Source: Citricoccus muralis (GTDB taxonomy: Bacteria; Actinomycetota; Actinomycetes; Actinomycetales; Micrococcaceae). From it: a stretch of 64,000 bases of DNA. Below are positions 1 to 64,000 of this stretch, in pieces. The notes beneath the pieces were generated by a model. The model saw only the letters and a program-made list of their open reading frames with translations. It did no database searches and was not told the DNA's origin. The position numbers and the translations under genes are program-made. The stretch is taken from assembly GCF_029637705.1 (NCBI RefSeq), contig NZ_CP121252.1, forward strand, positions 2,108,001 to 2,172,000, in the 5' to 3' direction. Within the stretch, counting starts at the first letter, position 1, and each line of letters starts with the position of its first letter.

Positions 1-357
1 CTTTTCGCTACCGATGTCATCGAGATGGTCGACGGCGGGACCGTGCAGGGCAACGTGTCCGAGTCCGAGGATCTCGGCTACCTGTCCTTCGAGGAGGTCC
101 CGGCTCTGCCCGAAGATCAGCGCTACCAGGTGTGGCTCTACCAAGAGGCCGGCGGTTCGCCTCGCTCTCTGGGCCTGTACACGGCCGAAGAGCTCCTCGA
201 CGACGACGCCACCATCCGCAATGTCAGCGATTACGCCCAGGCGTGGGTGAGCATCGAGCCGGCCAGCGGGTCCGAAGCCCCAACCTCCGAAACCCAGGCG
301 CAGATTCCGCTGCGCCCGCAGGTCAGCCAGGGTCCGCAGTACGGCGGCACCGGCTAA
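1..357 (+). CDS. Anti-sigma factor, RskA C-terminal domain (partial, 5' end outside window)
   Basis: The reading frame is open from the first base, so the N-terminus lies outside the window. The visible 118 residues contain the segment GYLSFEEVPALPEDQRYQVW followed by a proline- and glutamine-rich tail. An LP-P---YQVWL core is typical of the extracytoplasmic C-terminal domain of RskA-type anti-sigma factors, which hold an ECF sigma factor at the membrane. The zinc-finger and transmembrane parts are not visible, so neither the cognate sigma factor nor the topology can be checked. The family call is by motif recall. Confidence 0.75.
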   Translation, partial: LFATDVIEMVDGGTVQGNVSESEDLGYLSFEEVPALPEDQRYQVWLYQEAGGSPRSLGLYTAEELLDDDATIRNVSDYAQAWVSIEPASGSEAPTSETQAQIPLRPQVSQGPQYGGTG

Positions 358-484
358 GACCCAGAGCCGTCATCGCCGACGGTTACCCATCGACGTGGTG
401 GGGCCGGGGTTGCTCGTGTCCCTTCGTGGTACGCCAACGACCTCGATCTTCTCGAGGCCGCCCCTATCCTCATGAGGCTCAATC

Positions 485-973
485 ATGCCCGAGAATCATG
501 CCCCGGACGGCGGCATACCAAGGCAGCAGCAAGCAACGCGGAATCTTGCGCAAGAACTTTTTCAATACATCCTTGAGGCCCCATCAGAATTCACGAGTCT
601 GCAGTTCACCGCTCGCTACGCGGGCGACTTTGCACAATCGTCCCTCCTCGGATTCTGCTCAGATGGAAGTGAGGGGTGGAAGGGGATTCGTCCGCCAGAA
701 AGAAATCTGGACGTTGCCACCGACCGGCTGCGTCAAGCAATGTACCGTCCGGGCACCGGTACCTGGTTTGGGATCATCATGACTATTTCCCGCGAGGGCA
801 AAGTGTTCATGGACTTCGACTACGACAACGAACCTGACTTCGGCCGAGAAGTCCATGCAGGCAGCTTTGTCGCCGACCAGAAACAATTCCCTCGAGACGC
901 CGAGCACACCCCCGAATGGCTCGCGCGCAAACTACATGAAGGTCGACTTAATCAGCCAGCAGACACGTCGTAG
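485..973 (+). CDS. YezG-like immunity/antitoxin family protein
   Basis: This 162-residue soluble protein has no signal peptide. Its central block GTWFGIIMTISREGKVFMDF, followed by DYDNEPDF, and the C-terminal FPRD--HTPEWLA-KL pattern resemble the YezG immunity family, which in Bacillus neutralises LXG-type polymorphic toxins. No toxin, LXG protein or secretion gene is adjacent: the previous gene is an anti-sigma factor and the next is a convergent deacetylase 6 bases away. It may be a solitary immunity gene acquired against competitors' toxins. The family call is moderately sure; the role is inferred. Confidence 0.6.
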   Translation: MPENHAPDGGIPRQQQATRNLAQELFQYILEAPSEFTSLQFTARYAGDFAQSSLLGFCSDGSEGWKGIRPPERNLDVATDRLRQAMYRPGTGTWFGIIMTISREGKVFMDFDYDNEPDFGREVHAGSFVADQKQFPRDAEHTPEWLARKLHEGRLNQPADTS

Positions 974-979
974 CGAGGC

Positions 980-1828
980 CTAGAACCCAGAGATAGTATC
1001 CGCGGCGTTGACCTCCACCAGGTGGAACGCTTCACCAAAACGGCCATCGTCCGGGTGCAGCGCTTCCATGGCTTTCAGCACGAACCTCCGCATCGCCGTC
1101 GGGTCCGGGTGCTGTGAGGCGTGCTCATTCAGAGCGCTGATCTTCCGCTGAGCCGTTCCCGTCACGTCCACGGTCACGTTGCTCCGTGAGGCTGGTCCGC
1201 CCATGAGCATCAGCCAGCGCAGCTTGAACGCTTCCAGCCCGGCCTCGGCGAGCTCGGGGTAGGCGAAGGGGTTCTCTACCGCCGGGTAGGAGGCCCGCGC
1301 GACCGCCTCGCCGCAGGCCAGGTGGTCCGGATGGGAGCGCTGCAGTCGCGACCAGTCACGTTCCGGGTGCGAGGTCAGCACCAGCTCGGGGCGCACCTCG
1401 CGCATCAACCGGACGATCTCGCGCATGACCTCATGGGTGACCTGGACGTCCCCGTCTTTGAAATCGAAAAACTCGACGCGCTCCACACCCACCTGGTGGG
1501 CTGCTTGGCGCTGTTCTTCCTGGCGGATCGACGCCATCGATTCGCGCTGCGTCGGATCGAAGCCACCGGCGTCTCCCCCGGTGAGCACCGCATACACCAC
1601 GTTCACTCCGGCCGAGGTCAGCCCAGCCAGCGTCGCGGCGGCGCCAAAATCAAGATCATCAGGGTGGGCGGCAATCGCCAGCACCGTTTTCAGCTTCAGT
1701 TCACTGACCAGCTGCACGGGGGTCAGGATCGGAGCCGAGGTCAGCTGCTCAACATCATGACGGCCCGAGGAAGGCATGGGAACGGCAGCGTCGGTAGCGG
1801 GGGTGGTGATGTTAACGGGAATGCGCAC
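980..1828 (-). CDS. PIG-L family deacetylase (LmbE/MshB-like)
   Basis: Zinc-dependent N-acetyl-sugar deacetylase fold of about 282 residues. The metal site AHPDD is near residue 55 (VLAIAAHPDDLDFGAAATL), followed by the LT-GDAGG turn and a later SHPERDW and SHPDH region that would supply the other histidine ligand. Relatives include MshB (mycothiol synthesis) and mycothiol conjugate amidase, but nothing nearby belongs to mycothiol synthesis, so the substrate is open. The GTG at 1828 gives an N-terminal extension of about 45 poorly conserved residues; an in-frame ATG at 1777 is an alternative start. An inverted repeat overlaps the first start. Confidence 0.85.
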   Translation of the reverse strand: MRIPVNITTPATDAAVPMPSSGRHDVEQLTSAPILTPVQLVSELKLKTVLAIAAHPDDLDFGAAATLAGLTSAGVNVVYAVLTGGDAGGFDPTQRESMASIRQEEQRQAAHQVGVERVEFFDFKDGDVQVTHEVMREIVRLMREVRPELVLTSHPERDWSRLQRSHPDHLACGEAVARASYPAVENPFAYPELAEAGLEAFKLRWLMLMGGPASRSNVTVDVTGTAQRKISALNEHASQHPDPTAMRRFVLKAMEALHPDDGRFGEAFHLVEVNAADTISGF

Positions 1829-1855
1829 TCCTTCACTCTAAGGGGTGCGCATTCC
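1818..1855. promoter_or_regulatory. 10-bp inverted repeat over the start of the PIG-L gene
   Basis: GGAATGCGCA at 1818-1827 is repeated in perfect inverted orientation at 1846-1855, separated by 18 bases. On the gene's strand the spacer contains AAGGAG, the only good Shine-Dalgarno-like string near the start. A folded transcript would put this string in the loop. It could be an operator or a leader hairpin that affects initiation; only the repeat itself is observed. Confidence 0.45.
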
Positions 1856-1892
1856 AGGGTCGGTGCGTATCGCGCCAGGCTGAACGAGACGA

Positions 1893-3314
1893 CTACGACT
1901 GGTCGGCTCCGTCGCCGAGTGTCACCTCGATTTCTTCTTCTTCATCGTCACGGTTCACTGTCAGAATCGCGGTGCCGCCGGCCGGGTACTCACGGATGGT
2001 GGCGGTGAGGTCCGATGCGTCACCCACGGCACGGCCGTCCACGGCGGTAATCAAATCTCCTTCTTGGATGCCCGCCTCTTCCGCGGGGGATCCCTCGACC
2101 ACGTTTTGCACGCGTGCTCCTGCCGAGAAGGTGGGGGTACCGGTTATCTGGGTGGAAACCGATTCGGATTCTTCGCCACCCTGGGGTTGGGCCGGTTCAG
2201 GGGTGACCTGCACACCAAGCATGGCGTGGGTGGCTTCGCCGTTGGCAATGATCTCATCGGCAATTCGTTGAGCGTAGTCCACGGGGATCGCGAAGCCCAC
2301 TCCGATGTTTCCGGAGGAATCACTGGTGCCGCTGGACCCGGCCGAGGCGATCGCCACGTTGATGCCGATCAGTCGTCCCTGGTTATCGAGCAGGGCGCCG
2401 CCCGAGTTGCCTGGGTTGATCGCCGCATCCGACTGAATAACGTTGATGTAGATCGATCCCTGAGAGCTCTGTTGCTCCAAGCCGGGCACCCGGAACTCAA
2501 ATTCGCTGCCGCCGCCCTGGCCGCCTTCGCCTTCGGATTCTTGAGAATCCGGTACCGCCGACGATGCCACGGAGATCGTCCGGTCAAGTTGCGAAACAAT
2601 GCCGTCCGTCACCGTGCCGGACAATCCCAGGGGTGCACCGATCGCGATCGTCTGATCTCCCACGTTCAAATCCGAAGATGACCCCATTTCGATAGGCTGA
2701 AGATCATCTGCGTTGATTTTCACGACGGCAAGATCAGACTGCGGATCGGTACCAACAATCTCAGCGGAGTACACGTTGCCGTCCGAGGTCTGCACGCTGA
2801 TCGATGGATCGGCGACCGCCCCGCCCAAGGTCACCACGTGGGTGTTGGTGAGAATGTGTCCTTCTTCATCCAAGATGACCCCAGAGCCCGAGCCGGCGCT
2901 CTGACCGGAAGAAACGGAAAGAGTCACAACCGAGGGTGACGCCTTCGCTGCTGCCTGGGTCACCACGGTGGCATCCTCGGAGCGGTTGACCTCAATACCG
3001 GTGCCGGTGCCACTGGATCCCTGCTGTTCTACCTGATTGCTGTTCTGAGCGGTGATGGCCGCCGAGATTCCCGCGGCAGATCCTCCGCCAATGAGTCCGG
3101 CCACCAGGGTGCAAGCGATCAAGGTTCCCATGCCGAATCGACGCTGACGAGGAGCCTGCTCTTTCTGCTCCGCCGCCCTCGCATCCTGAGCCTTCTGAGG
3201 GGGGATCGTCTGGGTCGCGCTCAGTGGCGGCTGGGCCGGCCGCTCGGGGACCGGTCCCGGAAGCGGCTGGGTCTGATCGGATGAATCATCCTCGGGTCTC
3301 TGGTACGACATCAT
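1893..3314 (-). CDS. HtrA/DegP-type membrane-anchored serine protease with PDZ domain
   Basis: A 473-residue S1C-family protease for envelope protein quality control. A proline- and glutamine-rich cytoplasmic tail (residues 1-58) precedes one transmembrane helix (about 60-85). The trypsin-like domain follows, with His in NTHVV, Asp in SDLAVV and Ser in NPGNSGGALLD. A C-terminal PDZ domain ends in AGIQEGDLITAVDGRAVGD. An acidic Gly-rich insertion (SQESEGEGGQGGGSEFEF) sits in the protease domain. An AAAGGA Shine-Dalgarno precedes two adjacent ATG codons (3314 and 3311), and either could start translation. It is divergent from the TPM-domain gene. Confidence 0.9.
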   Translation of the reverse strand: MMSYQRPEDDSSDQTQPLPGPVPERPAQPPLSATQTIPPQKAQDARAAEQKEQAPRQRRFGMGTLIACTLVAGLIGGGSAAGISAAITAQNSNQVEQQGSSGTGTGIEVNRSEDATVVTQAAAKASPSVVTLSVSSGQSAGSGSGVILDEEGHILTNTHVVTLGGAVADPSISVQTSDGNVYSAEIVGTDPQSDLAVVKINADDLQPIEMGSSSDLNVGDQTIAIGAPLGLSGTVTDGIVSQLDRTISVASSAVPDSQESEGEGGQGGGSEFEFRVPGLEQQSSQGSIYINVIQSDAAINPGNSGGALLDNQGRLIGINVAIASAGSSGTSDSSGNIGVGFAIPVDYAQRIADEIIANGEATHAMLGVQVTPEPAQPQGGEESESVSTQITGTPTFSAGARVQNVVEGSPAEEAGIQEGDLITAVDGRAVGDASDLTATIREYPAGGTAILTVNRDDEEEEIEVTLGDGADQS

Positions 3315-3480
3315 CGTGTCCTTTCACGTGGTCACACATCGTCTTCACGCTGAATCGTGCATCATCGACCTGTGCGCAGTGCTTGAGATTTCTGGACGTT
3401 CCCTCGAAGTTGCCTCGATGCTTTACGCCGAGCGCTTTGCGACCGTGCGTCTTGTCGCCGACAAGTCATAGACTCAAACC

Positions 3481-5610
3481 ATGCATGCTATCTCCTCGTT
3501 GCTCTCCGTTCCCACACGATGGCTCAGCGGCGCGGCACTTTCCGCTGGAATACTCGGCTTAGGAGTCAGCTCGGCTGCGGCAACGCCACCGATAGATCTG
3601 GAGCCCGGCCAATTCGTTGCAGATTCCGCCTCAGCCCTGAGCGAAGAGGAGCGCTCCGAGATCGAAGAGGGGCTTTCTGAGCTGCTCAGTGAGCACGCCC
3701 AACGCCTCACCTTGATCTTCGTGGACGAGTTCACCGATACATCTGGCACCGCCATGGATCCCGGTGCATGGGTGGATGCGGTCGGCGAACAGAACGTGAT
3801 GGGAGCCCAAGACACGATCTTCGCGGTCGCGACCGAAGCACGCGAATACAACTTCACCTCGGGCAACTCCACCATCGAATCGGTGCAGGATGACATCGAG
3901 CAGGATTATCTGATTCCGGCGTTGAACGATTTCCAATCGTCAGGGTGGGGCTCCGTGGGCCTGAGCGCCATCGAAGCCGTGGCAGATGCCGCGGATGGTT
4001 CGGTGTCCGGATCGGCGGTCTCTGGCGGTTCGGTGGCGCCGTGGTTGGGCGCCGCCGCGGTGGTGGCTGGCGTCGGCGGCGCCGCGTGGTTCATCACCCA
4101 GCGTCGCACCAAGAACCGATTCGGTCATTCCTCACCGCATGGTGCCGCTGGCGCCGCTCCCGGCGGGAACCACCGCTCCGTCTCCCCAACTGAGCCCGCG
4201 GATCCCCTGGACCGGCTGAGCATCGAAGAACTTCGCGCTGAAGCGGATTCCATGCTCATTGCTGCCGACGACGCGATCCGCGGCTCCGAGCAGGAAATGG
4301 GCTTCGCCATGGCCGCCTATGGGGAAGACTCCGTGACCACCTTCAAAGAGGACATTGCTGAAGCCAAAAAGCACATGATGGCGTCCTTCCGGCTACAAAA
4401 TCAGCTCGATGACGAAATTCCGGACACCGAGGAAGAACAGCGCCGCTGGCTCAAAGAAATCATTTCCCGGTGCAACGATGTCGACGAATCGCTCTCGGCC
4501 CACCAGGACGAGTTCGATGAGCTGCGTTCCCTGGAGACCAAAGCTCCAGCAGCCGTAGCAGAACTGCGCGAGGACGCAGAGAAACTCACACAACCCGTGG
4601 CCGAGGCGGAAAGCACCTTGGCGAAGCTTAAGGAGTCCTACACGCCCGAGGCTCTGGCCGAAGTCACCTCGAACGTTGTGGACGCCAAAGAACGACTCGA
4701 ATTCGTGACCACCGTGCTCAACAAGGCCGAGGAGGCACTGGCCGAAGGCGACACCGCCACCGCGGCACTGGCCGTGCGTGCTGGTGAGGACGCCGAGGAA
4801 CAGGTGCGCACCCTGACCGCCGCGATCGCCAAAACCGGTCCCCGGCTGGAACAGATGATGAGTAATGTCCACCAGGGCGTTCAGCAATGTGAGCAGGACC
4901 TTGCCGAGGCACAGGCGCTGCTGAAGCAGGGCGCACACAGCGAACTGGCCGGCCCCGTTGCCCGCATGCAGCAGGTACTGCAGGATGTGGAAGCCGCAAT
5001 GCAACAGCCGCTCAAGGACCCTGCGTCCTTGTTGCGTGAGCTCGAAGAAGCTCATCGTAGCCTCGATGCTCCACTGGACCGGGTTCGTGATCGTCGCGAT
5101 CAAACTCGGCGTGCCGAACAAGCACTTCAGCAGGCGCTCCATCAGGCACAAGCCAAGATCGAAGGCACCCAAGAGTTCATCTCGGCTCGCCGAGGTGGCA
5201 TTGGCTCCGCCGCTCGATCCAAACTTGCCGAAGCAGATCGCACTCTCCACGAGGCCACCCAGCACGCCAGCGCTGACCCGATTCAGGCACTGAACTTGGC
5301 CAACCGGGCCAGCCAGTTGGCAGACCGCGCCAGCCAGCTCGCACAGAACGACGTCAGCGGCTGGAATAACAACAACCAGGTCGGTGGCGGCAGCAACGGT
5401 ATCGGCGGCGCCGTTCTGGGAGGCATCCTGATTGATTCGATGCTCCGAGGCTCACGTTCCGGGTACCGCGGTTCGTCCTGGGGCGGTCGCAGCTCCGGCG
5501 GATTCGGCGGATTCGGCGGCGGTGGACGTGGACGTTCCGGTGGCTTCGGCGGTAGCGGACGCTCCGGAGGCTTTGGTGGCGGCGGACGTGGACGCTCCGG
5601 CCGCTTCTAA
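3481..5610 (+). CDS. TPM-domain (YgcG-like) membrane protein with coiled coil and Gly/Arg-rich tail
   Basis: A 709-residue protein. It has a signal peptide (1-34), a TPM domain (about 40-165, including LTLIFVDEFTDTSG), a transmembrane helix near 190-210, and a long helical, probably coiled-coil stretch (about 240-640) rich in Ala, Glu and Gln. The tail of about 70 residues is built from GGFGG and GRGRSG repeats. TPM proteins are linked to photosystem repair in plants and to membrane-associated functions in bacteria. The TPM-helix-coil-glycine layout is common in actinobacteria beside pspA, as here (pspA starts 107 bases later). A TAGACT -10-like box 6 bases upstream of the ATG suggests a leaderless mRNA (inference). 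Confidence 0.82.
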   Translation: MHAISSLLSVPTRWLSGAALSAGILGLGVSSAAATPPIDLEPGQFVADSASALSEEERSEIEEGLSELLSEHAQRLTLIFVDEFTDTSGTAMDPGAWVDAVGEQNVMGAQDTIFAVATEAREYNFTSGNSTIESVQDDIEQDYLIPALNDFQSSGWGSVGLSAIEAVADAADGSVSGSAVSGGSVAPWLGAAAVVAGVGGAAWFITQRRTKNRFGHSSPHGAAGAAPGGNHRSVSPTEPADPLDRLSIEELRAEADSMLIAADDAIRGSEQEMGFAMAAYGEDSVTTFKEDIAEAKKHMMASFRLQNQLDDEIPDTEEEQRRWLKEIISRCNDVDESLSAHQDEFDELRSLETKAPAAVAELREDAEKLTQPVAEAESTLAKLKESYTPEALAEVTSNVVDAKERLEFVTTVLNKAEEALAEGDTATAALAVRAGEDAEEQVRTLTAAIAKTGPRLEQMMSNVHQGVQQCEQDLAEAQALLKQGAHSELAGPVARMQQVLQDVEAAMQQPLKDPASLLRELEEAHRSLDAPLDRVRDRRDQTRRAEQALQQALHQAQAKIEGTQEFISARRGGIGSAARSKLAEADRTLHEATQHASADPIQALNLANRASQLADRASQLAQNDVSGWNNNNQVGGGSNGIGGAVLGGILIDSMLRGSRSGYRGSSWGGRSSGGFGGFGGGGRGRSGGFGGSGRSGGFGGGGRGRSGRF

Positions 5611-5717
5611 TCGGGCTCAAACTCTCGCACCACGACTCAGTCTAAGACAGAATAAGAACGGATCGTCTCGCTCCCACGCGGGACGTTGCACCGTAATCGC
5701 AACGGAAGGTAGACACG

Positions 5718-6515
5718 ATGTCTAAGCAGTCCATTTTCGCCCGAGTGTCCACGCTGGCACGAGCCAACATCAACGCCATGCTGGATAAGGCCGAGGATCC
5801 GCAGAAGATGCTCGACCAGATGGTCCGGGACTACACGAACAGCATCTCGGAGGCCGAGACAGCCGTGGCACAAACCATCGGCAACCTCCGCATGGTGCAG
5901 GACGACTATCAGGAAGACATCGAAACCGCTCAGAGCTGGGGTCAGAAGGCACTGGCTGCCTCGCAGCGTGCCGATTCGTTCCGTTCCGAAGGCGACACCG
6001 CGTCGGCTGACAAGTTCGACAACCTGGCCAAGGTGGCTCTGGAGCGCCAGATGCAGGCCGAAAGCTCGGCCAAATCTGCTCAGCCGACTATCCAGTCCCA
6101 GCAGGAGATCGTCGACAAGCTGAAGACCGGTCTCGAGCAGATGAAGAAGAAGCGCTCGGAGCTGGTCTCCAAGCGCGATGAACTGGTGGCACGCGCTAAG
6201 TCTGCTCAGGCCCAGGCCACCGTGCACGACGCCATCAAGTCGATCGACATCCTGGATCCGTCATCTGAGGTAAACCGCTTCGAGGAGAAGGTGCGCCGCG
6301 AAGAGGCACGCGTCCGCGGTATGAATGAGCTGTCCGCCTCGTCGCTGGACTCGCAGTTTGAAGCACTCGAGGATCTGGGCGAGAAGACCGAGGTTGAGGC
6401 CCGTCTCGCCGCGCTGAAGGCCGGCGGCGCTTCCTCGCGTCCCGCCATCGAGGATGCTTCCGAGGAAGAGCTCTTCGAGTCTCTCGAAACCGAGAAGGAT
6501 CAGGCTAAGTCCTGA
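5718..6515 (+). CDS. pspA: PspA/IM30 family phage-shock protein
   Basis: A 265-residue, almost entirely helical protein starting MSKQSIFARVSTLARANINA, the usual amphipathic PspA N-terminus that binds stressed membrane. The continuation AMLDKAEDPQKMLDQMVRDY is the family signature. It assembles into rods or rings that support membranes during envelope stress. A GGAAGG ribosome site lies 8 bases before the ATG. A strong hairpin terminator follows. Neighbours are the TPM-domain protein upstream and the GNAT-AAA+ fusion downstream. No PspF-type enhancer-binding regulator is present, as expected in actinobacteria. Confidence 0.93.
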   Translation: MSKQSIFARVSTLARANINAMLDKAEDPQKMLDQMVRDYTNSISEAETAVAQTIGNLRMVQDDYQEDIETAQSWGQKALAASQRADSFRSEGDTASADKFDNLAKVALERQMQAESSAKSAQPTIQSQQEIVDKLKTGLEQMKKKRSELVSKRDELVARAKSAQAQATVHDAIKSIDILDPSSEVNRFEEKVRREEARVRGMNELSASSLDSQFEALEDLGEKTEVEARLAALKAGGASSRPAIEDASEEELFESLETEKDQAKS

Positions 6516-6553
6516 TCTCACTCGCCACTATTACTGCATAGAACCTATGCACA

Positions 6554-6599
6554 GCGAAGGCCTCGGCGCAGTTCAACTGAACTGCGCCGAGGCCTTCGC
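6554..6599. terminator. Strong hairpin terminator after pspA
   Basis: Perfect 22-base complementary arms (6554-6575 and 6578-6599), with GAAGGCCTCGGCGCAG as the stem core. The two arms nearly touch, so the real loop is the inner TCAACTGA. No clear U-tract follows. It separates pspA from the AAA+ gene. Confidence 0.8.
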
Positions 6600-6652
6600 C
6601 CATTCAGTATGCTGAGTGAGACGTGTCACTCCACCACCGAAGCAGGTACACC

Positions 6653-7936
6653 ATGACGAACTGGCGCATCCGCGATCTTCAGGCCACCGATCTCGACGGG
6701 TTCCTTCAGCTCTGGGAGGGATACGCCGCCTCCGGCGTGGAGCCGGTCTATTCGCTGAACGAGGTACTCGCCTCCACCCGCGCCGACACCGCCGTGGTGG
6801 CCACCGCCGGCGACGACGTGGTCGGAGCAGCCGTCGCCCGTGCCGCCCACGATCAGGCCTGGGTGGTGTTCATTGCGGTGGCACCGTCATGGAGACGCCG
6901 CGGCATCAGTGGCGCTTTGTTGGGGGCTCTCGAACGTCGTCTGGCGTCTCAGGGAATCTCACAGATGACGATCCTCGTCCCGGACGGAGAGGAACACGTA
7001 GGTTCGCTGCGGCAGGCCGGTTTCGTCGACAAACGACACCTGCGCTATTTCGAGCGAGCTATTCCGATTCGTCAGGAACAGGTGCTCGTGCTGCGGGAGC
7101 TGGGCGGTCGCGTGCTCGATCGCAACCGCTGGGACAGTATCGGCGGGATGCAAAAGGAGAAGCAGACACTCGAGCGTCGGCTGGTGCTGCCTTTGTCTGA
7201 TCCGGAGCTCTCCGAGGAGTTCGGGGTAGTGCCGCCGCGGGCCATCGTACTGTTCGGCCCTCCCGGCACCGGCAAGACGACCTTTGCGAAGGGCATCGCC
7301 TCACGTCTCGAATGGCCGTTTGTCGAGGTGTTCCCCTCGCGGCTGGCAGCATCGCCGAAGGGTCTTGCAGGAGAGTTACGCGAAACTTTCGAGAAGATCG
7401 ACGAGCTTGACCACGCAGTGGTATTCATCGACGAGGTGGAGGAGATCGCGGTACGCCGCGGCGGCGAACCACCATCACCGATGCAGGGCGTGACGAACGA
7501 ACTGCTGAAGATCATCCCCAATTTCCGTGAGAAGCCGGGGCGGCTGCTCATCTGCGCCACCAACTTCATCCGTGCCCTGGACCCTGCTTTCCTGCGGCAC
7601 GGTCGCTTCGACTACGTGATCCCGATCGGCCTGCCAGATGATGAGGCGCGGGACGCCATCTGGCGTGGCTTCGTGCCCGAACGGTCCAAAGAACTAGTCG
7701 ACTACACCGCGCTCGTCGCGGCAACCGAGGGTTTCTCCCCCGCCGACATCGAGTTCGCTTCACGCAGTGCCGCACAGACCGCTTTTGAACGCGCAGTGGC
7801 TGAGGGCGGCGAGGCACTGGCCGGCGGGCCAACCCAAGCGGATTTCGAAGCGGCGATCCATCAGACGCGCACCACGGTCTCAGCCGAGGTTGCTGCGGAA
7901 TTCTCCGAGGACATCACGACCCTGGCCCGTCTCTAG
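6653..7936 (+). CDS. GNAT acetyltransferase-AAA+ ATPase fusion protein
   Basis: A 427-residue two-domain protein. Residues 1-145 look like a GNAT domain, with VVFIAVAPSWRRRGISGALL as the acetyl-CoA pyrophosphate loop (R-R-G-I/SG). Residues about 165-400 form an AAA+ module: Walker A GPPGTGKTT, Walker B AVVFIDEVEE, and sensor/arginine-finger region CATNFIRALDPAFLRHGRFD, like FtsH/Cdc48 ATPases. No protease or transmembrane part follows. I chose the ATG at 6653 because the upstream GTG (6623) adds ten residues that look unrelated to the fold. Target and partner are unknown. Hairpins on both sides make it monocistronic. Confidence 0.85.
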   Translation: MTNWRIRDLQATDLDGFLQLWEGYAASGVEPVYSLNEVLASTRADTAVVATAGDDVVGAAVARAAHDQAWVVFIAVAPSWRRRGISGALLGALERRLASQGISQMTILVPDGEEHVGSLRQAGFVDKRHLRYFERAIPIRQEQVLVLRELGGRVLDRNRWDSIGGMQKEKQTLERRLVLPLSDPELSEEFGVVPPRAIVLFGPPGTGKTTFAKGIASRLEWPFVEVFPSRLAASPKGLAGELRETFEKIDELDHAVVFIDEVEEIAVRRGGEPPSPMQGVTNELLKIIPNFREKPGRLLICATNFIRALDPAFLRHGRFDYVIPIGLPDDEARDAIWRGFVPERSKELVDYTALVAATEGFSPADIEFASRSAAQTAFERAVAEGGEALAGGPTQADFEAAIHQTRTTVSAEVAAEFSEDITTLARL

Positions 7937-7968
7937 GACACGTTTCCCCAAAAGTTCCGGAGCATGCT

Positions 7969-8008
7969 GAAGGCCCCTGAGCAGTGTTTCCACTGATCAG
8001 GGGCCTTC
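7969..8008. terminator. Bidirectional hairpin between AAA+ gene and tRNA-fMet
   Basis: GAAGGCCCCTGA at 7969-7980 pairs with 7997-8008. An inner CAGTG/CACTG stem follows across one mismatch, with a TTTC loop. It lies downstream of both the plus-strand AAA+ gene and the minus-strand tRNA, so it can serve both. Confidence 0.8.
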
Positions 8009-8013
8009 CCTCG

Positions 8014-8087
8014 TTGCGGGGGCAAGATTTGAACTTGCGACCTCCGGGTTATGAGCCCGGCGAGCTACCGAACTGCTCCACCCCGCG
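8014..8087 (-). tRNA. tRNA-fMet (CAT), initiator
   Basis: The reverse strand folds as a 74-base cloverleaf with anticodon CAT inside GGGCTCATAACCC. The three G-C pairs next to the anticodon loop and the C1-A72 mismatch (CGCGGGG against CCCCGCA) are the marks of an initiator rather than an elongator methionine tRNA. No CCA is encoded. Confidence 0.93.
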
Positions 8088-8175
8088 GCGACTCATATGA
8101 CTATACGCGTCTACCGGGTGGAACTCAAATCGGCGTGTTTACCCGCCGTTGTGAGTTCGGTCGCCTTCTGGTCGC

Positions 8176-11100
8176 CTATTCGTCTCCGCCCTCCTCGGCA
8201 GTACCATCGGCTGCCTCGTCACCGGCGTCGTCGGCGCCTTCAGCGTCAGGGTCGCCGCCCTGCAGAGCCGTATCGGCGTCCAGTGCACGCTGCAGCGCGT
8301 CGTCGAGAGCAGCCTGCGCTTCTCCGTAGGCCGACCAATCGTTGTTGGCCAGTGCCTCTTCGCTGCGCTGGATCGCCTCGTTGGCATCCGTGAGTGCCTC
8401 GGAGAGCTGTTCCTGTTCATTGAGCTGCTCCGGCGGCTGGGCGTCGCCGCCGGTGCCGTCGCCGCCCACGTCTTCGCCAGTGGTGGCTCCGTCGTCGATA
8501 TCGGCACCGGAGTCACCGCCGAAGACCTGGTCGAGCGCATCCGGCAGGGTGTCGGCAAAGCCGACCTGATCACCGAAGGCCACCAGTACCTTACGCAGGG
8601 TCGGGTAGGAGGTCGTGCCGGTCGACTGAACGTAAACCGGCTGGACGTAGAGGATGCCATCTGCCACGGGCAGGGTGATCATGTTGCCGTTGATCACATC
8701 GGAGGCACCCTGACGCAGCAGGTTCAGCTCTCGCGACACGGTGTCGTTCGAGTCGAAGTTCGCCTGTGCCTGGCCGGGGCCGGGTGTGGTGGTCTGGCGT
8801 GGCAACTCCAGCAACTGCAGGTTGCCGTAGCCCTCGGCTTTCTCGCCGTCGACGCCGGTTCCGGCATCGCCGTTGGCGGCCAGGAAGCCGTAGAGCACGT
8901 TTCGCTGCTGACCACTGTCCGTGATCTGCGGGATGAAGGTGGAGGTGAGCTGGAAGTTCGGCTCATCCTTGCCCGGCATCTGCAGAGTCATGTAGTACGG
9001 AGGCTGTTTCACGTTCGAGTCCGACTGCGTCGGGTCCGTGGGAACAGACCAGGCGTCGTTGTTCTCGTAGAAATCGTCCGGATTGGTCACGTGATAGCGA
9101 CCCAGCAGCTCACGCTGCACCTTGAACATGTCCTCGGGGTAGCGGACGTGCTCCATTAGCTCGGCTGACATCTCCGAGTAGGGCTGCAGCGAGGTGTCGT
9201 AGACCTGCTGCCATGCCTGCAGCAGCGGATCCTCGTCGTCCCAGGCGTAGAGTTCCACGGAACCGTCGTAGGCGTCCACGGTGGCCTTGACCGAGTTACG
9301 GATGTAGTTGACCTGACCGGTCAGGTTCATAGCCGCATTGGTGTTCAGCGAGTCCATCGTCGCCGAGTCGAGCTGCGACTGAGTCGAGTACGGGAACGCG
9401 TCGGTGGTGGTGTATCCGTCGACGATCCACTTCACGCGACCATCGACGATTGCCGGGTAAGCGTTGGAATCGACCTCGAGGTACGGGGCCACCTTCTGCA
9501 CGCGCTCCACCGGGTTGCGGTCGTAGAGGATCTGGGATTCGCTGCCCACGTCCTGAGAGAGCACCAGCTCGGTGGAACCGAACTTGATGGCGTAGGCGAG
9601 CTGGTTGAAGATATTACCCACCGACGGGCCACCCTCACCGGTGAAGGTGTAAGTGGTGTCCTGCTCGGAGTCGGCGTCCTGAGGACGGTCGCGCTCCTTG
9701 TCCGGCTGGCCCTCTTCCTTGCCGACCACTGAGTACTGTGGCGAGTTCATACCGAAGTAGATACGCGGCTCGTAGTCCTCTTCCGAGGCCAGCGGCCCGG
9801 AGGAAGGAATACCCGAAAGCAGGAACGACGGACGACCACCGGCAGCCACCTCGGAGGCGTCTGCAGCGACCACGCCGTAACCGTGGGTGTAGGTAATGTG
9901 CTGGTTCACCCACGAGGAGTTCGGATCAACGTTGACTTCACGCACCGAGATGACGGTGTCCTGAGTCTCTTCGTCGATCTCGTAGCGGTCGACGTGCAGC
10001 GTCTCCGGGAAGGAGTAGTACGGACGGAACTGCTGCAGCTGACCGAAGGTCCGCGACAGCAGGTTCGGGTCCATCAGGCGAATGTTGGCGGTGGACGAGC
10101 CCACACCGCGCATGGCACCTGCTTCGGCTTCCGTTTCACCGGCATAGTTGGTGTATTCCATGTCCGAAAGACCATAGGCCTCGCGCGTGAACTCGATATT
10201 GCGCTCGATGTAGTCGCGCTCCAGGGTGCGCTCGGTCGGAGTCACCTGGTACTGCTGAATCAGGTACGGGTAGGCCACGCCCGCCACCAGGGAGGCAATG
10301 ATCAGCGATGCCACACCGATGATGGCGAAGCGCCAGCGACCGGTGATCAAGGTGACCACGAGCAGGCCGACCACGAGGATGGTCGCCACGGCGAGAATGG
10401 TCGAAGTCGGAATCACGGCGTTGACGTCCGTGTACATCGCACCGGCCCAGTTCCCGGTTTGGTCTTGTAGCGTCCGGTACCGATCCAGCCAGAAGTTCGC
10501 GCCCTGCAACAGGATGAACACGCCGGCGAAGATGATCAGGTGGGTGCGAGCAGCCTTCTCCACCGAGATGCCACCTCGCTCCTCAATACGGATGCCGCCG
10601 TAGAGGTAGTGCACCAGCAGCCCGGCGATACCGGAGACCAGCGTGACCGAAATCAGGTAGGCCACCACGGTGCCCAGGAACGGCAGGGTGGCCATGAAGA
10701 ACGACAGGTCCATGCCGAACTCGGGGTCTTCCAACCCGTAGGGCACCTGGTTGAAGAACAGCAGCACGTCCTGCCAACCGTTCATGGCAGCCGAACCGGC
10801 AAAGAAGCCCAACAGCACCGGAATACCGATGAACACCAGTCGGCGGACCGGCTCCAGCTGACGCTGGTACTGCTGCAGGGTGTCTCGGGTCTGACCGCCC
10901 AGGTTCTTCGGACGGGCACGCCAAGCCAACCACATCGACAGCCAGGTGACCGCGGCCATCAGCACGCCGCCGATGACGAACAGGGTTCCTCGGGTGAAGT
11001 GCTCAGTCCAGAACACCTCGGAGTATCCGAGCTGGTTGAACCACAGCACCTCGGTGTACACCATGGAGAACAGCACAAACAGTGCCACCAGTGCCGCGAG

Positions 11101-11289
11101 CACGATGATCGTCAAGATCAGCGCCGAGGGGCGACGCCGCTGGCCTCCCTGGCTCTGGCCGGTTCCGCCACTGTTGTTGCCGCCGTTGCCCCCGGACGGG
11201 CGCTGGGGGCCGTTGCCCTGCCCACCCCCGGGACTATTGTTCTCCGGTCCGGCACCGAAGATGCCGCCGAATCCTTGTCCAAAACTCAC
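8176..11289 (-). CDS. UPF0182 family large membrane protein
   Basis: A 1037-residue protein with a Gly/Asn/Gln-rich cytoplasmic N-terminus (about 1-50) and about seven hydrophobic helices within residues 50-340. A large extracytoplasmic domain with many Asp, Thr and Tyr residues follows, and the tail (from about 950) is very acidic, GlyAsp- and GluAla-rich. The family is found throughout actinobacteria and cyanobacteria and its biochemical role is not established. It is followed on the same strand by no gene; upstream, 90 bases away, is the co-directional YlbL-like protease, the order I recall for mycobacterial Rv3193c-Rv3194c. GTG start. Confidence 0.93.
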   Translation of the reverse strand: MSFGQGFGGIFGAGPENNSPGGGQGNGPQRPSGGNGGNNSGGTGQSQGGQRRRPSALILTIIVLAALVALFVLFSMVYTEVLWFNQLGYSEVFWTEHFTRGTLFVIGGVLMAAVTWLSMWLAWRARPKNLGGQTRDTLQQYQRQLEPVRRLVFIGIPVLLGFFAGSAAMNGWQDVLLFFNQVPYGLEDPEFGMDLSFFMATLPFLGTVVAYLISVTLVSGIAGLLVHYLYGGIRIEERGGISVEKAARTHLIIFAGVFILLQGANFWLDRYRTLQDQTGNWAGAMYTDVNAVIPTSTILAVATILVVGLLVVTLITGRWRFAIIGVASLIIASLVAGVAYPYLIQQYQVTPTERTLERDYIERNIEFTREAYGLSDMEYTNYAGETEAEAGAMRGVGSSTANIRLMDPNLLSRTFGQLQQFRPYYSFPETLHVDRYEIDEETQDTVISVREVNVDPNSSWVNQHITYTHGYGVVAADASEVAAGGRPSFLLSGIPSSGPLASEEDYEPRIYFGMNSPQYSVVGKEEGQPDKERDRPQDADSEQDTTYTFTGEGGPSVGNIFNQLAYAIKFGSTELVLSQDVGSESQILYDRNPVERVQKVAPYLEVDSNAYPAIVDGRVKWIVDGYTTTDAFPYSTQSQLDSATMDSLNTNAAMNLTGQVNYIRNSVKATVDAYDGSVELYAWDDEDPLLQAWQQVYDTSLQPYSEMSAELMEHVRYPEDMFKVQRELLGRYHVTNPDDFYENNDAWSVPTDPTQSDSNVKQPPYYMTLQMPGKDEPNFQLTSTFIPQITDSGQQRNVLYGFLAANGDAGTGVDGEKAEGYGNLQLLELPRQTTTPGPGQAQANFDSNDTVSRELNLLRQGASDVINGNMITLPVADGILYVQPVYVQSTGTTSYPTLRKVLVAFGDQVGFADTLPDALDQVFGGDSGADIDDGATTGEDVGGDGTGGDAQPPEQLNEQEQLSEALTDANEAIQRSEEALANNDWSAYGEAQAALDDALQRALDADTALQGGDPDAEGADDAGDEAADGTAEEGGDE

Positions 11290-11379
11290 GTGTTGTTCCT
11301 CATCCGCAGGGCTGGGAGCCCGACTGTTCTTGCTGTCACTGTGTCACCGTCATTTCGTGGTGCGGCTGATCCTCTTTGT

Positions 11380-12489
11380 TCAGCCGCAGGTGGTCTGTAA
11401 TTCGGGTTCGGGTGGTTCGCCTCGGCCGGCAGCCTCAACGATGGAGCGGGCGCTATCGAGGTCTTCGACCGAGTACACCGTGATGCCTTCGGGCACCTGC
11501 GAGGTGAGCTCCTCACAGTTCTCAGCGGGTGCCAGGAAAATTTCTGCGCCTTCGGCCTGCGCCCCGTGCACTTTCTGCACGATGCCGCCGATGGGGCCCA
11601 CGGTGCCGTCCGGGTCAATGGTGCCGGTACCGGCGACGTGAACCCCGCCGGTCATGGAACCAGGGGTCAGCAGATCGATCGTGCCAAGGGCAAACATCAT
11701 GCCCGCGCTGGGACCACCGATGTCTTCCAACACGATGTCGACCTCGAACGGGAACTCGAAGGACGAGTCCAGGTAAATGCCAAGCAACCAGGTGTCATCC
11801 GGTCCTTCAAAGACCGGCACTTCGACGTCCTGACGCTGACCATCGCGTTCGATACTCAGGGTTACTGGTTCGCCCTCGGATGCATTGAGAACGTTTTTTA
11901 GCCCTTCGAGGCCGGTGATTTCTTCGCCGTTGGCGGCGAGCAGTTGGTCCTCTGGTTCCAGCACGCCTTCGGCTTGGGTCTCGGCCGCGAATCCTGTGAC
12001 GAAAAGTTCCTGACGATAGTCGATATCCAGGTTCTCCAGTGCTGCAGCGACGGCCCACTCTTGTGAAGTCGACATGGCCACAGAGTTCTGCTCTTGAACC
12101 TGATCCGACGTGGTTCCGGAGGGGTACACCAGCTCCGAGGGGATCACTGCACGAGAATCGTCGACCCAGGAGGCCAATACCGACATGGCGGAGGTGGCTC
12201 CAGTGGGCGGGCCTTGCACGCGCACCGTCGTCAGATCCAGGTTCCCTTCGGCCGGGTAAGTTTCCGTGCCGTCGATGGTGATGACCTCATCTTCGCCGAC
12301 CGCGCCGATGGTGTTGAAGGTTGGACCCGGGGATTCGACAATGTAGGGGGTCGGCAGAATGACGGCGGCCAGGGTGATCAGCATGGCGATGAATCCGGCA
12401 ATGGTGCCGATGCGGGCGGTGTTTTTCGGCGCACGAAACGTCGGAGCACTCGGGTGCTGTGGCTGTGAAGCCGATGCAGAGTCGCTCAC
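11380..12489 (-). CDS. YlbL-like PDZ/Lon (S16) membrane serine protease
   Basis: A 369-residue protein with one N-terminal transmembrane helix (about 28-48), a central PDZ-like domain (about 150-235, EDQLLAANGEEITGLEGLKN) and a C-terminal Lon-type domain. The nucleophile is Ser in GGPSAGMMFALG and the partner is Lys in GGIVQKVHGA, the Ser-Lys dyad of S16 proteases. No ATPase domain is present, as in Bacillus YlbL. The active domain is predicted outside the membrane. The GTG start at 12489 has no strong ribosome site. It pairs with UPF0182 downstream. Confidence 0.9.
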   Translation of the reverse strand: MSDSASASQPQHPSAPTFRAPKNTARIGTIAGFIAMLITLAAVILPTPYIVESPGPTFNTIGAVGEDEVITIDGTETYPAEGNLDLTTVRVQGPPTGATSAMSVLASWVDDSRAVIPSELVYPSGTTSDQVQEQNSVAMSTSQEWAVAAALENLDIDYRQELFVTGFAAETQAEGVLEPEDQLLAANGEEITGLEGLKNVLNASEGEPVTLSIERDGQRQDVEVPVFEGPDDTWLLGIYLDSSFEFPFEVDIVLEDIGGPSAGMMFALGTIDLLTPGSMTGGVHVAGTGTIDPDGTVGPIGGIVQKVHGAQAEGAEIFLAPAENCEELTSQVPEGITVYSVEDLDSARSIVEAAGRGEPPEPELQTTCG

Positions 12490-12674
12490 CGCTACTCACG
12501 CCTTCCCTGGCAGGATTCGCCGATGCCGTCCTGCTAGATCAGCAGGTAGCCGTTCAAGTCTACGAGATACGCGGATGTGGTTTCCACTGACGGCGAAACG
12601 TGGAGTGTGTGCCATGAGCGAACCGATTCACGAAACCTGTGCCGGGGTGCAACCGAATCGCTAGGCTGAAGAAC

Positions 12675-14084
12675 ATGACAACACCGCCCGATGGACCCGG
12701 CACTGGCAGCACTCCCCAAGGAGGCGAGCCGGAAGACCCGCTCGCCGAGATGATGCGCCGCATGTTCGGCGGCAACGCGCCTGACCCGGAGGAGGTGCGC
12801 CGTGCCATGGAGCAGTTGGGCGGCGGCGTCGGCGGGAACATGCCGTTTGACCCGTCGATGATGAACCCGGAAATGATGCAGCAGATGATGCAGCAGTTCC
12901 AGTCGATGATGAGCCAGTCCCCTAACGATGGTCCCGTGAACTGGACCCTGGCCCGCCAGGCGGCTCGACAGGCCGCCGCCGGTCAGGACCCCACCGTGGG
13001 CACGTTCGCCGCCCGCGAGGTGGATGACGCATTGCGTTTGGCCGAGCTGTGGCTGGATCAGGCGTGTGAGTTGGAGCAGACCGGCTTCCCGTCGGTAGCG
13101 TGGTCGCGTGCCGAGTGGGTAGAACACACCATGGAGCGGTGGCGGTCCATGACCGAGCCGGTGGCGATCTCTCTGTCAGAGGCGATGAGCCGGGCGATGA
13201 AGGATCAGCTTCCGGGCCAGCTGCCCGAAGAAGTCTCCGGGATGGTCGGGAATCTGCAGCCGATGTTGGAGAACATGGGCGGGACCATGTTCGGCCTCCA
13301 GCTCGGCGCCGCGATCGGCGAGTTGTCCCAGGAGGTACTTTCCGGCACTGACACCGGCTTCCCGGTGGCCGGGCACCGGTTGGCGCTGTTGCCAGTTAAC
13401 GTTGAAGAATTTGGCGACGGGCTGCAGGTGCCCGCCGAACAGATCCGCATCTATCTGGCGCTACGCGAGGCCGCCCGCATGCGGTTGTTCGCGCATTCGC
13501 CGTGGTTGGAGCGCGACCTATTCGCCGCAGTGCAGCAGTATGCCACCGGGCTGAGCATTGATATGTCCAGCATCGAAGAAGCGGTGCAGTCGGTGGATCC
13601 CACCGACCCGGAATCGATGCAGCAGGTGTTCTCGGGCAACATGTTCGTCCCGGAGCCCACCGGCACCCAGAAGGCCGCCCTGGATCAGCTGGAAACCACG
13701 CTCGCCCTGGTCGAAGGCTGGGTGGACGTGGTGGTGACTCAGGCGGCGGCCCCGCTGGAGTCGGCCACGGCACTGCGCGAGACCATCAACCGCCGTCGTG
13801 CCACCGGTGGACCCGCCGAGCATGCTTTCGGTTCCCTCGTTGGTTTGGACCTGCGCCCGCGCCGGCTGCGCGAGGCCGCGGAATTGTGGCAGGTTATCGA
13901 AGAGGCCAAGGGCCGGGAGTACCGTGACGGGGTCTGGCAGAGCCCGGACCTGCTACCCACGGCAGAAGACCTGAACGACCCGCAGGGCTATGTGACCCGC
14001 CGTGAGGCCCGCCAGGCTGAGAGCGACAAGCTCGATGACGAGCTGAAGAAGCTGCTCGACGGCGGTTATGACGACCAGAGCTGA
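12675..14084 (+). CDS. Zincin-like (DUF2342) protein, probably lacking zinc ligands
   Basis: A 469-residue soluble protein, matching actinobacterial proteins annotated as zinc-dependent metalloprotease or putative hydrolase (DUF2342). Residues 1-95 are Met/Gln/Pro-rich. The core carries LAELWLDQACEL, GHRLALLPVNVEEF and LREAARMRLFAHSPWLERDL. Where related F420-associated zincins have HEVTH (from recall), this protein reads REAAR, so the metal site seems lost. I chose the ATG at 12675 (MTTPPDGPG); an upstream start at 12639 adds 12 unrelated-looking residues. The last 19 bases overlap the convergent YgjP-like gene. Confidence 0.85.
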   Translation: MTTPPDGPGTGSTPQGGEPEDPLAEMMRRMFGGNAPDPEEVRRAMEQLGGGVGGNMPFDPSMMNPEMMQQMMQQFQSMMSQSPNDGPVNWTLARQAARQAAAGQDPTVGTFAAREVDDALRLAELWLDQACELEQTGFPSVAWSRAEWVEHTMERWRSMTEPVAISLSEAMSRAMKDQLPGQLPEEVSGMVGNLQPMLENMGGTMFGLQLGAAIGELSQEVLSGTDTGFPVAGHRLALLPVNVEEFGDGLQVPAEQIRIYLALREAARMRLFAHSPWLERDLFAAVQQYATGLSIDMSSIEEAVQSVDPTDPESMQQVFSGNMFVPEPTGTQKAALDQLETTLALVEGWVDVVVTQAAAPLESATALRETINRRRATGGPAEHAFGSLVGLDLRPRRLREAAELWQVIEEAKGREYRDGVWQSPDLLPTAEDLNDPQGYVTRREARQAESDKLDDELKKLLDGGYDDQS

Positions 14085-14701
14085 TCCTGCCCCTGATCCT
14101 GATCTTCCTCAGCGTCGTCGTTCAGTGAGGCAATGCCACCGTATTCGGCCGCGCCGTCCAGTGTCAGTTCGGTCGCGAAGGTGACGCCCTCCAGGAACGC
14201 CATCGCCTCGGCCAGCTGTGGGTATTGGCTAGCGAAGGCTTGAAACTCGGGGCCGTGGTTCGGGTACTTCAGGTGGGCTAGCTCGTGGATAAGGACCCCG
14301 TCCTGCACCCACTGGGGCATCCGCTTCAGTTTGGCGGAAATCCTGATGCGCCCCGTGGCCGAGCTGCACGACCCCCAGCTGTTCACCTGGCGGGTGGACC
14401 AGACCACCTCGGTGGGTTCCACGCTGCCGCCCAACCAGGTGGCCGACAGCTGCCGGGCCCGCAGATGGAGCTCCGGGTCAGAATCATGACGGGCCTCCAC
14501 ACGTCGCTGCATTTTGGTGACCATCCGCTCCACGGATGCGGTGACTTGAGCCCTACTCAGCCGCATTGGCACGGAGATCTCGATCATCCCTTCACGCCAC
14601 CGGGCTGAAATGTTCCGGGTGCGCCGGGAAGATCGAATGACCCGGACCGGTTGGGACCCCACGGTCACCACTTCCGACGTTCTGATGGTTTTTCCTGCCA
14701 T
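14066..14701 (-). CDS. YgjP-like (DUF45) M48-type metallopeptidase
   Basis: A protein of about 211 residues with the zinc motif IHELAHLKYPNHGPEF (HELAH plus a downstream H--EF), typical of the YgjP/WLM group. The preceding WGSCSSATGRIRIS stretch is the other family hallmark. The substrate is unknown. I chose the ATG at 14701 (MAGKTIRTSEVV); an in-frame ATG at 14740 is equally possible, and the open frame beyond it lacks coding character and would run into the divergent ThiF-like gene. It converges with the zincin-like gene and overlaps it by 19 bases. Confidence 0.85.
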   Translation of the reverse strand: MAGKTIRTSEVVTVGSQPVRVIRSSRRTRNISARWREGMIEISVPMRLSRAQVTASVERMVTKMQRRVEARHDSDPELHLRARQLSATWLGGSVEPTEVVWSTRQVNSWGSCSSATGRIRISAKLKRMPQWVQDGVLIHELAHLKYPNHGPEFQAFASQYPQLAEAMAFLEGVTFATELTLDGAAEYGGIASLNDDAEEDQDQGQDQLWSS

Positions 14702-14864
14702 GGTTCCATTCTGCCGTTCCGCCGGCGGTCTGCCTGCCATTGCATTCTCAACCTGTGGATTCCAGGCCGTCGCCACCGCGTCTGTGGATAACCGACGTCG
14801 TGATGAGAGCTGCTCTGCCAGGGTTAAATGACTCACAGTCACCCTCGAACGGCAAGGAACCACG

Positions 14865-15956
14865 ATGCGGATCAACCCCGGGCTGAGCCTGATCATCACC
14901 GACGCCGATCCGCGTGCCGGGCGCCCGCTGAGTGTGCGCATCGGCACCGGCGGGCGCCATGCACAGATCCTCGACCCCGGACCCGAGGTGCTGCGCTTTA
15001 TCCGGATGCTGCGGGAGGGGGTGGTGGACGGTGCCGAAATTCGGGCAGGCCAGCGATGCGGGCTCAATGCCACCCTGGTGCACCAGTTGCTCGCCGAACT
15101 CGTAGACGTGTTGGTATCCACACCGACGTCGATACCGCAGATCGAGGAGACCCCCCTACCGCCCAGCTATGACGCCGACTTCCATGTGGGGTACGCGAGT
15201 CTGCAGGCCACCGAGTATCTGGCCCATCAGGGCGATGGGGACAGCATCCTGTTAGCACCCCGGGCCCCCTCCGCGGTGCTAGAGCAACGGCGCACCGCCT
15301 CCATCCAGGTGGTCGGGCTGGGGCGCACCGGGGCCGCACTGACCCATATTCTGGCCCACGCCGGGGTGGGCCAGTTGCTGCTGTGGGATTCCGAGCAGGT
15401 GAGTTACGGAGACACCGGGCCCACGCACCAGGCGGCCGATGTGGGCCGGTTGCGCTCGGTGGCGGTGGCCCGGCGGTTGCAGCCGGAGTTCCCGCATCAG
15501 ACGATTTTTCCCAGTGCGCATCCGATTCGTCCGGCGCTGGCCGGCACCCTGACGGTGGTGATCGCTCACGGTGGGATCACACCCACGATTCTGGCGGAGG
15601 CACGGGCGGCGGAACATCCATTGCTACCGGTGGTGGTGCGCGATGACGACGTGCTGGTGGGCCCGTGGAGCTTACCGGGAGCCTCGCCGTGCCCGCTGTG
15701 TTTTGCCCCGTTGCGCGAGGCCGGAACCACCGCCCAGTCCGGTGAGTCGTTCGCGGTGTCGGCTGCGGCCGCCGGACTGGGAGCCCAGGCGGTACTGAAC
15801 CGTATCGACGGATCGGGCTGGGGTGCACCCGGGGTGGCGCCGGGGGTGGTGGTGCGCTTAGATGCCGCCACGGCCGCGGTGCAGACCTTGGAGGTGGCCC
15901 CCGCTCCGCACTGCGCCTGTGCTCAGGTCATCAGCGCGAGTACGTCGTCGCCGTAA
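14865..15956 (+). CDS. ThiF/E1-like adenylyltransferase-fold protein of unknown pathway
   Basis: A 363-residue protein. The first 140 residues resemble the helical/winged part seen in cyclodehydratase-type E1-like proteins. From about residue 147 a Rossmann fold begins, IQVVGLGRTGAALTHILAHA, followed by LLLWDSEQVSYGDTGPTHQA, as in ThiF/MoeB/E1 enzymes that adenylate a carrier C-terminus. Zinc-type cysteines are seen as CPLC near residue 275 and CAC near the C-terminus. No thiS, moaD, precursor peptide or YcaO gene is nearby. The 3' end overlaps uvrD2 by 34 bases on the opposite strand. Confidence 0.75.
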   Translation: MRINPGLSLIITDADPRAGRPLSVRIGTGGRHAQILDPGPEVLRFIRMLREGVVDGAEIRAGQRCGLNATLVHQLLAELVDVLVSTPTSIPQIEETPLPPSYDADFHVGYASLQATEYLAHQGDGDSILLAPRAPSAVLEQRRTASIQVVGLGRTGAALTHILAHAGVGQLLLWDSEQVSYGDTGPTHQAADVGRLRSVAVARRLQPEFPHQTIFPSAHPIRPALAGTLTVVIAHGGITPTILAEARAAEHPLLPVVVRDDDVLVGPWSLPGASPCPLCFAPLREAGTTAQSGESFAVSAAAAGLGAQAVLNRIDGSGWGAPGVAPGVVVRLDAATAAVQTLEVAPAPHCACAQVISASTSSP

Positions 15957-18070
15957 CGCTCCACTTTGGTTTTCCCTACACCGGGGATGCGCAGTAGGTC
16001 GGTGGGCGAGCTCGGGTTCGACTCGGCGATGGCGATGAGTGTGGCGTCGGTGAAGACCACGAAGGCGGGCACCTTGTCGCGCGAGGCAATGGAGCTGCGC
16101 CAGTCCTTCAGGGCGGTCAATGTCTGCTCCTCGTACTGGGGCGGACAGTTCTCGCACCGGCCAATCTTCCGCTCCGCACCGGTGTCCAGCACGGTGCCGC
16201 AACCGCGACAGGTCATGGTCGCTTTGCGTGCCCGCTGGCGGCTACGCGTCGGGCGCTCCGCGGATCCGGCGACCGTGCGGGCTTGCGGGGTCAGCGACTG
16301 GAGGAACCGGGAGGGTCGGCGTCCGCCGCGGCGCTGCGGGGAACGTGCCTGCGGCCATGACAGGTAGAGCCGGTGCCGGGCACGGGTGATGCCCACATAG
16401 AGCAGTCGGCGCTCCTCGTCGATCTCAGCCTGTTCGGTCGCGAAGCTGATGGGCATCAGCCCCTCGGTGAGTCCGGCAAGAAAGACGGCGTCCCATTCCA
16501 GACCCTTGGCCGAGTGCAACGAAGCCAGTGTGACACCCTGCATGGTGGGGGCGTGTTGGTTGGCGGCGCGCTCGTCCAATTCAGCGACCAGTTCGGTGAC
16601 GGTGAAGTCCTCGCCCCGGGTGCGGCTGAGCTGGGCGGCCAGCTCGACCAGGGCGTTGAGCGATTCCCATCGTTCGCGGGCGGCCCCGGTGGTCTGCGGC
16701 GCGTTCTCGGAAAACCCCAGAGAACCCAGCACGTCTTTGACCCGGCCCACCACCGCATCGCCGGAGACATCATCGGCCGAACGGGCCGCGGCGCGCAGCT
16801 GGAGGATGCCGTCGCGCACCTCCCGCCGGGAGAAGAACCGCTCCGCTCCACGCAGTTGGTAGCTCAGCCCGTGAGCGGTGAGGGCTTGTTCAAAGGCAGC
16901 GGACTGGGAGTTGGTGCGGAAGAGCACCGCGATCTCGGCCGGTTCTACCGTGGGTTTTCCGTCCTGTCCAGGGGCGATGAGCTGGGTGATGCGCTCCGCC
17001 ACCCATTCGGCCTCGGCTTCCTCGTCAGCGCATTCGGCGAACTCGGGTTCCGGCCCGGCCTCGCGCTGCGAGATCAGCTCCAGCGGTTCCGGCCAGCGCG
17101 GCAAGGCCTCAGTCACGCGTGCCTTCCCGGAAATCTGCCGTTCCAGCTGGCGTTGCTGCTGGACCGTACGCTCGGAGAGCAACTTGTTCGCCAGTTCCAC
17201 GATCTGGGGTGAGGAACGGTAGTCCCGCACCAATTTGATCATCTCGGCCTGTGGGTAGCGGGAGCGAAAATCGAGCAAAAACTCGGAGGTGGCCCCGGTG
17301 AAGGAGTAGATGGTCTGCGAGGCGTCCCCCACCACGCACAGGTCATCGCGTCCGCCGAGCCATGCCTCTAGCAGGCGTTGCTGCAGCGGGGAGACGTCCT
17401 GATATTCGTCGACGACGAAAGTGCGGTATTGGTCGCGGATGGTGGCGGCGATGCGCGGCTCTGAGTCCAGGATGCCCAGCAGGATCAGCAGCACGTCTTC
17501 GAAGTCGATCAGCCCGCGGTCGGTTTTCACGTCCTCGTAGGAGACGAAAAGCCGGGTCACTGAGGTGACGTCCCAGCCGGTGGGCATTTCTCGATCGGCA
17601 GCAGCTGCTTGATACGTATCGGGGGTGAGCATAGAGACCTTCGCCCATTCGATCTCCCCGGCCAAGTCGCGCACGGTGGCCCGATCGGTGGAGAGCCGCA
17701 GTCGCCGGGCCGCCTCGATGATGAGCTGGATTTTGTTCTCCACCAACTGGGGCACCGGTCCGCCGATGGCGTCGCCCCAGAAGTACTGCAGCTGGCGCAG
17801 CGCGGCAGCGTGAAAGGTGCGCGCCTGCACCCCGTGCACGCCCAAGTCGCGGAGCCGGGAACGCATTTCGGCCGCGGCGCGGGCGGTGAAAGTGACAGCC
17901 AGGGTGCGGTGCGGATCATAAACACCAGTCTTCACCCCGTAGGCAATGCGGTGGGTGATGGCCCGGGTTTTACCGGTGCCGGCGCCTGCCAGAATGCAGA
18001 CAGGGCCCTTCAGTGCGGTCGCCGCTTGGCGCTGTTCGGCGTCGAGTCCCGCCAGAATGTCCTCAGTCAC
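15923..18070 (-). CDS. uvrD2: ATP-dependent DNA helicase UvrD2
   Basis: A 715-residue SF1A 3'-5' helicase. Walker A is LAGAGTGKTRAI (residue about 30), Walker B VVDEYQDVSP (near 220), motif IV/V region FRTNSQSAAFEQ and ASLHSAKGLEWDAVFL, motif VI YVGITRARHRLYLSW. After the motor come a four-cysteine zinc module (CRGC, 14 residues, CENC) and a C-terminal HRDC domain ending in RIPGVGKTKVERYGDD. This motor-Zn-HRDC order is the UvrD2 form described in mycobacteria. It unwinds DNA in repair and replication. It lies just downstream of nudC on the same strand. Confidence 0.95.
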   Translation of the reverse strand: MTEDILAGLDAEQRQAATALKGPVCILAGAGTGKTRAITHRIAYGVKTGVYDPHRTLAVTFTARAAAEMRSRLRDLGVHGVQARTFHAAALRQLQYFWGDAIGGPVPQLVENKIQLIIEAARRLRLSTDRATVRDLAGEIEWAKVSMLTPDTYQAAAADREMPTGWDVTSVTRLFVSYEDVKTDRGLIDFEDVLLILLGILDSEPRIAATIRDQYRTFVVDEYQDVSPLQQRLLEAWLGGRDDLCVVGDASQTIYSFTGATSEFLLDFRSRYPQAEMIKLVRDYRSSPQIVELANKLLSERTVQQQRQLERQISGKARVTEALPRWPEPLELISQREAGPEPEFAECADEEAEAEWVAERITQLIAPGQDGKPTVEPAEIAVLFRTNSQSAAFEQALTAHGLSYQLRGAERFFSRREVRDGILQLRAAARSADDVSGDAVVGRVKDVLGSLGFSENAPQTTGAARERWESLNALVELAAQLSRTRGEDFTVTELVAELDERAANQHAPTMQGVTLASLHSAKGLEWDAVFLAGLTEGLMPISFATEQAEIDEERRLLYVGITRARHRLYLSWPQARSPQRRGGRRPSRFLQSLTPQARTVAGSAERPTRSRQRARKATMTCRGCGTVLDTGAERKIGRCENCPPQYEEQTLTALKDWRSSIASRDKVPAFVVFTDATLIAIAESNPSSPTDLLRIPGVGKTKVERYGDDVLALMT

Positions 18071-18104
18071 GGTGATGCTTCAGTGTCCTCTCGTGGTGGT
18101 GCGC

Positions 18105-19127
18105 TCAGTTCTGCAGGGTGCGCGGCTCGGGAAGAGAACCACCGTACCAGTGCTCCAACAGCGCCCGGGCGATCGAGCTGGCCCCGGGGATCATGACGTC
18201 GCCGCGCTCAACCTGCTCGCGCAGCTCATCGCGGGTAAACCATCGGACGGTGAGTACCTCTTCGCCGTCGGAGACGGCTTCTTCGGGGGCGTCGGTGCGG
18301 GCAGTGAAGCCCAGCATCAGCGACTGTGGGAACGGCCAGGGCTGGGATCCGAGGTAGCGCGGGGAATGCACGCGCAGGTGCGATTCCTCGTAGATTTCGC
18401 GCTTCACCGCTGCTTCCAGGGATTCGCCCGGTTCGACGAAACCAGCCAGGGTAGAGAACCGGGTGGGACCCCACTGGGCGTTGTTGCCAAGCAGGATCCG
18501 GTCGTCAGGATCGGTGATGGCGACAATGATTGCCGGGTCGGTGCGCGGGAAGTGCTCCGAGTTGTCCTGCGGGCAGACCCGGACCCATCCGGAGGTGGTG
18601 ATCCGGGTGGCTGCTCCACAGCGGGGGCAGAAACCGTTGCGGGCGTGCCAGTTGGCCACCGCGACCGCTTCGACGAAGATGCCGGCGTCGCGTGAGGACA
18701 GGGCGGCGGCGACGTCGCGCACGCCCACCCAGGTGATTTTTTCGGCGTCGATGGGAGTGCCAGCCACCTCGGGGCGGTCCAGGATGGGGGCCGGGCCTGA
18801 AGAATCGGCGATGAGCAGCACCAGCTCCGCTGCACTGTTTCCACCGGTACTGCCGTTGCGGTGTTCCAGGGAGCGTCCCAAGTACACGCTGGTTTCGTGA
18901 CGATCGGCCGGCGCCAGGTCATCGTCGGGCACCGGGCACAGCACCAACTGTCCGTTGTACACCGGGGCCAGTCCCCCGTGTAGCCAGAGCACCCGGGTCT
19001 CGGGGCGGGACCAGATGCTGGGCAGCCAGGACTCTTGGGCGCGCACCTCACAGCCACGGTCGACATCCTCACGGGCCAGGGGCAATCGTCCCAGGGGCGG
19101 AAAGCTCTCGGTGCGGTGCGTCGTCAT
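18105..19127 (-). CDS. nudC: NAD(+) diphosphatase / NAD-RNA decapping enzyme (NudC-type)
   Basis: A 340-residue Nudix hydrolase that splits NAD(H) into NMN(H) and AMP and, in other bacteria, removes NAD caps from RNA. The zinc-ribbon half carries CPRCG (near 205) and a single later Cys (VCPQDNSEHFPRTDP). The Nudix box is GFVEPGESLEAAVKREIYEE followed by S, and SQPWPFPQSLM is the NADH-pyrophosphatase hallmark after the box. ATG at 19127 (MTTHRTESFPP); the longer open frame upstream enters the promoter of the divergent phosphotransferase. It precedes uvrD2 with a 34-base gap. Confidence 0.93.
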   Translation of the reverse strand: MTTHRTESFPPLGRLPLAREDVDRGCEVRAQESWLPSIWSRPETRVLWLHGGLAPVYNGQLVLCPVPDDDLAPADRHETSVYLGRSLEHRNGSTGGNSAAELVLLIADSSGPAPILDRPEVAGTPIDAEKITWVGVRDVAAALSSRDAGIFVEAVAVANWHARNGFCPRCGAATRITTSGWVRVCPQDNSEHFPRTDPAIIVAITDPDDRILLGNNAQWGPTRFSTLAGFVEPGESLEAAVKREIYEESHLRVHSPRYLGSQPWPFPQSLMLGFTARTDAPEEAVSDGEEVLTVRWFTRDELREQVERGDVMIPGASSIARALLEHWYGGSLPEPRTLQN

Positions 19128-19248
19128 GATTCCACCGTACTCCCTGCGCCTCCAGCGCACCTCAAGCGAGCATGCGGGCTGTGTACATTTTCGGACTCGC
19201 CGGGCCCGACCGGCTCGGCACCGTGTGGATGTCGCTACGGTTAAGCCT

Positions 19249-20532
19249 GTGAATCGATCGCCCATGGAACTCGCCGCATTGGCCAGCGCAGCCGTGCCCG
19301 GACTGTCTCCCGTTTCGGTGGCAGCCGCACCGGATAGCGCCCGGGACTTCGACTCTGCAGTCGTCACGGATCGTGAGGATCAGCGCTGGCGCATCCGCTC
19401 GCCGAAGCATGAGAAAGCCGCATTCCGGCTCGAGACCGAGCTGCAGGTGCTCTCCGGTTTCACCCCGGCGATCCGTGCGAAACTGCCGTTCCGCGCCCCC
19501 TCAGTGGCAGGTGCGGTGCAGCTGGATGGGTTGCGCACCTTCGTGTATCACAACATGCCCGGGTCGGAGATCGGTCTCGACGGGCTGGTGGCCGCTTCTG
19601 AGCCACTACCCCAGGACATCGGCCGCGTCACGGCCGCGATTCATCAACTCTCCGATGCAGTCGTGGAAGCAGCGAATCTTCCCGTCTACACCGCCGATGA
19701 GTTCCGCTCGCGCAGGTTGAATGAGCTCGACCAGGCGGCCCTCACGGGTGCGATCCCCAGTGTGCTGTTGCGCCGCTGGGAGGCCGCACTGGAGGAGACG
19801 TCGCTGTGGAGTTTCCAGCCGCGGGTGGTGCACGGTGACCTGCATGAGGACAATCTGTTGGTGGAACGTGGTCGTGTGGTGGGCGTGACCGGCTGGACGG
19901 ACCTGCATTGGGGTGACCCCGCCACCGATTTCGCGTGGTTGGCCTCGGTGGAGGAGCCGGCTTTCGTGGAGAAGATCATCGAGTCCTACCGCTCGCACAT
20001 GAAGGGCGGAACAGACGAGAATCTGATGCGCCGGGCCTCGCTGGCCGCGGAGTTCGCGTTGGCTCAGTGGATGGTGCAGGGTATCTCCACCCACGACGAG
20101 CAAATCCAGGGTGAAGCAGCAACCCTGCTCGAGGAGCTGGCCGAGGATGTGCGCGACCACGGTGGTCAGGACATTGGAGTCGCTTCCCACCCGGCTCCAA
20201 CTCCCGTACCCGAACCAGAACCCACTCCGGACCCGGAGTCCAAAGCCCCCGAAACGGAGAAGGAGCCGGACGACGCTCCCAAGGTTGCCCTCGTCGAGGA
20301 CGCTCCAGAAGTACCTGAAGAGCCTGAAGAACCTGCAGACGAGGACGTCACCGAGGAAGACGACGATGGCGCCGTCATCACGGACTCCGGTGCCCGACCC
20401 GCGGATGAACCAGAGCAGCCCGCCGAGCCCGACAATGCGGTGAATCTGGAGACCGCACCTATCCCGCTGGAGCAGCTGCGCGCGATGCACCAGCGTCGGG
20501 ACAACGAGGAGCACGACTCCCGGGAATCCTGA
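19249..20532 (+). CDS. Aminoglycoside/macrolide phosphotransferase-like protein with acidic tail
   Basis: A 427-residue protein. The kinase-like domain (1-300) has the catalytic loop VVHGDLHEDNLL (HGDLHEDN). The position of the usual metal-binding Asp (normally -IDW-) is Gly here, in VTGWTDLHWGDPATDF, with an Asp three residues later. Residues about 305-427 are low-complexity Pro/Glu/Asp (PEPEPTPDPES and similar), probably disordered. It may be a small-molecule kinase or an inactive kinase-fold protein; resistance is not shown. The GTG at 19249 (MNRSPMELAALAS) is the start that fits the domain; upstream extension overlaps nudC. Confidence 0.8.
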   Translation: MNRSPMELAALASAAVPGLSPVSVAAAPDSARDFDSAVVTDREDQRWRIRSPKHEKAAFRLETELQVLSGFTPAIRAKLPFRAPSVAGAVQLDGLRTFVYHNMPGSEIGLDGLVAASEPLPQDIGRVTAAIHQLSDAVVEAANLPVYTADEFRSRRLNELDQAALTGAIPSVLLRRWEAALEETSLWSFQPRVVHGDLHEDNLLVERGRVVGVTGWTDLHWGDPATDFAWLASVEEPAFVEKIIESYRSHMKGGTDENLMRRASLAAEFALAQWMVQGISTHDEQIQGEAATLLEELAEDVRDHGGQDIGVASHPAPTPVPEPEPTPDPESKAPETEKEPDDAPKVALVEDAPEVPEEPEEPADEDVTEEDDDGAVITDSGARPADEPEQPAEPDNAVNLETAPIPLEQLRAMHQRRDNEEHDSRES

Positions 20533-20548
20533 GACCCTGTAACGGGAC

Positions 20549-21736
20549 CTAGGCGTTCGGCGCCACAGCGGTTCCGGCACCTCGGCGTCTGATCATCGGG
20601 ATCGTGACCCCTGCGCCAGCGTGCTCCGCGCCAACCGCGGGCACCTGTTTGCCACACGGCAGTGTGCTCACCGAGGTGTCTGGTGTTTTCGCGACACCGA
20701 GGGCTGCCTGGTGTGCTGCGCGGTAAGCCTTGAGCCGATCGCGCAGTTGCCGAGCATTGTCGGTGCCGACGATCTCGAATCCGCCGTCGACGATCATGTC
20801 GAGATCTTCTTCAGCGGCCTGCCCTTCCGAGGTGAGGTAGTCACCGAGAAACAGCGAGTTGGCGACATGCAACGACATCGGTTGCAGGGAGCGCAGGTGC
20901 ATTTCGCGGCCACCAGCGATGCGGAGTTCCCGGTCCGGGCACAGAAATCGCACCGCGCACAGGATCCGAAGGCAGTGCTGCGGAGTCAGCGTGTAGGTGC
21001 CCTCCAGTGGGGTGCCGTCGAAAGGGATCAGGAAGTTGACCGGAATCGAGTCCGAGTCCACCTGCTGCAGGGATTCGATCGCCTCAATGATCTGTTCATT
21101 GGTTTCGCCCATGCCGACGATGAGACCCGAGCAGGGTGACATACCTGCTGCGCGTGCCTGGTCGACGGTGTCGACGCGGTCGGCGAACGTGTGTGTCGAG
21201 CAGATATCGGAGTAATGGGATTCAGCGGTGTTGAGGTTGTGGTTGTACGCATCCACCCCCGCTTCTTTCAGGCGATGCGCCTGGCCTTCTTTCAAGAAGC
21301 CGAGGCACGCGCAGACCTCCACCGACGGAGTGGCCGCCTTGATCTCCTCAACCATCCCCGACACCCGCTCGACGTCACGATTCGAGGGCCCGCGTCCGGA
21401 GGCAACGAGGCAGACGCGGGAGGCACCTCCCGCCAGACCGAATTCTGCCTGGCGCTTGGCCTCATCGCGCGGTAGCCACGGGTACTTGAGGATCTCTGCT
21501 TCCGACCCCAGCCGCTGCGAGCAATAGCTGCAGTCCTCCGGACACAGCCCTGATTTGAGATTCACGAGGTAGTTGATCTTGACCAGGTTGCCAAAGTGGG
21601 CACGGCGCAACCTGGCCGCGGCCGCGACCACGGCGGTCAGGTCTTCGTCCGGGGACGACAGGATCTCCAGGGCATCAGAAGCGGTTGCGGGGTTCCCGGC
21701 AAGCACCTGTCCTGCGAGGGAGTAGTAACGGTCCAT
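20549..21736 (-). CDS. bioB: Biotin synthase (radical SAM)
   Basis: A 395-residue enzyme that inserts sulfur into dethiobiotin. The radical-SAM cluster motif CPEDCSYC is near residue 55. The 2Fe-2S ligand regions are VCLVASGRG and VCACLGFL, and VDAYNHNLNT marks the substrate site. The C-terminal 45 residues (from KTPDTSVSTL) go beyond the usual BioB length and look unstructured. I prefer the ATG at 21736, because the alternative GTG at 21754 lies inside the operator palindrome. No other biotin gene is in the window. It sits 39 bases after adnB on the same strand. Confidence 0.95.
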   Translation of the reverse strand: MDRYYSLAGQVLAGNPATASDALEILSSPDEDLTAVVAAAARLRRAHFGNLVKINYLVNLKSGLCPEDCSYCSQRLGSEAEILKYPWLPRDEAKRQAEFGLAGGASRVCLVASGRGPSNRDVERVSGMVEEIKAATPSVEVCACLGFLKEGQAHRLKEAGVDAYNHNLNTAESHYSDICSTHTFADRVDTVDQARAAGMSPCSGLIVGMGETNEQIIEAIESLQQVDSDSIPVNFLIPFDGTPLEGTYTLTPQHCLRILCAVRFLCPDRELRIAGGREMHLRSLQPMSLHVANSLFLGDYLTSEGQAAEEDLDMIVDGGFEIVGTDNARQLRDRLKAYRAAHQAALGVAKTPDTSVSTLPCGKQVPAVGAEHAGAGVTIPMIRRRGAGTAVAPNA

Positions 21737-21747
21737 TCCGTCATTAT

Positions 21748-21760
21748 TGAACACTGTTCA
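21748..21760. promoter_or_regulatory. Perfect palindrome TGAACACTGTTCA upstream of bioB (BioQ-like operator)
   Basis: The 13-base palindrome TGAAC-N3-GTTCA ends 12 bases upstream of the bioB ATG, between adnB and bioB. The TetR-family biotin repressor BioQ of corynebacteria is known to bind TGAAC-N3-GTTAC sites. On the bioB strand it is followed by CAATAAT, a possible -10 box, so a bound repressor would cover the promoter. The palindrome is observed; identity as a BioQ site is inferred. Confidence 0.65.
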
Positions 21761-21775
21761 GGAAATGAAAAGGCC

Positions 21776-24700
21776 CTACGCCAACGCCTCAGCGAGGATC
21801 CGTTCCAGTTCGGCCTCATCGGCCAGGTGGTGCGGGGTTCGTTCCACGCCGTGGGCGATGTAGACGAAGCGTCCGGTGATGTTCTCCAGCGGAATGTGGT
21901 GTAGCCGCGACCAGGCTAGCCGGTACACGGCGAGCTGGAGCCCCTTGAGCTGCAGGTCGTCTTCGGTGCGCGGTACTTGTCCGGTTTTCCAATCCACCAG
22001 TTCCCATTGCGCGTCCGGGTCAAACTCCTGGGAGGGGTCTCCCCCGGTGCGAAAGATCGCGTCCACGCGGCCGCGCAGGGTGATCCCGCCGACTGTGGTT
22101 TCTACGGCGGCCTCTACCAGCGCCGGTGGGGTGTCGGCCCAGCGGGTGGCTTTGAATTTTTCGCGCAGGTCGGTGACCCCGAGTGCTGCGTCAACGTCGT
22201 CGTCGACCGCCAGGTGGGGATCTTCAAAGTCCAGCATGCCGGTGACGCCGGGGCGGATGGTGGCGTAGTGCTCCTCGATCCATGAGTGGAACACGGTGCC
22301 GGCGCGGGCTGCGGGTTTGGGCTGGCGCGGCATGGGGCGGCGCAGCTGGCGGGCCACCGCGGTGGGATCGTCGGCGAGTTCCACGAAGGTGGAGGTGCTC
22401 ACGTGCGAGGGCAGCACGATGGAGGTGTCTGCAGGTCGACCGCGCTGGGCGTGACGGCGGTCCAGCACCCAGCTGACCCGCTGGGCCAGGTCGGGTGTGC
22501 TGATCATGCTCAGGTCGGCCTCGGCATCCCGTACTCGTTGGGCGGCGGCTTCCAATCCGGCACGGCGGGGCCGCAGGCGCGAGGGCATGTCCGTGGCGCC
22601 GTCGGTGGAGAGGTTCGCGGATTCCTGCAGGTTCAGCACGGTGGGCCCGTCGAGCGGATCGTAGGGCCACTCGGCAGCGAGGGTGCGTTCGGCGGTGGGG
22701 TTCGATTCGCCGATCTCTTCTTCGGTGGCCCAGGTGCCCACGGTGACGGCGGGGTGGTCCTGCATTTCGGTCAAGAATACCGAGGGCTCCCCCTGGGTTT
22801 TGGCGGTGCCCTTCCAAGCGGCACCAGAGATCCAGAGCAGGTCCTTGGCTCGGGTGTAGGCCACGTACGCCAGTCGGCGTTCCTCGGTGGCGACGTGGGC
22901 GTCGACCGCCATGGTGAAGTCGGGTCCGTGTTCTTCAACCTGTTTCTCAGAGCGTCCGAGGGCAGCTTCGGCCCAGTCGTTGAGGGTGTCCCAGCCGTCC
23001 CGGCGCCACTGCGGGAGGCTGGCGGCGTCGCCGCGCAGATCCCAGGGCAGGGAGCCTTGGGTTTCTTTGGTCCAGAGGTCTTTCTTTTCGGACGGGAAGG
23101 TCTTCCGGGCGAGCCCGGGGACCACCACGACGTCCCATTCCAGTCCTTTAGAGGCGTGGGCAGTGAGCAGCTGGACCGCGTCCGCGGTGGGTTCGGCGGG
23201 GACGGCGTTGAGTCCGTCCTCTTCTTCTTCGGCGACGTCGAGCCAAGTAAGGAAGGCGAGCAGTTCGTCACCGGCGGTGGGGTCGGCGCTGGCTGCGAAG
23301 CTTTCGGCGGCTTCGATGAAGGCGTCGAGGTTGCGGCGAGCAGTGGGCATGGTGCTGCCGGGGTGCGAGAGAACCTCTTGGCCGAGCCCGGTGGAGCGCT
23401 CGACGTAGCGGATCAGCTCCGGCAGCGGCAGGTGCAGCTGGGTAGAGAGCCGGGTGATCTCGGTGCCCAGTTGGGTGAGGCGGCGGTGGCCTTCTGCGCT
23501 GAAATGGCGCCCAGACGGTGACGTCCAGTTCGCTGGCGGCAGGCTGAGAAGGGCTTCGATGAGGGAGGAGGAGTCGACATCCTCGGGGGCTTGTTCGCGC
23601 TGGGCGCCGGGGCGGTTTCGGGCGAGACCGCGGGCGTGTTCCTGAAGCACCCAGATGTCAGCCGGGCCGATACGCCAGCGCGCGTTGGTGATGACGCGTA
23701 TGAGGGAGTCCGAGCGGGTGGGGTCGGCGAGCACGTTGAGCAGGGCGTTCAGTTCGATCACTTCGGGGGTGCGCAGCAGGCCGGAGAGCCCGATGATTTC
23801 GTAGGGCACGCCGGCGGCGTCGAGTGCTTCGGCAATCGGGGTGAACTGAGACCGGGCACGGCACAGCACCGCCCCAGTGCGTCCGGAGTCGGCGGGGAGT
23901 TGTTCGGCGAACATTTCGGCGATGCGGGCGGCTTCCGTGGCGGTGTCGGTGAACCAGTGGGCCACGATCTCGCCCGCGGGCGCCCCAAGGCGTGGTTTCA
24001 GCTCGGCGATCTGCTGGGTGGTGCCGGCGGAGCGCAGGGGGGCGGCGATGGCGTTGGCGCCGTCGAGGATGTGCTCGGCGTTGCGCCAGGCGGTGGTGAG
24101 TTGGGCGGTGGCGGCAGGGTGGCGGGCGCCGTCGTCGTCGAGGGTGGGGAACCGTTCGGGGAAGCTGAACAGCTGGCCGGCGGAGGCGCCGCGGAAACCG
24201 TAGATCGACTGGTTGGGGTCGCCCACCGCGGTGACCGGGTGGCCGATTCCTGTGCCGGAGGAGGAGCCGAAAAGCCCGGAGAAGAGTTCCATTTGGGCGT
24301 GGGAGGTGTCTTGGAATTCGTCGAGGAGCACCACCTTGTAGCGTTGGCGCTCCACGATGCCGACCTCGGGAATCTCGGAGGCGATGCGGGCGGCATGGGC
24401 CACGAGGTCGCCGTAGTCCATCACGGATTCGGCGCGTTTGAGGTCGCTGTAGGCGGTGACCATGTCGGCCAGCACGGTACGCATCTGGATCATCTCGACG
24501 ATGCCCCGGGTTTTGGCGTTGCCGCGGCCTCGTTTCAGTGGCAGCGCGTCGGCTTCGGCTTGCAGCCCGGCCAAGTATTCCTTCACCCGTTCGGGGGCGA
24601 CGAGGTGTTCGGCGCAGTCACCGGCAAGTTGGCGCAGCCGTTTGACCAGGGTGGCGGCGCGGGCGCTGGTAAAGCTGAGGTCGCCGTGGAATTCACGGAC

Positions 24701-25180
24701 CACGCGGGAGGCGAGCTGGAAGGACTGGGCCTCCCCGATCAGCCGGGCATCGGGTTCGACCCCGATGCGTAGCCCGTGGTCGGCGACCAGGGCGTTGGCG
24801 TAGGAGTGGTAGGTGGACACGCTGGCTCGGCCGATATCGGCGGGGTCCAAGGGGACGTCAAGTTGTTCGTCGGCGGCGAGTCGGGCGATGGCGGCATTGA
24901 TGCGCTGAGCCAGTTCGCCAGCAGCTTTGCGGGTGAAAGTGACGCCGAGGATCTCTTCGGGACGGACGAATCCGTTAGCCACCAGCCACACCACCCGGTC
25001 GGTCATGGTGTGGGTTTTGCCGGAGCCGGCCCCGGCCACCACGAGTAGTGGTTCCGGGCCGGATTCGATGATGCGCTGCTGCTCGTCGGTGGGATAGTGC
25101 CGCTCGTCGGCGGGGCGTTGGGCTTGGAGGGCGTCCACCAGGTCGCGGGCGGAGTAGCGGACCGTGCCCCAGGTGCTCAT
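21776..25180 (-). CDS. adnB: AdnB-like helicase-nuclease subunit
   Basis: A 1134-residue protein. The N-terminal UvrD-like motor has an intact Walker A AGAGSGKTHTMTD, Walker B VVLLDEFQDTSHAQ, motif III GDPNQSIYGFRG, motif V LTAHASKGLEWDVVVV and motif VI YVAYTRAKDLLW. The C-terminal RecB-type nuclease has FHSWIEEH, GRVDAIF, WELVDWKTG and QLAVYRLAW. AdnAB resects double-strand breaks in actinobacteria. The ATG at 25180 overlaps the adnA stop as ATGA, so translation is coupled; an ATG at 25189 is the alternative. No HNH or other extra domain is seen. Confidence 0.92.
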   Translation of the reverse strand: MSTWGTVRYSARDLVDALQAQRPADERHYPTDEQQRIIESGPEPLLVVAGAGSGKTHTMTDRVVWLVANGFVRPEEILGVTFTRKAAGELAQRINAAIARLAADEQLDVPLDPADIGRASVSTYHSYANALVADHGLRIGVEPDARLIGEAQSFQLASRVVREFHGDLSFTSARAATLVKRLRQLAGDCAEHLVAPERVKEYLAGLQAEADALPLKRGRGNAKTRGIVEMIQMRTVLADMVTAYSDLKRAESVMDYGDLVAHAARIASEIPEVGIVERQRYKVVLLDEFQDTSHAQMELFSGLFGSSSGTGIGHPVTAVGDPNQSIYGFRGASAGQLFSFPERFPTLDDDGARHPAATAQLTTAWRNAEHILDGANAIAAPLRSAGTTQQIAELKPRLGAPAGEIVAHWFTDTATEAARIAEMFAEQLPADSGRTGAVLCRARSQFTPIAEALDAAGVPYEIIGLSGLLRTPEVIELNALLNVLADPTRSDSLIRVITNARWRIGPADIWVLQEHARGLARNRPGAQREQAPEDVDSSSLIEALLSLPPANWTSPSGRHFSAEGHRRLTQLGTEITRLSTQLHLPLPELIRYVERSTGLGQEVLSHPGSTMPTARRNLDAFIEAAESFAASADPTAGDELLAFLTWLDVAEEEEDGLNAVPAEPTADAVQLLTAHASKGLEWDVVVVPGLARKTFPSEKKDLWTKETQGSLPWDLRGDAASLPQWRRDGWDTLNDWAEAALGRSEKQVEEHGPDFTMAVDAHVATEERRLAYVAYTRAKDLLWISGAAWKGTAKTQGEPSVFLTEMQDHPAVTVGTWATEEEIGESNPTAERTLAAEWPYDPLDGPTVLNLQESANLSTDGATDMPSRLRPRRAGLEAAAQRVRDAEADLSMISTPDLAQRVSWVLDRRHAQRGRPADTSIVLPSHVSTSTFVELADDPTAVARQLRRPMPRQPKPAARAGTVFHSWIEEHYATIRPGVTGMLDFEDPHLAVDDDVDAALGVTDLREKFKATRWADTPPALVEAAVETTVGGITLRGRVDAIFRTGGDPSQEFDPDAQWELVDWKTGQVPRTEDDLQLKGLQLAVYRLAWSRLHHIPLENITGRFVYIAHGVERTPHHLADEAELERILAEALA

Positions 25181-28100
25181 CGGTTCCATACGGTGATCTG
25201 CTTCCCTTCATCGCACAGCGGGCAAAGGGCGCCGAGTCGGCACTCTTTGCCGGGCCGGTGGACGGCCAGGTAGGTGGGCCCGGCGACCAATCCAGCGGCC
25301 TGGACGAGTTGGTTTTCGGCCCAGGTGTCGTCGTCGGTGACGGCGGCCTGTTCCTGGATTTTCAGGTTTTTGGTGGTGCTGCCCAGCTGCACGAGAGCTG
25401 CTCCGGCGGGCCGGCGGCGGTGCGGGAGGTCCATGTCGACGTCGTCGTCGAGCCCGGTCAGGGCTTGCGAGCGCAGCATGGTCTGGTAGACGCCGAGCTG
25501 CGGCAGCTGTTCCAGTTCCTTCGCGGTGGGGGGATTGGTGCCGGTCTTGAGGTCCACCACGTAAGAGCGTCCGTCGGCGGTGGCTTCGAGGCGGTCGATC
25601 GAGCCGCGGAGGACGAGGTGGACGTCGCCGATCCTCTCGTCAACGGTGACTCGTTGCTCGGTGGCGACGAGGGTGCGCCCTTGCTGGCGCATGTCGCGCA
25701 CGTAGTCGGCAAAGAAGCCGAGCATGCTCTCGCAGCGGACTCGCAGCTGGTCGGCCTCCCACCCGGGGTCGAGCCCGAGGGAGGCGAAGCGGGCGTCGAG
25801 GGCGTTGATCAGTTCGTCCAGGGTTCCTGCGGGGTGGTCTTCGGCGATGGAGTGGATCAGGGTGCCCAGGGACATGGCCAGGGTGGAGCCGCCACGCCCG
25901 CCGACCTGTTGGATGAACCACTGCAGTGGTGAGTTCAGTGCCGTTTCGACGGTGGAGGGTGAGAGGTGGATGGCGTCGTCATCCTCGACGGCGCCGGGCC
26001 CTTGGACGGGTTGTTCGGTGCTCAGCGGTGCCAGCCCCCACCAGGAGTCGGGGTCGGCGCCGGACACGGATTGTTGGGCCAGCACAGTCGCTGCGATGGC
26101 GGCGTCATTGAGCTCCGAGTCACCACCGGTTTCAAGGGTGCGGCGCAGGCTGGCAACCAAGGCGGCTTCGGTGAGCGGGTCGGCCACCTTGGTGAGTTCC
26201 CGAGCGGCGGTGTGGTCGTTCCAGGGGCTGACCACGTCGAGGAAGGGGCTGGGCTGGGCGTCTTCGGTGTTCACCGCGATGCCGATGAGCCGGTGCCGGG
26301 CCCGGCTGAGGGCTGCGCAGAAGGTGCGCATCTCGTCGGCGCGGACCTCGGCCAGCTGGTCGGTGTAGGTGGTCTGCCCAGAGCGCCCGGTGACCATATC
26401 GACCAGATGCTGGGTGTGGAGCAGTTGGCCGCGCAGCCGGGTATTGGGCCAGACGCCGTCTTGGACACCAGCGAGGATCACCACGTCCCATTCTTGCCCC
26501 GCGGCCGAGGAGGGGGTGAGCACGGTGACGGATTCAGCGTGGACGGCACGGGTGCTCAGCGAGTCCATGGGGAGTTGCTGTTGTTCGAGGTACTCCACAA
26601 ACCCGTGGGCGCTGCGGCCGGGGAACTGGTCCACGTAGCGTTCGGCGGCTTCGAAGAGGGCGACGACGGCGTCGAGGTCACGGTCGGCACGGCGGGAGGC
26701 GACGGCGTCGGCGCTCAGGGCGTCGGCTTCCCAGCGGGCGGCGACGTCGGTGCGCACGGCGTCCCAGGCGGCCCAGAGCACGGTTTCGGCGGTGGATTCC
26801 GGCTGACCGGCAGCGCGTGCGGCGGCGGTCAGCATGCGGGCGATGCGGTGGGCACCGCGGGCGTAGTCGGGTACTGACCACTCGGGGTTGAGCGCGAGTA
26901 GGTCGTGGAAGCTTTCGGGGTCGGTGAGCAGCTGGGACAGCAGGGCCGAGGAGTTGCGGTGGTCTTCGCGATCGCGGGCGACGGCGAGCAGCCGCTGCCG
27001 CAGCCGGCGCAGGTGCAGGGCGGAGGAGCCTCCGTAGCGGCCCGTGATCAGCCAGCCGGCATGGGGTTGGATCTCCTCGGCCGGCTCGGCGTTGGGTTCG
27101 GTGAGTTCGACGAGGCGCAGCAACGGGGTGACGGCAGGTTCGCGGTTGAGCACGGTGTCGGCCATGGTGCGCCGCACGGGCACGCCTTCGGATTCCAGGA
27201 AGCGGCCGATCTCGGCGACGGCGGAGCCGGTGCGGGCGAGCACCGCGATCCGGGACAGCGGCACCTGCTCCCGGTGGTGCACATCCAGCACCTGTTGCAG
27301 GATCAGCAGGCGCTGTTGCAGTTCAGTGGCCACCCAGTGCACATCGGTCTCGGAGCATCGTTCAGCAGTGTGGATCGGCACGGCGAGGCCACGGTAGTCG
27401 GGCAGCCCCGGCACCGCCGGCAGCCGACGCGCCGCCCGCGCCCACGCTTCGTGTACGTCCGGGCGCATCCGGTAACCGGTGCGCAGCCGATGAATTCTCT
27501 CACCGCGCTGTTCTGCTGATAGGTCCCCGCTGATCAGCGCCTGCGGGTACTCCCCCACCAACTGGGGGCGGGCACCACGGAAGCCTTCCACCGTGACGTC
27601 GGGATCGGCGGTGAGCACGGCGTCACGGTCGGTGGCCAGCCGAAGGATCAGCTGATGGATCGCCGGGGTGACGTTCTGCAGGTCGTCGACGACGATGACT
27701 CCCAGGCGCGCCCGTTCCTGCTCGGCGAATTCAGGATGCTCGTCCCAGAGCCGGCACGCGGAGGTGATCAGTCCGGCCGGGTCAAAAGCGTCGGCACGGC
27801 CCAGGTCCAGCACGTCACGGTAGTCCTGCAGCAGTCGGGCCGCGGCCACCCATTCTTCGCGGTGCTGTTCTACCCCGAGGTCGCGCAGCCGCCCCGGGTC
27901 CACCCCGTATTCGCTGGTGCGGTCGATCAGCTCGCGCACCTCCCGGCGGAACCCGTCGAGACCCACGGCAGCACGCAGCGAATCCGGCCACTCGGGGCTG
28001 AAGTCCGGTTCGGCCCGGTACCCCTCGATCAGCTCGGCGATCACCCGGTCTTGCTCGGCACCCGAGAGCAACCGCGGCGACTGATTCAGGTGCGGCAGAA

Positions 28101-28455
28101 ACCCGTCGGCCCGCATCCGGCGCAGCAGATCAAACGCATACGAAGCATAGCTACGCACCGGGGAACCGGCCCGCGTCCCCAGCCCTTCGTGGGTGAGCCG
28201 GGCGGTGAGCCGATCCCGCAGCCGGTCCGCACCCTGGCGGGACCCGGTGAGCATCAGCACCTCGTCCCCGCGGCGAATCCGTTCCACGGCGTACTCTAGT
28301 GCCACCGTGGTGCGCCCGGTGCCCGGGGCCCCCAGCACCAGGGTGGGGCCATGGCCGGGCGCCAGCTCAACCACACCGCGCTGCTCGGCGTCCAGCTCGG
28401 GGCGCGGCGCGCTCGACTCCGTCGTCGTCGTGAGGCTCAAGGGAACGTCGGTCAT
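25177..28455 (-). CDS. adnA: AdnA-like helicase-nuclease subunit with degenerate Walker A
   Basis: A 1092-residue partner of AdnB. The N-terminal SF1 motor has Walker A LGAPGTGRTTVAL, where the invariant Lys is Arg (codon 28312-28314). Motif II is GVIVVDDLQNVTP, motif III-like LTADPDVTVEGF and motif VI-like ALSRARHRLIGI. The C-terminal nuclease has IHSIAEDH, GSIDRLEA and YVVDLKTGTNPPTAKELEQL. The last residues carry CRLGALCPLC, possible iron-sulfur ligands. Degenerate motor motifs fit the view that the AdnA motor is secondary to AdnB. I chose the ATG at 28455 (MTDVPLSLT). Confidence 0.9.
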   Translation of the reverse strand: MTDVPLSLTTTTESSAPRPELDAEQRGVVELAPGHGPTLVLGAPGTGRTTVALEYAVERIRRGDEVLMLTGSRQGADRLRDRLTARLTHEGLGTRAGSPVRSYASYAFDLLRRMRADGFLPHLNQSPRLLSGAEQDRVIAELIEGYRAEPDFSPEWPDSLRAAVGLDGFRREVRELIDRTSEYGVDPGRLRDLGVEQHREEWVAAARLLQDYRDVLDLGRADAFDPAGLITSACRLWDEHPEFAEQERARLGVIVVDDLQNVTPAIHQLILRLATDRDAVLTADPDVTVEGFRGARPQLVGEYPQALISGDLSAEQRGERIHRLRTGYRMRPDVHEAWARAARRLPAVPGLPDYRGLAVPIHTAERCSETDVHWVATELQQRLLILQQVLDVHHREQVPLSRIAVLARTGSAVAEIGRFLESEGVPVRRTMADTVLNREPAVTPLLRLVELTEPNAEPAEEIQPHAGWLITGRYGGSSALHLRRLRQRLLAVARDREDHRNSSALLSQLLTDPESFHDLLALNPEWSVPDYARGAHRIARMLTAAARAAGQPESTAETVLWAAWDAVRTDVAARWEADALSADAVASRRADRDLDAVVALFEAAERYVDQFPGRSAHGFVEYLEQQQLPMDSLSTRAVHAESVTVLTPSSAAGQEWDVVILAGVQDGVWPNTRLRGQLLHTQHLVDMVTGRSGQTTYTDQLAEVRADEMRTFCAALSRARHRLIGIAVNTEDAQPSPFLDVVSPWNDHTAARELTKVADPLTEAALVASLRRTLETGGDSELNDAAIAATVLAQQSVSGADPDSWWGLAPLSTEQPVQGPGAVEDDDAIHLSPSTVETALNSPLQWFIQQVGGRGGSTLAMSLGTLIHSIAEDHPAGTLDELINALDARFASLGLDPGWEADQLRVRCESMLGFFADYVRDMRQQGRTLVATEQRVTVDERIGDVHLVLRGSIDRLEATADGRSYVVDLKTGTNPPTAKELEQLPQLGVYQTMLRSQALTGLDDDVDMDLPHRRRPAGAALVQLGSTTKNLKIQEQAAVTDDDTWAENQLVQAAGLVAGPTYLAVHRPGKECRLGALCPLCDEGKQITVWNR

Positions 28456-28545
28456 GCCCCCATTCAACCATCGACCACGGACGAGATAAGCACCCACTGT
28501 GGAGAACATTCCCGTGGTCGGGCTTCAGGCGGTACCGTGGAGTCC

Positions 28546-29244
28546 GTGACCGAAACTTCCTGGCATCGCCTCACCCGGGTCGGCTTCGACTTGGAGACCA
28601 CCGGGCGCGACCCCCATCAGGCCCGCATCGTGACCGCCTCCCTGGTGCTCGTCGACGACGCCGGCACCGCCCGCGCCGATTCCGAATGGCTGCTCAACCC
28701 CGGGGTGGAGATCCCCGAGGAAGCCGCTGCCGTGCACGGGGTGACCACCGAGCGGGCCCGCGCCGAGGGCATGGACGCACGCACCGGGGTCGAACAGATC
28801 GCGGACACCCTGCGCGACATCATGGAGCAGGGCATGCCGGTGGTGGCCTACAACGGGGTGTACGACTTCACCGTGCTGGCCGCCGAGCTGGCGCGCCACG
28901 GGCTGGACCCCATAGAAGTGACCGGGGTGATCGACCCGTTCGTCATCGACAAAAAGGTCGACACCTATCGGAAGGGCCAGCGCACCTTGACCCATGTGTG
29001 CGAGCACTACGGGGTCATCCTCGAGGACGCCCACACCTCCGCTGCGGACTGCCTGGCGGCGGTCGGTGTGGCCGATGCGCTGGCACAGAAATATCCGAAA
29101 CTGCAGATGCCGCTGGCGCAGTTGCATGCCTTGCAGGTGGAGTGGAAAGCCGAGCAGTCGGCCAGCTTCCAGGAGTACCTGAGGCGCACCAAGGACCCCC
29201 AGGCCGTCATCAACGGCGCGTGGCCCGTGGAGCCGGTCTCCTAA
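28546..29244 (+). CDS. DnaQ-like 3'-5' exonuclease (DEDDh)
   Basis: A 232-residue single-domain exonuclease. ExoI is [12 protein letters not shown], Exo[15 protein letters not shown] and Exo[17 protein letters not shown], which gives the DEDDh ligand set. No BRCT, GIY-YIG or helicase part follows. It could proofread or trim DNA or RNA ends; the substrate is not shown. GTG start at 28546, divergent from adnA by 90 bases. Its TAA stop shares bases with the TAG stop of hemL on the other strand. Confidence 0.88.
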
Positions 29245-30560
29245 GCTGTCGCAGCAGCCGCAGCCCGGGCGGCGTGCGGCAGCGCGGCGGCGATGCGCTC
29301 CATGGCGGCGTCGTCGTGTGCCGAGGACACGAACCAGGCCTCGAACACGCTCGGCGGCAGGTACACCCCGTGGTCCAGCATGGTCTGGAAGAACGGCCCG
29401 TACCGGAACGCCTCCTGGGACTGGGCCTGCGCGTAGTCGTGCACCCCGGTGGCGGAGGTGCCGAAGGCGAAGGAGAACAGGGTGCCCGCGGTCTGAATCG
29501 AATGGTCGACGCCGGCTCCGGTCAGTGCCTCACTCAGCAGCTGCTGCAGCTGTTCCGAGCGCTGAGACAGTGTCGCGTACACCTCGGGGTTGCTCGTCGC
29601 CTCACCGAGGGTGGCCAGCCCGGCGGCCATGGCCACCGGGTTCCCGGAGAGGGTGCCCGCCTGGTACACCGGTCCCAACGGAGCCAACAGGTCCATCACC
29701 TCGGCAGACCCGGCCACCGCAGCCACGGGCATGCCGCCGCCGACCACCTTGCCGAAGGTCCACAGATCCGGCGCCCAGCCCTCGGGCTCGCCGGAGAGAC
29801 CCCAGCCGCCGGTGGCGGTGGCGCGGAAACCGGTGAGCACCTCGTCCCAGATCAGCAGGGCGCCGTGCTTGGCGGTCAGGGTGCGAAGGAACTGGTTGAA
29901 CCCGTCGTTCGGCACCACCACGCCCATATTGGCGGGCACCGCCTCCGTGATGACAGCGGCGATGTTCTCTCCGTGCACGGCGAACACCTCGCGCAGCGCG
30001 GCCTCGTCGTTGTAGGGCACCACCAGGGTCTCGGCGGCCTGTGCCTCGGTCACGCCAGCGGAGCCCGGCAACGCCTGGGTGGCGAGACCGGAACCGGCTG
30101 ATGCCAGCAGCCCGTCGGAGTGGCCGTGGTAGCAGCCGGCGAACTTCACGATGAGGTTCCGTCCGGTCGCGCCCCGGGCCAGGCGCAGGGCGGTCATGGT
30201 GGCTTCGGTGCCGGTGGAGACGAACCGAACGCGCTCCACCGGAACGATGGACCGGATCAGCTCGGCCAGCCGGGTCTCATCCGGGGTGGAGGCGCCGAAG
30301 GAGAGCCCCCGGTCCACGGCTGCATGCACCGCATCGAGTACGGCGGGGTGCTGGTGGCCCAGCAGCATCGGACCCCAGGAGCACACCAGGTCCACGTACT
30401 CGCGGCCCTCGACGTCGCGCAGGTAGGGACCCGAGGCGGACACCAGGGAGCGCGGGGTCCCGCCGACGGACCCGAACGCCCGCACCGGGGAGTTCACTCC
30501 CCCGGGCATCACCCGGCGGGCGGCATCGAACGCAGCGAGATTGGTGGTGGACTCGGTCAC
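29241..30560 (-). CDS. hemL: Glutamate-1-semialdehyde 2,1-aminomutase
   Basis: A 439-residue PLP enzyme that makes 5-aminolevulinate, the second step of the C5 pathway. The PLP lysine lies in [16 protein letters not shown], the phosphate-binding region in [15 protein letters not shown], and [11 protein letters not shown] is the family N-terminal signature. The GTG start at 30560 overlaps the hemB stop as GTGA, so the two are translationally coupled. It is the last gene of the minus-strand heme cluster, and the plus-strand exonuclease converges on it. Confidence 0.96.
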
Positions 30561-31543
30561 AGGGAACCTTCCTTCAGGGCACGGCCCAGTTCGACGGCGT
30601 AATAGGTCAGCACGGTGTCGGCGCCGGCGCGGCGGATGGACAGCACGGATTCGGCCATCGCGGCGTCCCGGTTGATCCAGCCGTTCGCGGCAGCGGCCTC
30701 GATCATCGCGTACTCCCCCGAGATCTGGTAGGCCGAGACCGGCACATCGGAGATCTCGGCGACGTCGCGCAGAATATCCAGGTAGCTCATCGCCGGCTTG
30801 ACCATCACCATGTCGGCGCCCTCCTCCAGGTCCAGCATGGTCTCCAGCACGGCCTCGCGCCGGTTGGACGGGTCCATCTGGTAGGTTTTGCGGTCGCCGG
30901 TGAGCTGCGAATCCACCGCCTCGCGGAACGGTCCGTAGAACGCCGACGAGTATTTAGCGGAGTAGGCGATGATGCCCACGTCCTGGTGGCCGGCGTCGTC
31001 GAGGGCCTGACGGATGACGGCGACCTGGCCGTCCATCATCCCGGAAGGGCCCACCAGGTGCGCGCCCGCCTCGGCCTGGGCCACGCCCATCTGCCCGTAG
31101 ATCTCCAGGGTCGCGTCGTTGTCGACGTTGCCGGCGTCGTCGAGCACACCGCAGTGCCCGTGATCGGTGAACTCATCCAGGCACAGGTCCGACATGACCA
31201 CCAGGTCGTCGCCCACTTCTTCCTTAATGGCGCGGATGCCGTCGTTGAGCACGCCCTCGGGGTTCAGCGATTCGGATCCGGTGGCGTCGTGGTGTTCGGG
31301 CACGCCAAAGAGCATGATGCCGCCTAGCCCCAGCTCCACTGCTTCCGCGGAGGCGCGTTTGAGCGACTCGCGGGTGTGCTGGACAACGCCCGGCATGGAG
31401 GAAATGGCGATCGGTTCGCTCGCGCCCTCCTTGAGGAACACCGGCAGAATCAGTTCGGAGGGATGTAGCCGGGTTTGGGCGGCCAGGCGGCGCATCGCGG
31501 GATTCTGACGGAGACGGCGGGGCCGGTGCTGCGGAAAAGGCAT
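30557..31543 (-). CDS. hemB: Delta-aminolevulinate dehydratase (porphobilinogen synthase)
   Basis: A 328-residue enzyme joining two 5-aminolevulinates into porphobilinogen. The active-site lysines lie in [14 protein letters not shown] and [13 protein letters not shown]. The metal-binding loop reads [14 protein letters not shown]: two Cys with Asp replacing the middle Cys of the zinc type, so the metal is uncertain. The ATG at 31543 ([12 protein letters not shown]) lies 2 bases after the stop of the large membrane-protein gene, and the longer open frame upstream is just that gene's other frame. It overlaps hemL by 4 bases. Confidence 0.95.
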
Positions 31544-31545
31544 GG

Positions 31546-34080
31546 TCACGAGTCTAGTCCGAGCGCATCCAGGCGGGCCAACAGTCGGTCGATGCGACGG
31601 GCGAATCCAGCGTCGGTGCGCTCGGCGCGCGGGGCCAACCGCAGTTCTTCGAGCTCCCGGGCGCAGACCAGCAGCATTCGGTCGAACAACTGATGCTGGG
31701 CCTCTGCCCCGGGGCGGCCGGTCTCCAGCGCCAGGGTAAAGTCGCGCTCGTCCTCCGCCAGGAACAGGGCGTCGATGCGCCGCTGTGCTGCTCTCAAACG
31801 GGGCGCCTGGGCACTCCACCGGCCCAGACCGGCCGAGAGTTGACCGATCCAGCGCAGCACCAGCAGCACCATCGCGCCCAGGACGATCACGGCCAGGCTC
31901 ACTGCCCAGAACGCCAGCTCCGGGTTCGTGCGGTCCGTGAACACGGCGTTCGAGTTCAACTGGCGGGACAGGCTCTCCAGTTCGGTGGTCACCGCGGAAA
32001 CGTGCTCAAAATCCCACACCGGCGGGTCAGTGAGCCGGTAGTTCAACTCGCCCAGCCCGGTCTGCTCCCCCACGGCCAGGGTGCCGGTGAGTGCGGGCAG
32101 GGTGGTGAAGGTGTCGTCGTCGAGCGTGAACACCGGCAGGATCACGTGCGGTGCCGTGACGTCCCCGGTCACCGAATCCACGATGTTGCTGCTCTCGCCG
32201 ACTTCACCCTTGATCCGCCACATCGCCTGGATGGCCGGGGCGTAGCCCACATGCAGTCGGTCCTGACGCTGGACCGTGTAGTCCAGATACTCGGAGGCGG
32301 GGCGCACGGCGAGGGTGAGGTGCACCGGCTCGGTGAACTGGTCGTGAAGGTACTGGCGGATCCGGTCTTCTTCGAGCATCTCGTGACCACCGGTGTCGCC
32401 GTCGATCACCACCTCGGCCAGCTGTTCGTTGCCGGCCTGCTCCCACGCCGGGCGCTGCTGCTCCAGGCCGTACTGCGCGCTGGCACCAGCGGAAAAACCT
32501 ACCACCAGCACGACGATGACGGCGAGCGCCCTCCGGGTAAAACGGCGCCGGGAGGCGCGCTGCTTCTCCTGGGCGAGCTGGCGCTGCGTGGGGGCGGCCA
32601 CCGCACGCATCGGGGCGTCGGTGATCGGGCGCTGCGGCAGTTCCTCGCGCGAGGCGTCCAGGGCGGGGTGATCGCCGAAGCGGGCGCGGGCCACCACATT
32701 GGCGGTCTCCAGCACCTGCAGTGGCGCCTCTTCCGGCAAGCCCAGGGCCTCGCGCATCCGGGTACGGGCCTCCAGGGTGTCTTGGTGCCCGGCCAGCCGG
32801 TCGTTCACGGCGCGTTCGGTGTGGAAGCGGACGTCGCGCAGGTGCATCACCACGCGGCCGTCGCGGCGTCGCATCAGCTCAGTCAGCGCGGCGACCGAGC
32901 GCATCAGATCCGCTTCGGCGTCCAGCCATTGGTCCGATACGGTCTGCACGTCGTCCTGTTCGGTGAGGTGCAGCAGCGTCTGGTCGGCGTCATGGATGAC
33001 CTGTCGGTGCCTGGTCAGGCTGAGCGCTTCGCGTTGGCTGAGCGTATCCTCCACCCCAATGAGTCGGGTGGTGAGCTCGACGACCGCCTCGTGGAGGGGG
33101 TGGACCAGCCGGTGTGCGGCTGAGCTGCGTCTGCCGTGTTGAATCTCCAACGACTGCTCGAGCACCGTGGCGTCGGTGTGCAGCGCGGCGGTGCGCTGGG
33201 CGAAGTCGGTCAGCTGACGCCGTCGTGCATCCTGCGGGTTCGAGGGAATGCGCCGCGACGCCTGCACCGCAGCGACCACCTCGGGTTCCTGGCGCTGTAG
33301 CCGACGCACGTTCTGCCCGATCTGGGTCCAGAGTGCGCGGGCGGTGTCGGTGGGTTCAGCGGTCTCCAGCGAGGTCTCGAGCGCGTCCATATCGAGCACC
33401 ACGCGGGCCAGTTGGTAGCGCGCGGCGGCCAGAGTGCGCTCATCGGCTTCGCGATGACGACGACGACGCGCCCAGGCCCAGAACAGGAAGAAGCTGGCGC
33501 CGGCGGAAATACCGGCGGTGGCGTACCAGAGCAGCCCGCTAGGCTCCGGGTGGATCAGCCGGCTGGCATTCTGTACTGCGGCGACCACCGCGCCGGGGCC
33601 GTGACCGGATCCCACCGAGTTCTCGAATCCATTGATGGTGCCGGATCGCACCGCATACGGATCATCCAGGGCCTCGGCCAACTCGGGCGAGATCGCCACC
33701 GTCTCCGACGGCGGGAACCCGGTAGCTTCCCCCAGGGTCGGCTCGCCCAAGAAAATTTCGATGTCGAGCCCATCAGAAGCAGTCGTCGTGAGATCCGTCG
33801 GCGCCGGTTCGGCCGAAATACCAACGACGAGCGGCTGGTATCCGCCCAGCTCGGCACGGTCGGCGGCAGCGTCGACCGTGTCCTGGCTGATGTTCAGATC
33901 CCCCAAGAGCCCACCAGCGAGGGTACCAGCGTCCAGGTCGGCATCAACCCGAATCTCGATCGGTTCCTGGGGGCTGCGACTATCCAACCAAAGCCCGGTG
34001 ACCCCGCAGACGACGGAGAGCAGCGCGGTCAGAATACCAAGAACAGCGGTCGCGCCCCCGCGCAAGAAAAAGCGCATCAA
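31546..34080 (-). CDS. Large uncharacterised membrane protein upstream of hemB
   Basis: An 844-residue protein with four hydrophobic helices, near residues 8-30, 185-205, 540-562 and 735-758. Two extracytoplasmic segments (about 30-185 and 562-735) flank a long cytoplasmic helical region (about 205-540) rich in Arg, Glu and Gln, possibly coiled coil. I recognise no catalytic motif. Similar proteins in Micrococcaceae carry a DUF5129-type label, but that is recall and not checked. The 2-base gap to hemB implies co-transcription. A role in heme export or handling, or in the envelope, is speculation. Confidence 0.8.
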   Translation of the reverse strand: MMRFFLRGGATAVLGILTALLSVVCGVTGLWLDSRSPQEPIEIRVDADLDAGTLAGGLLGDLNISQDTVDAAADRAELGGYQPLVVGISAEPAPTDLTTTASDGLDIEIFLGEPTLGEATGFPPSETVAISPELAEALDDPYAVRSGTINGFENSVGSGHGPGAVVAAVQNASRLIHPEPSGLLWYATAGISAGASFFLFWAWARRRRHREADERTLAAARYQLARVVLDMDALETSLETAEPTDTARALWTQIGQNVRRLQRQEPEVVAAVQASRRIPSNPQDARRRQLTDFAQRTAALHTDATVLEQSLEIQHGRRSSAAHRLVHPLHEAVVELTTRLIGVEDTLSQREALSLTRHRQVIHDADQTLLHLTEQDDVQTVSDQWLDAEADLMRSVAALTELMRRRDGRVVMHLRDVRFHTERAVNDRLAGHQDTLEARTRMREALGLPEEAPLQVLETANVVARARFGDHPALDASREELPQRPITDAPMRAVAAPTQRQLAQEKQRASRRRFTRRALAVIVVLVVGFSAGASAQYGLEQQRPAWEQAGNEQLAEVVIDGDTGGHEMLEEDRIRQYLHDQFTEPVHLTLAVRPASEYLDYTVQRQDRLHVGYAPAIQAMWRIKGEVGESSNIVDSVTGDVTAPHVILPVFTLDDDTFTTLPALTGTLAVGEQTGLGELNYRLTDPPVWDFEHVSAVTTELESLSRQLNSNAVFTDRTNPELAFWAVSLAVIVLGAMVLLVLRWIGQLSAGLGRWSAQAPRLRAAQRRIDALFLAEDERDFTLALETGRPGAEAQHQLFDRMLLVCARELEELRLAPRAERTDAGFARRIDRLLARLDALGLDS

Positions 34081-34092
34081 CGACGACGTCGG

Positions 34093-34416
34093 TCAGTCTC
34101 CGAGGTCGAGCTCGCCCATGCGGTCCCAGCCGGAACCCTCGATGGTGCGGGAAATGATCTCCGGGGTCTTCACCAGGGTCGGGCGCATAGCATCGAGGCC
34201 GGCCTGGAAATGGTCCGAGGTGACGTGGGCTTCGGCGGCGTCGTCCTGGAATGCTTCGTGCAGGAGAAAAACGTGCGGGTCCTCCACCGACTGGAACCAG
34301 TCGAACCAGAGGTTTCCCTCTTCCGCGCGGGTGGCTTCGGTGAAATCGGCGACCCGATCCAGGAAGGTGTCGGCGTAGTCGGGCTTGACGGTGTATTTCA
34401 CAGTAATCAGGATCAT
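34093..34416 (-). CDS. ABM-fold protein (putative quinol monooxygenase)
   Basis: A 107-residue single ABM domain (MILITVKYTVKPDYADTFLD, then NLWFDWFQSVEDPHVFLLHE, then HVTSDHFQAGL). The pattern fits small cofactor-free monooxygenases such as YgiN; the same fold includes IsdG heme oxygenases. It lies 12 bases upstream of the large membrane-protein gene, so it may be first in that operon, downstream of an AT-rich region. Its position among heme genes invites a heme link, but the sequence does not show one. Confidence 0.82.
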   Translation of the reverse strand: MILITVKYTVKPDYADTFLDRVADFTEATRAEEGNLWFDWFQSVEDPHVFLLHEAFQDDAAEAHVTSDHFQAGLDAMRPTLVKTPEIISRTIEGSGWDRMGELDLGD

Positions 34417-34573
34417 GGTCTCAGTCTTTCACTCTCCACACGCGGGCGCCAACAGGACCCGCAGACGACGTTATTTCAGCGACCTGACTAGAACACTTAT
34501 ATTACCTAGTATCGTCAGCTAGACTATTTGATGATCGTACATATTCCAGTATATTCGGCTCGCGGCGGGTGGC

Positions 34574-35294
34574 GTGGTCATGGTTGAGTCCGTGGTGGAT
34601 TTTTCCCGGCATCGCCCCTTGTTCGTCGCGGCGCCGTCCTCTGATCTCATAGCGATGGCCGAGTGGCGTGACCTGCTTGCCGAGACCCCGTCCCAGCGAC
34701 GGCAAAGCCGAGACGATCGACCGTATCAGCGAGCTAGAGCGGCTGAAAGCGTCGTGCGCTGCGGCGCAGGTGCGCCAGACCGCGCGACTGAAGGAGATTC
34801 GTCTGGAGCCCGAGGCCGCCGCAGGCAGTCCCCTGGCGAAGCGCGGCAGAAGCCCGCGGTCACGCGCAAAAGCTGCACCAACAGGAGGCGGTGCGACACT
34901 GACATCGCTCCCGGCGGCAACCTCGGGTCACCGTGCACCCAGCGCCGGGAAACATGGCACATCTCACCGCACTGCCACCGATGCCCCAGGCGGTCAGCAT
35001 TTTCGCCTCGCTGAAAGCCACGGCCGATACTGCGATGGGCCAGGGGGGATACCGAAGACACAGTGGATCCGTCCGGAGGACTGGGTACCCGGGACCAGAT
35101 CATGGCCGACCTACTCGTGGAGCGCGCCACGGGGGCAAGAATCCACCCACGCGGCACCCGCGCAGGTGCACCTGGTCATGTCCGATGCTGCCTTGCTCGG
35201 CGACGACGACACCCCCGCCTGGCTCACCGGGCACGGCCCCATTCCCGCGGCCGCGGCACGGCAGTGGCTGGGTGATGAGCGGGGTGCCTCATAA
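34574..35294 (+). pseudogene. Decayed DUF222 (13E12-repeat/HNH) gene remnant
   Basis: Pieces of one DUF222 protein occur in order but in different frames: SDLIAMAEWRDLLAETP (about 34637-34687), then AETIDRISELERLKASCAAA (about 34707-34766), then MAHLTALPPMPQAVSIFASL (about 34954-35013), then QIMADLLVERATG (about 35096-35134), then HLVMSDAALLGDDDTPAW (about 35169-35222). At least four frameshifts, a lost middle part and no C-terminal HNH domain show it is dead. DUF222-HNH genes are repeated and mobile-like in actinobacteria. It lies inside the heme cluster, between hemD and the hemB group. Confidence 0.82.
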
Positions 35295-35303
35295 TGCACT
35301 GAC

Positions 35304-36089
35304 TCAGGACGCTGATTTAAGTACAGCCAGGATTCCGGCAGCATCCGGAGTAGGGGCAGTGCCCAGCAGCGGCATGTCCAATTCTCGGCATTGCCGTTCG
35401 GTGGGCTCGCCGATGGCAATCAGATGCGGGAGGGCGCCCTGATGACGCCGGTGGAATTCGCGCGCCGCGGAGGCACTGGTCAGCAGCACGACCGCGCCCG
35501 GTTGGTTCCAGGAATCGATGTCCAGTATCTCGCCCGCCCGGGGAAGCAGGCGCCGCGCCGGATCCGCTGGATATTCGACGGTTTGATATGCCGACACCAT
35601 ATCGACGCGCCAACCCCGCGCACCGAGGGCCTCAGCCAACGCGGGGTCTGCCAGATCGGATTGGGGCAGCAGCAGCCGTCCGGAGCCGAAACCTGCCGAG
35701 CCACCGTGGGTGCGCTGCGGAAAACCCTCCCGCAGTCCCCGGGCCGACGCTTCGCGCGGCATCCAGGGGGTGGAATGGCAGCCGAGAGCCGCCACGGTGC
35801 GCGCGGTGCCGGGACCGGTCACGGCCAGCGCGGTGGTGGAGGGCAATAGCCCGTCCCATCCGGCATGGACCAGGGCCCGGGCGGCGTTGGGGCTGGTGAT
35901 CAGCAGCCACTGATAGATCCCGGACCCGAGCCGGTCCACCGACTCGTACAGCGCAGACCGGTCCTCAGGCAGCGCGAAATCGGTGACTGGGAGGAACTCG
36001 ACGCCGACGCCGGCCTCGCGCAGCCCGGATTCCAGTTCGCTTGCTTGTGCGGGCTGACGAGTGACGACGAGGCGGGCCACCTGGCTCAC
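35304..36089 (-). CDS. hemD: Uroporphyrinogen-III synthase
   Basis: A 261-residue enzyme that closes and inverts the tetrapyrrole ring. Family sequence is poorly conserved; the hallmarks are the LLITSPNAARAL segment (near residue 95), the GPGTARTVAALG segment and the C-terminal VLLTSASAAREF with HLIAIGEPT. Fusion to a methyltransferase, as in some actinobacteria, is absent. The GTG at 36089 overlaps the hemC stop (GTGA), which fixes the start; the longer open frame is only a shadow of hemC. A DUF222 remnant begins 10 bases beyond its stop. Confidence 0.9.
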   Translation of the reverse strand: MSQVARLVVTRQPAQASELESGLREAGVGVEFLPVTDFALPEDRSALYESVDRLGSGIYQWLLITSPNAARALVHAGWDGLLPSTTALAVTGPGTARTVAALGCHSTPWMPREASARGLREGFPQRTHGGSAGFGSGRLLLPQSDLADPALAEALGARGWRVDMVSAYQTVEYPADPARRLLPRAGEILDIDSWNQPGAVVLLTSASAAREFHRRHQGALPHLIAIGEPTERQCRELDMPLLGTAPTPDAAGILAVLKSAS

Positions 36090-37087
36090 CAGGACAACAG
36101 GTCGGCGCCGTCGGCCAGCAGCGCTTCGGCCACCTCGACGCCCAGGGCGCGCGCGGCTTCCAAGGCTGCTTCTTCGGCCGGGTCCACGGCGAGCGTGATC
36201 TGTTCGTTGCGGCGCAGCACCCGTGAGCCATCGTGAGCGGCCACCACGGCGTCCAGCACCAGGGTTCCAGAGCCGAAGCGGCCCAGCGCGCCCAACGGTG
36301 CTGCGCATCCGGCCTCGAGCCGGCTGAGCAACGCACGTTCGGCGGTGACCTGAACACGGGTGGCTGCGTCGTCGTACTCTGCCAACGCGCGGGTGAGCTC
36401 TGGGTGCGGGCTCGCAGCGCCGGCCAGTTCCGGACGCGACTCAATCGCCAGCGCGCCCTGACCCGGTGCGGGGAGGACGACGGCAGGATCCAGTCGCTCG
36501 GTGATCGCCCAGTCCATGCCGATCCGGTCCAGCCCGGCACAGGCCAACACCACCGCATCGAGGTCACCGCGCGGGGAGCCAGCCGCCGCGGGGGCGTGAT
36601 CGTCATGGCTTTCCAGCCCGGGCACCCGCGCCAGGCGGGTGGGCACGTTACCGCGGATGTCCACCATCTCCAGGTCGGGACGGGCCGCCAGCAGCTGCGC
36701 CACCCGGCGCGGGGAACCGGTCCCCACGCGAGCACCGCGCGGCAGCGTCTCCAGGGTGAGCCCGTCACGGGCGCACAGCGCATCGCGCACATCCACCCGC
36801 TCGGGGATCGCCACGATCTCCAGGCCTTCGGGCTGCTTGGCTGGAAGGTCCTTGAGGGAATGCACCGCGAGATCGACCTCACCGTCAAGAATCGCGGCCC
36901 GCAGCGCCGACGCGAATACACCAGTGCCGCCCAGCGAGGCCAGCGAGCCGGTGGTGATGTCACCTTCGGTGCGGATGATCTTCAGCTCGTACTCCCGTCC
37001 GGAGGTCCTGGCCAGCGCATCCGCCACCGTGGTGGTCTGCGTGGTGGCCAGCGCCGAGCCGCGGGTGCCGACGCGGAATCCGGTCAT
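36086..37087 (-). CDS. hemC: Hydroxymethylbilane synthase (porphobilinogen deaminase)
   Basis: A 333-residue enzyme that joins four porphobilinogens. It starts FRVGTRGSALATTQT, the family N-terminal signature; VDLAVHSLKDLPAKQPEGL contains the catalytic Asp region's neighbour; LEAGCAAPLGALGRF holds the Cys that carries the dipyrromethane cofactor. The start overlaps the ferrochelatase stop (ATGA) and the stop overlaps hemD (GTGA), so the three genes are coupled. Confidence 0.96.
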   Translation of the reverse strand: MTGFRVGTRGSALATTQTTTVADALARTSGREYELKIIRTEGDITTGSLASLGGTGVFASALRAAILDGEVDLAVHSLKDLPAKQPEGLEIVAIPERVDVRDALCARDGLTLETLPRGARVGTGSPRRVAQLLAARPDLEMVDIRGNVPTRLARVPGLESHDDHAPAAAGSPRGDLDAVVLACAGLDRIGMDWAITERLDPAVVLPAPGQGALAIESRPELAGAASPHPELTRALAEYDDAATRVQVTAERALLSRLEAGCAAPLGALGRFGSGTLVLDAVVAAHDGSRVLRRNEQITLAVDPAEEAALEAARALGVEVAEALLADGADLLSW

Positions 37088-38298
37088 ACCTGCCCCGGTT
37101 CACGTTCTGCGGTGAGCTCGTTGACGACGTCGGCATCGGCCGCGCCCACGGTGGGGCGGCGCTCGCCGTCTCGGTTGAGCTTCACCGAATCATCGGCGGG
37201 AGCGGTGTCGTACCAGGCATCGAACCGACCCACAGCGGCGCGGCCCTCGCGGCGTCCCAATCGCTCCTCGATCATGTCGACGAGACCGCTCACGAACTGG
37301 GGGTGTGTGCCCGGAGTCGGGGTACGGCGGAAACCCACACCCAACCTCTCTGCGGTCTCCTTCGCCTCGGTGTCGAGGTCCCAGAGCACCTCCATGTGAT
37401 CGGAGACGAACCCCAGGGGCACGACGACGAAGCCGGCCACGTCGTGCTCCTCGACGAGTTGCTCCATGGCGTCGTTGATGTCGGGCTCCAGCCACGGGAT
37501 GTGCGGGGCGCCGGAACGGGACTGGTACACCAGGTCCCAGGAAAGTCCCTCGGCTTCGGGGACCAGCTTGAGCACTTCGGCGGCGGCGTCGAGGTGCTGC
37601 GCGGAGTACACGTCAGCACCGTTGGCCTCACCCGGCTCGGCACCGGCTTCGGCGCGCAACTGCTCGGCCAGATCCCGGGGACCGGCCGCAGCGGCATCGG
37701 AGGTAGGAATCGAGTGGGTGGCGAAGAGGATGCGGATCTGCCCGGTGGCCCCCGCGACGTCGAGTTCCTCGCGCAGGGATCGTAGACCATCGCGCAATCC
37801 CTCAGCGAAGGGCTCAATGAATCCGGGGTGGTTGAAGTACTGGCGGATCTTGTCGAGCTCGATCCGTCCCTGCAGCTCATTGGCTAGGATTCCGCCGGCC
37901 ATGTCCTCGCGGTACTGGCGGTCCGAAGAGTAGCAGGAGTAGGCGGAGGTGGTCAGCACCAGCACCCGCTCGTGACCATCCCGGTGCAGGTCGGCCACCG
38001 TGTCGTTGAAGTATGGCGCCCAGTTGCGGTTACCCCAGTAGACGGGCAACTCCAGCGAGCGCGCGGCCAGTTCCTGTTCGAGAGCTTCCTTGAGCGCGCG
38101 GTTCTGCTCATTGATCGGGCTGATGCCGCCGTTGGCGCGGTAGTGGGTGGCCACCTCTTCCAGGCGCTCATCCGGGATCCCACGCCCTGCGGTCACGTTG
38201 CGCAGAAACGGGATGACGTCGTCCTGGCCCTCTGGCCCGCCGAAGGAAGCGAGCAGAACGGCGTCGTAGTCCTTCGGATCCATGACAGCGTCGGTCAT
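37084..38298 (-). CDS. hemH: Coproporphyrin ferrochelatase
   Basis: A 404-residue enzyme that puts iron into coproporphyrin III (also called CpfC). The N-terminal LLASFGGPEGQDDVIPFL is typical. The catalytic His lies in ILFATHSIPTSD and the Glu in GFVSDHMEVLWDLD. Only one Cys (SCYSSD) is present, so the 2Fe-2S cluster reported in mycobacterial ferrochelatase is unlikely. The C-terminal 60 residues are charged and poorly conserved. Its ATG overlaps the chdC stop by one base (TGATG). Confidence 0.94.
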   Translation of the reverse strand: MTDAVMDPKDYDAVLLASFGGPEGQDDVIPFLRNVTAGRGIPDERLEEVATHYRANGGISPINEQNRALKEALEQELAARSLELPVYWGNRNWAPYFNDTVADLHRDGHERVLVLTTSAYSCYSSDRQYREDMAGGILANELQGRIELDKIRQYFNHPGFIEPFAEGLRDGLRSLREELDVAGATGQIRILFATHSIPTSDAAAAGPRDLAEQLRAEAGAEPGEANGADVYSAQHLDAAAEVLKLVPEAEGLSWDLVYQSRSGAPHIPWLEPDINDAMEQLVEEHDVAGFVVVPLGFVSDHMEVLWDLDTEAKETAERLGVGFRRTPTPGTHPQFVSGLVDMIEERLGRREGRAAVGRFDAWYDTAPADDSVKLNRDGERRPTVGAADADVVNELTAEREPGQV

Positions 38299-39020
38299 CA
38301 GATCAGCACCTCAACAATCTCTTCGGTGGTGACGAGACGCCCGGTGTAGAAGGGCACTTCCTCGCGCACGTAGTGACGGGTTTCGTTGTTGCGCAGGTGG
38401 CGCATCATGTCGACGAGGTGGTTCAGCTCGGGGGCTTCCAGGCCCAGCAGCCATTCCCAGTCGTTCAGGGCAAACGCGGAGGTGGTGTTGGCCCACACCA
38501 TGGGGAATTCCTGACCGAGCTGGCCGTGTTCGCGCAGCATGCGGGCGCGGTCTTTGCCTTCCAGGGTGTACCAGTCGTAGGAGCGCACGAACGGGTAGAA
38601 ACACAGCCAGGTGCGCGGCTTGCGACCCATGGCGAAGGCGGGAATGTGTTCCTTGTTGAATTCGGCCATCCGGTCCGACCCCATGGCGGAAAGCACCATG
38701 TGGGTGCCGGCCAGCAGCTCGGTGCGACGCAGCTTGCGGATTGCCGCCTGCAGTTTTTCCGGGACGTGCCCGTACATCCACACCATGATGTCGGCGTCGG
38801 CGCGCATCCCGGAGACGTCGTAGGTACCGCGCACGGTGACCCCGTCGTCGGCAAGCTCGGCCACCACCTTGTCGAACTGTTCCACCGCACGGGTACGCTC
38901 CGTGGCCGACTGGCCCGCCCGATTCACCGTGGACGGCACATCGCGGGCGAATACCGTATAGGTGGTGAACCACTCGGTGCGGTGCTCGGTGTCCGAGGGG
39001 GTGACGGATTGCTCTGTCAT
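38298..39020 (-). CDS. hemQ: Coproheme decarboxylase (HemQ/ChdC)
   Basis: A 240-residue chlorite-dismutase-fold enzyme that converts coproheme to heme b using peroxide. WLCFYPFVRSYDWYTLEGKD is the family signature carrying the catalytic Tyr region, and MLREHGQLGQEFP and YVREEVPFYTGR match actinobacterial ChdC. Together with cgoX and cpfC it shows that the organism uses the coproporphyrin-dependent route. A CAGGAG ribosome site lies 7 bases upstream of the ATG. Confidence 0.95.
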   Translation of the reverse strand: MTEQSVTPSDTEHRTEWFTTYTVFARDVPSTVNRAGQSATERTRAVEQFDKVVAELADDGVTVRGTYDVSGMRADADIMVWMYGHVPEKLQAAIRKLRRTELLAGTHMVLSAMGSDRMAEFNKEHIPAFAMGRKPRTWLCFYPFVRSYDWYTLEGKDRARMLREHGQLGQEFPMVWANTTSAFALNDWEWLLGLEAPELNHLVDMMRHLRNNETRHYVREEVPFYTGRLVTTEEIVEVLI

Positions 39021-39040
39021 GTTCAGCTCCTGGGGTCGGT

Positions 39041-39057
39041 GCGCGTTTTCTACGCGC
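39041..39057. other. Small hairpin between cgoX and chdC
   Basis: GCGCGT-N5-ACGCGC forms a 6-base stem in the 68-base gap between cgoX and chdC, about 20 bases upstream of the chdC start codon. It could stabilise or process the operon mRNA. There is no U-tract, so it is not a clear terminator. Confidence 0.4.
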
Positions 39058-39088
39058 GGTAGAGTTCAGCTGTCAGTCTAACCGGGGA

Positions 39089-40468
39089 TCAGTCACGAAT
39101 ATCTGCGATGACGGCCGCCAATCCAGTCCCGGCAAGCCAGGCTCCGACGATGTCAACGTCGCGTTGGGTTCGTGCCCAGTCTCGCATATCGGACACCCGA
39201 CGACGATGTTCCGGACTGGCCACCGGCAGCGCGGCCCGCCAGCGTTGAATATGGTGATCGACGACGACGCCGGAGCCCGGTTCGGTGCCCGTCAGCCGGT
39301 AGATGTCGCGTGTAGCCAGGCGCAGCAGTTCCGCGTCGGTAGAGGCGTAGCCGGGGGCACCGGAGGCGGGGTCGTCGGTGACGCGCCCATAGGACAGGCG
39401 CAGTGCGTGTCGACCGGCGGGCAGCGCCTCGCGCACCCACGACCATTTCGCGGAGATGTGGGTCATCGCCTTCGCCCCGACCTGCTCGGGCTCCACGGTG
39501 GGCGCCACCAGAATTCCGGTGCCCCGGGGGTGAGCGTCGAGTTCCGGGTGGTCGAGAATCAGGGTCACCAGGGCCACCCCAGCCCCCTGCTCCGGGGCGT
39601 CGCCCGGATCGAGCGCGCCGTCCGAGACGGGCGCCAGCAGCCGCCAGGCCGTGGGACCGTCGGTGGCGATCACGATCTGCGCGGCGTCGAACGATTCAGC
39701 GTTGGTGTGGACTACCCAGCCGGTGCCGTGACGTTCCAGAGCGGTGACGGCGGTGTTCAGCCGGCCCAAGACCCGTTCGGCCAGGGCCTGAGTGAGGGTG
39801 TTCATCCCGCCCACCACCGACGCCACCGCCGCTCCAGGGCGCCGCGAGCGCTGAGCAGCCACCGCACGGGCAAGCGAACCCATCTCCACCGCGGCGTCGA
39901 GCAGTCCGGGAGCGACGGCACGCACTTCCAGCTGGTGCGGATCGGCCGAATGCACCCCGGACACCACCGGCGCGACCAGGGTGGCGAGCACATCCTCGCC
40001 CAGCCGGTCCGCCACCAACTCGCCCAGGGTCACTGCGGCCCCGGTTCGGGTGGCCTCCGTCCAACGGTCCATCGGGGCATCCAGATCCTGGCGGGCGCGT
40101 TCCAGCGCGTCCGGCCCGAGGGCCTCGCCGACTTCGGCAGCGTCGAGATCACCGGGAATGCCGAGCACCCCCAGCTTCGGCGCGGGTACGGCGCGTTCGG
40201 GTAGCTGCAGCCAGGAGCCAACGGGGTTCGGGTCCAAGGTGTCTAGCCCCAACTCCCGGGCCAGCTCGGCGACGACGTCGTTGCGCACCGCGAAGGCTTC
40301 GGCGCCGACGTCCAGCCGGATGCCGCCCATCTCCGCACCGCGCACCACTCCGCCCCAGGCCGGTCCAGCCTCGAGCACGAGCACGTCCTCACCACGGTCT
40401 TGGTGTGTCAGCGCGGCGACCAGCCCGGCCACCCCGCCGCCGATCACGACGGTGTTGAACTGGGTCAC
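39089..40468 (-). CDS. cgoX: Coproporphyrinogen III oxidase (CgoX/HemY-type, FAD)
   Basis: A 459-residue FAD oxidase, also called HemY or HemG. The dinucleotide motif is VVIGGGVAGLVAAL at the N-terminus, with VLVLEAGPAWGGVVRG following. The C-terminal half has the substrate-domain segment SKR-like RRVSDMRDWARTQRDVDIVG and GTGLAAVIADI, which closes the FAD site. In this pathway it oxidises coproporphyrinogen III to coproporphyrin III. I chose the GTG at 40468 (MTQFNTVVIGG), 4 bases after the hemE stop; a TTG at 40483 would overlap hemE. Confidence 0.92.
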   Translation of the reverse strand: MTQFNTVVIGGGVAGLVAALTHQDRGEDVLVLEAGPAWGGVVRGAEMGGIRLDVGAEAFAVRNDVVAELARELGLDTLDPNPVGSWLQLPERAVPAPKLGVLGIPGDLDAAEVGEALGPDALERARQDLDAPMDRWTEATRTGAAVTLGELVADRLGEDVLATLVAPVVSGVHSADPHQLEVRAVAPGLLDAAVEMGSLARAVAAQRSRRPGAAVASVVGGMNTLTQALAERVLGRLNTAVTALERHGTGWVVHTNAESFDAAQIVIATDGPTAWRLLAPVSDGALDPGDAPEQGAGVALVTLILDHPELDAHPRGTGILVAPTVEPEQVGAKAMTHISAKWSWVREALPAGRHALRLSYGRVTDDPASGAPGYASTDAELLRLATRDIYRLTGTEPGSGVVVDHHIQRWRAALPVASPEHRRRVSDMRDWARTQRDVDIVGAWLAGTGLAAVIADIRD

Positions 40469-40472
40469 GGGA

Positions 40473-41591
40473 CTACGGCGCAACCGAGTGAATCAGCTCG
40501 ACCACGCGGGTCAGCACGGTGGGGTCGGTGTGCGGGGGCACGCCGTGGCCGAGATTGAGCACATGGCCCGGCGCCACCGAACCCGCCTCAATCACCCCGC
40601 GCACATGGGCCTCCAACACGTCCCATCCGGCTTCGAGCAGGGCGGGGTCGATATTGCCCTGTAGCGGCACCGCGCCCCGGCCATCCGCCCCGGGGGTCGC
40701 GGTGAGCCTGCGGTGAGCCTCGTCCAGGGGCAACCGGTAGTCGACGCCGACCGCGCTGGCGCCGGCGTCGCGCATGGCAGGCAGGATCTCCGAGGTTCCG
40801 GTGCCAAAGTGAATCAACGGCACTCCGTCCGGCCCGGCCAGGTCGGCGACCTGAGCGAAAGCCGCGGCAGAATGGGGCTGCACATGGGTCAGGTAGTCGC
40901 CCAGCGAGAGCGAACCGGCCCAAGAGTCGAAAAGCTGACCGGCCGAGGCACCCGCTTCAATTTGAGCGCGCAGGAAATGCCCCGAGGCACGTGCCGCCCA
41001 GCTGGCCAATGCATTCCAGGTGTCCGGTTCAGCATGCATCATGGTGCGCGGACCGAGGTGGTCACGCGAGGGCTTGCCTTCCACCATGTAGGCGGCCAGC
41101 GTAAACGGAGCACCCGCGAACCCGATCAAGGGGGTGGATCCCAGCTCGGCCACGGTCAGCCGCACTGCCTCGCGGATGGGTTCGAGTGATTCCTCCGTCA
41201 GTTCAGGCAGCGCTGCGACGTCTGCAGCGGTGCGCACGGGGGCATCTAGCACTGGACCGACCCCGGGGACAATGTCCACGCCTACCTCGGCCAGGCGCAG
41301 CGGGATGACGATGTCGGAGAAAAAGATGCCGGCGTCGACGTCGTGACGACGCACCGGTTGCAGGGTGATCTCCGAGGCCAGTTCGGGTTGCAAGCAGGAA
41401 TCCAGCATGGAAATCCCCTCGCGCAGCTGGCGGTATTCGGGCAAAGAGCGTCCGGCCTGGCGCATAAACCACACCGGACGACGGTCCGGCGTGCCGCCAC
41501 GCAGGGCGGTGATCAGGGCGGAGCGCGCGGTGGAACGGGTAGCGTCATCGGTTACCAGCGGGTGGCCGGCAGGCAGCTGAGGTGCAGTCAT
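40473..41591 (-). CDS. hemE: Uroporphyrinogen decarboxylase
   Basis: A 372-residue cofactor-free enzyme that makes coproporphyrinogen III. The signature PVWFMRQAGRSLPEY lies near residue 40, GFAGAPFTLAAYMVEG in the middle, and FHF-type LIHFGTGTSEILPAM plus HVLNLGHGVPPHTDP near the end. It is the first gene of the minus-strand heme operon, divergent from hemA across a 101-base promoter region. Confidence 0.96.
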   Translation of the reverse strand: MTAPQLPAGHPLVTDDATRSTARSALITALRGGTPDRRPVWFMRQAGRSLPEYRQLREGISMLDSCLQPELASEITLQPVRRHDVDAGIFFSDIVIPLRLAEVGVDIVPGVGPVLDAPVRTAADVAALPELTEESLEPIREAVRLTVAELGSTPLIGFAGAPFTLAAYMVEGKPSRDHLGPRTMMHAEPDTWNALASWAARASGHFLRAQIEAGASAGQLFDSWAGSLSLGDYLTHVQPHSAAAFAQVADLAGPDGVPLIHFGTGTSEILPAMRDAGASAVGVDYRLPLDEAHRRLTATPGADGRGAVPLQGNIDPALLEAGWDVLEAHVRGVIEAGSVAPGHVLNLGHGVPPHTDPTVLTRVVELIHSVAP

Positions 41592-41639
41592 GGCCCCTAT
41601 TCTCGCATCACCGCGACAGCGGGTCGGATCCGTGTCGAC

Positions 41640-41658
41640 TTAGGTTTGCCTGCTTAGA
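41640..41658. promoter_or_regulatory. Possible DtxR/IdeR-like iron box in the hemE-hemA promoter
   Basis: TTAGGTTTGCCTGCTTAGA resembles the left half of the DtxR/IdeR consensus TTAGGTTAGGCTAACCTAA (TTAGGTT exact), but the right half is poor. Its place between divergent heme genes makes iron control plausible. The match is weak and may be chance. Confidence 0.3.
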
Positions 41659-41692
41659 TTCGGTGCGATAACGGCCGTACGATAGAGCCATT

Positions 41693-43033
41693 GTGGCTCT
41701 GTTTTCTTTGGTTGCCGCGCACACCAGCCTAGACCTCGAGATGGTGGCGCAGTTGAGCACCGGAACCGATGAGGTCATCGCTGCCGTCCCCTCTGCCGAG
41801 GCAACGCGCGGCGCCGTGGTGCTCTCCACCTGCAACCGCTTGGAGATCTACGCCGAATCTCGCGATGAGCAGAGCATTGACGAGGCCGCCGAGGAGATTC
41901 TCGATTCGGTCGCCCGCGGCGCCGGACTGAATGCCGCCCAGGTGGCTTCTTCCTTCCAGTTACTCCCCCAGGATTCTGCCGTGCGTCACCTTTTCACGGT
42001 GGGCGCCGGGCTCGATTCCGCTGTTGTCGGCGAGCGCGAAATTGCCGGCCAGGTGCGCCGCGCCCTGACGCAGGCCCGCGAATCGGGAATCACCACCGGC
42101 GGGCTGATCAAGCTTTTCGAATCCGCCACCCGCACCGCCAAAGATGTCGGCTCAGGCACCGCCCTGGGTTCCACCGGACGCTCTATTGTTTCGGTCGCCC
42201 TGGATTTGGCCACCGAGTTGCGCGCTGGCACCGACCAGATTGCCGCCGCCCGGTTCTGGGAGGACGCCAATGTCCTCGTCATCGGCACCGGTGCTTACGC
42301 CGGCACGACCCTGGCCCAACTGCAAGCCCTGGGCGCGAAGAACGTGGCGGTGCACTCTGCCTCCGGGCGCGCCGAGCAGTTCGTCGAGGATCGCGGCGGC
42401 TGGGCCCTGGCCCTGGGTGGCGACAAGGTGCACGGCGCCTTCGCCGAGGCTGATGTGCTGATCGGTTGCTCCGGTGGCGCCCGCACGGTTGAAGCAGCCC
42501 AGTTGGCCGCACTACGCGAGGATTCCCTGCACCGGCTCACCGTGCTGGATTTGGCGCTGTCCCATGATTTCGATCCCGCTATCGCCGATCTGGAAGGCGT
42601 GGATCTGATCACCCTCGAGTCAGTCAAGCTGGCCGCCCCCGAGGAGCAGACCTCCGCCGTCGATCAGGCTCGATCCATGGTCGACGAAGCCGTCTCTGCC
42701 TTTGTCGCAGAGCGCCGGTCGCGCAGCGCCAACGATGCCATTGTCGCGCTGCGCCGCCACACCCACCAGGTGCTCGAAGAAGAAATCGCCCGGGTGCGCG
42801 CCCGCCACGGGTGCACCGCCGCGGCCGAGGAAGTCGAATTGGCTATGCGGCGGATGATCCGTCAGTTGTTGCACGAGCCCACCACGCGCGCCCGCCAGCT
42901 GGCCGCCGAGGGCCGGCTGGATGAATACACCGCTGCTTTGCAGACCCTCTTCGGACTGGAGACCGCCTCGGAGTCCCCCGCCTCTTCGGCGGCGACGTGC
43001 CCGGTGCACGATTCATCCCAGCGCTCAGCCTGA
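41693..43033 (+). CDS. hemA: Glutamyl-tRNA reductase
   Basis: A 446-residue enzyme for the first step of the C5 heme route, using glutamyl-tRNA and NADPH. The catalytic Cys lies in VVLSTCNRLEIYAE (residue about 46). The NADPH domain starts at VLVIGTGAYAGTTLAQL and the helical dimerisation domain is at the C-terminus (QLAAEGRLDEYTAALQTLFG). The tail after residue 425 is poorly conserved. GTG start; a TACGAT -10-like box lies about 9 bases upstream, so the leader is very short. It is divergent from hemE. Confidence 0.96.
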   Translation: MALFSLVAAHTSLDLEMVAQLSTGTDEVIAAVPSAEATRGAVVLSTCNRLEIYAESRDEQSIDEAAEEILDSVARGAGLNAAQVASSFQLLPQDSAVRHLFTVGAGLDSAVVGEREIAGQVRRALTQARESGITTGGLIKLFESATRTAKDVGSGTALGSTGRSIVSVALDLATELRAGTDQIAAARFWEDANVLVIGTGAYAGTTLAQLQALGAKNVAVHSASGRAEQFVEDRGGWALALGGDKVHGAFAEADVLIGCSGGARTVEAAQLAALREDSLHRLTVLDLALSHDFDPAIADLEGVDLITLESVKLAAPEEQTSAVDQARSMVDEAVSAFVAERRSRSANDAIVALRRHTHQVLEEEIARVRARHGCTAAAEEVELAMRRMIRQLLHEPTTRARQLAAEGRLDEYTAALQTLFGLETASESPASSAATCPVHDSSQRSA

Positions 43034-43087
43034 GTTACTCGCTAGACTGTTCTCACCCCCTGTACCGAGAACGAGGCGATACCCCAC

Positions 43088-43696
43088 ATGCCACCGACCA
43101 CCAGGCTCCCCCGTGCGCAGCGTCGCCGCCAGCTGATGGACATCTCCCTGCGCGTTTTTGCCGAGAAGGGATACCATGCCGCCTCGATGGATGACATCGC
43201 CGAGGCTGCTGATGTGTCCAAGCCTGTGCTCTACCAGCACTTCACCGGCAAGTACGAGCTGTTCCTGACCCTGCTCGACGAGCAATTGGCCGTGGTCCGT
43301 GATGCCATGGTGTCCGCAATGGCAGAGGCAGAGACCAACGAAGAGCGCGTCCGCGGCGCCGTGCGCACCCTCTTCGAATATATGGCACGAGAAGACGGCG
43401 CTCACCGCATCGTCTTCAACTCTGGTCTCGGCAACGATACTGAGGTCCGCCAGCGCGTCGACCAGTTCAACGATGCGCTGATCGGGCAGATCTCCGAGCA
43501 CGTCTTCAACGAAACCTACCTCGACGACGAACAGGCAAAGGTGATCGGCCACGCCATGGCCGGCACCGTCCTCACTGCGGCCCGCTATTGGGCTAGCCGT
43601 CGTCGCAGCGGAGAAGAATCCCCCTCGCTGCACATCGACCAGGTCACCGAGCACACCTTCCAGTTGCTGTGGCAGGGCATCTGGACCTTCCAATAA
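43088..43696 (+). CDS. TetR family transcriptional regulator
   Basis: A 202-residue repressor with the N-terminal helix-turn-helix LRVFAEKGYHAASMDDIAEA, ADVSKPVLYQHFTGKYELFL, and an all-helical ligand domain. I recall the same order in mycobacteria (Rv3208 beside the DUF3107 gene). The ligand and regulon are unknown. It is not evidently the BioQ-like regulator of bioB, which is 21 kb away. An AT-poor hairpin follows its stop. Confidence 0.92.
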   Translation: MPPTTRLPRAQRRRQLMDISLRVFAEKGYHAASMDDIAEAADVSKPVLYQHFTGKYELFLTLLDEQLAVVRDAMVSAMAEAETNEERVRGAVRTLFEYMAREDGAHRIVFNSGLGNDTEVRQRVDQFNDALIGQISEHVFNETYLDDEQAKVIGHAMAGTVLTAARYWASRRRSGEESPSLHIDQVTEHTFQLLWQGIWTFQ

Positions 43697-43712
43697 GCAG
43701 GTTCGCGCTCGG

Positions 43713-43744
43713 CCGAACCCTGGCGTCGCTTCTGCCGGGTTCGG
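43713..43744 (+). terminator. Hairpin after the TetR gene
   Basis: CCGAACCC (43713-43720) pairs with GGGTTCGG (43737-43744) across a 16-base loop that can itself partly pair (GGC with GCC). No U-tract follows, so termination strength is uncertain. Confidence 0.45.
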
Positions 43745-43815
43745 GTGGCTAAGCTGGAGACAGCGACGCGCCCGGCGCGTCACCCCGCAGACCTACCAGA
43801 AGGATGGAACCCAGC

Positions 43816-44040
43816 ATGGAGATTCGGATCGGCGTTCAGCACGTGGCCCGCGAGATCGTCCTCGAAACCGAGGCCAGCGCGGAGGAAGTAAACGAGAAGG
43901 TGCAGTCGTCGCTCACCCGCGGCGAGGTGCTGGAGCTCACCGATAAGAAGGGCAAGACCCTGCTGGTGCCAGCCGCGGGCATTGGCTACGTGGAAGTCGG
44001 CAACTCGACCGCTCGCCCCGTCGGTTTCGCCGCCCAGTAA
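43816..44040 (+). CDS. DUF3107 family small protein
   Basis: A 74-residue protein beginning MEIRIGVQHVAREIVLETEA, the conserved opening of the actinobacterial DUF3107 family (TB9.4-like in mycobacteria). The rest is VEEKV-type helix and a C-terminal sheet, TLLVPAAGIGYVEVG. No function is established to my knowledge. I chose the ATG at 43816 over 43804 because the family begins at MEIRIGV. A strong terminator follows. Confidence 0.9.
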   Translation: MEIRIGVQHVAREIVLETEASAEEVNEKVQSSLTRGEVLELTDKKGKTLLVPAAGIGYVEVGNSTARPVGFAAQ

Positions 44041-44058
44041 TCGAAGAACTCACCGTTG

Positions 44059-44082
44059 CGCGGACCCCGATGGGGGTCCGCG
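44059..44082 (+). terminator. Intrinsic terminator after the DUF3107 gene
   Basis: CGCGGACCCC (44059-44068) pairs with GGGGTCCGCG (44073-44082) across a 4-base loop, followed by TCGGTCTTT. It ends the TetR-DUF3107 unit before the RNA helicase gene. Confidence 0.8.
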
Positions 44083-44233
44083 TCGGTCTTTAAGGGTAGA
44101 CTGGCCCACAGCCGGGACTGTTTCCGGCCTGACCTGCAGCACATCTGCACCAGCAGGATGACCGATCGCTTGATGCGATACCCCTTGAAGACTTCCCGCG
44201 ATCGGCTCCGCACACAGACAGGACCCGTATCGT

Positions 44234-45793
44234 ATGAATTCCCAGCTGCACGCTGAAAACTCCACCGGACCCGCCGAAGAAACCATCGAGGTCGCCGAGA
44301 CCATCGACGCCGTCGAGCCCGTGGTGGAGAAGACCTTCGCCGACTTCGGCGTCCGCGCCGACATGGCCGACGCCCTGGCCGCCAAAGGCATCACCACCCC
44401 CTTCCCCATTCAGGCGATGACCCTGCCTTTGGCCCTGGCCGGCAACGACATCATTGGCCAGGCCAAGACCGGTACCGGCAAGACCCTGGGCTTCGGCCTG
44501 CCGCTGTTGCAGCGCGTGGTCGGCCCCGGCGAGGAGGGTGACCAATCATTGCCGAAGGCCGGCATCCCGCAGGCGCTCGTGGTAGCCCCGACCCGCGAAT
44601 TGGCCGTACAGGTCGCCTCGGATCTGACCGGCGCTCTGGGTCAGCGCACCGTGCGCCTGATGACGATCTACGGCGGCCGTGCATACGAGCCGCAGATCGA
44701 AGAGCTGCAGCGCGGCGTCGACGTCGTGGTGGGCACCCCCGGCCGATTGATCGACTTGATGCGCCAGCGCCATCTGAACCTCTCCGCTGCCAAGATCGTG
44801 GTGCTGGATGAGGCCGACGAGATGCTGGACCTGGGCTTCTTGCCCGACGTAGAGACGCTGTTGGCCTCGGTGCCCGAGGTCCGCCAGACCATGCTGTTCT
44901 CGGCCACCATGCCCGGACCTGTGGTGGCGATGGCCCGCCGGTACATGACCCGGCCCACCCACATTCGCGCGGCCGATCCGGATGATGATTCGATTACTAA
45001 GAAGGACATCCGCCAGCTGATCTACCGCGCCCACCACATGGACAAGGACGAGCTGCTGGCTCGCTCCCTGCAGGCCGAGGGCCGCGGCAAGACCATCGTG
45101 TTCACCCGCACCAAGCGCACCGCCGCACGGGTGGCCGATGAACTCACCGGTCGCGGATTCGCTGCTGGTGCCCTCCACGGCGATCTGGGGCAGGGCGCCC
45201 GTGAGCAGGCACTGCGTGCGTTCCGCAATGGCAAGATCGACGTGCTGGTGGCCACCGACGTCGCCGCCCGCGGTATCGATGTCGACGACGTCACCCACGT
45301 GTTCAACTTCCAGTGCCCTGAAGACGAGAAGACTTACCTGCACCGGGTGGGGCGTACCGGTCGTGCGGGCAACAAGGGCATCGCCGTTACCCTGGTGGAC
45401 TGGGAGGACGTGCCGCGGTGGACCCTGATCAACTCCGCGCTCGGTCTGGACCAGTCCGACCCGCAGGAGACCTACTCGTCCTCCCCGCACCTCTTCGCGG
45501 ACCTGAACATCCCCAAGGGCACCAAGGGCCGACTGCCCAAGGCGCAGCGCACCCGCGAGGGTCTCGACGCCGAGAACCTTGAGGAGCTGGGTGGCCGCGA
45601 CGAAAAGCGCGACAACTCCGGCCGTGGCAGCCGCGGCGGACGTTCCGGCGGCAGACGGGGTGGTCGTTCCGGCGGCTCCTCCGAGCAGAAACAAGGCGAA
45701 CAGAAGCAGGGCGAAGGGCGCAACCGGCGTCGCAGCCGCAACCGCACCCGCCGTCGCAACGGTGAGATTGTGCAGCGCGACGAGCAGAGCTGA
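44234..45793 (+). CDS. DEAD-box RNA helicase (RhlE/DeaD-like)
   Basis: A 519-residue helicase. The Q-motif region is FPIQAMTLPLAL, motif I AKTGTGKT, Ia PTRELAVQV, II VLDEADEM, III SAT, V TDVAARGIDVDDV and VI YLHRVGRTGRAGN. The C-terminal 90 residues are Arg/Gly- and Gln-rich (RGSRGGRSGGRRGG), an RNA-binding tail seen in actinobacterial RhlE. It remodels structured RNA in translation or decay. The methyltransferase gene starts 2 bases after its stop. Confidence 0.94.
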   Translation: MNSQLHAENSTGPAEETIEVAETIDAVEPVVEKTFADFGVRADMADALAAKGITTPFPIQAMTLPLALAGNDIIGQAKTGTGKTLGFGLPLLQRVVGPGEEGDQSLPKAGIPQALVVAPTRELAVQVASDLTGALGQRTVRLMTIYGGRAYEPQIEELQRGVDVVVGTPGRLIDLMRQRHLNLSAAKIVVLDEADEMLDLGFLPDVETLLASVPEVRQTMLFSATMPGPVVAMARRYMTRPTHIRAADPDDDSITKKDIRQLIYRAHHMDKDELLARSLQAEGRGKTIVFTRTKRTAARVADELTGRGFAAGALHGDLGQGAREQALRAFRNGKIDVLVATDVAARGIDVDDVTHVFNFQCPEDEKTYLHRVGRTGRAGNKGIAVTLVDWEDVPRWTLINSALGLDQSDPQETYSSSPHLFADLNIPKGTKGRLPKAQRTREGLDAENLEELGGRDEKRDNSGRGSRGGRSGGRRGGRSGGSSEQKQGEQKQGEGRNRRRSRNRTRRRNGEIVQRDEQS

Positions 45794-45795
45794 AC

Positions 45796-46656
45796 GTGGT
45801 CGGATTCGACCCCGAAGGTCCGGATCTGATCGTCGAAGCGGAGAACCTCTCCTATCTCGACCAGTTGCCGGAGCAGACCTTTACCGTCGTCTACCTCGAT
45901 CCGCCGTTCAACACGGGCCGAGTGCAGTCCCGGTCCACGTCGACGACGACGCGGGTGGCTCCCGGTGACGGCGACCGCACCGGCTTCGGCGGGCACAGCT
46001 ACCAGACGGTGAAGGGCGCGCTGTCGTCCTACGATGACGCCTTCACCGACTACTGGGAGTTCCTGGAACCGCGCCTGCGGCAGGCCTGGCGGCTGCTCGC
46101 CGACGACGGCACCCTGTACCTGCACCTGGATTACCGGGAAGTGCACTACGCCAAGGTCATGCTAGACGTGATCTTTGGCCGGGACCACTTCCTCAACGAG
46201 ATTATCTGGGCCTACGACTACGGGGGCCGGGCTCGACGCCGCTGGCCGTCGAAACACGACACGATCCTGGTGTACGTGAAAAATCCGCGCACCTACTGGT
46301 TCGATTCGACCGAAGTCGACCGGGAACCGTATATGGCCCCCGGACTCGTCACCCCGGAGAAGCGGGAACGCGGCAAGCTGCCCACCGACGTCTGGTGGCA
46401 CACCATTGTCTCCCCCACCGGCAAGGAGAAAACCGGCTACCCCACCCAGAAACCGGTGGGGCTGTTGCGCCGAATGGTGGCGGCGTCGTCGCGCCCCGGA
46501 GACTGGGTGTTGGACTTCTTCGCCGGCTCGGGCACCCTCGGTGCTGCCGCTGAGCAATTGGGGCGCCGGTACCTGTTGGTGGATCAGAACCCGCAAGCGA
46601 TCGAGATCATGCGCAGCCGCCTCCCTCAGGCGCTGGTCACCACGCCGCCTCGGTGA
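45796..46656 (+). CDS. Site-specific DNA methyltransferase (DPPF, amino-methyl type), orphan
   Basis: A 286-residue enzyme with the catalytic motif VVYLDPPFNTG near residue 35 and the SAM motif VLDFFAGSGTLGAAA near residue 240, the order (IV before I) of beta-class DNA amino-methyltransferases. KTGYPTQKPVGLLRRMV is the usual segment before motif I. No restriction endonuclease or specificity subunit is adjacent. The GTG start lies 2 bases after the RNA helicase stop, implying translational coupling. It overlaps the PHP gene by 20 bases at the 3' end. The recognition site cannot be read from the sequence. Confidence 0.88.
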   Translation: MVGFDPEGPDLIVEAENLSYLDQLPEQTFTVVYLDPPFNTGRVQSRSTSTTTRVAPGDGDRTGFGGHSYQTVKGALSSYDDAFTDYWEFLEPRLRQAWRLLADDGTLYLHLDYREVHYAKVMLDVIFGRDHFLNEIIWAYDYGGRARRRWPSKHDTILVYVKNPRTYWFDSTEVDREPYMAPGLVTPEKRERGKLPTDVWWHTIVSPTGKEKTGYPTQKPVGLLRRMVAASSRPGDWVLDFFAGSGTLGAAAEQLGRRYLLVDQNPQAIEIMRSRLPQALVTTPPR

Positions 46657-47479
46657 CGCCGAGCGCAGCAATCTGGTCCACGACGTCGCGGGCTGTGGTG
46701 TGCTCACCGATCCGATTCGGTTTGCCTGCCCCGTGATAATCCGAGGCACCGGTCATGAGCAGGTCGTGACGGCGCGCTAGCTGCCGCAACCACTGCCGGT
46801 CCGCATCCGGATTGTCTCGGTGGTCCACCTCCAATCCCACCAGGCCGGCCTCGATCATCTCCTCGAAGGTGTCCTCCCCCACCACGCGGCCGCGGGACAC
46901 CGCCCTCGGATGGGCAAACACCGGCACCCCGCCCGCCTCGCGCACCAGCCGCACCGCTTCGGCCGGGTCCGGCGCGTAATGCCCAACATAGTAGGGCGAC
47001 GACGGCAGCAGGATACCGGCGAAGGCGGCGGTACGGTCAGGCACCACCCCGGCTACGACGAGCGCATCCGCCAGGTGCGGCCTACCCACCGTGGCCCCGG
47101 GCTCGGTCTGGGCCTGCACGAGCTCCCAGGTAATCGGGAAGTCCTCACTGAGTCGCTGCGCCATCTGCTCGGCCCGAGTCAGCCGTGAGCGCACCGAACG
47201 CTCCATCTCGTCTTTCAGCCCCGGATGATCGGGGTCGTGGAGGTAGCTGAGCAGGTGCACGCTGACCCCTTGGGCGGATACACAGGAGATTTCCATGCCC
47301 CGCACCACGGCCACCCCCTCGCGACGTCCCGCCGCCACGGCTTCGTCCCAGCCGGCGGTGGTGTCATGGTCGGTGAGTGCCAACCCCTCCAGCCCGGCCT
47401 CCGCGGCGGCACGCACCACCGCGGACGGCGATTGGGTGCCGTCGGAGCAGTGCGAGTGGGTGTGTAAGTCGAAGGCCAT
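46637..47479 (-). CDS. PHP-domain phosphoesterase (YciV/RNase AM-like)
   Basis: A 280-residue PHP domain with metal motifs FDLHTHSHCSDG, LALTDHDTTAGW, MEISC, PVFAHPR and TGASDYHGAG. Such proteins act as 3',5'-nucleotide bisphosphate phosphatases or 5'-3' exoribonucleases; either would suit a neighbour of an RNA helicase, but the substrate is not shown. I chose the ATG at 47479 (MAFDLHTHSHCSD); the extra upstream frame reaches into the promoter of the divergent peptidase. Confidence 0.9.
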   Translation of the reverse strand: MAFDLHTHSHCSDGTQSPSAVVRAAAEAGLEGLALTDHDTTAGWDEAVAAGRREGVAVVRGMEISCVSAQGVSVHLLSYLHDPDHPGLKDEMERSVRSRLTRAEQMAQRLSEDFPITWELVQAQTEPGATVGRPHLADALVVAGVVPDRTAAFAGILLPSSPYYVGHYAPDPAEAVRLVREAGGVPVFAHPRAVSRGRVVGEDTFEEMIEAGLVGLEVDHRDNPDADRQWLRQLARRHDLLMTGASDYHGAGKPNRIGEHTTARDVVDQIAALGVTEAAW

Positions 47480-47544
47480 GGCATCAGTGTGCTGTGCCGG
47501 GTCAGCGCTCTGCAAGTGTGGTGCACCCATGAAACAATGTGGTC

Positions 47545-49113
47545 ATGACTGAATCCGCCTCGATGACCCCGTCTCACCACGAGTCCTCCCACGAGCAGGA
47601 CCAGCCCCTGGAGAACCGCGTCGACAACCGATCGCAGCGCCCCACCTCCGAGGCGTTCAAGGAGTTCATGGCCTCGTCCTGGGCCCCCGCCGATACCAGT
47701 GAGGCCCCGCTGAACGCCTCCGCCCCGTTCGCCGCCCAGCGTCGCGCTGCTGTTTCCGCACGCTTCTCGGGTGAACGCGTGGTGGTTCCGGCCGGTGAGC
47801 CGAAGGTCCGATCGAACGACACCGACTACCGTTTCCGTGCGCATTCAGCGTTCTCCCACCTGACCGGTCTGGGGGCCGACCATGAACCCAGCGCGGTGCT
47901 GGTGATGCAGCCGGTGGAACCGGGAACCGGCGACGACGGCTCGGACCACGAGTCCACCCTGTATTTCCACCCGCTGGCTGGACGTGACAGTGAGGAGTTC
48001 TACACCAACGCCCGCACCGGCGAATTCTGGGTGGGTGCACGCCCCACTCTGGAGGAGATGAGCCAGCGCACCGGGCTGCGCACCGCGGATCTCGCCGACC
48101 TGGAGGTGGCGGTGACCAAGGACGCCGGAGCCGTGGAAATCGGGGGGCTGCGCATTCGCCTACTGCGCGGTTCGGACCTCACCATGGAGGCTCTCGTCGA
48201 TACCTCCCGCATCAACACCGGCGTCGATCTGGAAGCCTCCGATGCCCTGGACGGTGAGCTCACCGAGTTCACCTCCGAGCTGCGCCTCGTCAAGGATGAG
48301 TGGGAGATCGAGGAGATGCGCGGTTCGGTCGCGGCCACCCAGCGCGGTTTCGACGACATTGTGAAAATTCTGCCCACCGCCCGGGAGCATGATCGTGGCG
48401 AGCGCGTGGTCGAGGGGGCGTTCTTCGCCCGGGCCCGGCTGGAGGGTAACGACCTCGGCTATGACACCATCGCCGCTTCCGGCAACAACGCCACCGTGTT
48501 GCACTGGATCCGCAACACCGGCTCCGTGCGTGACGGGGAACTGATTCTGGTGGACGCCGGGGTGGAGGCAGATTCGCTCTACACCGCCGACATCACCCGC
48601 ACCCTGCCGGTCAACGGCACCTTCTCTCCCGTGCAGCGCCGCATCTACCAGGCGGTGCTCGATGCGGCCGACGCCGCCTTCGCCATCGTGAAGCCGGGCA
48701 TCCGGTTCCGGGAAATCCACCAGACCGCCGTCACCGTGCTCGCCCAGCGCCTGGACGAATGGGGTCTGCTGCCGGTCAGCGTGGAGGAGGCGGTCTCCCC
48801 GCAGGGCCAGCAGCACCGCCGGTGGATGCCGCACGGCACCAGCCACCACCTGGGTCTGGATGTGCATGACTGCGCCCAGGCGAAGAAGGAACTCTACCTC
48901 GACGGCGTGCTCGAGCCGGGCATGGTGTTCACCATCGAACCCGGGCTCTACTTCAAGGCCGAGGACCTGGCCGTGCCCGAGGAGTACCGCGGCATCGGCG
49001 TGCGTATCGAGGACGACATTCTGGTCACCGCTGACGGTGCCGAGAACCTGTCGGCAGCGCTACCGCGCACTCCGGACGACATCGAAGCATGGATGGCCCA
49101 CCACAACGGTTAG
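47545..49113 (+). CDS. Xaa-Pro aminopeptidase (aminopeptidase P family, M24B)
   Basis: A 522-residue pita-bread peptidase that removes the first residue before proline. The metal ligands are Asp in ILVDAGVEAD, Asp in YTADITRTLP, His in HGTSHHLGLDVHD, Glu in FTIEPGLYF and Glu in GVRIEDDILV. The N-terminal creatinase-like domain (FRAHSAFSHLTGLGADHEPS) is present. I chose the ATG at 47545 rather than the GTG at 47539. Its TAG stop interlocks with the TAA stop of the next gene on the other strand. Confidence 0.93.
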   Translation: MTESASMTPSHHESSHEQDQPLENRVDNRSQRPTSEAFKEFMASSWAPADTSEAPLNASAPFAAQRRAAVSARFSGERVVVPAGEPKVRSNDTDYRFRAHSAFSHLTGLGADHEPSAVLVMQPVEPGTGDDGSDHESTLYFHPLAGRDSEEFYTNARTGEFWVGARPTLEEMSQRTGLRTADLADLEVAVTKDAGAVEIGGLRIRLLRGSDLTMEALVDTSRINTGVDLEASDALDGELTEFTSELRLVKDEWEIEEMRGSVAATQRGFDDIVKILPTAREHDRGERVVEGAFFARARLEGNDLGYDTIAASGNNATVLHWIRNTGSVRDGELILVDAGVEADSLYTADITRTLPVNGTFSPVQRRIYQAVLDAADAAFAIVKPGIRFREIHQTAVTVLAQRLDEWGLLPVSVEEAVSPQGQQHRRWMPHGTSHHLGLDVHDCAQAKKELYLDGVLEPGMVFTIEPGLYFKAEDLAVPEEYRGIGVRIEDDILVTADGAENLSAALPRTPDDIEAWMAHHNG

Positions 49114-49790
49114 CGGGAACGGTCCGAGTCCTCCGAGGTCTCCGGGTCGACGCGGACCCCGTACTGGGGACGGCCGTCGGGCAGGTCCGGGATCTGCCCG
49201 CGGCGCGACGGCGCCGGGGTTTCGGTGGATTCCTCTTCTGCAGCAGGAGCGGTCGGAGCAGCCGGCTGAGTGGGAGCTGCGGGCTGGGCCGGGGCGCTCG
49301 GGGCCGGCGCCGTCGAACCGCCGAGAATGCCGCGGGCCCGGTGGGACACCTCAAAATCGCACACCAGGTCGTAGCTGACCGCCACCACCTGCGGAATCGT
49401 GTCGAAGCCGGGGGTCTTCTTCCGCATGGCCTGGCCGAGCACGCCGAAAATCACCCAGATCCCGATGCCCAGGGCCACCGAGCTCAGGATCTGCAACCCG
49501 GCGGTCTCCGGGACGATCAAACTCATCAGCAGTCCGATCAACAATCCGAAGAACGCGCCCTGAATGGCAGAACGCAGCACCACGGCCGGGTAGCCGGCGC
49601 GGCGGCGCAGCCGGTTCACCACGCGCACATCGCGGCCCACCACCGTGAGCGCCTGCAAGCTGATGCCCTCGTCCACCAGCCGCTGCACCGTCTGCTGGGC
49701 GGCGTCGAACGACGGGTAGTTGCCGATCAACTCTCCGCGCGGCAGACCGGAGCTCAAGGACGACGGGGGGACGGGACCGAGGAATGACAT
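49110..49790 (-). CDS. General stress protein family (YflT-like) membrane protein
   Basis: A 226-residue protein. The N-terminal segment ELIGNYPSFDAAQQTVQRLV followed by DEGISLQALTVVGRDVR matches the short domain called general stress protein 17M/YflT. Two hydrophobic helices follow (SAIQGAFFGLLIGLLMSLIV and ILSSVALGIGIWVIFGVLG). The tail after residue 165 is Ala/Pro-rich and probably disordered. The function is unknown. I chose the ATG at 49790 (MSFLGPVPPSS). Confidence 0.85.
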   Translation of the reverse strand: MSFLGPVPPSSLSSGLPRGELIGNYPSFDAAQQTVQRLVDEGISLQALTVVGRDVRVVNRLRRRAGYPAVVLRSAIQGAFFGLLIGLLMSLIVPETAGLQILSSVALGIGIWVIFGVLGQAMRKKTPGFDTIPQVVAVSYDLVCDFEVSHRARGILGGSTAPAPSAPAQPAAPTQPAAPTAPAAEEESTETPAPSRRGQIPDLPDGRPQYGVRVDPETSEDSDRSR

Positions 49791-49904
49791 GGTGCTATTT
49801 TCTCGTGCTTCACGCACGCGCGCCAGCGATTATGCCCACCGAGTAAGCCACCCTGGGTTCCGCCTGACTCGGCACATTCCCGCCGCAGGGCTTAGGCTGT
49901 AACG

Positions 49905-51212
49905 GTGAGCAAGATCTTCGTTGCCCGACTGCTGGGCCAGGATGTGTTCGACCCGCTGGGCGACCGCCTCGGGCGGTTGCGCGACGTCGTGGTGGTCGAC
50001 CGCGGCCATATCGATCCGCCGGTGGCCTCCGGCATCGTGGTGGAGGTGCTGGGCAAAAAACGCGTGTTCGTGCCGATGACCCGGGTGACCTCGCTGGACT
50101 CCGGCCAGGTCATTACCACCGGGCTGATCAATCTGCGCCGTTTCGAGCGCCGCGGCTTGGAGTTGACCGTGGCCGGCGACCTGTTTGACCGCCGTGTGGT
50201 GCTCCAAGACGGTTCCGGCAGCGCCGTCCTGCAAGACGTGGGCCTGACGCGCCAGCGCAACGGTGACTGGGCCGTCTCCGACCTTTATGTGCGCCGCGTC
50301 GGTGCCCGCCGGGGCGCCTTCGGCCGGTCCCGGGGCGAGCACCTGCTCGTCGGCTGGGAAGAATCGCGCTGGGCCGGGCAGGAAGAGCCCCAGGGAGCGG
50401 CCAACTTCGTCGCCGCCCACGAAGACATGAAGCCGGCCGACCTCGCCGATGCCCTGCACGAGATGACCGAGAAGCGCCGGGTGGAGGTCGCCGCAGAGCT
50501 GCACGACGAGCGTCTGGCCGATGTGTTGCAGGAGCTGCCCGACGAGGACCAGGTGCTCATTCTGTCCAACCTGAACCTGGATCGTGCCGCGGACGTGCTC
50601 GAAGAAATGGACCCAGACGACGCCGCTGACTTGCTCAATGAGCTGCCCGATTCCCAGCAGGAGCTGCTGCTAGAGCTGATGGAGCCCGACGACGCCGAAG
50701 ACGTGCGCCGCCTCATGGAGTACGAGGAGAATACCGCGGGCGCGGTGATGACCCCCGTCCCGATCATCATGTCCCCGGAAGCGACCGTGGCAGAGGCGCT
50801 GGCAAACATCCGCCAGCACGACATTTCCGCCGCCCTGGCCTCCCTGGTCATCGTGGCCCGTCATCCCCTGGAGACCCCCACCGGGCGCTACCTCGGAGTC
50901 GTGCACTTCCAGAAGCTGCTGCGCTACCCGCCGCCGGAGCTGCTGGGCAACCTGCTCGACAAAGAGCTGGAACCGGTCACCGACTTGACTCCGCTGCACA
51001 CCGTGACCCGCGAGCTGGCCACCTACAACCTGACCAGCATCCCGGTCATCAACGACGCCCAACGCGTGGTGGGCGCGGTCACCGTGGATGACGTGCTGGA
51101 TCACCTGCTGCCCGATGACTGGCGCACCATGGACCCTGAACAGATCCGCACCCACGACGAGTCCGAACCGGGCACCGGGATCATCACGCAGATCCCGACG
51201 TCGTCACCGTGA
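49905..51212 (+). CDS. MgtE N-terminal/CBS-domain protein with PRC-barrel-like N-terminus
   Basis: A 435-residue soluble protein. Residues 1-150 look like two PRC-barrel-like halves (GRLRDVVVVDRG, then VVLQDG--SAVLQDVGL). The MgtE intracellular N domain follows (MKPADLADALHEMTEKRRVE, then LEEMDPDDAADLLNELPDSQ). The end is a CBS pair (about 275-400). The transmembrane part of MgtE transporters is missing, so it is probably a magnesium- or nucleotide-sensing protein rather than a transporter. It is followed 30 bases later by the DUF1003 gene, likely the same operon. Confidence 0.88.
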   Translation: MSKIFVARLLGQDVFDPLGDRLGRLRDVVVVDRGHIDPPVASGIVVEVLGKKRVFVPMTRVTSLDSGQVITTGLINLRRFERRGLELTVAGDLFDRRVVLQDGSGSAVLQDVGLTRQRNGDWAVSDLYVRRVGARRGAFGRSRGEHLLVGWEESRWAGQEEPQGAANFVAAHEDMKPADLADALHEMTEKRRVEVAAELHDERLADVLQELPDEDQVLILSNLNLDRAADVLEEMDPDDAADLLNELPDSQQELLLELMEPDDAEDVRRLMEYEENTAGAVMTPVPIIMSPEATVAEALANIRQHDISAALASLVIVARHPLETPTGRYLGVVHFQKLLRYPPPELLGNLLDKELEPVTDLTPLHTVTRELATYNLTSIPVINDAQRVVGAVTVDDVLDHLLPDDWRTMDPEQIRTHDESEPGTGIITQIPTSSP

Positions 51213-51242
51213 CCCACACACCAGCGAAGACCAGGAGGAACC

Positions 51243-51890
51243 GTGGCTGAGAAGAACGACAAGGCCGAGCCCGCCGGCCAGCGCCGTATTCGTGACCTGG
51301 ACAAGCCCCTGGGTACCCGCGGCCGCCGCATTTCGCTGCGGGGCCCCAACCCGGACGCCTTCGGGCAATGGACCGAGGGCATCGCCCGGTTCATGGGCAC
51401 CCCGCAGTTCTTGCTGTGGATGTCGCTGTTTTGTGTGCTCTGGCTGGGGTGGAACACCTGGGCCCCCGAGGACTGGCGCTTCGACTCGGCCGCGCTCGGA
51501 TTCACCGCGCTCACCCTGATGCTCTCCCTGCAGGCTTCCTATGCCGCGCCCTTGCTGTTGCTGGCCCAGAACCGGCAGGACGACCGCGACCGGGTGTCGC
51601 TGCGCGAGGATCGCGACCGGGCCGAGCGGAATCTGGCCGACACCGAATACCTCACCCGGGAGATCGCCGGGCTGCGCCTGGCCGTTCAAGACACCGCCAC
51701 GCGTGATTTTGTGCGCTCCGAACTGCGCAGCGTGGTCGAGGATCTCACTGATGACCTGCGCGACTCACTGCTGCAGGAACTGCGCCAACAGCAGCGCGAC
51801 ACCGTTCCGGAGCCCGACCCGGCCACCGATACCCTGGCCCGTCTCACCGACGAGGAGATCGCCGAGCGGGCCGGAAAACGAGACCACTGA
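51243..51890 (+). CDS. DUF1003 family membrane protein
   Basis: A 215-residue protein with the DUF1003 core: F-G-TPQFLLWMSLFCVLWLGWN and LMLSLQASYAAPLLLLAQNR, two transmembrane helices. A charged coiled-coil-like segment (RDRVSLREDRDRAERNLAD) and an acidic tail follow. AGGAGG lies 4 bases before the GTG start. It lies between the MgtE-N gene and mrp, all close together. I know of no established function. Confidence 0.88.
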   Translation: MAEKNDKAEPAGQRRIRDLDKPLGTRGRRISLRGPNPDAFGQWTEGIARFMGTPQFLLWMSLFCVLWLGWNTWAPEDWRFDSAALGFTALTLMLSLQASYAAPLLLLAQNRQDDRDRVSLREDRDRAERNLADTEYLTREIAGLRLAVQDTATRDFVRSELRSVVEDLTDDLRDSLLQELRQQQRDTVPEPDPATDTLARLTDEEIAERAGKRDH

Positions 51891-51903
51891 GCGGAGGGAT
51901 TGC

Positions 51904-53040
51904 GTGACCAACGCTTCCGATGTCACAGCCCAGGCGCGCACACGTCTGGCCGGCGTCATCGACCCCGAGCTTCGCCGTCCCATCACCGAGCTGGGCATGC
52001 TGGGCGACGTCACCGTCACCGACACCGACGAAGGCACCGTGCTACGCGTGCAGATTCGGCTCACCGTGGCCGGTTGCCCGCTGCGCGGCACCATTCACGA
52101 CGACGTCGCCGCCGCGCTGGACGGGCTCGACGGGGTGGCCCGGGTCGACGTCGACCTGACCGTGATGACACCCGAACAGCGTGCCGCCCTCAAAGACCAG
52201 CTCACCGCCGGCCGCCCGGCCAATCCGTTCGGTCCCGAGACCCTCACCCGAATCTTCGCGGTCGCCTCTGGCAAGGGCGGGGTGGGCAAATCCACGGTCA
52301 CCGCCAACCTGGCCGCCGGGTTCGCCGCCCGCGGCTACTCCGTGGGCCTCATCGACGCCGATATTCACGGGTTCTCTATTCCGGGCCTGCTCGGGGTGGA
52401 CCAGGCCCCCACCCGGATGGAAGGGATGATCCTGCCCCCGGTGGCCCACGGAATCAAGCTGATCTCCATTGGCATGTTCCTCGACACCGACCAGCCGGTG
52501 GCGTGGCGCGGACCGATGCTGCACCGGGCCCTGGAGCAGTTCGTGACCGATGTCTACTGGGGAGACCTGGACCTGCTGTTCATCGATCTGCCCCCGGGCA
52601 CCGGCGACATCGCCATCTCCGCAGCACAGCTGCTGCCGCCAGCTGAACTATTGGTGGTCACCACCCCGCAGCACGCCGCCGCCCAGGTGGCCGCACGCGC
52701 CGGACAGCTGAGCACCCAGACCCAGCAGCCAGTGGCCGGGGTCATCGAGAATATGGCGGCGATGACGCTGCCCGACGGCACGGTGCTGGATCTCTTCGGC
52801 TCCGGCGGCGGCCAACAGGTCTCAGAACGTCTCACCGAAGCCTTGGAGACTCCCGTGTCGCTGCTGGGTTCGGTGCCGCTGGATCCGGTGCTGCGTGCCG
52901 ACGGCGACGCCGGAGAGCCCACCATGCTGGCGCATCCGGACTCCCCCGCGGCCACGGCGCTGGATCAGGTGGTCACTGCTCTGGCCAGTTGCGGCCGCGG
53001 ACTGGCCGGTCGCCGACTGCCGGTATCTCCGCGCGATTAG
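51904..53040 (+). CDS. mrp: Mrp/NBP35-type ATPase, iron-sulfur carrier family
   Basis: A 378-residue protein. An N-terminal MIP18/DUF59 domain (RLAGVIDPELRRPITELGML, then VAGCPLRGTIHDDV) is followed by a P-loop ATPase with the deviant Walker A ASGKGGVGKSTVTANLA, and FIDLPPGTGD. The CxxC that binds the cluster in ApbC/Ind1 is missing: after VIENMAAM comes TLPDGTVLDLFGSGGG. GGAGGG precedes the GTG start. The last four bases are shared with the tatB stop on the other strand. Confidence 0.92.
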   Translation: MTNASDVTAQARTRLAGVIDPELRRPITELGMLGDVTVTDTDEGTVLRVQIRLTVAGCPLRGTIHDDVAAALDGLDGVARVDVDLTVMTPEQRAALKDQLTAGRPANPFGPETLTRIFAVASGKGGVGKSTVTANLAAGFAARGYSVGLIDADIHGFSIPGLLGVDQAPTRMEGMILPPVAHGIKLISIGMFLDTDQPVAWRGPMLHRALEQFVTDVYWGDLDLLFIDLPPGTGDIAISAAQLLPPAELLVVTTPQHAAAQVAARAGQLSTQTQQPVAGVIENMAAMTLPDGTVLDLFGSGGGQQVSERLTEALETPVSLLGSVPLDPVLRADGDAGEPTMLAHPDSPAATALDQVVTALASCGRGLAGRRLPVSPRD

Positions 53041-53522
53041 GTCGCCTCGTCGTCGAACGGTGCCGGGCGGGTTTCTTCCGGCTCGGTTGCCTCGACGTCG
53101 TGAGTGGGATCATCCGTTTCCGGAGATACCGCTGGGGCAGCGTCTTGGGTGGAGTCGGTCGAGGAGGAACGGAACGCCTCGCGAGGGTCGAGTTGTTTGA
53201 GGTCCTGGCGTAGCGTGGTCCGGTCGGTGCCGGTGACCCCAGCCACGTGTTTCAGGTCGTCCAGTGGTTCGGCCAGGGCGTCGCGGATAATCCGCCGCGG
53301 GTCGTATTGACGGGGGTCGTAGCGTTGCCAGTCGACCTCGTCGAAGTCGGTGCCGGTTTCCTCTTTGAACTGCTGTTTCGCGCCTTCGGCCATCCGGCGC
53401 AGTTTACGCACCCAGTCGCCGAGGGCCCGGGTGTATTCCGGGATCTTCTCGGGACCCAGCAACAGCAAGGCGAGCACGATCAATACGATCAGCTCGCCGC
53501 CGTTGATTCCGAAGATGTTCAC
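53037..53522 (-). CDS. tatB: Twin-arginine translocase subunit TatB
   Basis: A 161-residue protein. The N-terminal helix INGGELIVLIVLALLLLGPE followed by KIPEYTRALGDWVRKLRRM is the TatA/B signature with the GPEK hinge and an amphipathic helix. The tail is acidic. Relative to TatA it is longer, and it lies beside the anti-sigma gene as sigE-rseA-htrA-tatB does in mycobacteria (recall). It handles folded twin-arginine precursors at the inner membrane. Confidence 0.92.
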   Translation of the reverse strand: MNIFGINGGELIVLIVLALLLLGPEKIPEYTRALGDWVRKLRRMAEGAKQQFKEETGTDFDEVDWQRYDPRQYDPRRIIRDALAEPLDDLKHVAGVTGTDRTTLRQDLKQLDPREAFRSSSTDSTQDAAPAVSPETDDPTHDVEATEPEETRPAPFDDEAT

Positions 53523-53566
53523 AGTACGTTAGCTTACCGGCTCAACCAGGTCTCACCTGTGAAAGG

Positions 53567-54676
53567 TCATTGTCCCAGCCCAGGAATAATCTCTTGGAAT
53601 CCGCGCTGCAGGCGGTCCATGGCCGAGTCCGGCAGCGTGCCGCCCTTAATGCGGGACTGCTCGGACATCCGTAGAGCCGACATCATGGCCGCCGCGTTTT
53701 CCACGGGGCTGGACGAGTCCACCTGGTAGGAGGCGTGCTCGGAGTTCAGTCGGGCCGTCCAGGTGTCGTCGGCAAAGGTTTGGACTTCGATGCTGGTGTC
53801 GGGGCCGATATCGATGGTGGTCACTGGCCCGGAATGTTCTTCTTCCACGGGGCAACCGGTCACCTGGTCGTCCTCAACCTGGCGGCATTCGCGCACCACG
53901 GTCACGATTTCGTCGTCACCTGAGCCGCGGCGCATCTGGGTGGAGATTTCCGCCCAGTTCTCGCCGGAGAGCACCGAGGCCGACTGCATGGACATGCCGA
54001 AATCAGCCAGCCCGGGGATGTTCCAGCCGTAGCCGCGCAACTGCGACAGTGCAGAGACGGGTACGTCGGTGCCCGAGGCGGTGAGATCTGCCCCCTGGGT
54101 CGATCCGGCGGTGGAGACCATCGGCCATTGTGCATCATCGGATGAGGCCGACGACGAAGCGGAGGATTCGGAAGAACCGGAAGCACTCGAAGAAGTCGTC
54201 GACGACGGCGTACCGGCCGTCAACGTGGGCGTGATGAGGGGACGATCTTCCAGCCGCGCGTCCGAACCCGTTGCGGAAAGCTCTTGGGGCAATAACGACG
54301 GCGACCCGACTGACAGGGAAACGCTACCGCGCCCACCGGCCACCCAAGCGAACAACAGCATGGCCACCGCCACGGTGCAGACCAACACGAGCCCGATGAC
54401 GACTTTCCAGCCGGCGATCCCGGAGCCGGGACGCAACACCGCTTCGGAAGCAGGACCGGAGGTAGCGGACTGGCGCACCGGGATGATGTGGGACTGCTGG
54501 GCCTGCCGGCTATAGCGCAGGGCCGCAGCGCGCTGAGAGATTTCTTCGGCGCATTCGTGACATTCGGCCACATGGCGCTGGACCCTGCGGCGCGAGCCGG
54601 GGGTCAAAGAATTTTCGAGATACGAGTCGAACCGAGACCGGGGATGCGGCCTCCGGCTACGTTGCGTAGTGCTCAT
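53567..54676 (-). CDS. Zinc-finger anti-sigma factor-like membrane protein, no sigma gene adjacent
   Basis: A 369-residue protein. The cytoplasmic anti-sigma zinc finger is HVAECHEC (H-x3-C-x2-C) near residue 30, followed by one transmembrane helix (about 90-112) and an extracytoplasmic Ser-rich linker and domain. I recall the M. tuberculosis order as O-methyltransferase, sigE, rseA, htrA, tatB; here the O-methyltransferase and tatB flank this gene, but the 186 bases upstream hold no sigma gene. I chose the ATG at 54676 (MSTTQRSRRPHPR); the longer open frame upstream covers the intergenic region and the next gene. Confidence 0.85.
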   Translation of the reverse strand: MSTTQRSRRPHPRSRFDSYLENSLTPGSRRRVQRHVAECHECAEEISQRAAALRYSRQAQQSHIIPVRQSATSGPASEAVLRPGSGIAGWKVVIGLVLVCTVAVAMLLFAWVAGGRGSVSLSVGSPSLLPQELSATGSDARLEDRPLITPTLTAGTPSSTTSSSASGSSESSASSSASSDDAQWPMVSTAGSTQGADLTASGTDVPVSALSQLRGYGWNIPGLADFGMSMQSASVLSGENWAEISTQMRRGSGDDEIVTVVRECRQVEDDQVTGCPVEEEHSGPVTTIDIGPDTSIEVQTFADDTWTARLNSEHASYQVDSSSPVENAAAMMSALRMSEQSRIKGGTLPDSAMDRLQRGFQEIIPGLGQ

Positions 54677-54862
54677 CCGTGATGTCCTGCATGGGCTTGG
54701 AGTGCGTCCGTCCTTCGTGTGCCTCGTCAAGTGCTCGCTCGTGGTCCTCAGTCTGCCTCCACAATCTGAAAGAAGACTGGAGGCAAGCTGTGCAGCACGC
54801 CACGCACCGTAGACTAGGGTGGCAGAATCATCGAGCCCCTCACCGAAGGATGACACGCCGGA

Positions 54863-55519
54863 ATGAAGGCCCTGAGCCCCCACCAGACGGATAAGCATGC
54901 CAGCTGGGCGTTCGCGGAATCGCGCCCGGAAGAAGCCGAGGTCATGCTGCGCGCCCGAGAGCGCTCGGCCGAACTGGGGATCACCGCCGTCACCGAGGGG
55001 ACCGCCGCATTGCTCAGCGTGCTTTCGGCCACCACGCGCCCGCGCACCCTGGTGGAACTGGGCACCGGTGCGGGCGTGTCCGGGCTGGCACTGATGAACG
55101 GCGCCGGAAAGGGGGCGGTACTGACCACTCTGGATCCCGACGCCGAGGCCCAGCGTGCCGCCCGTGAGGCGTTCGCCGAGGCCGGCCACCCGTTGTCACG
55201 CACACGGATGATCACCGGGCGCGGACGCACGGTACTCCCCCGGTTGTCGACGTCCAGCTACGATCTGATGTTTATCGACGCCGACATTGCGGTGTTGGAG
55301 TTCCACGTACAAGAAGCCGGGCGCATTCTGCGACCCGGCGGCTTGCTGATCATTAATGACGCCCTCGACGGGGACCGCGTGCCACGGCCTGCGGTCCGCG
55401 AGGCCTCCACGATCACCGCTCGCGCGGTGGAACGCACTCTGCGCGATGACCACGAGACCTGGGCTCAGTCCTCGCTGGTCACCGCCGGCACCGGAGTGTT
55501 GCTGGCCACCCGCGCCTGA
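54863..55519 (+). CDS. O-methyltransferase, SAM-dependent
   Basis: A 218-residue class I methyltransferase of the cation-dependent O-methyltransferase type. Motif I is TLVELGTGAGVSGLALM, motif II-like FIDADIAVLEFHVQEA, and GGLLIINDALDGD is the metal-site region. The acceptor is unknown. Its order beside the anti-sigma gene, DUF3117 and DivIVA-like genes fits the Rv1220c neighbourhood of mycobacteria. An ATG at 54863 with CACACC-type leader; no strong ribosome site. Confidence 0.9.
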   Translation: MKALSPHQTDKHASWAFAESRPEEAEVMLRARERSAELGITAVTEGTAALLSVLSATTRPRTLVELGTGAGVSGLALMNGAGKGAVLTTLDPDAEAQRAAREAFAEAGHPLSRTRMITGRGRTVLPRLSTSSYDLMFIDADIAVLEFHVQEAGRILRPGGLLIINDALDGDRVPRPAVREASTITARAVERTLRDDHETWAQSSLVTAGTGVLLATRA

Positions 55520-55526
55520 GCCAGGC

Positions 55527-55700
55527 TCAGGACTCTTCGGTGACCCCCACCAGGCACTCCTTGAGCGCCTGCGCCTCTTCGGCGTTGATTTCGACCACGA
55601 GACGTCCACCGCCGTCGATCGGAACACGCATGATGAGGCTACGGCCTTCTTTGGTCACTTCCATCGGGCCGTCACCGGTGCGGGGCTTCATGGCTGCCAT
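55527..55700 (-). CDS. DUF3117 family small protein
   Basis: A 57-residue protein read on the reverse strand, MAAMKPRTGDGPMEVTKE, then MRVPIDGGGRLVVEINAEEA, ending in LKECLVGVTEES. This is the highly conserved actinobacterial DUF3117 family, about 55 residues long. The function is unknown. It converges with the O-methyltransferase gene, whose stop is 7 bases away, and follows the DivIVA-like gene on the same strand. Confidence 0.9.
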   Translation of the reverse strand: MAAMKPRTGDGPMEVTKEGRSLIMRVPIDGGGRLVVEINAEEAQALKECLVGVTEES

Positions 55701-55753
55701 GGGTACTGTTCCCTTCGTAGTTGGACGGTGTTTCGTGAAATGTCCTGCACCTA

Positions 55754-56080
55754 TTATTCCGGATTCCGCTCGGCGGCGGTAACAGTTGAGGCGCTGCGTA
55801 GCTCGTCGATCTCGGCTTCAGCGCGGGCCAGCTGCCGGGCGAGCCGGTCGAGGACCTCGTCCACCTGGTCCGCACGGTAGCCTCGGAAGCCGAGCGAAAA
55901 GCGTACCCGGGCGACGTCCTCGGAGCGCGGTTCGTTCGGCAAAGTCACAGCGGGCAGGGTCTCAACCGGGTCGGACAGGGGCCGGGCGAACCCGGTACCG
56001 GCCACCACCACGACGGCGATGGCCGCGATCAGCAACACGCCGATCAGCAGGATCTCAATAATGAACAGGCTGGTCCCCAT
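55754..56080 (-). CDS. DivIVA-domain membrane protein
   Basis: A 108-residue protein with an N-terminal transmembrane helix (residues 5-27) and a DivIVA-like segment RFSLGFRGYRADQVDEVLDR, then a short coiled coil. The domain in DivIVA/Wag31 recruits polar growth and division proteins; this short membrane-anchored form is common in actinobacteria. It follows the LOG-family gene by 12 bases, suggesting an operon with DUF3117. Confidence 0.9.
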   Translation of the reverse strand: MGTSLFIIEILLIGVLLIAAIAVVVVAGTGFARPLSDPVETLPAVTLPNEPRSEDVARVRFSLGFRGYRADQVDEVLDRLARQLARAEAEIDELRSASTVTAAERNPE

Positions 56081-56092
56081 AGGTTTATTGTC

Positions 56093-56869
56093 TCACGAGG
56101 GGTCGTTAATGGAGACGAGTCGGGCCACGGCCTCTTCGGCGGTGTCCACCACGCAGAGCAGCTCGACGTCCTCGGACGAGATCATGCCGCGGGCCACCAG
56201 GGTGTCGGTGATCCAGTCCATCAGCGGCGCCCAGAAGCCGGAGTCGACGAGGACCACCGGGAAGCGGGTGATCTTGCGAGTCTGGATCAGCGTGAGCGCT
56301 TCGAACAGCTCATCCAGGGTGCCCAACCCGCCGGGCAGCACGATGAACCCCTGGGAGTATTTGACGAACATGACCTTGCGCACGAAGAAATAGCGGAAGT
56401 CGATGCCCAGGTCGACCCACTGGTTGAGCCCCTGCTCGTGCGGCAGCTCAATGCCCAGACCCACCGATTCGCCATCGGCGTCTTTCGCACCCCGATTGGA
56501 TGCCTCCATCACCCCGGGACCGCCCCCGGTGATCACCGCATAGCCGGCCTCAACCAGACGGGAACCGACCTCGCGGGCCAGGGCGTACGTGGGTGAATCC
56601 GGGGAAACCCGCGCCGAACCAAAGACGGCGACGGCGGGCCCCAGTTCGGCCAGGGTGCCGAAGCCCTCCACTAGCTCGCCCTGCATGCGCAGCACCCGCC
56701 AGGCATCGGTGGTGGTGCTGTGAATGCCCTGGCGCGCCCGTTCGGGGCCGACGGGCCGGGAATCCAACAGCAGCCGGTCGAAGCTCGGGGCGCCGCGATG
56801 GCGGCCGCGCCGGGTCTGGGGACCGCGGGTGTCGCAGTCGTCGGGGGTGCGGTCTACGGCGTCGTCCAT
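56093..56869 (-). CDS. LOG-family (TIGR00730) Rossmann-fold protein
   Basis: A 258-residue protein with VITGGGPGVMEASNRGAK and VLPGGLGTLDELFEAL (the PGGxGTxxE motif). These mark the LOG family, which in plants and some bacteria releases cytokinin from its nucleotide and is often mislabelled lysine decarboxylase. The physiological substrate here is unknown. The Arg-rich first 45 residues are not part of the domain. It is divergent from the solute-binding lipoprotein by 39 bases. Confidence 0.88.
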   Translation of the reverse strand: MDDAVDRTPDDCDTRGPQTRRGRHRGAPSFDRLLLDSRPVGPERARQGIHSTTTDAWRVLRMQGELVEGFGTLAELGPAVAVFGSARVSPDSPTYALAREVGSRLVEAGYAVITGGGPGVMEASNRGAKDADGESVGLGIELPHEQGLNQWVDLGIDFRYFFVRKVMFVKYSQGFIVLPGGLGTLDELFEALTLIQTRKITRFPVVLVDSGFWAPLMDWITDTLVARGMISSEDVELLCVVDTAEEAVARLVSINDPS

Positions 56870-56908
56870 ATACCGAGCATAGCGGTGCAGGTGAGATACT
56901 GTCCGGTG

Positions 56909-57823
56909 ATGCAGCCTTCCGGAAACACCCTGTCCCCCGCCCCGCGCCGCCTGATGACCGGTGCGGTATTCACCGTCGCCGTCCTGGCGCTCAGCGCGTG
57001 CGGGGCAGAGGAACCCGACGCCGAGCAGCCCGCCCCGAGCGCGGAACCCACCGCAGAATCGACCCTGCGGGTGGGCGTGCAGCTGGACTCTCCCGGACTG
57101 GCCGCGGGCGTGGATGCGACGTCGCCCTCGGGTCTGGACGTGGATCTGGTGACCGCGCTGACCACAGAGCTACCGGGCACCGCCGTCGAATGGGTGCCGA
57201 TCAGCGCCGAACAATCCGGGCAGCTCCTGGCCGACGACGAGATCGACCTGGCGCTGGTGCACGGACCGGTGAGCAACGCTGGCTCACGCGACGGCGTCAC
57301 CGCGGTGGGCCCGTATCTGCAGACCGTTCCGGCGCTGCTCGTGCCGGCCGAAGACGCCGATTCCTTGCCCGGTGACGGGTCCTGGGAACCGGTGGCTGAC
57401 CTCGAGGATCTGGACGGTACTGTGCTATGCGTGCCCGCTGGGGCGGACCGTTCGCTGCTGGAGCTGGATGAAGCCGGTGAGCCCGACATCCTGGAGCAGC
57501 CCAGTGCGGCCGAGTGTGCCCTGGCGTTGACCTCCGGGCGGGCGCAAGCTGTGCTGTCGGACCGGGTGCAACTGGCCGGGCTCGCCGAGGATCCGCGGTT
57601 CTCTGGCCAGGTGGAGGTGCTCGAGTGGGATGATCTCGACGAGTCCACCCCGCCGGCCGTCACCTATCAGGTACTCGCCGGCGGCCAGGAGACCGTATGT
57701 CAGTCCATGTTCGGGATACTCTCCGACCCGGATCGGATGGCATCGCTGCTATCGAACGCGGCGACCACGGAAACCTCCGAGTCCGCGGCCGCGGAGCTCT
57801 CCGACGCGACCTCCCCCTGCTGA
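56909..57823 (+). CDS. Solute-binding-protein-like lipoprotein
   Basis: A 304-residue protein. The signal peptide ends in a lipobox, VLALSACGAEE, so Cys33 should be lipidated. The mature part resembles family 3 amino-acid-binding proteins: LRVGVQLDSPG, GLDVDLVTALTTELPGTAVE and LEDLDGTVLCVPAGADRS. No permease or ATPase gene is adjacent, so it may be an orphan binding protein or a sensor. I chose the ATG at 56909 (MQPSGNTL). The ligand is not evident. Confidence 0.82.
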   Translation: MQPSGNTLSPAPRRLMTGAVFTVAVLALSACGAEEPDAEQPAPSAEPTAESTLRVGVQLDSPGLAAGVDATSPSGLDVDLVTALTTELPGTAVEWVPISAEQSGQLLADDEIDLALVHGPVSNAGSRDGVTAVGPYLQTVPALLVPAEDADSLPGDGSWEPVADLEDLDGTVLCVPAGADRSLLELDEAGEPDILEQPSAAECALALTSGRAQAVLSDRVQLAGLAEDPRFSGQVEVLEWDDLDESTPPAVTYQVLAGGQETVCQSMFGILSDPDRMASLLSNAATTETSESAAAELSDATSPC

Positions 57824-57830
57824 GCGGTTC

Positions 57831-58964
57831 TTAGCCCAGCAACCAACGACGCAGCGCCTGCAGGCAGACGCGCACCGCTTCGGCGTCGACGTGTTCGTGG
57901 TCGGTGTGGGCCAGCAGCGCGTCGCCGGGGCCGAAGTTCACCGCAGGCACGCCCAGTTCGGAGAACCGAGCCACATCCGTCCACCCGTACTTGGGTAGCG
58001 GCTCGCCGCCCACCGCGTTGACAAACTCCACCGCCGCCGGATGATCCAGCCCCGGCCGGGCGGCCGAGGAGGCGTCGGTAATACGCACCTGGTCCCAGTC
58101 GACGCCGGCCCCGGCCAGCACCTCGCGGACGTGCTGGTGTGCCTCGTCGAGGGTCTTGTCGGGGGCGAAGCGGTAGTTGACCTCCATCACGCAGGTGTCA
58201 GGGATGACATTGCCGGCCACTCCCCCGCGGATGCGCACCGCGTTGAGGCCTTCACGGTAGTCCAGGCCCTGCACGCTGATCGTGGCGGGCTCATACTGCG
58301 CGAGCGCGTCCAGCAACGCGGCGGCTTGGTGGATGGCGTTGACGCCCTTCCAGGCGCGCCCGGAGTGGGCGGCGACCCCGTCGAAGGTGATCTCGTACCG
58401 GCAGGTGCCGTTGCAGCCGCCTTCGACCACCCCGTTGGTCGGTTCCAGCAGCACCGCAAAGTCGGCCTCGAGCAGTTCGGGTGCCTCGCGGGCCACCCGT
58501 CCCAGCCCGGAGGCTTCGGAGGCGACCTCTTCGTGGTCGTAGAACACCCAGGTGACGTCGCGGTCGATCTCCGGGGACTCAGCAGCGCCGATGAGGCGGG
58601 CCAGCACCAGCTGCACGGCCACCCCGCCCTTCATGTCGACCGCTCCGCGGCCGTAGAGCGTCTCGCCGTCCCAGACGCCGGGCACCTGGGCGCGGGCGCC
58701 CTCGACGGTGGGCAGCGGTACTGTGTCGAGGTGCCCGGCCAACACCACCCGGGTGTCACGTTTGAACTCGGTGCGGGCCACCACGGTGTCACCGATCCGG
58801 GTCACCGTGAGCTTCGGCAGAGACCGAAGTTGAACCTCGACGGCGTCGGCCAACGGGGTTTCCGAGTCCGATACCGAGTAGATGTCGATGAGCTGCCCGG
58901 TGAGTCCGGCCACATCGTCGTCGAGGTTCAGGGTCACGGGGGTCGGCGGGGGCGTCGCAGTCAT
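57831..58964 (-). CDS. dapE: Succinyl-diaminopimelate desuccinylase
   Basis: A 377-residue M20 metallohydrolase in lysine/meso-diaminopimelate synthesis. Metal residues lie in [20 protein letters not shown] and [13 protein letters not shown]; the dimerisation domain shows [13 protein letters not shown], and [15 protein letters not shown] is the C-terminal metal site. It is divergent from dapD by 44 bases, which is the usual actinobacterial pairing of these two enzymes. Confidence 0.93.
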
Positions 58965-59008
58965 GCAGATCAGTGTATCCGCCCGTCCTGACTGCCATAA
59001 TGAGGACC

Positions 59009-59980
59009 ATGTCTAACGAGTCAAATCTCCAGAATCTTTCCCCCACCGTCGCCGCAGGCATCGGCCTGGCGACCGTCACCGCCGCCGGCACCGTGCTGGA
59101 CACCTGGTTCCCGGCCCCGCAGCTGGCCTCCGCCGCCGAGTTGGCCGAATCCGACCAGGTGAGTTCGGCCCTGGAAGCCGCCGCCCAGAGCGACGACGCC
59201 CGCGGCACCACCCAGCGTGTGGTCACCATTGAGGCGGATCTGACCGCGGCGCCCACCAGCGCCGAGGACGCCTGGCTACGCCTGCACCTGCTCTCGCACC
59301 GCCTGGTGCGCCCGAACACCATCAACCTGGACGGTGTGTTCGGTCTGCTGACCAATGTGGTGTGGACGAACTTCGGTCCGTGTGAGGTCGAGGGCTTCGA
59401 GCTGACCCGCGCCCGCCTGGCCGCCCGCGGACCCGTGGTGGTCAACGCGGTGGACAAGTTCCCGCGGATGACCGACTACGTGGTGCCCGCCGGTGTGCGC
59501 ATCGGTGACGCCAGCCGCGTACGCCTGGGCGCCCACCTCGCCGCCGGGACCACCGTGATGCACGAGGGCTTCGTGAACTTCAACGCCGGCACTCTGGGCA
59601 ACTCGATGGTCGAGGGCCGGATTTCAGCTGGTGTCATCGTCGGCGACGGCTCCGATGTCGGCGGTGGCGCCTCCATCATGGGCACTCTCTCCGGCGGAGG
59701 CACGCAGCGCATCGTCATTGGCGAGCGGGTGTTGCTGGGCGCGAACTCCGGTATCGGCATCTCCCTGGGCGATGACTGCGTCGTCGAGGCTGGTCTCTAC
59801 GTCACCGCGGGCACCCGTGTGGCCGTGCGCGCCGAGGGTGAGGACCGGATTGTCAAAGCTGTGGAGCTGTCGGGCGTCTCCGGCCTGCTGTTCCGCCGCA
59901 ATTCGGTCTCCGGTCAGGTGGAAGCGCTGGCGCGCGCGGGCCAGAAGGTGGAGCTGAACGCGGAGCTGCACAAGAACTAG
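59009..59980 (+). CDS. dapD: Tetrahydrodipicolinate N-succinyltransferase
   Basis: A 323-residue enzyme for succinylation in lysine synthesis, of the long actinobacterial type. Repeats [20 protein letters not shown], then [20 protein letters not shown], form the left-handed beta helix; the active-site loop is near [21 protein letters not shown] just upstream of the ATG at 59009 supports it over an in-frame ATG at 59000 and the GTG at 58973. A strong terminator follows. Confidence 0.94.
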
Positions 59981-60002
59981 TCACCAACGAGTCACCGCCA
60001 CA

Positions 60003-60050
60003 AACGACTGCGGGTTCAGCACCTGAAAAGGTGCTGAACCCGCAGTCGTT
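60003..60050. terminator. Very strong bidirectional terminator between dapD and gltA
   Basis: Perfect 22-base arms (60003-60024 and 60029-60050) with a GAAA tetraloop; core CGACTGCGGGTTCAGCACCT. Both strands have the stem, so it can end dapD (plus) and gltA (minus). Confidence 0.9.
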
Positions 60051-60060
60051 AAGGAGAAAT

Positions 60061-61344
60061 TCAGATGCCGGGGTAGTCGCGCTGGACCTCTCCGGTGTAG
60101 ACCTGGCGCGGACGGCCGATCTTCGTGGACTTGTCCTCGATCATCTCGCGCCATTGGGCGATCCAGCCGGGCAGGCGGCCCAGGGCGAAGAGCACGGTGA
60201 ACATCTTCTCCGGGAAGCCCATGGCCTTGTAGATCAGGCCGGTGTAGAAGTCGACATTCGGGTACAGCTTACGCTCGATGAAGTACTCATCGGCCAGGGC
60301 GCGCTCTTCCAGGCGTATGGCGATATCGAGTAGTTCGTCGCCGCCCTTGACCTTACCCAGAATCTCATCGGCAGCAGCCTTGGCGATGCGGGCGCGCGGG
60401 TCATAGTTCTTGTACACGCGATGCCCGAAGCCCATCAGCTTCACGCCGTCTTCCTTGTTCTTCACCTTGTCCATGAACGTTTCAGGCTCCAGGCCCTCGG
60501 TCTGGATCTGGCGTAGCATGTTCAACACAGCCTCGTTGGCGCCACCGTGCAGCGGGCCGTAAAGCGCATTAATGCCTGCGGAGATGGAGGCGAACATGTT
60601 CGCGTGCGAGGAGCCGACCAGACGCACGGTCGAGGTGGAGCAGTTCTGCTCGTGGTCGGCGTGGAGGATCAGCAGGCGATCCAGGGCCTTGACGACATCG
60701 TCGTCGAGCTCGTAGGCCTCTGCGGGTACGCCGAAGCACAGGCGCAAGAAGTTCTCGGTGAGGTTCAGTGAGTTGTCCGGGTAGAGCATCGGCTGGCCCA
60801 GCGACTTCTTGAACGCATACGCAGCGATGACCGGCAGCTTCGACATCAGGCGGATGGTCGAGATGTGGACCTGTTCCTCGTCGAAGGGGTCCAGGGAGTC
60901 GGCGTAGAAGGTCGACAGTGCGGACACCGCGGAAGACAGCACCGGCATCGGGTGGGCGTCGCGGGGGAAGCCGGAGAAGAAACTCTTCAGGTCTTCGTGA
61001 AGCATGGTGTGGGACCGGATGTTCTGGTCCCAGTCGTTGAGCTGGCCGTCGGTGGGTAGCTCGCCGTATATGAGCAGATAGGCGACCTCGAGGAACGAGG
61101 AGTGCTCGGCCAGCTGCTCGATCGGATAGCCGCGATAGCGGAGGATACCTTCGGCGCCGTCGATGTAGGTGATCGCGGACTTGGTGTTCGCAGTGTTCAT
61201 GAAGCCGGGGTCGTAAGTGACCACTCCGGTCTCTTTGAGCAGCGGGCCGATGTTCAGCCCTTCATTGCCCACCGTGGAGGTCTCGCGGATCAGTTCGACA
61301 TCATGCCCATCAACAGACAGAGTTCCGGAGGTATTCTCAGTCAT
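60061..61344 (-). CDS. gltA: Citrate synthase
   Basis: A 427-residue type II citrate synthase that starts the TCA cycle. Catalytic histidines lie in [15 protein letters not shown] and [15 protein letters not shown], the Asp near [16 protein letters not shown] at 61344 is preceded by GGGAG at good spacing; the frame continues upstream through a promoter region. It is transcribed from a likely promoter about 50 bases upstream and ends at the strong hairpin. Confidence 0.96.
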
Positions 61345-61395
61345 AGTGCTCCCTCGAGAAGATCGGCCACAACGGCATGCTGTGGCGCCACACAC

Positions 61396-61422
61396 ATTAT
61401 CGGTTCGACTCTAACCTACCAA
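61396..61422 (-). promoter_or_regulatory. Likely gltA promoter
   Basis: On the gltA strand TTGGTA (61417-61422) and GATAAT (61396-61401) resemble -35 and -10 boxes with a 15-base spacer, a little short. The -10 box is 5 of 6 to consensus. The leader would be about 45 bases. Confidence 0.45.
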
Positions 61423-61501
61423 TATCCGGCAGGTTTCGCCCGTTCAAGGAAGTGCGACGCACGTCACGTGGAGTCATCGTCGCTGGGCGGGCGCCGGTGT
61501 T

Positions 61502-62635
61502 TCAGATACCGCGACGGATCCGAGAGACGGCCTGGGCGACGGCGTCGTCGGTTGCGGTGATCGCGACCCTCACATAACCGTTTCCAGCTTCACCGTAGAA
61601 GACGCCCGGGCCCACCACAATGCCGGCATCGGCGAATCGCTGGACCAAGTTCCAGGTGTCTTCCGCGGTCGCTGCGCGCCCGGCGGATGCGACGGTCCGG
61701 GTCCACAGGTAGAGCCCGGCCTCGGAATGGTCCACATGCAACCCGGACTCGGTGAGGGCGGCCAGCAGCTGCCCGCGGCGGATGCGGTAGCGATCTTTTT
61801 GTTCCTGGACGTGGGCGTCGTCATTCAACGCCGCCACCATGGCCGACTGGATGGGCGCGGGCACGATCATGCCCGCGTGCTTGCGGCTGTTGATCAGCGT
61901 GGTGATGATCTGCTCGTCGCCGGCGGCAAAAGCCGCACGGTACCCGGCCAGGTTGGACTGCTTGGACAGCGAGTAGACCGAGAGCAGCCCGGTGGTGTCC
62001 CCTCCGTTGACGGCAGGGTCCAGCACGCTGGGCACGCCGGGTTCCCACTGGTCCCAACCCAGTTCCGCGTAGCATTCGTCGCCGGCCAGCACTGCTCCGA
62101 TGGCGCGTGCTTCCGCAATTTTTTCACGAACCTGGTCCGCGGTATCGACGCGGCCGGTGGGGTTGGCCGGAGAGTTCGTCCAGACCAGTTTCACCCTGGA
62201 GCGGGTGTCGGTGTCGAGTTCGCTCAGGGAGTCGGCCGCCACGGGGGTCGCGCCCACCAGTTGGGCGCCGATGTCATAGGTCGGGTAGGCCACTTCGGGT
62301 CGCACCACGGCGTCGCCCGGGCCCAGTCCCATGAGCAGGGGTAGCCAGGCGATGAATTCTTTGGAGCCGATGGAGGGGATGACCTGGGCGGGGGTGATCT
62401 GCGCGCCGCGTCGTCGGACGTACCAGCTGGCAATGGCTTCGCGCAATTGCGATGTGCCGGCGGTGGTTGGGTAACCGTGGGCGTCGGTGCTCTCGCGCAG
62501 GGCGTGCTGGATCAGCTCGGGCGTCGGATCGACGGGGGTACCGATAGACAGGTCTGCCACACCGTCGGGGTGTTCGGCCGCGCGGGCTCGGTAGGGCGCC
62601 AGCTGCTCCCAGGGGTATTCGGGAAGGGTGAGCAT
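61502..62635 (-). CDS. dapC: N-succinyldiaminopimelate aminotransferase
   Basis: A 377-residue class I/II PLP aminotransferase. The start MLTLPEYPWEQLAPYRARAA and ADLSIGTPVDPTPELIQ is the actinobacterial DapC form; the PLP lysine lies in SVYSLSKQSNLAGYRAAF, and WTNSPANPTGRV is the cofactor-binding loop. With dapD and dapE it covers the succinylase branch of lysine synthesis. It follows fdxA by 48 bases on the same strand, a common actinobacterial order. Confidence 0.93.
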   Translation of the reverse strand: MLTLPEYPWEQLAPYRARAAEHPDGVADLSIGTPVDPTPELIQHALRESTDAHGYPTTAGTSQLREAIASWYVRRRGAQITPAQVIPSIGSKEFIAWLPLLMGLGPGDAVVRPEVAYPTYDIGAQLVGATPVAADSLSELDTDTRSRVKLVWTNSPANPTGRVDTADQVREKIAEARAIGAVLAGDECYAELGWDQWEPGVPSVLDPAVNGGDTTGLLSVYSLSKQSNLAGYRAAFAAGDEQIITTLINSRKHAGMIVPAPIQSAMVAALNDDAHVQEQKDRYRIRRGQLLAALTESGLHVDHSEAGLYLWTRTVASAGRAATAEDTWNLVQRFADAGIVVGPGVFYGEAGNGYVRVAITATDDAVAQAVSRIRRGI

Positions 62636-62683
62636 GCTCGCCGCCTTTCGTCGGGCTGGTGGGGGTTGTCGCTGAGGTCTGAC

Positions 62684-63007
62684 TCAGTCGGTGTCCTGCG
62701 GGGGCAGGGCGGTAATGAGCGGATGATCCTTGGGAATCACGCCCATCTTCGCCGCACCACCCGGCGACCCCACATCAGAGAAGAACTCCACATTGGCACC
62801 GTAGTAATCCTCCCACTCCTCAGGAAGATCATCCTCATAATAGATCGCCTCCACCGGGCACACCGGCTCACAGGCACCACAATCCACACACTCATCCGGG
62901 TGGATATACAGCATCCGCTCACCCTCATAAATGCAATCCACCGGGCACTCATCAATACACGCCCGATCCTTCACATCCACACACGGCAGAGCAATCACAT
63001 ACGTCAC
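62684..63007 (-). CDS. fdxA: 7Fe-8S ferredoxin FdxA
   Basis: A 107-residue ferredoxin. The first cluster site is in CVDVKDRACIDECPVDCI, where CxxxxxxxCxxxCP gives a 3Fe-4S type, and the second is CVDCGACEPVCPVEAI, a 4Fe-4S type. The tail is acidic (EDDLPEEWEDYYGANVEFF), typical of FdxA. It passes electrons to cytochrome P450 or other oxidoreductases. It is upstream of dapC. Confidence 0.95.
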   Translation of the reverse strand: MTYVIALPCVDVKDRACIDECPVDCIYEGERMLYIHPDECVDCGACEPVCPVEAIYYEDDLPEEWEDYYGANVEFFSDVGSPGGAAKMGVIPKDHPLITALPPQDTD

Positions 63008-63084
63008 GGAAGTTCAGTACCTTTCAGAGCGTTCCTCGAGTGCGAATGGCGCGACAGTCCCCTCAGACGGCGCCGTGATCCAGT

Positions 63085-63600
63085 CTAGTGGGTGTTGCTG
63101 GGCACGACCGGCCGCGGGGCGGTGCGTGGCATCAGACGTGAACTGATGAGCAACACGATGATCGCGACAACGGGAACACCGAAGAGCCAGAGTCCCTCGG
63201 CAACCACGGGTCCAGGCAGCTCCTGCCAGGTGTAGGAGTTGATCGCGATGTTGAAGACGTCCTGGGTGGAGGTGAACGCGATGCCGATGATCACCGTGTA
63301 GGCGGCGACCACCATCAGCGCTCCGACCCAGAGCTGTCGGGTGGCTAAGGTCGCCCAAAGTTGGGCGCAGGCGACGAGCAACAGACCTAGGACCGCGCCC
63401 CAGGGAATCACCACGGATCCGAACCAGTGCAGTTGCAGGTGGAGCAAGGTACCCATCAGACCGGCTCCGGCGCCGACAATCAAGGCCAGGACCGCTGAAG
63501 CGATCCGTTGGCCCGTCGTCGACGCCGGAGCAAGGGACTGGGGTTGATCAGTTGGAGGCACGGGCGCGCTGGCGGGCCGCTTTGATTCGTTCGTTGGCAT
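63085..63600 (-). CDS. Small membrane protein of unknown function
   Basis: A 171-residue protein with four hydrophobic helices (starting near LALIVGAGAGLMGTLLHLQL, AVLGLLLVACAQLWATLAT, VGALMVVAAYTVIIGIAF and LWLFGVPVVAIIVLLISSRL). No known motif is visible. The ATG at 63600 lies inside the 3' end of typA (53 bases of overlap); the GTG at 63561 reduces this to 14 bases and is an equally good start. It is between typA and fdxA on the same strand. Confidence 0.7.
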   Translation of the reverse strand: MPTNESKRPASAPVPPTDQPQSLAPASTTGQRIASAVLALIVGAGAGLMGTLLHLQLHWFGSVVIPWGAVLGLLLVACAQLWATLATRQLWVGALMVVAAYTVIIGIAFTSTQDVFNIAINSYTWQELPGPVVAEGLWLFGVPVVAIIVLLISSRLMPRTAPRPVVPSNTH

Positions 63601-64000
63601 CGAGGACCACTTTACGGATGCGGATCGCCTCCGGGGTAATCTCGACACACTCGTCTTCGCGAGCGAACTCCAGGGATTCCTCCAGCGTCAGCTGACGCGG
63701 CGGGGTGAGACCCTCGAATGAATCAGCGCTGGCGGAGCGCATGTTCGTGAGCTTCTTCTCCTTGGTGATGTTGACATCCATGTCGTCGGCGCGCGAATTC
63801 TCGCCCACGATCATGCCCTCGTACACTTCGGAGGTCGGCTGGATGAAGAACGAGCCGCGCTCCTGCAGGTTGATCATCGCGAACGGAGTGGCGGTCCCTG
63901 CACGGTCGGCGACCAGCGAACCGTTATTGCGGTACTCGATCGGACCGGCCCACGGCTCGTAACCGTTGGCGATGGAAGAGGCGATACCGGCGCCGCGGGT
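63548..64000 (-). CDS. typA: Translational GTPase TypA/BipA (partial, N-terminus outside window)
   Basis: The visible 150 residues are the C-terminal part of TypA: IEYRNNGSLVADRAGTATPF, GSFFIQPTSEVYEGMIVGEN, DMDVNITKEKKLTNMRSASA and ECVEITPEAIRIRKVVLDAN. TypA binds 70S ribosomes and supports ribosome assembly and stress adaptation. The GTPase domain and start codon are beyond position 64000. Confidence 0.95.
   Translation of the reverse strand, partial: TRGAGIASSIANGYEPWAGPIEYRNNGSLVADRAGTATPFAMINLQERGSFFIQPTSEVYEGMIVGENSRADDMDVNITKEKKLTNMRSASADSFEGLTPPRQLTLEESLEFAREDECVEITPEAIRIRKVVLDANERIKAARQRARASN

Follow-up and report, generated by a model that had tools for sequence, protein, structure and literature searches.

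The window analysed in this study, a 64,000-nucleotide stretch of the Citricoccus muralis genome (C1:2108001-2172000 of the one contig of 3,129,675 bases, 3.13 Mb, that was searched), contains on its minus strand a bioB gene (20549..21736) encoding a 395-aa biotin synthase (TIGR00433, 387 bits), for which ATG 21736 is the favoured start. Its upstream neighbour on the same strand (21776..25189) encodes a UvrD-type helicase with a C-terminal PD-(D/E)XK nuclease, which we take to be AdnB-like. The description of bioB in the first-pass annotation as standing alone after a DNA-repair operon is accurate, as two UvrD/PD-(D/E)XK genes precede the lone bioB. An APH-family (phosphotransferase) ORF at 18955-20532 is convergent with bioB, and a tRNA gene at 8014-8087 (minus strand) is the sole Rfam match in the window.

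Between the stop codon of the helicase-nuclease ORF and ATG 21736 is a gap of 39 bp, which contains a predicted BioQ-type operator (21748..21760, assigned to neither strand), where the window sequence reads exactly TGAACACTGTTCA, or TGAACAGTGTTCA in the direction of bioB. This site had been annotated as a perfect 13-base palindrome with the layout TGAAC-N3-GTTAC. The position is exact, and 12 of the 13 bases form six complementary pairs, with the central base unpaired; the layout was misread in its final two bases, the actual match being TGAAC-N3-GTTCA.

A promoter scan of positions 21400-22100 on both strands yielded a single hit (mean of 0.1 in shuffled sequences), TTTTCA-17-AATAAT, which matches the consensus at 9 of 12 positions. 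In this predicted bioB promoter, the -35 hexamer TTTTCA (21766..21771, minus strand) is separated by a 17-bp spacer from the -10 hexamer AATAAT (21743..21748, minus strand). The operator occupies most of the interval between the two hexamers and overlaps the -10 hexamer by one base (21748). ATG 21736 lies six bases past the -10 hexamer, with AATAAT at -12 to -7, and this short distance predicts a leaderless mRNA. The choice of start rests on a comparison with three related bioB genes (G041, G015 and L248), the sole start of which aligns with ATG 21736; bioB is therefore probably translated from this codon on a leaderless mRNA. The in-frame GTG at 21754 was also considered as the bioB start; it has ATTTCC at the leaderless distance and no -10 hexamer, and we preferred ATG 21736, judging from these features. 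Since GTG 21754 lies inside the palindrome, the annotated placement of the site just before the bioB start holds for the favoured ATG and would fail for the GTG.

Taken alone, the statistics of the palindrome within the window are weak. A scan of both strands allowing up to two mismatches returned two matches, one per strand, both of which are the site at 21748-21760, against a chance level of 0.83 expected matches, and 23 of 100 shuffled sequences reached two. The site thus does not stand out within the window, as would be expected if it were a chance palindrome or had some role other than biotin control. The strength of the case for an operator derives from a second genomic copy and from conservation in relatives.

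In the whole genome, the exact sequence TGAACACTGTTCA occurs at only two places, the bioB site and C1:2951285-2951297. The latter lies in the gap between bioY (PF02632 BioY, 1.2e-35) and a divergently transcribed TetR-family gene (C1:2951327-2951893, 189 aa from ATG; PF00440 TetR_N, 31.4 bits against a cut-off of 24, 1.7e-07). A weaker site with one mismatch, TGAATGGTGTTCA, is located one base beyond the exact copy, so that the common gap holds two sites, one exact and one mismatched, and the regulator's own gene is preceded by them. This operator pair, TGAACAGTGTTCA and TGAATGGTGTTCA one base apart (L002:1501-1527), is found in identical form in the equivalent bioY-tetR gap of Nesterenkonia sp. 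E16_10 (L167:2959-2985), a genome in which no bioB was found at E <= 1e-40. The first-pass annotation had proposed scanning the genome for the same palindrome before biotin genes and for a BioQ homologue. The scan recovered the second exact copy before bioY, and a TetR-family, BioQ-like gene adjoins it; no site was found before bioA, bioF or bioD, genes for which the searches gave no convincing hit. Because the only other exact copy lies between a biotin-importer gene and a BioQ-like repressor gene, we regard the palindrome, with high confidence on the strength of these comparisons, as the operator recognised by a TetR repressor of the BioQ type, whose gene lies at C1:2951327-2951893.

On the same strand, 3' of bioY, are genes for an AMP-binding ligase, a thiolase, an ABC ATPase and a CbiQ-type permease. 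The bioY operon (L003:5347-9782, corresponding to G000:C1:2946846-2951281) is, by its predicted gene content, an uptake operon of the bioYMN kind plus two extra genes, the AMP-binding ligase and the thiolase, which lie between bioY and the ABC genes. Both partner genes were also present in 7 of 80 named loci (the best 80 of 396), and the pair is reminiscent of yhfT-yhfS of Bacillus, in which yhfT is ligase-like and yhfS is thiolase-like.

To examine the conservation of the site, 500-bp upstream stretches were searched in 59 genomes, our own included. A bioB above the TIGR00433 cut-off was present in 18 of these genomes, and BioY in 58, at 61 loci in total. The exact TGAAC-N3-GTTCA site was found upstream of 14 of the 18 bioB genes and at 13 of the 61 bioY loci (absent from 48), and when one mismatch was permitted, these numbers rose to 15 and 20, respectively. 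The same treatment of 59 other half-site orderings gave sums, derived from means, of 1 (bioB) and 0 (bioY) for exact sites and 6 and 15 with one mismatch. The three bioB genes lacking any site (G005, G008 and G047) share only 36-38% identity with that of the window. This conservation before bioB and bioY, far above that of the permuted palindromes, together with the location of the sole other exact 13-mer in the bioY-tetR gap, makes a chance origin or an unrelated role of the palindrome very improbable, even though a looser form of the motif, TGAACNNNGTTCA, has two further exact places in the genome, both inside genes (2402752 and 1428455).

The first of these (G000:C1:2402752-2402764, L005:1501-1513) lies within the gene for the biotin carboxyl carrier (TIGR00531), where it codes for part of MKLMNPVQ, presumably the biotin-attachment motif; its occurrence there is probably a coincidence. 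The second lies within a glycosyltransferase gene, and no RNA family was detected at this place. With up to one mismatch, TGAACNNNGTTCA matches 54 places in the genome versus 15 for the reversed-pattern control. In a search for a wider regulon, one-mismatch places whose core is purine-N-pyrimidine were selected from the matches listed, giving 11 in addition to the weaker site in the bioY gap. Seven of these are deep inside stop-to-stop frames of at least 222 aa, although long frames of this type are weak evidence of coding in GC-rich DNA. One further place (L007) is at the start of a 392-aa ORF, another (L255, 2670080) is near a CbiX-domain gene and a NirB-like gene, and a third (L253) adjoins a LacI-family gene. 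The place at L251:1500 (G000:C1:861679-861691), which reads TGAACATTGTTGA, lies between serC and a DtxR-family gene. These neighbours include no known biotin gene, and the selected places were provisionally treated as chance matches; a wider regulon may still exist.

The core of the motif could be refined by comparison. The regions upstream of 45 distinct bioB genes contain 50 exact sites in total, 48 of which have purine-N-pyrimidine as central triplet, the exceptions being CCC and TCT. The refined motif TGAACRNYGTTCA (TGAAC-R-N-Y-GTTCA) occurs in our genome at two places, both of which are biotin promoters. In the 59 genomes, it was found at 68 places (the sum of the forward column) in 32 genomes, against 5 places for the reversed pattern; this count is no independent test because the refinement was partly derived from the same genomes. 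Thirty-seven of the 68 places fall within the 500-bp stretches upstream of bioB (21) or bioY (16), and one more is located approximately 130 bp upstream of the G015 bioA match, so that by our count only 38 precede bioB, bioY or bioA.

Linkage of the regulator to biotin genes was also seen in related genomes. In the 30 loci obtained by the regulator search, bioY is located beside the TetR gene at our own locus and two others, and bioB at nine; at the remaining loci, no full-length copy of either gene adjoins it. Named genomes were then scanned with an alignment of 12 regulators, and the best 80 of 396 loci were analysed. The exact site was present anywhere in the locus in 50 of these 80, immediately before the TetR match in 44 of these, and 43 of the 45 loci with a bioB, bioY, bioA or bioD match contained it. 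The 30 loci of this best-80 set without an exact site include many from Propionibacteriaceae and Micrococcus. These 30 loci count against the BioQ reading, as do the 48 bioY loci that lack an exact site and the limited share (38 of 68) of refined-motif places before bioB, bioY or bioA. Thirteen of the 80 loci are from closely related Nocardia, and the 80 are therefore not independent cases.

The regulator itself shows only 30-38% identity to the eight aligned regulators other than L018, L019 and L020. However, residues A46 L47 Y48 W49 H50, K54 Q55 and L57 L58 of the DNA-binding region are invariant in all 12. The closest PDB chains are 5xs9, 5yej and 5yek (~7e-18), which are labelled just 'TetR family'; 5yej and 5yek, and possibly 5xs9, may be structures of M. 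smegmatis BioQ, and a search of the open-licence literature found no paper tying 5yej to BioQ. In a tree of 100 proteins, the regulator falls in a 10-row clade (9 bioY-linked and 1 without a bio gene found; support 100/96) whose members include Nesterenkonia sp. E16_10, Yaniella, Enteractinococcus and Auritidibacter. This clade is nested in a 17-row Micrococcaceae clade (10 bioY and 7 none, mostly Micrococcus; support 100/99), and the bioB-linked regulators of Arthrobacter-like genomes form a separate 30-row part of the tree (support 100/99). By these sequence comparisons, the regulator of the window's genome is closest to that of a Nesterenkonia.

The regulator groups mainly with bioY-linked proteins and not with the bioB-linked regulators of Arthrobacter-like genomes, which may indicate that the palindrome is bound by a TetR-type regulator of a separate family, which shares the operator with BioQ and responds to a different signal. 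Operator-like sites in two other genomes (G025:C1:1989345-1989391 and G031:C5:614751-614763) also have another TetR-like match no more than a few hundred bases away, and neither stands in front of a bioB or bioY identified in those genomes; these matches may represent paralogous regulators sharing the same operator. However, the invariance of the DNA-binding-region residues in the 12 aligned regulators, and the grouping in the tree of our regulator with bioB- and bioY-adjacent regulators of several families, render a separate family with another signal unlikely, and assignment to BioQ is the preferred reading.

A biotin ligase that itself represses bioB at the palindrome, as in BirA-type control, was also considered. 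The genome has a single biotin ligase hit, which could in principle serve this role. However, this protein of 311 aa matches PF03099 from residue 12 and PF02237 and nothing else in Pfam; it starts almost directly with the ligase domain, and no HTH or other DNA-binding domain of the sort that marks a BirA-type repressor was detected by Pfam. BirA-type control is therefore unlikely, and we consider it the least probable of the alternatives. The first-pass preference for TetR-type (BioQ) over BirA-type biotin control is thus borne out by the second exact copy at the bioY-tetR gap, the BioQ-like gene and the ligase without an HTH.

In the whole genome, the searches for bioA, bioF and bioD returned no convincing match. 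The best bioA hit (306.8 bits) is below the cut-off of 405 and resembles secondary hits of G019 and G022, which also have a hit above the cut-off. The best bioF hit reached 30.3 bits; because the bioF cut-off was passed by none of the 59 genomes, even where a bioF-like gene lies beside bioA, the absence of bioF rests on these 30 bits versus the 288-366 bits of the bioF-like genes in the 12 bioA genomes. The best bioD hit (21.8 bits) is in a 707-aa frame. Therefore, bioB seems to be the sole biotin-ring gene of the genome, and an above-cut-off bioA is also missing from five others of the 18 bioB genomes (G000, our own, together with G007, G016, G023, G024 and G035). In view of the lack of convincing hits for bioA, bioF and bioD, the regulon is probably a salvage set consisting of bioB and the bioY operon, in which BioY would provide import and BioB would convert scavenged dethiobiotin to biotin.

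We propose that, when biotin or a signal derived from biotin is plentiful, a BioQ dimer would occupy the interval between the -35 and -10 hexamers at bioB and block RNA polymerase, and would repress its own gene and the bioY operon likewise. Under biotin scarcity, BioQ would release the DNA. We infer the direction of regulation and the effector by analogy, both being carried over from published BioQ work.

Comparison of bioB genes suggested a further arrangement of the operator. An exact site is present within 420 bp upstream in 38 of the 45 distinct bioB genes, a sample that is biased because many of these genes were found through the regulator. Nineteen bioB genes were flagged as having an in-frame NTG at the site centre, from which 13 with an RTG in a site near the gene were picked. 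The other six (the window's own L050, L030, L034, L203, L245 and L250) were left out because of a CTG centre, a distant site or a later ATG. In seven of the 13 (L021, L035, L094, L234, L243, L247 and L248), there is no other in-frame ATG, GTG or TTG from the site to the aligned BioB domain, and the TGA of the operator forms an in-frame stop just upstream. In every one of the 13, the hexamer from -12 to -7 relative to the RTG fits nAnnnT, a pattern shown by 123 of 3573 background hexamers, and all have a -35 sequence with at least 4 of 6 matches to TTGACA at the best of spacings 16-18, the spacing being 17 in 11 of them. The same promoter check gave results for four of the six genes left out: nAnnnT is missing from positions -12 to -7 in L203, in L034 and before our own GTG, and L245 has C rather than A at the second position. 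Three genes (G041, G015 and L248) carry a pair of operators spaced 18 bp apart, of which one lies in the spacer and the other on the start codon. In the window's bioB, only the spacer operator is present, suggesting that the start-codon operator was lost in this lineage.

Based on these features, we favour, with moderate confidence, the following scenario. In a group of Micrococcales, the BioQ operator would be placed around the bioB start codon, with TGA-ACR-RTG-TTC-A in frame, and coupled to a leaderless promoter of the form TTGACA-like/17/nAnnnT/6/RTG, so that one 13-base word would serve as dyad, transcription start, initiation codon, upstream-frame stop and the codons for the first residues of BioB, Met-Phe. 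The window's bioB would have kept the promoter and the upstream operator without the start-codon operator, while its regulon shrank to uptake and the last synthetic step.

The main result is in itself ordinary, a known type of regulator in one more lineage. It adds to the known range of BioQ-type biotin control a Micrococcaceae genome that seemingly keeps only the last gene of biotin synthesis, and it provides a clear two-operon regulon open to testing. The start-codon-centred operators of the relatives are the more unusual part of our findings and would represent compact overlapping codes for operator, transcription start and initiation codon. A search of the open-licence literature found no paper on BioQ with Arthrobacter, although absence from that literature says little.

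BioQ and its motif have already been published for other actinobacteria, and the case of the window is one more example. In PMC11089781 and PMC9302846, BioQ is presented as a regulator of biotin in actinomycetes and mycobacteria. According to the relevant sections of PMC3398298, 11 of 27 actinobacterial genomes were predicted to encode a TetR-type BioQ, whose gene clusters with bioB in several genera and whose predicted sites read TGAAC-N3-GTTCA; the regulon is known from Corynebacterium glutamicum and Mycobacterium smegmatis and, by prediction, from Nocardia, Rhodococcus and Propionibacterium. The system described here resembles this regulon, as those sections present it, in its TetR-family gene, in the TGAAC-N3-GTTCA sites before bio genes and in its ligase, BirA of C. 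glutamicum being monofunctional (PMC3398298). It differs in that the regulator adjoins bioY, bioB is alone elsewhere, convincing bioA, bioF and bioD are lacking, and the bioY operon carries the AMP-ligase and thiolase genes. As in the control of bioY-yhfS-yhfT by BirA in Bacillus subtilis, outlined in part of PMC11089781, a single biotin regulator would govern BioY here together with two genes downstream of it. In contrast to our TetR-type system, in which no HTH was detected in the ligase, the regulator there is the bifunctional ligase BirA, and the partner genes are likened by description. Finally, AcuR of Rhodobacter sphaeroides, in the account given in excerpts of PMC3017554, is also a TetR repressor with an inverted repeat over the promoter of an mRNA that begins at the start codon. 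However, acrylate is the signal in that system, the operator sequence is different, and the regulator is encoded by the first, leaderless gene; the leaderless start was shown for the AcuR operon (PMC3017554), whereas that of bioB is a prediction.
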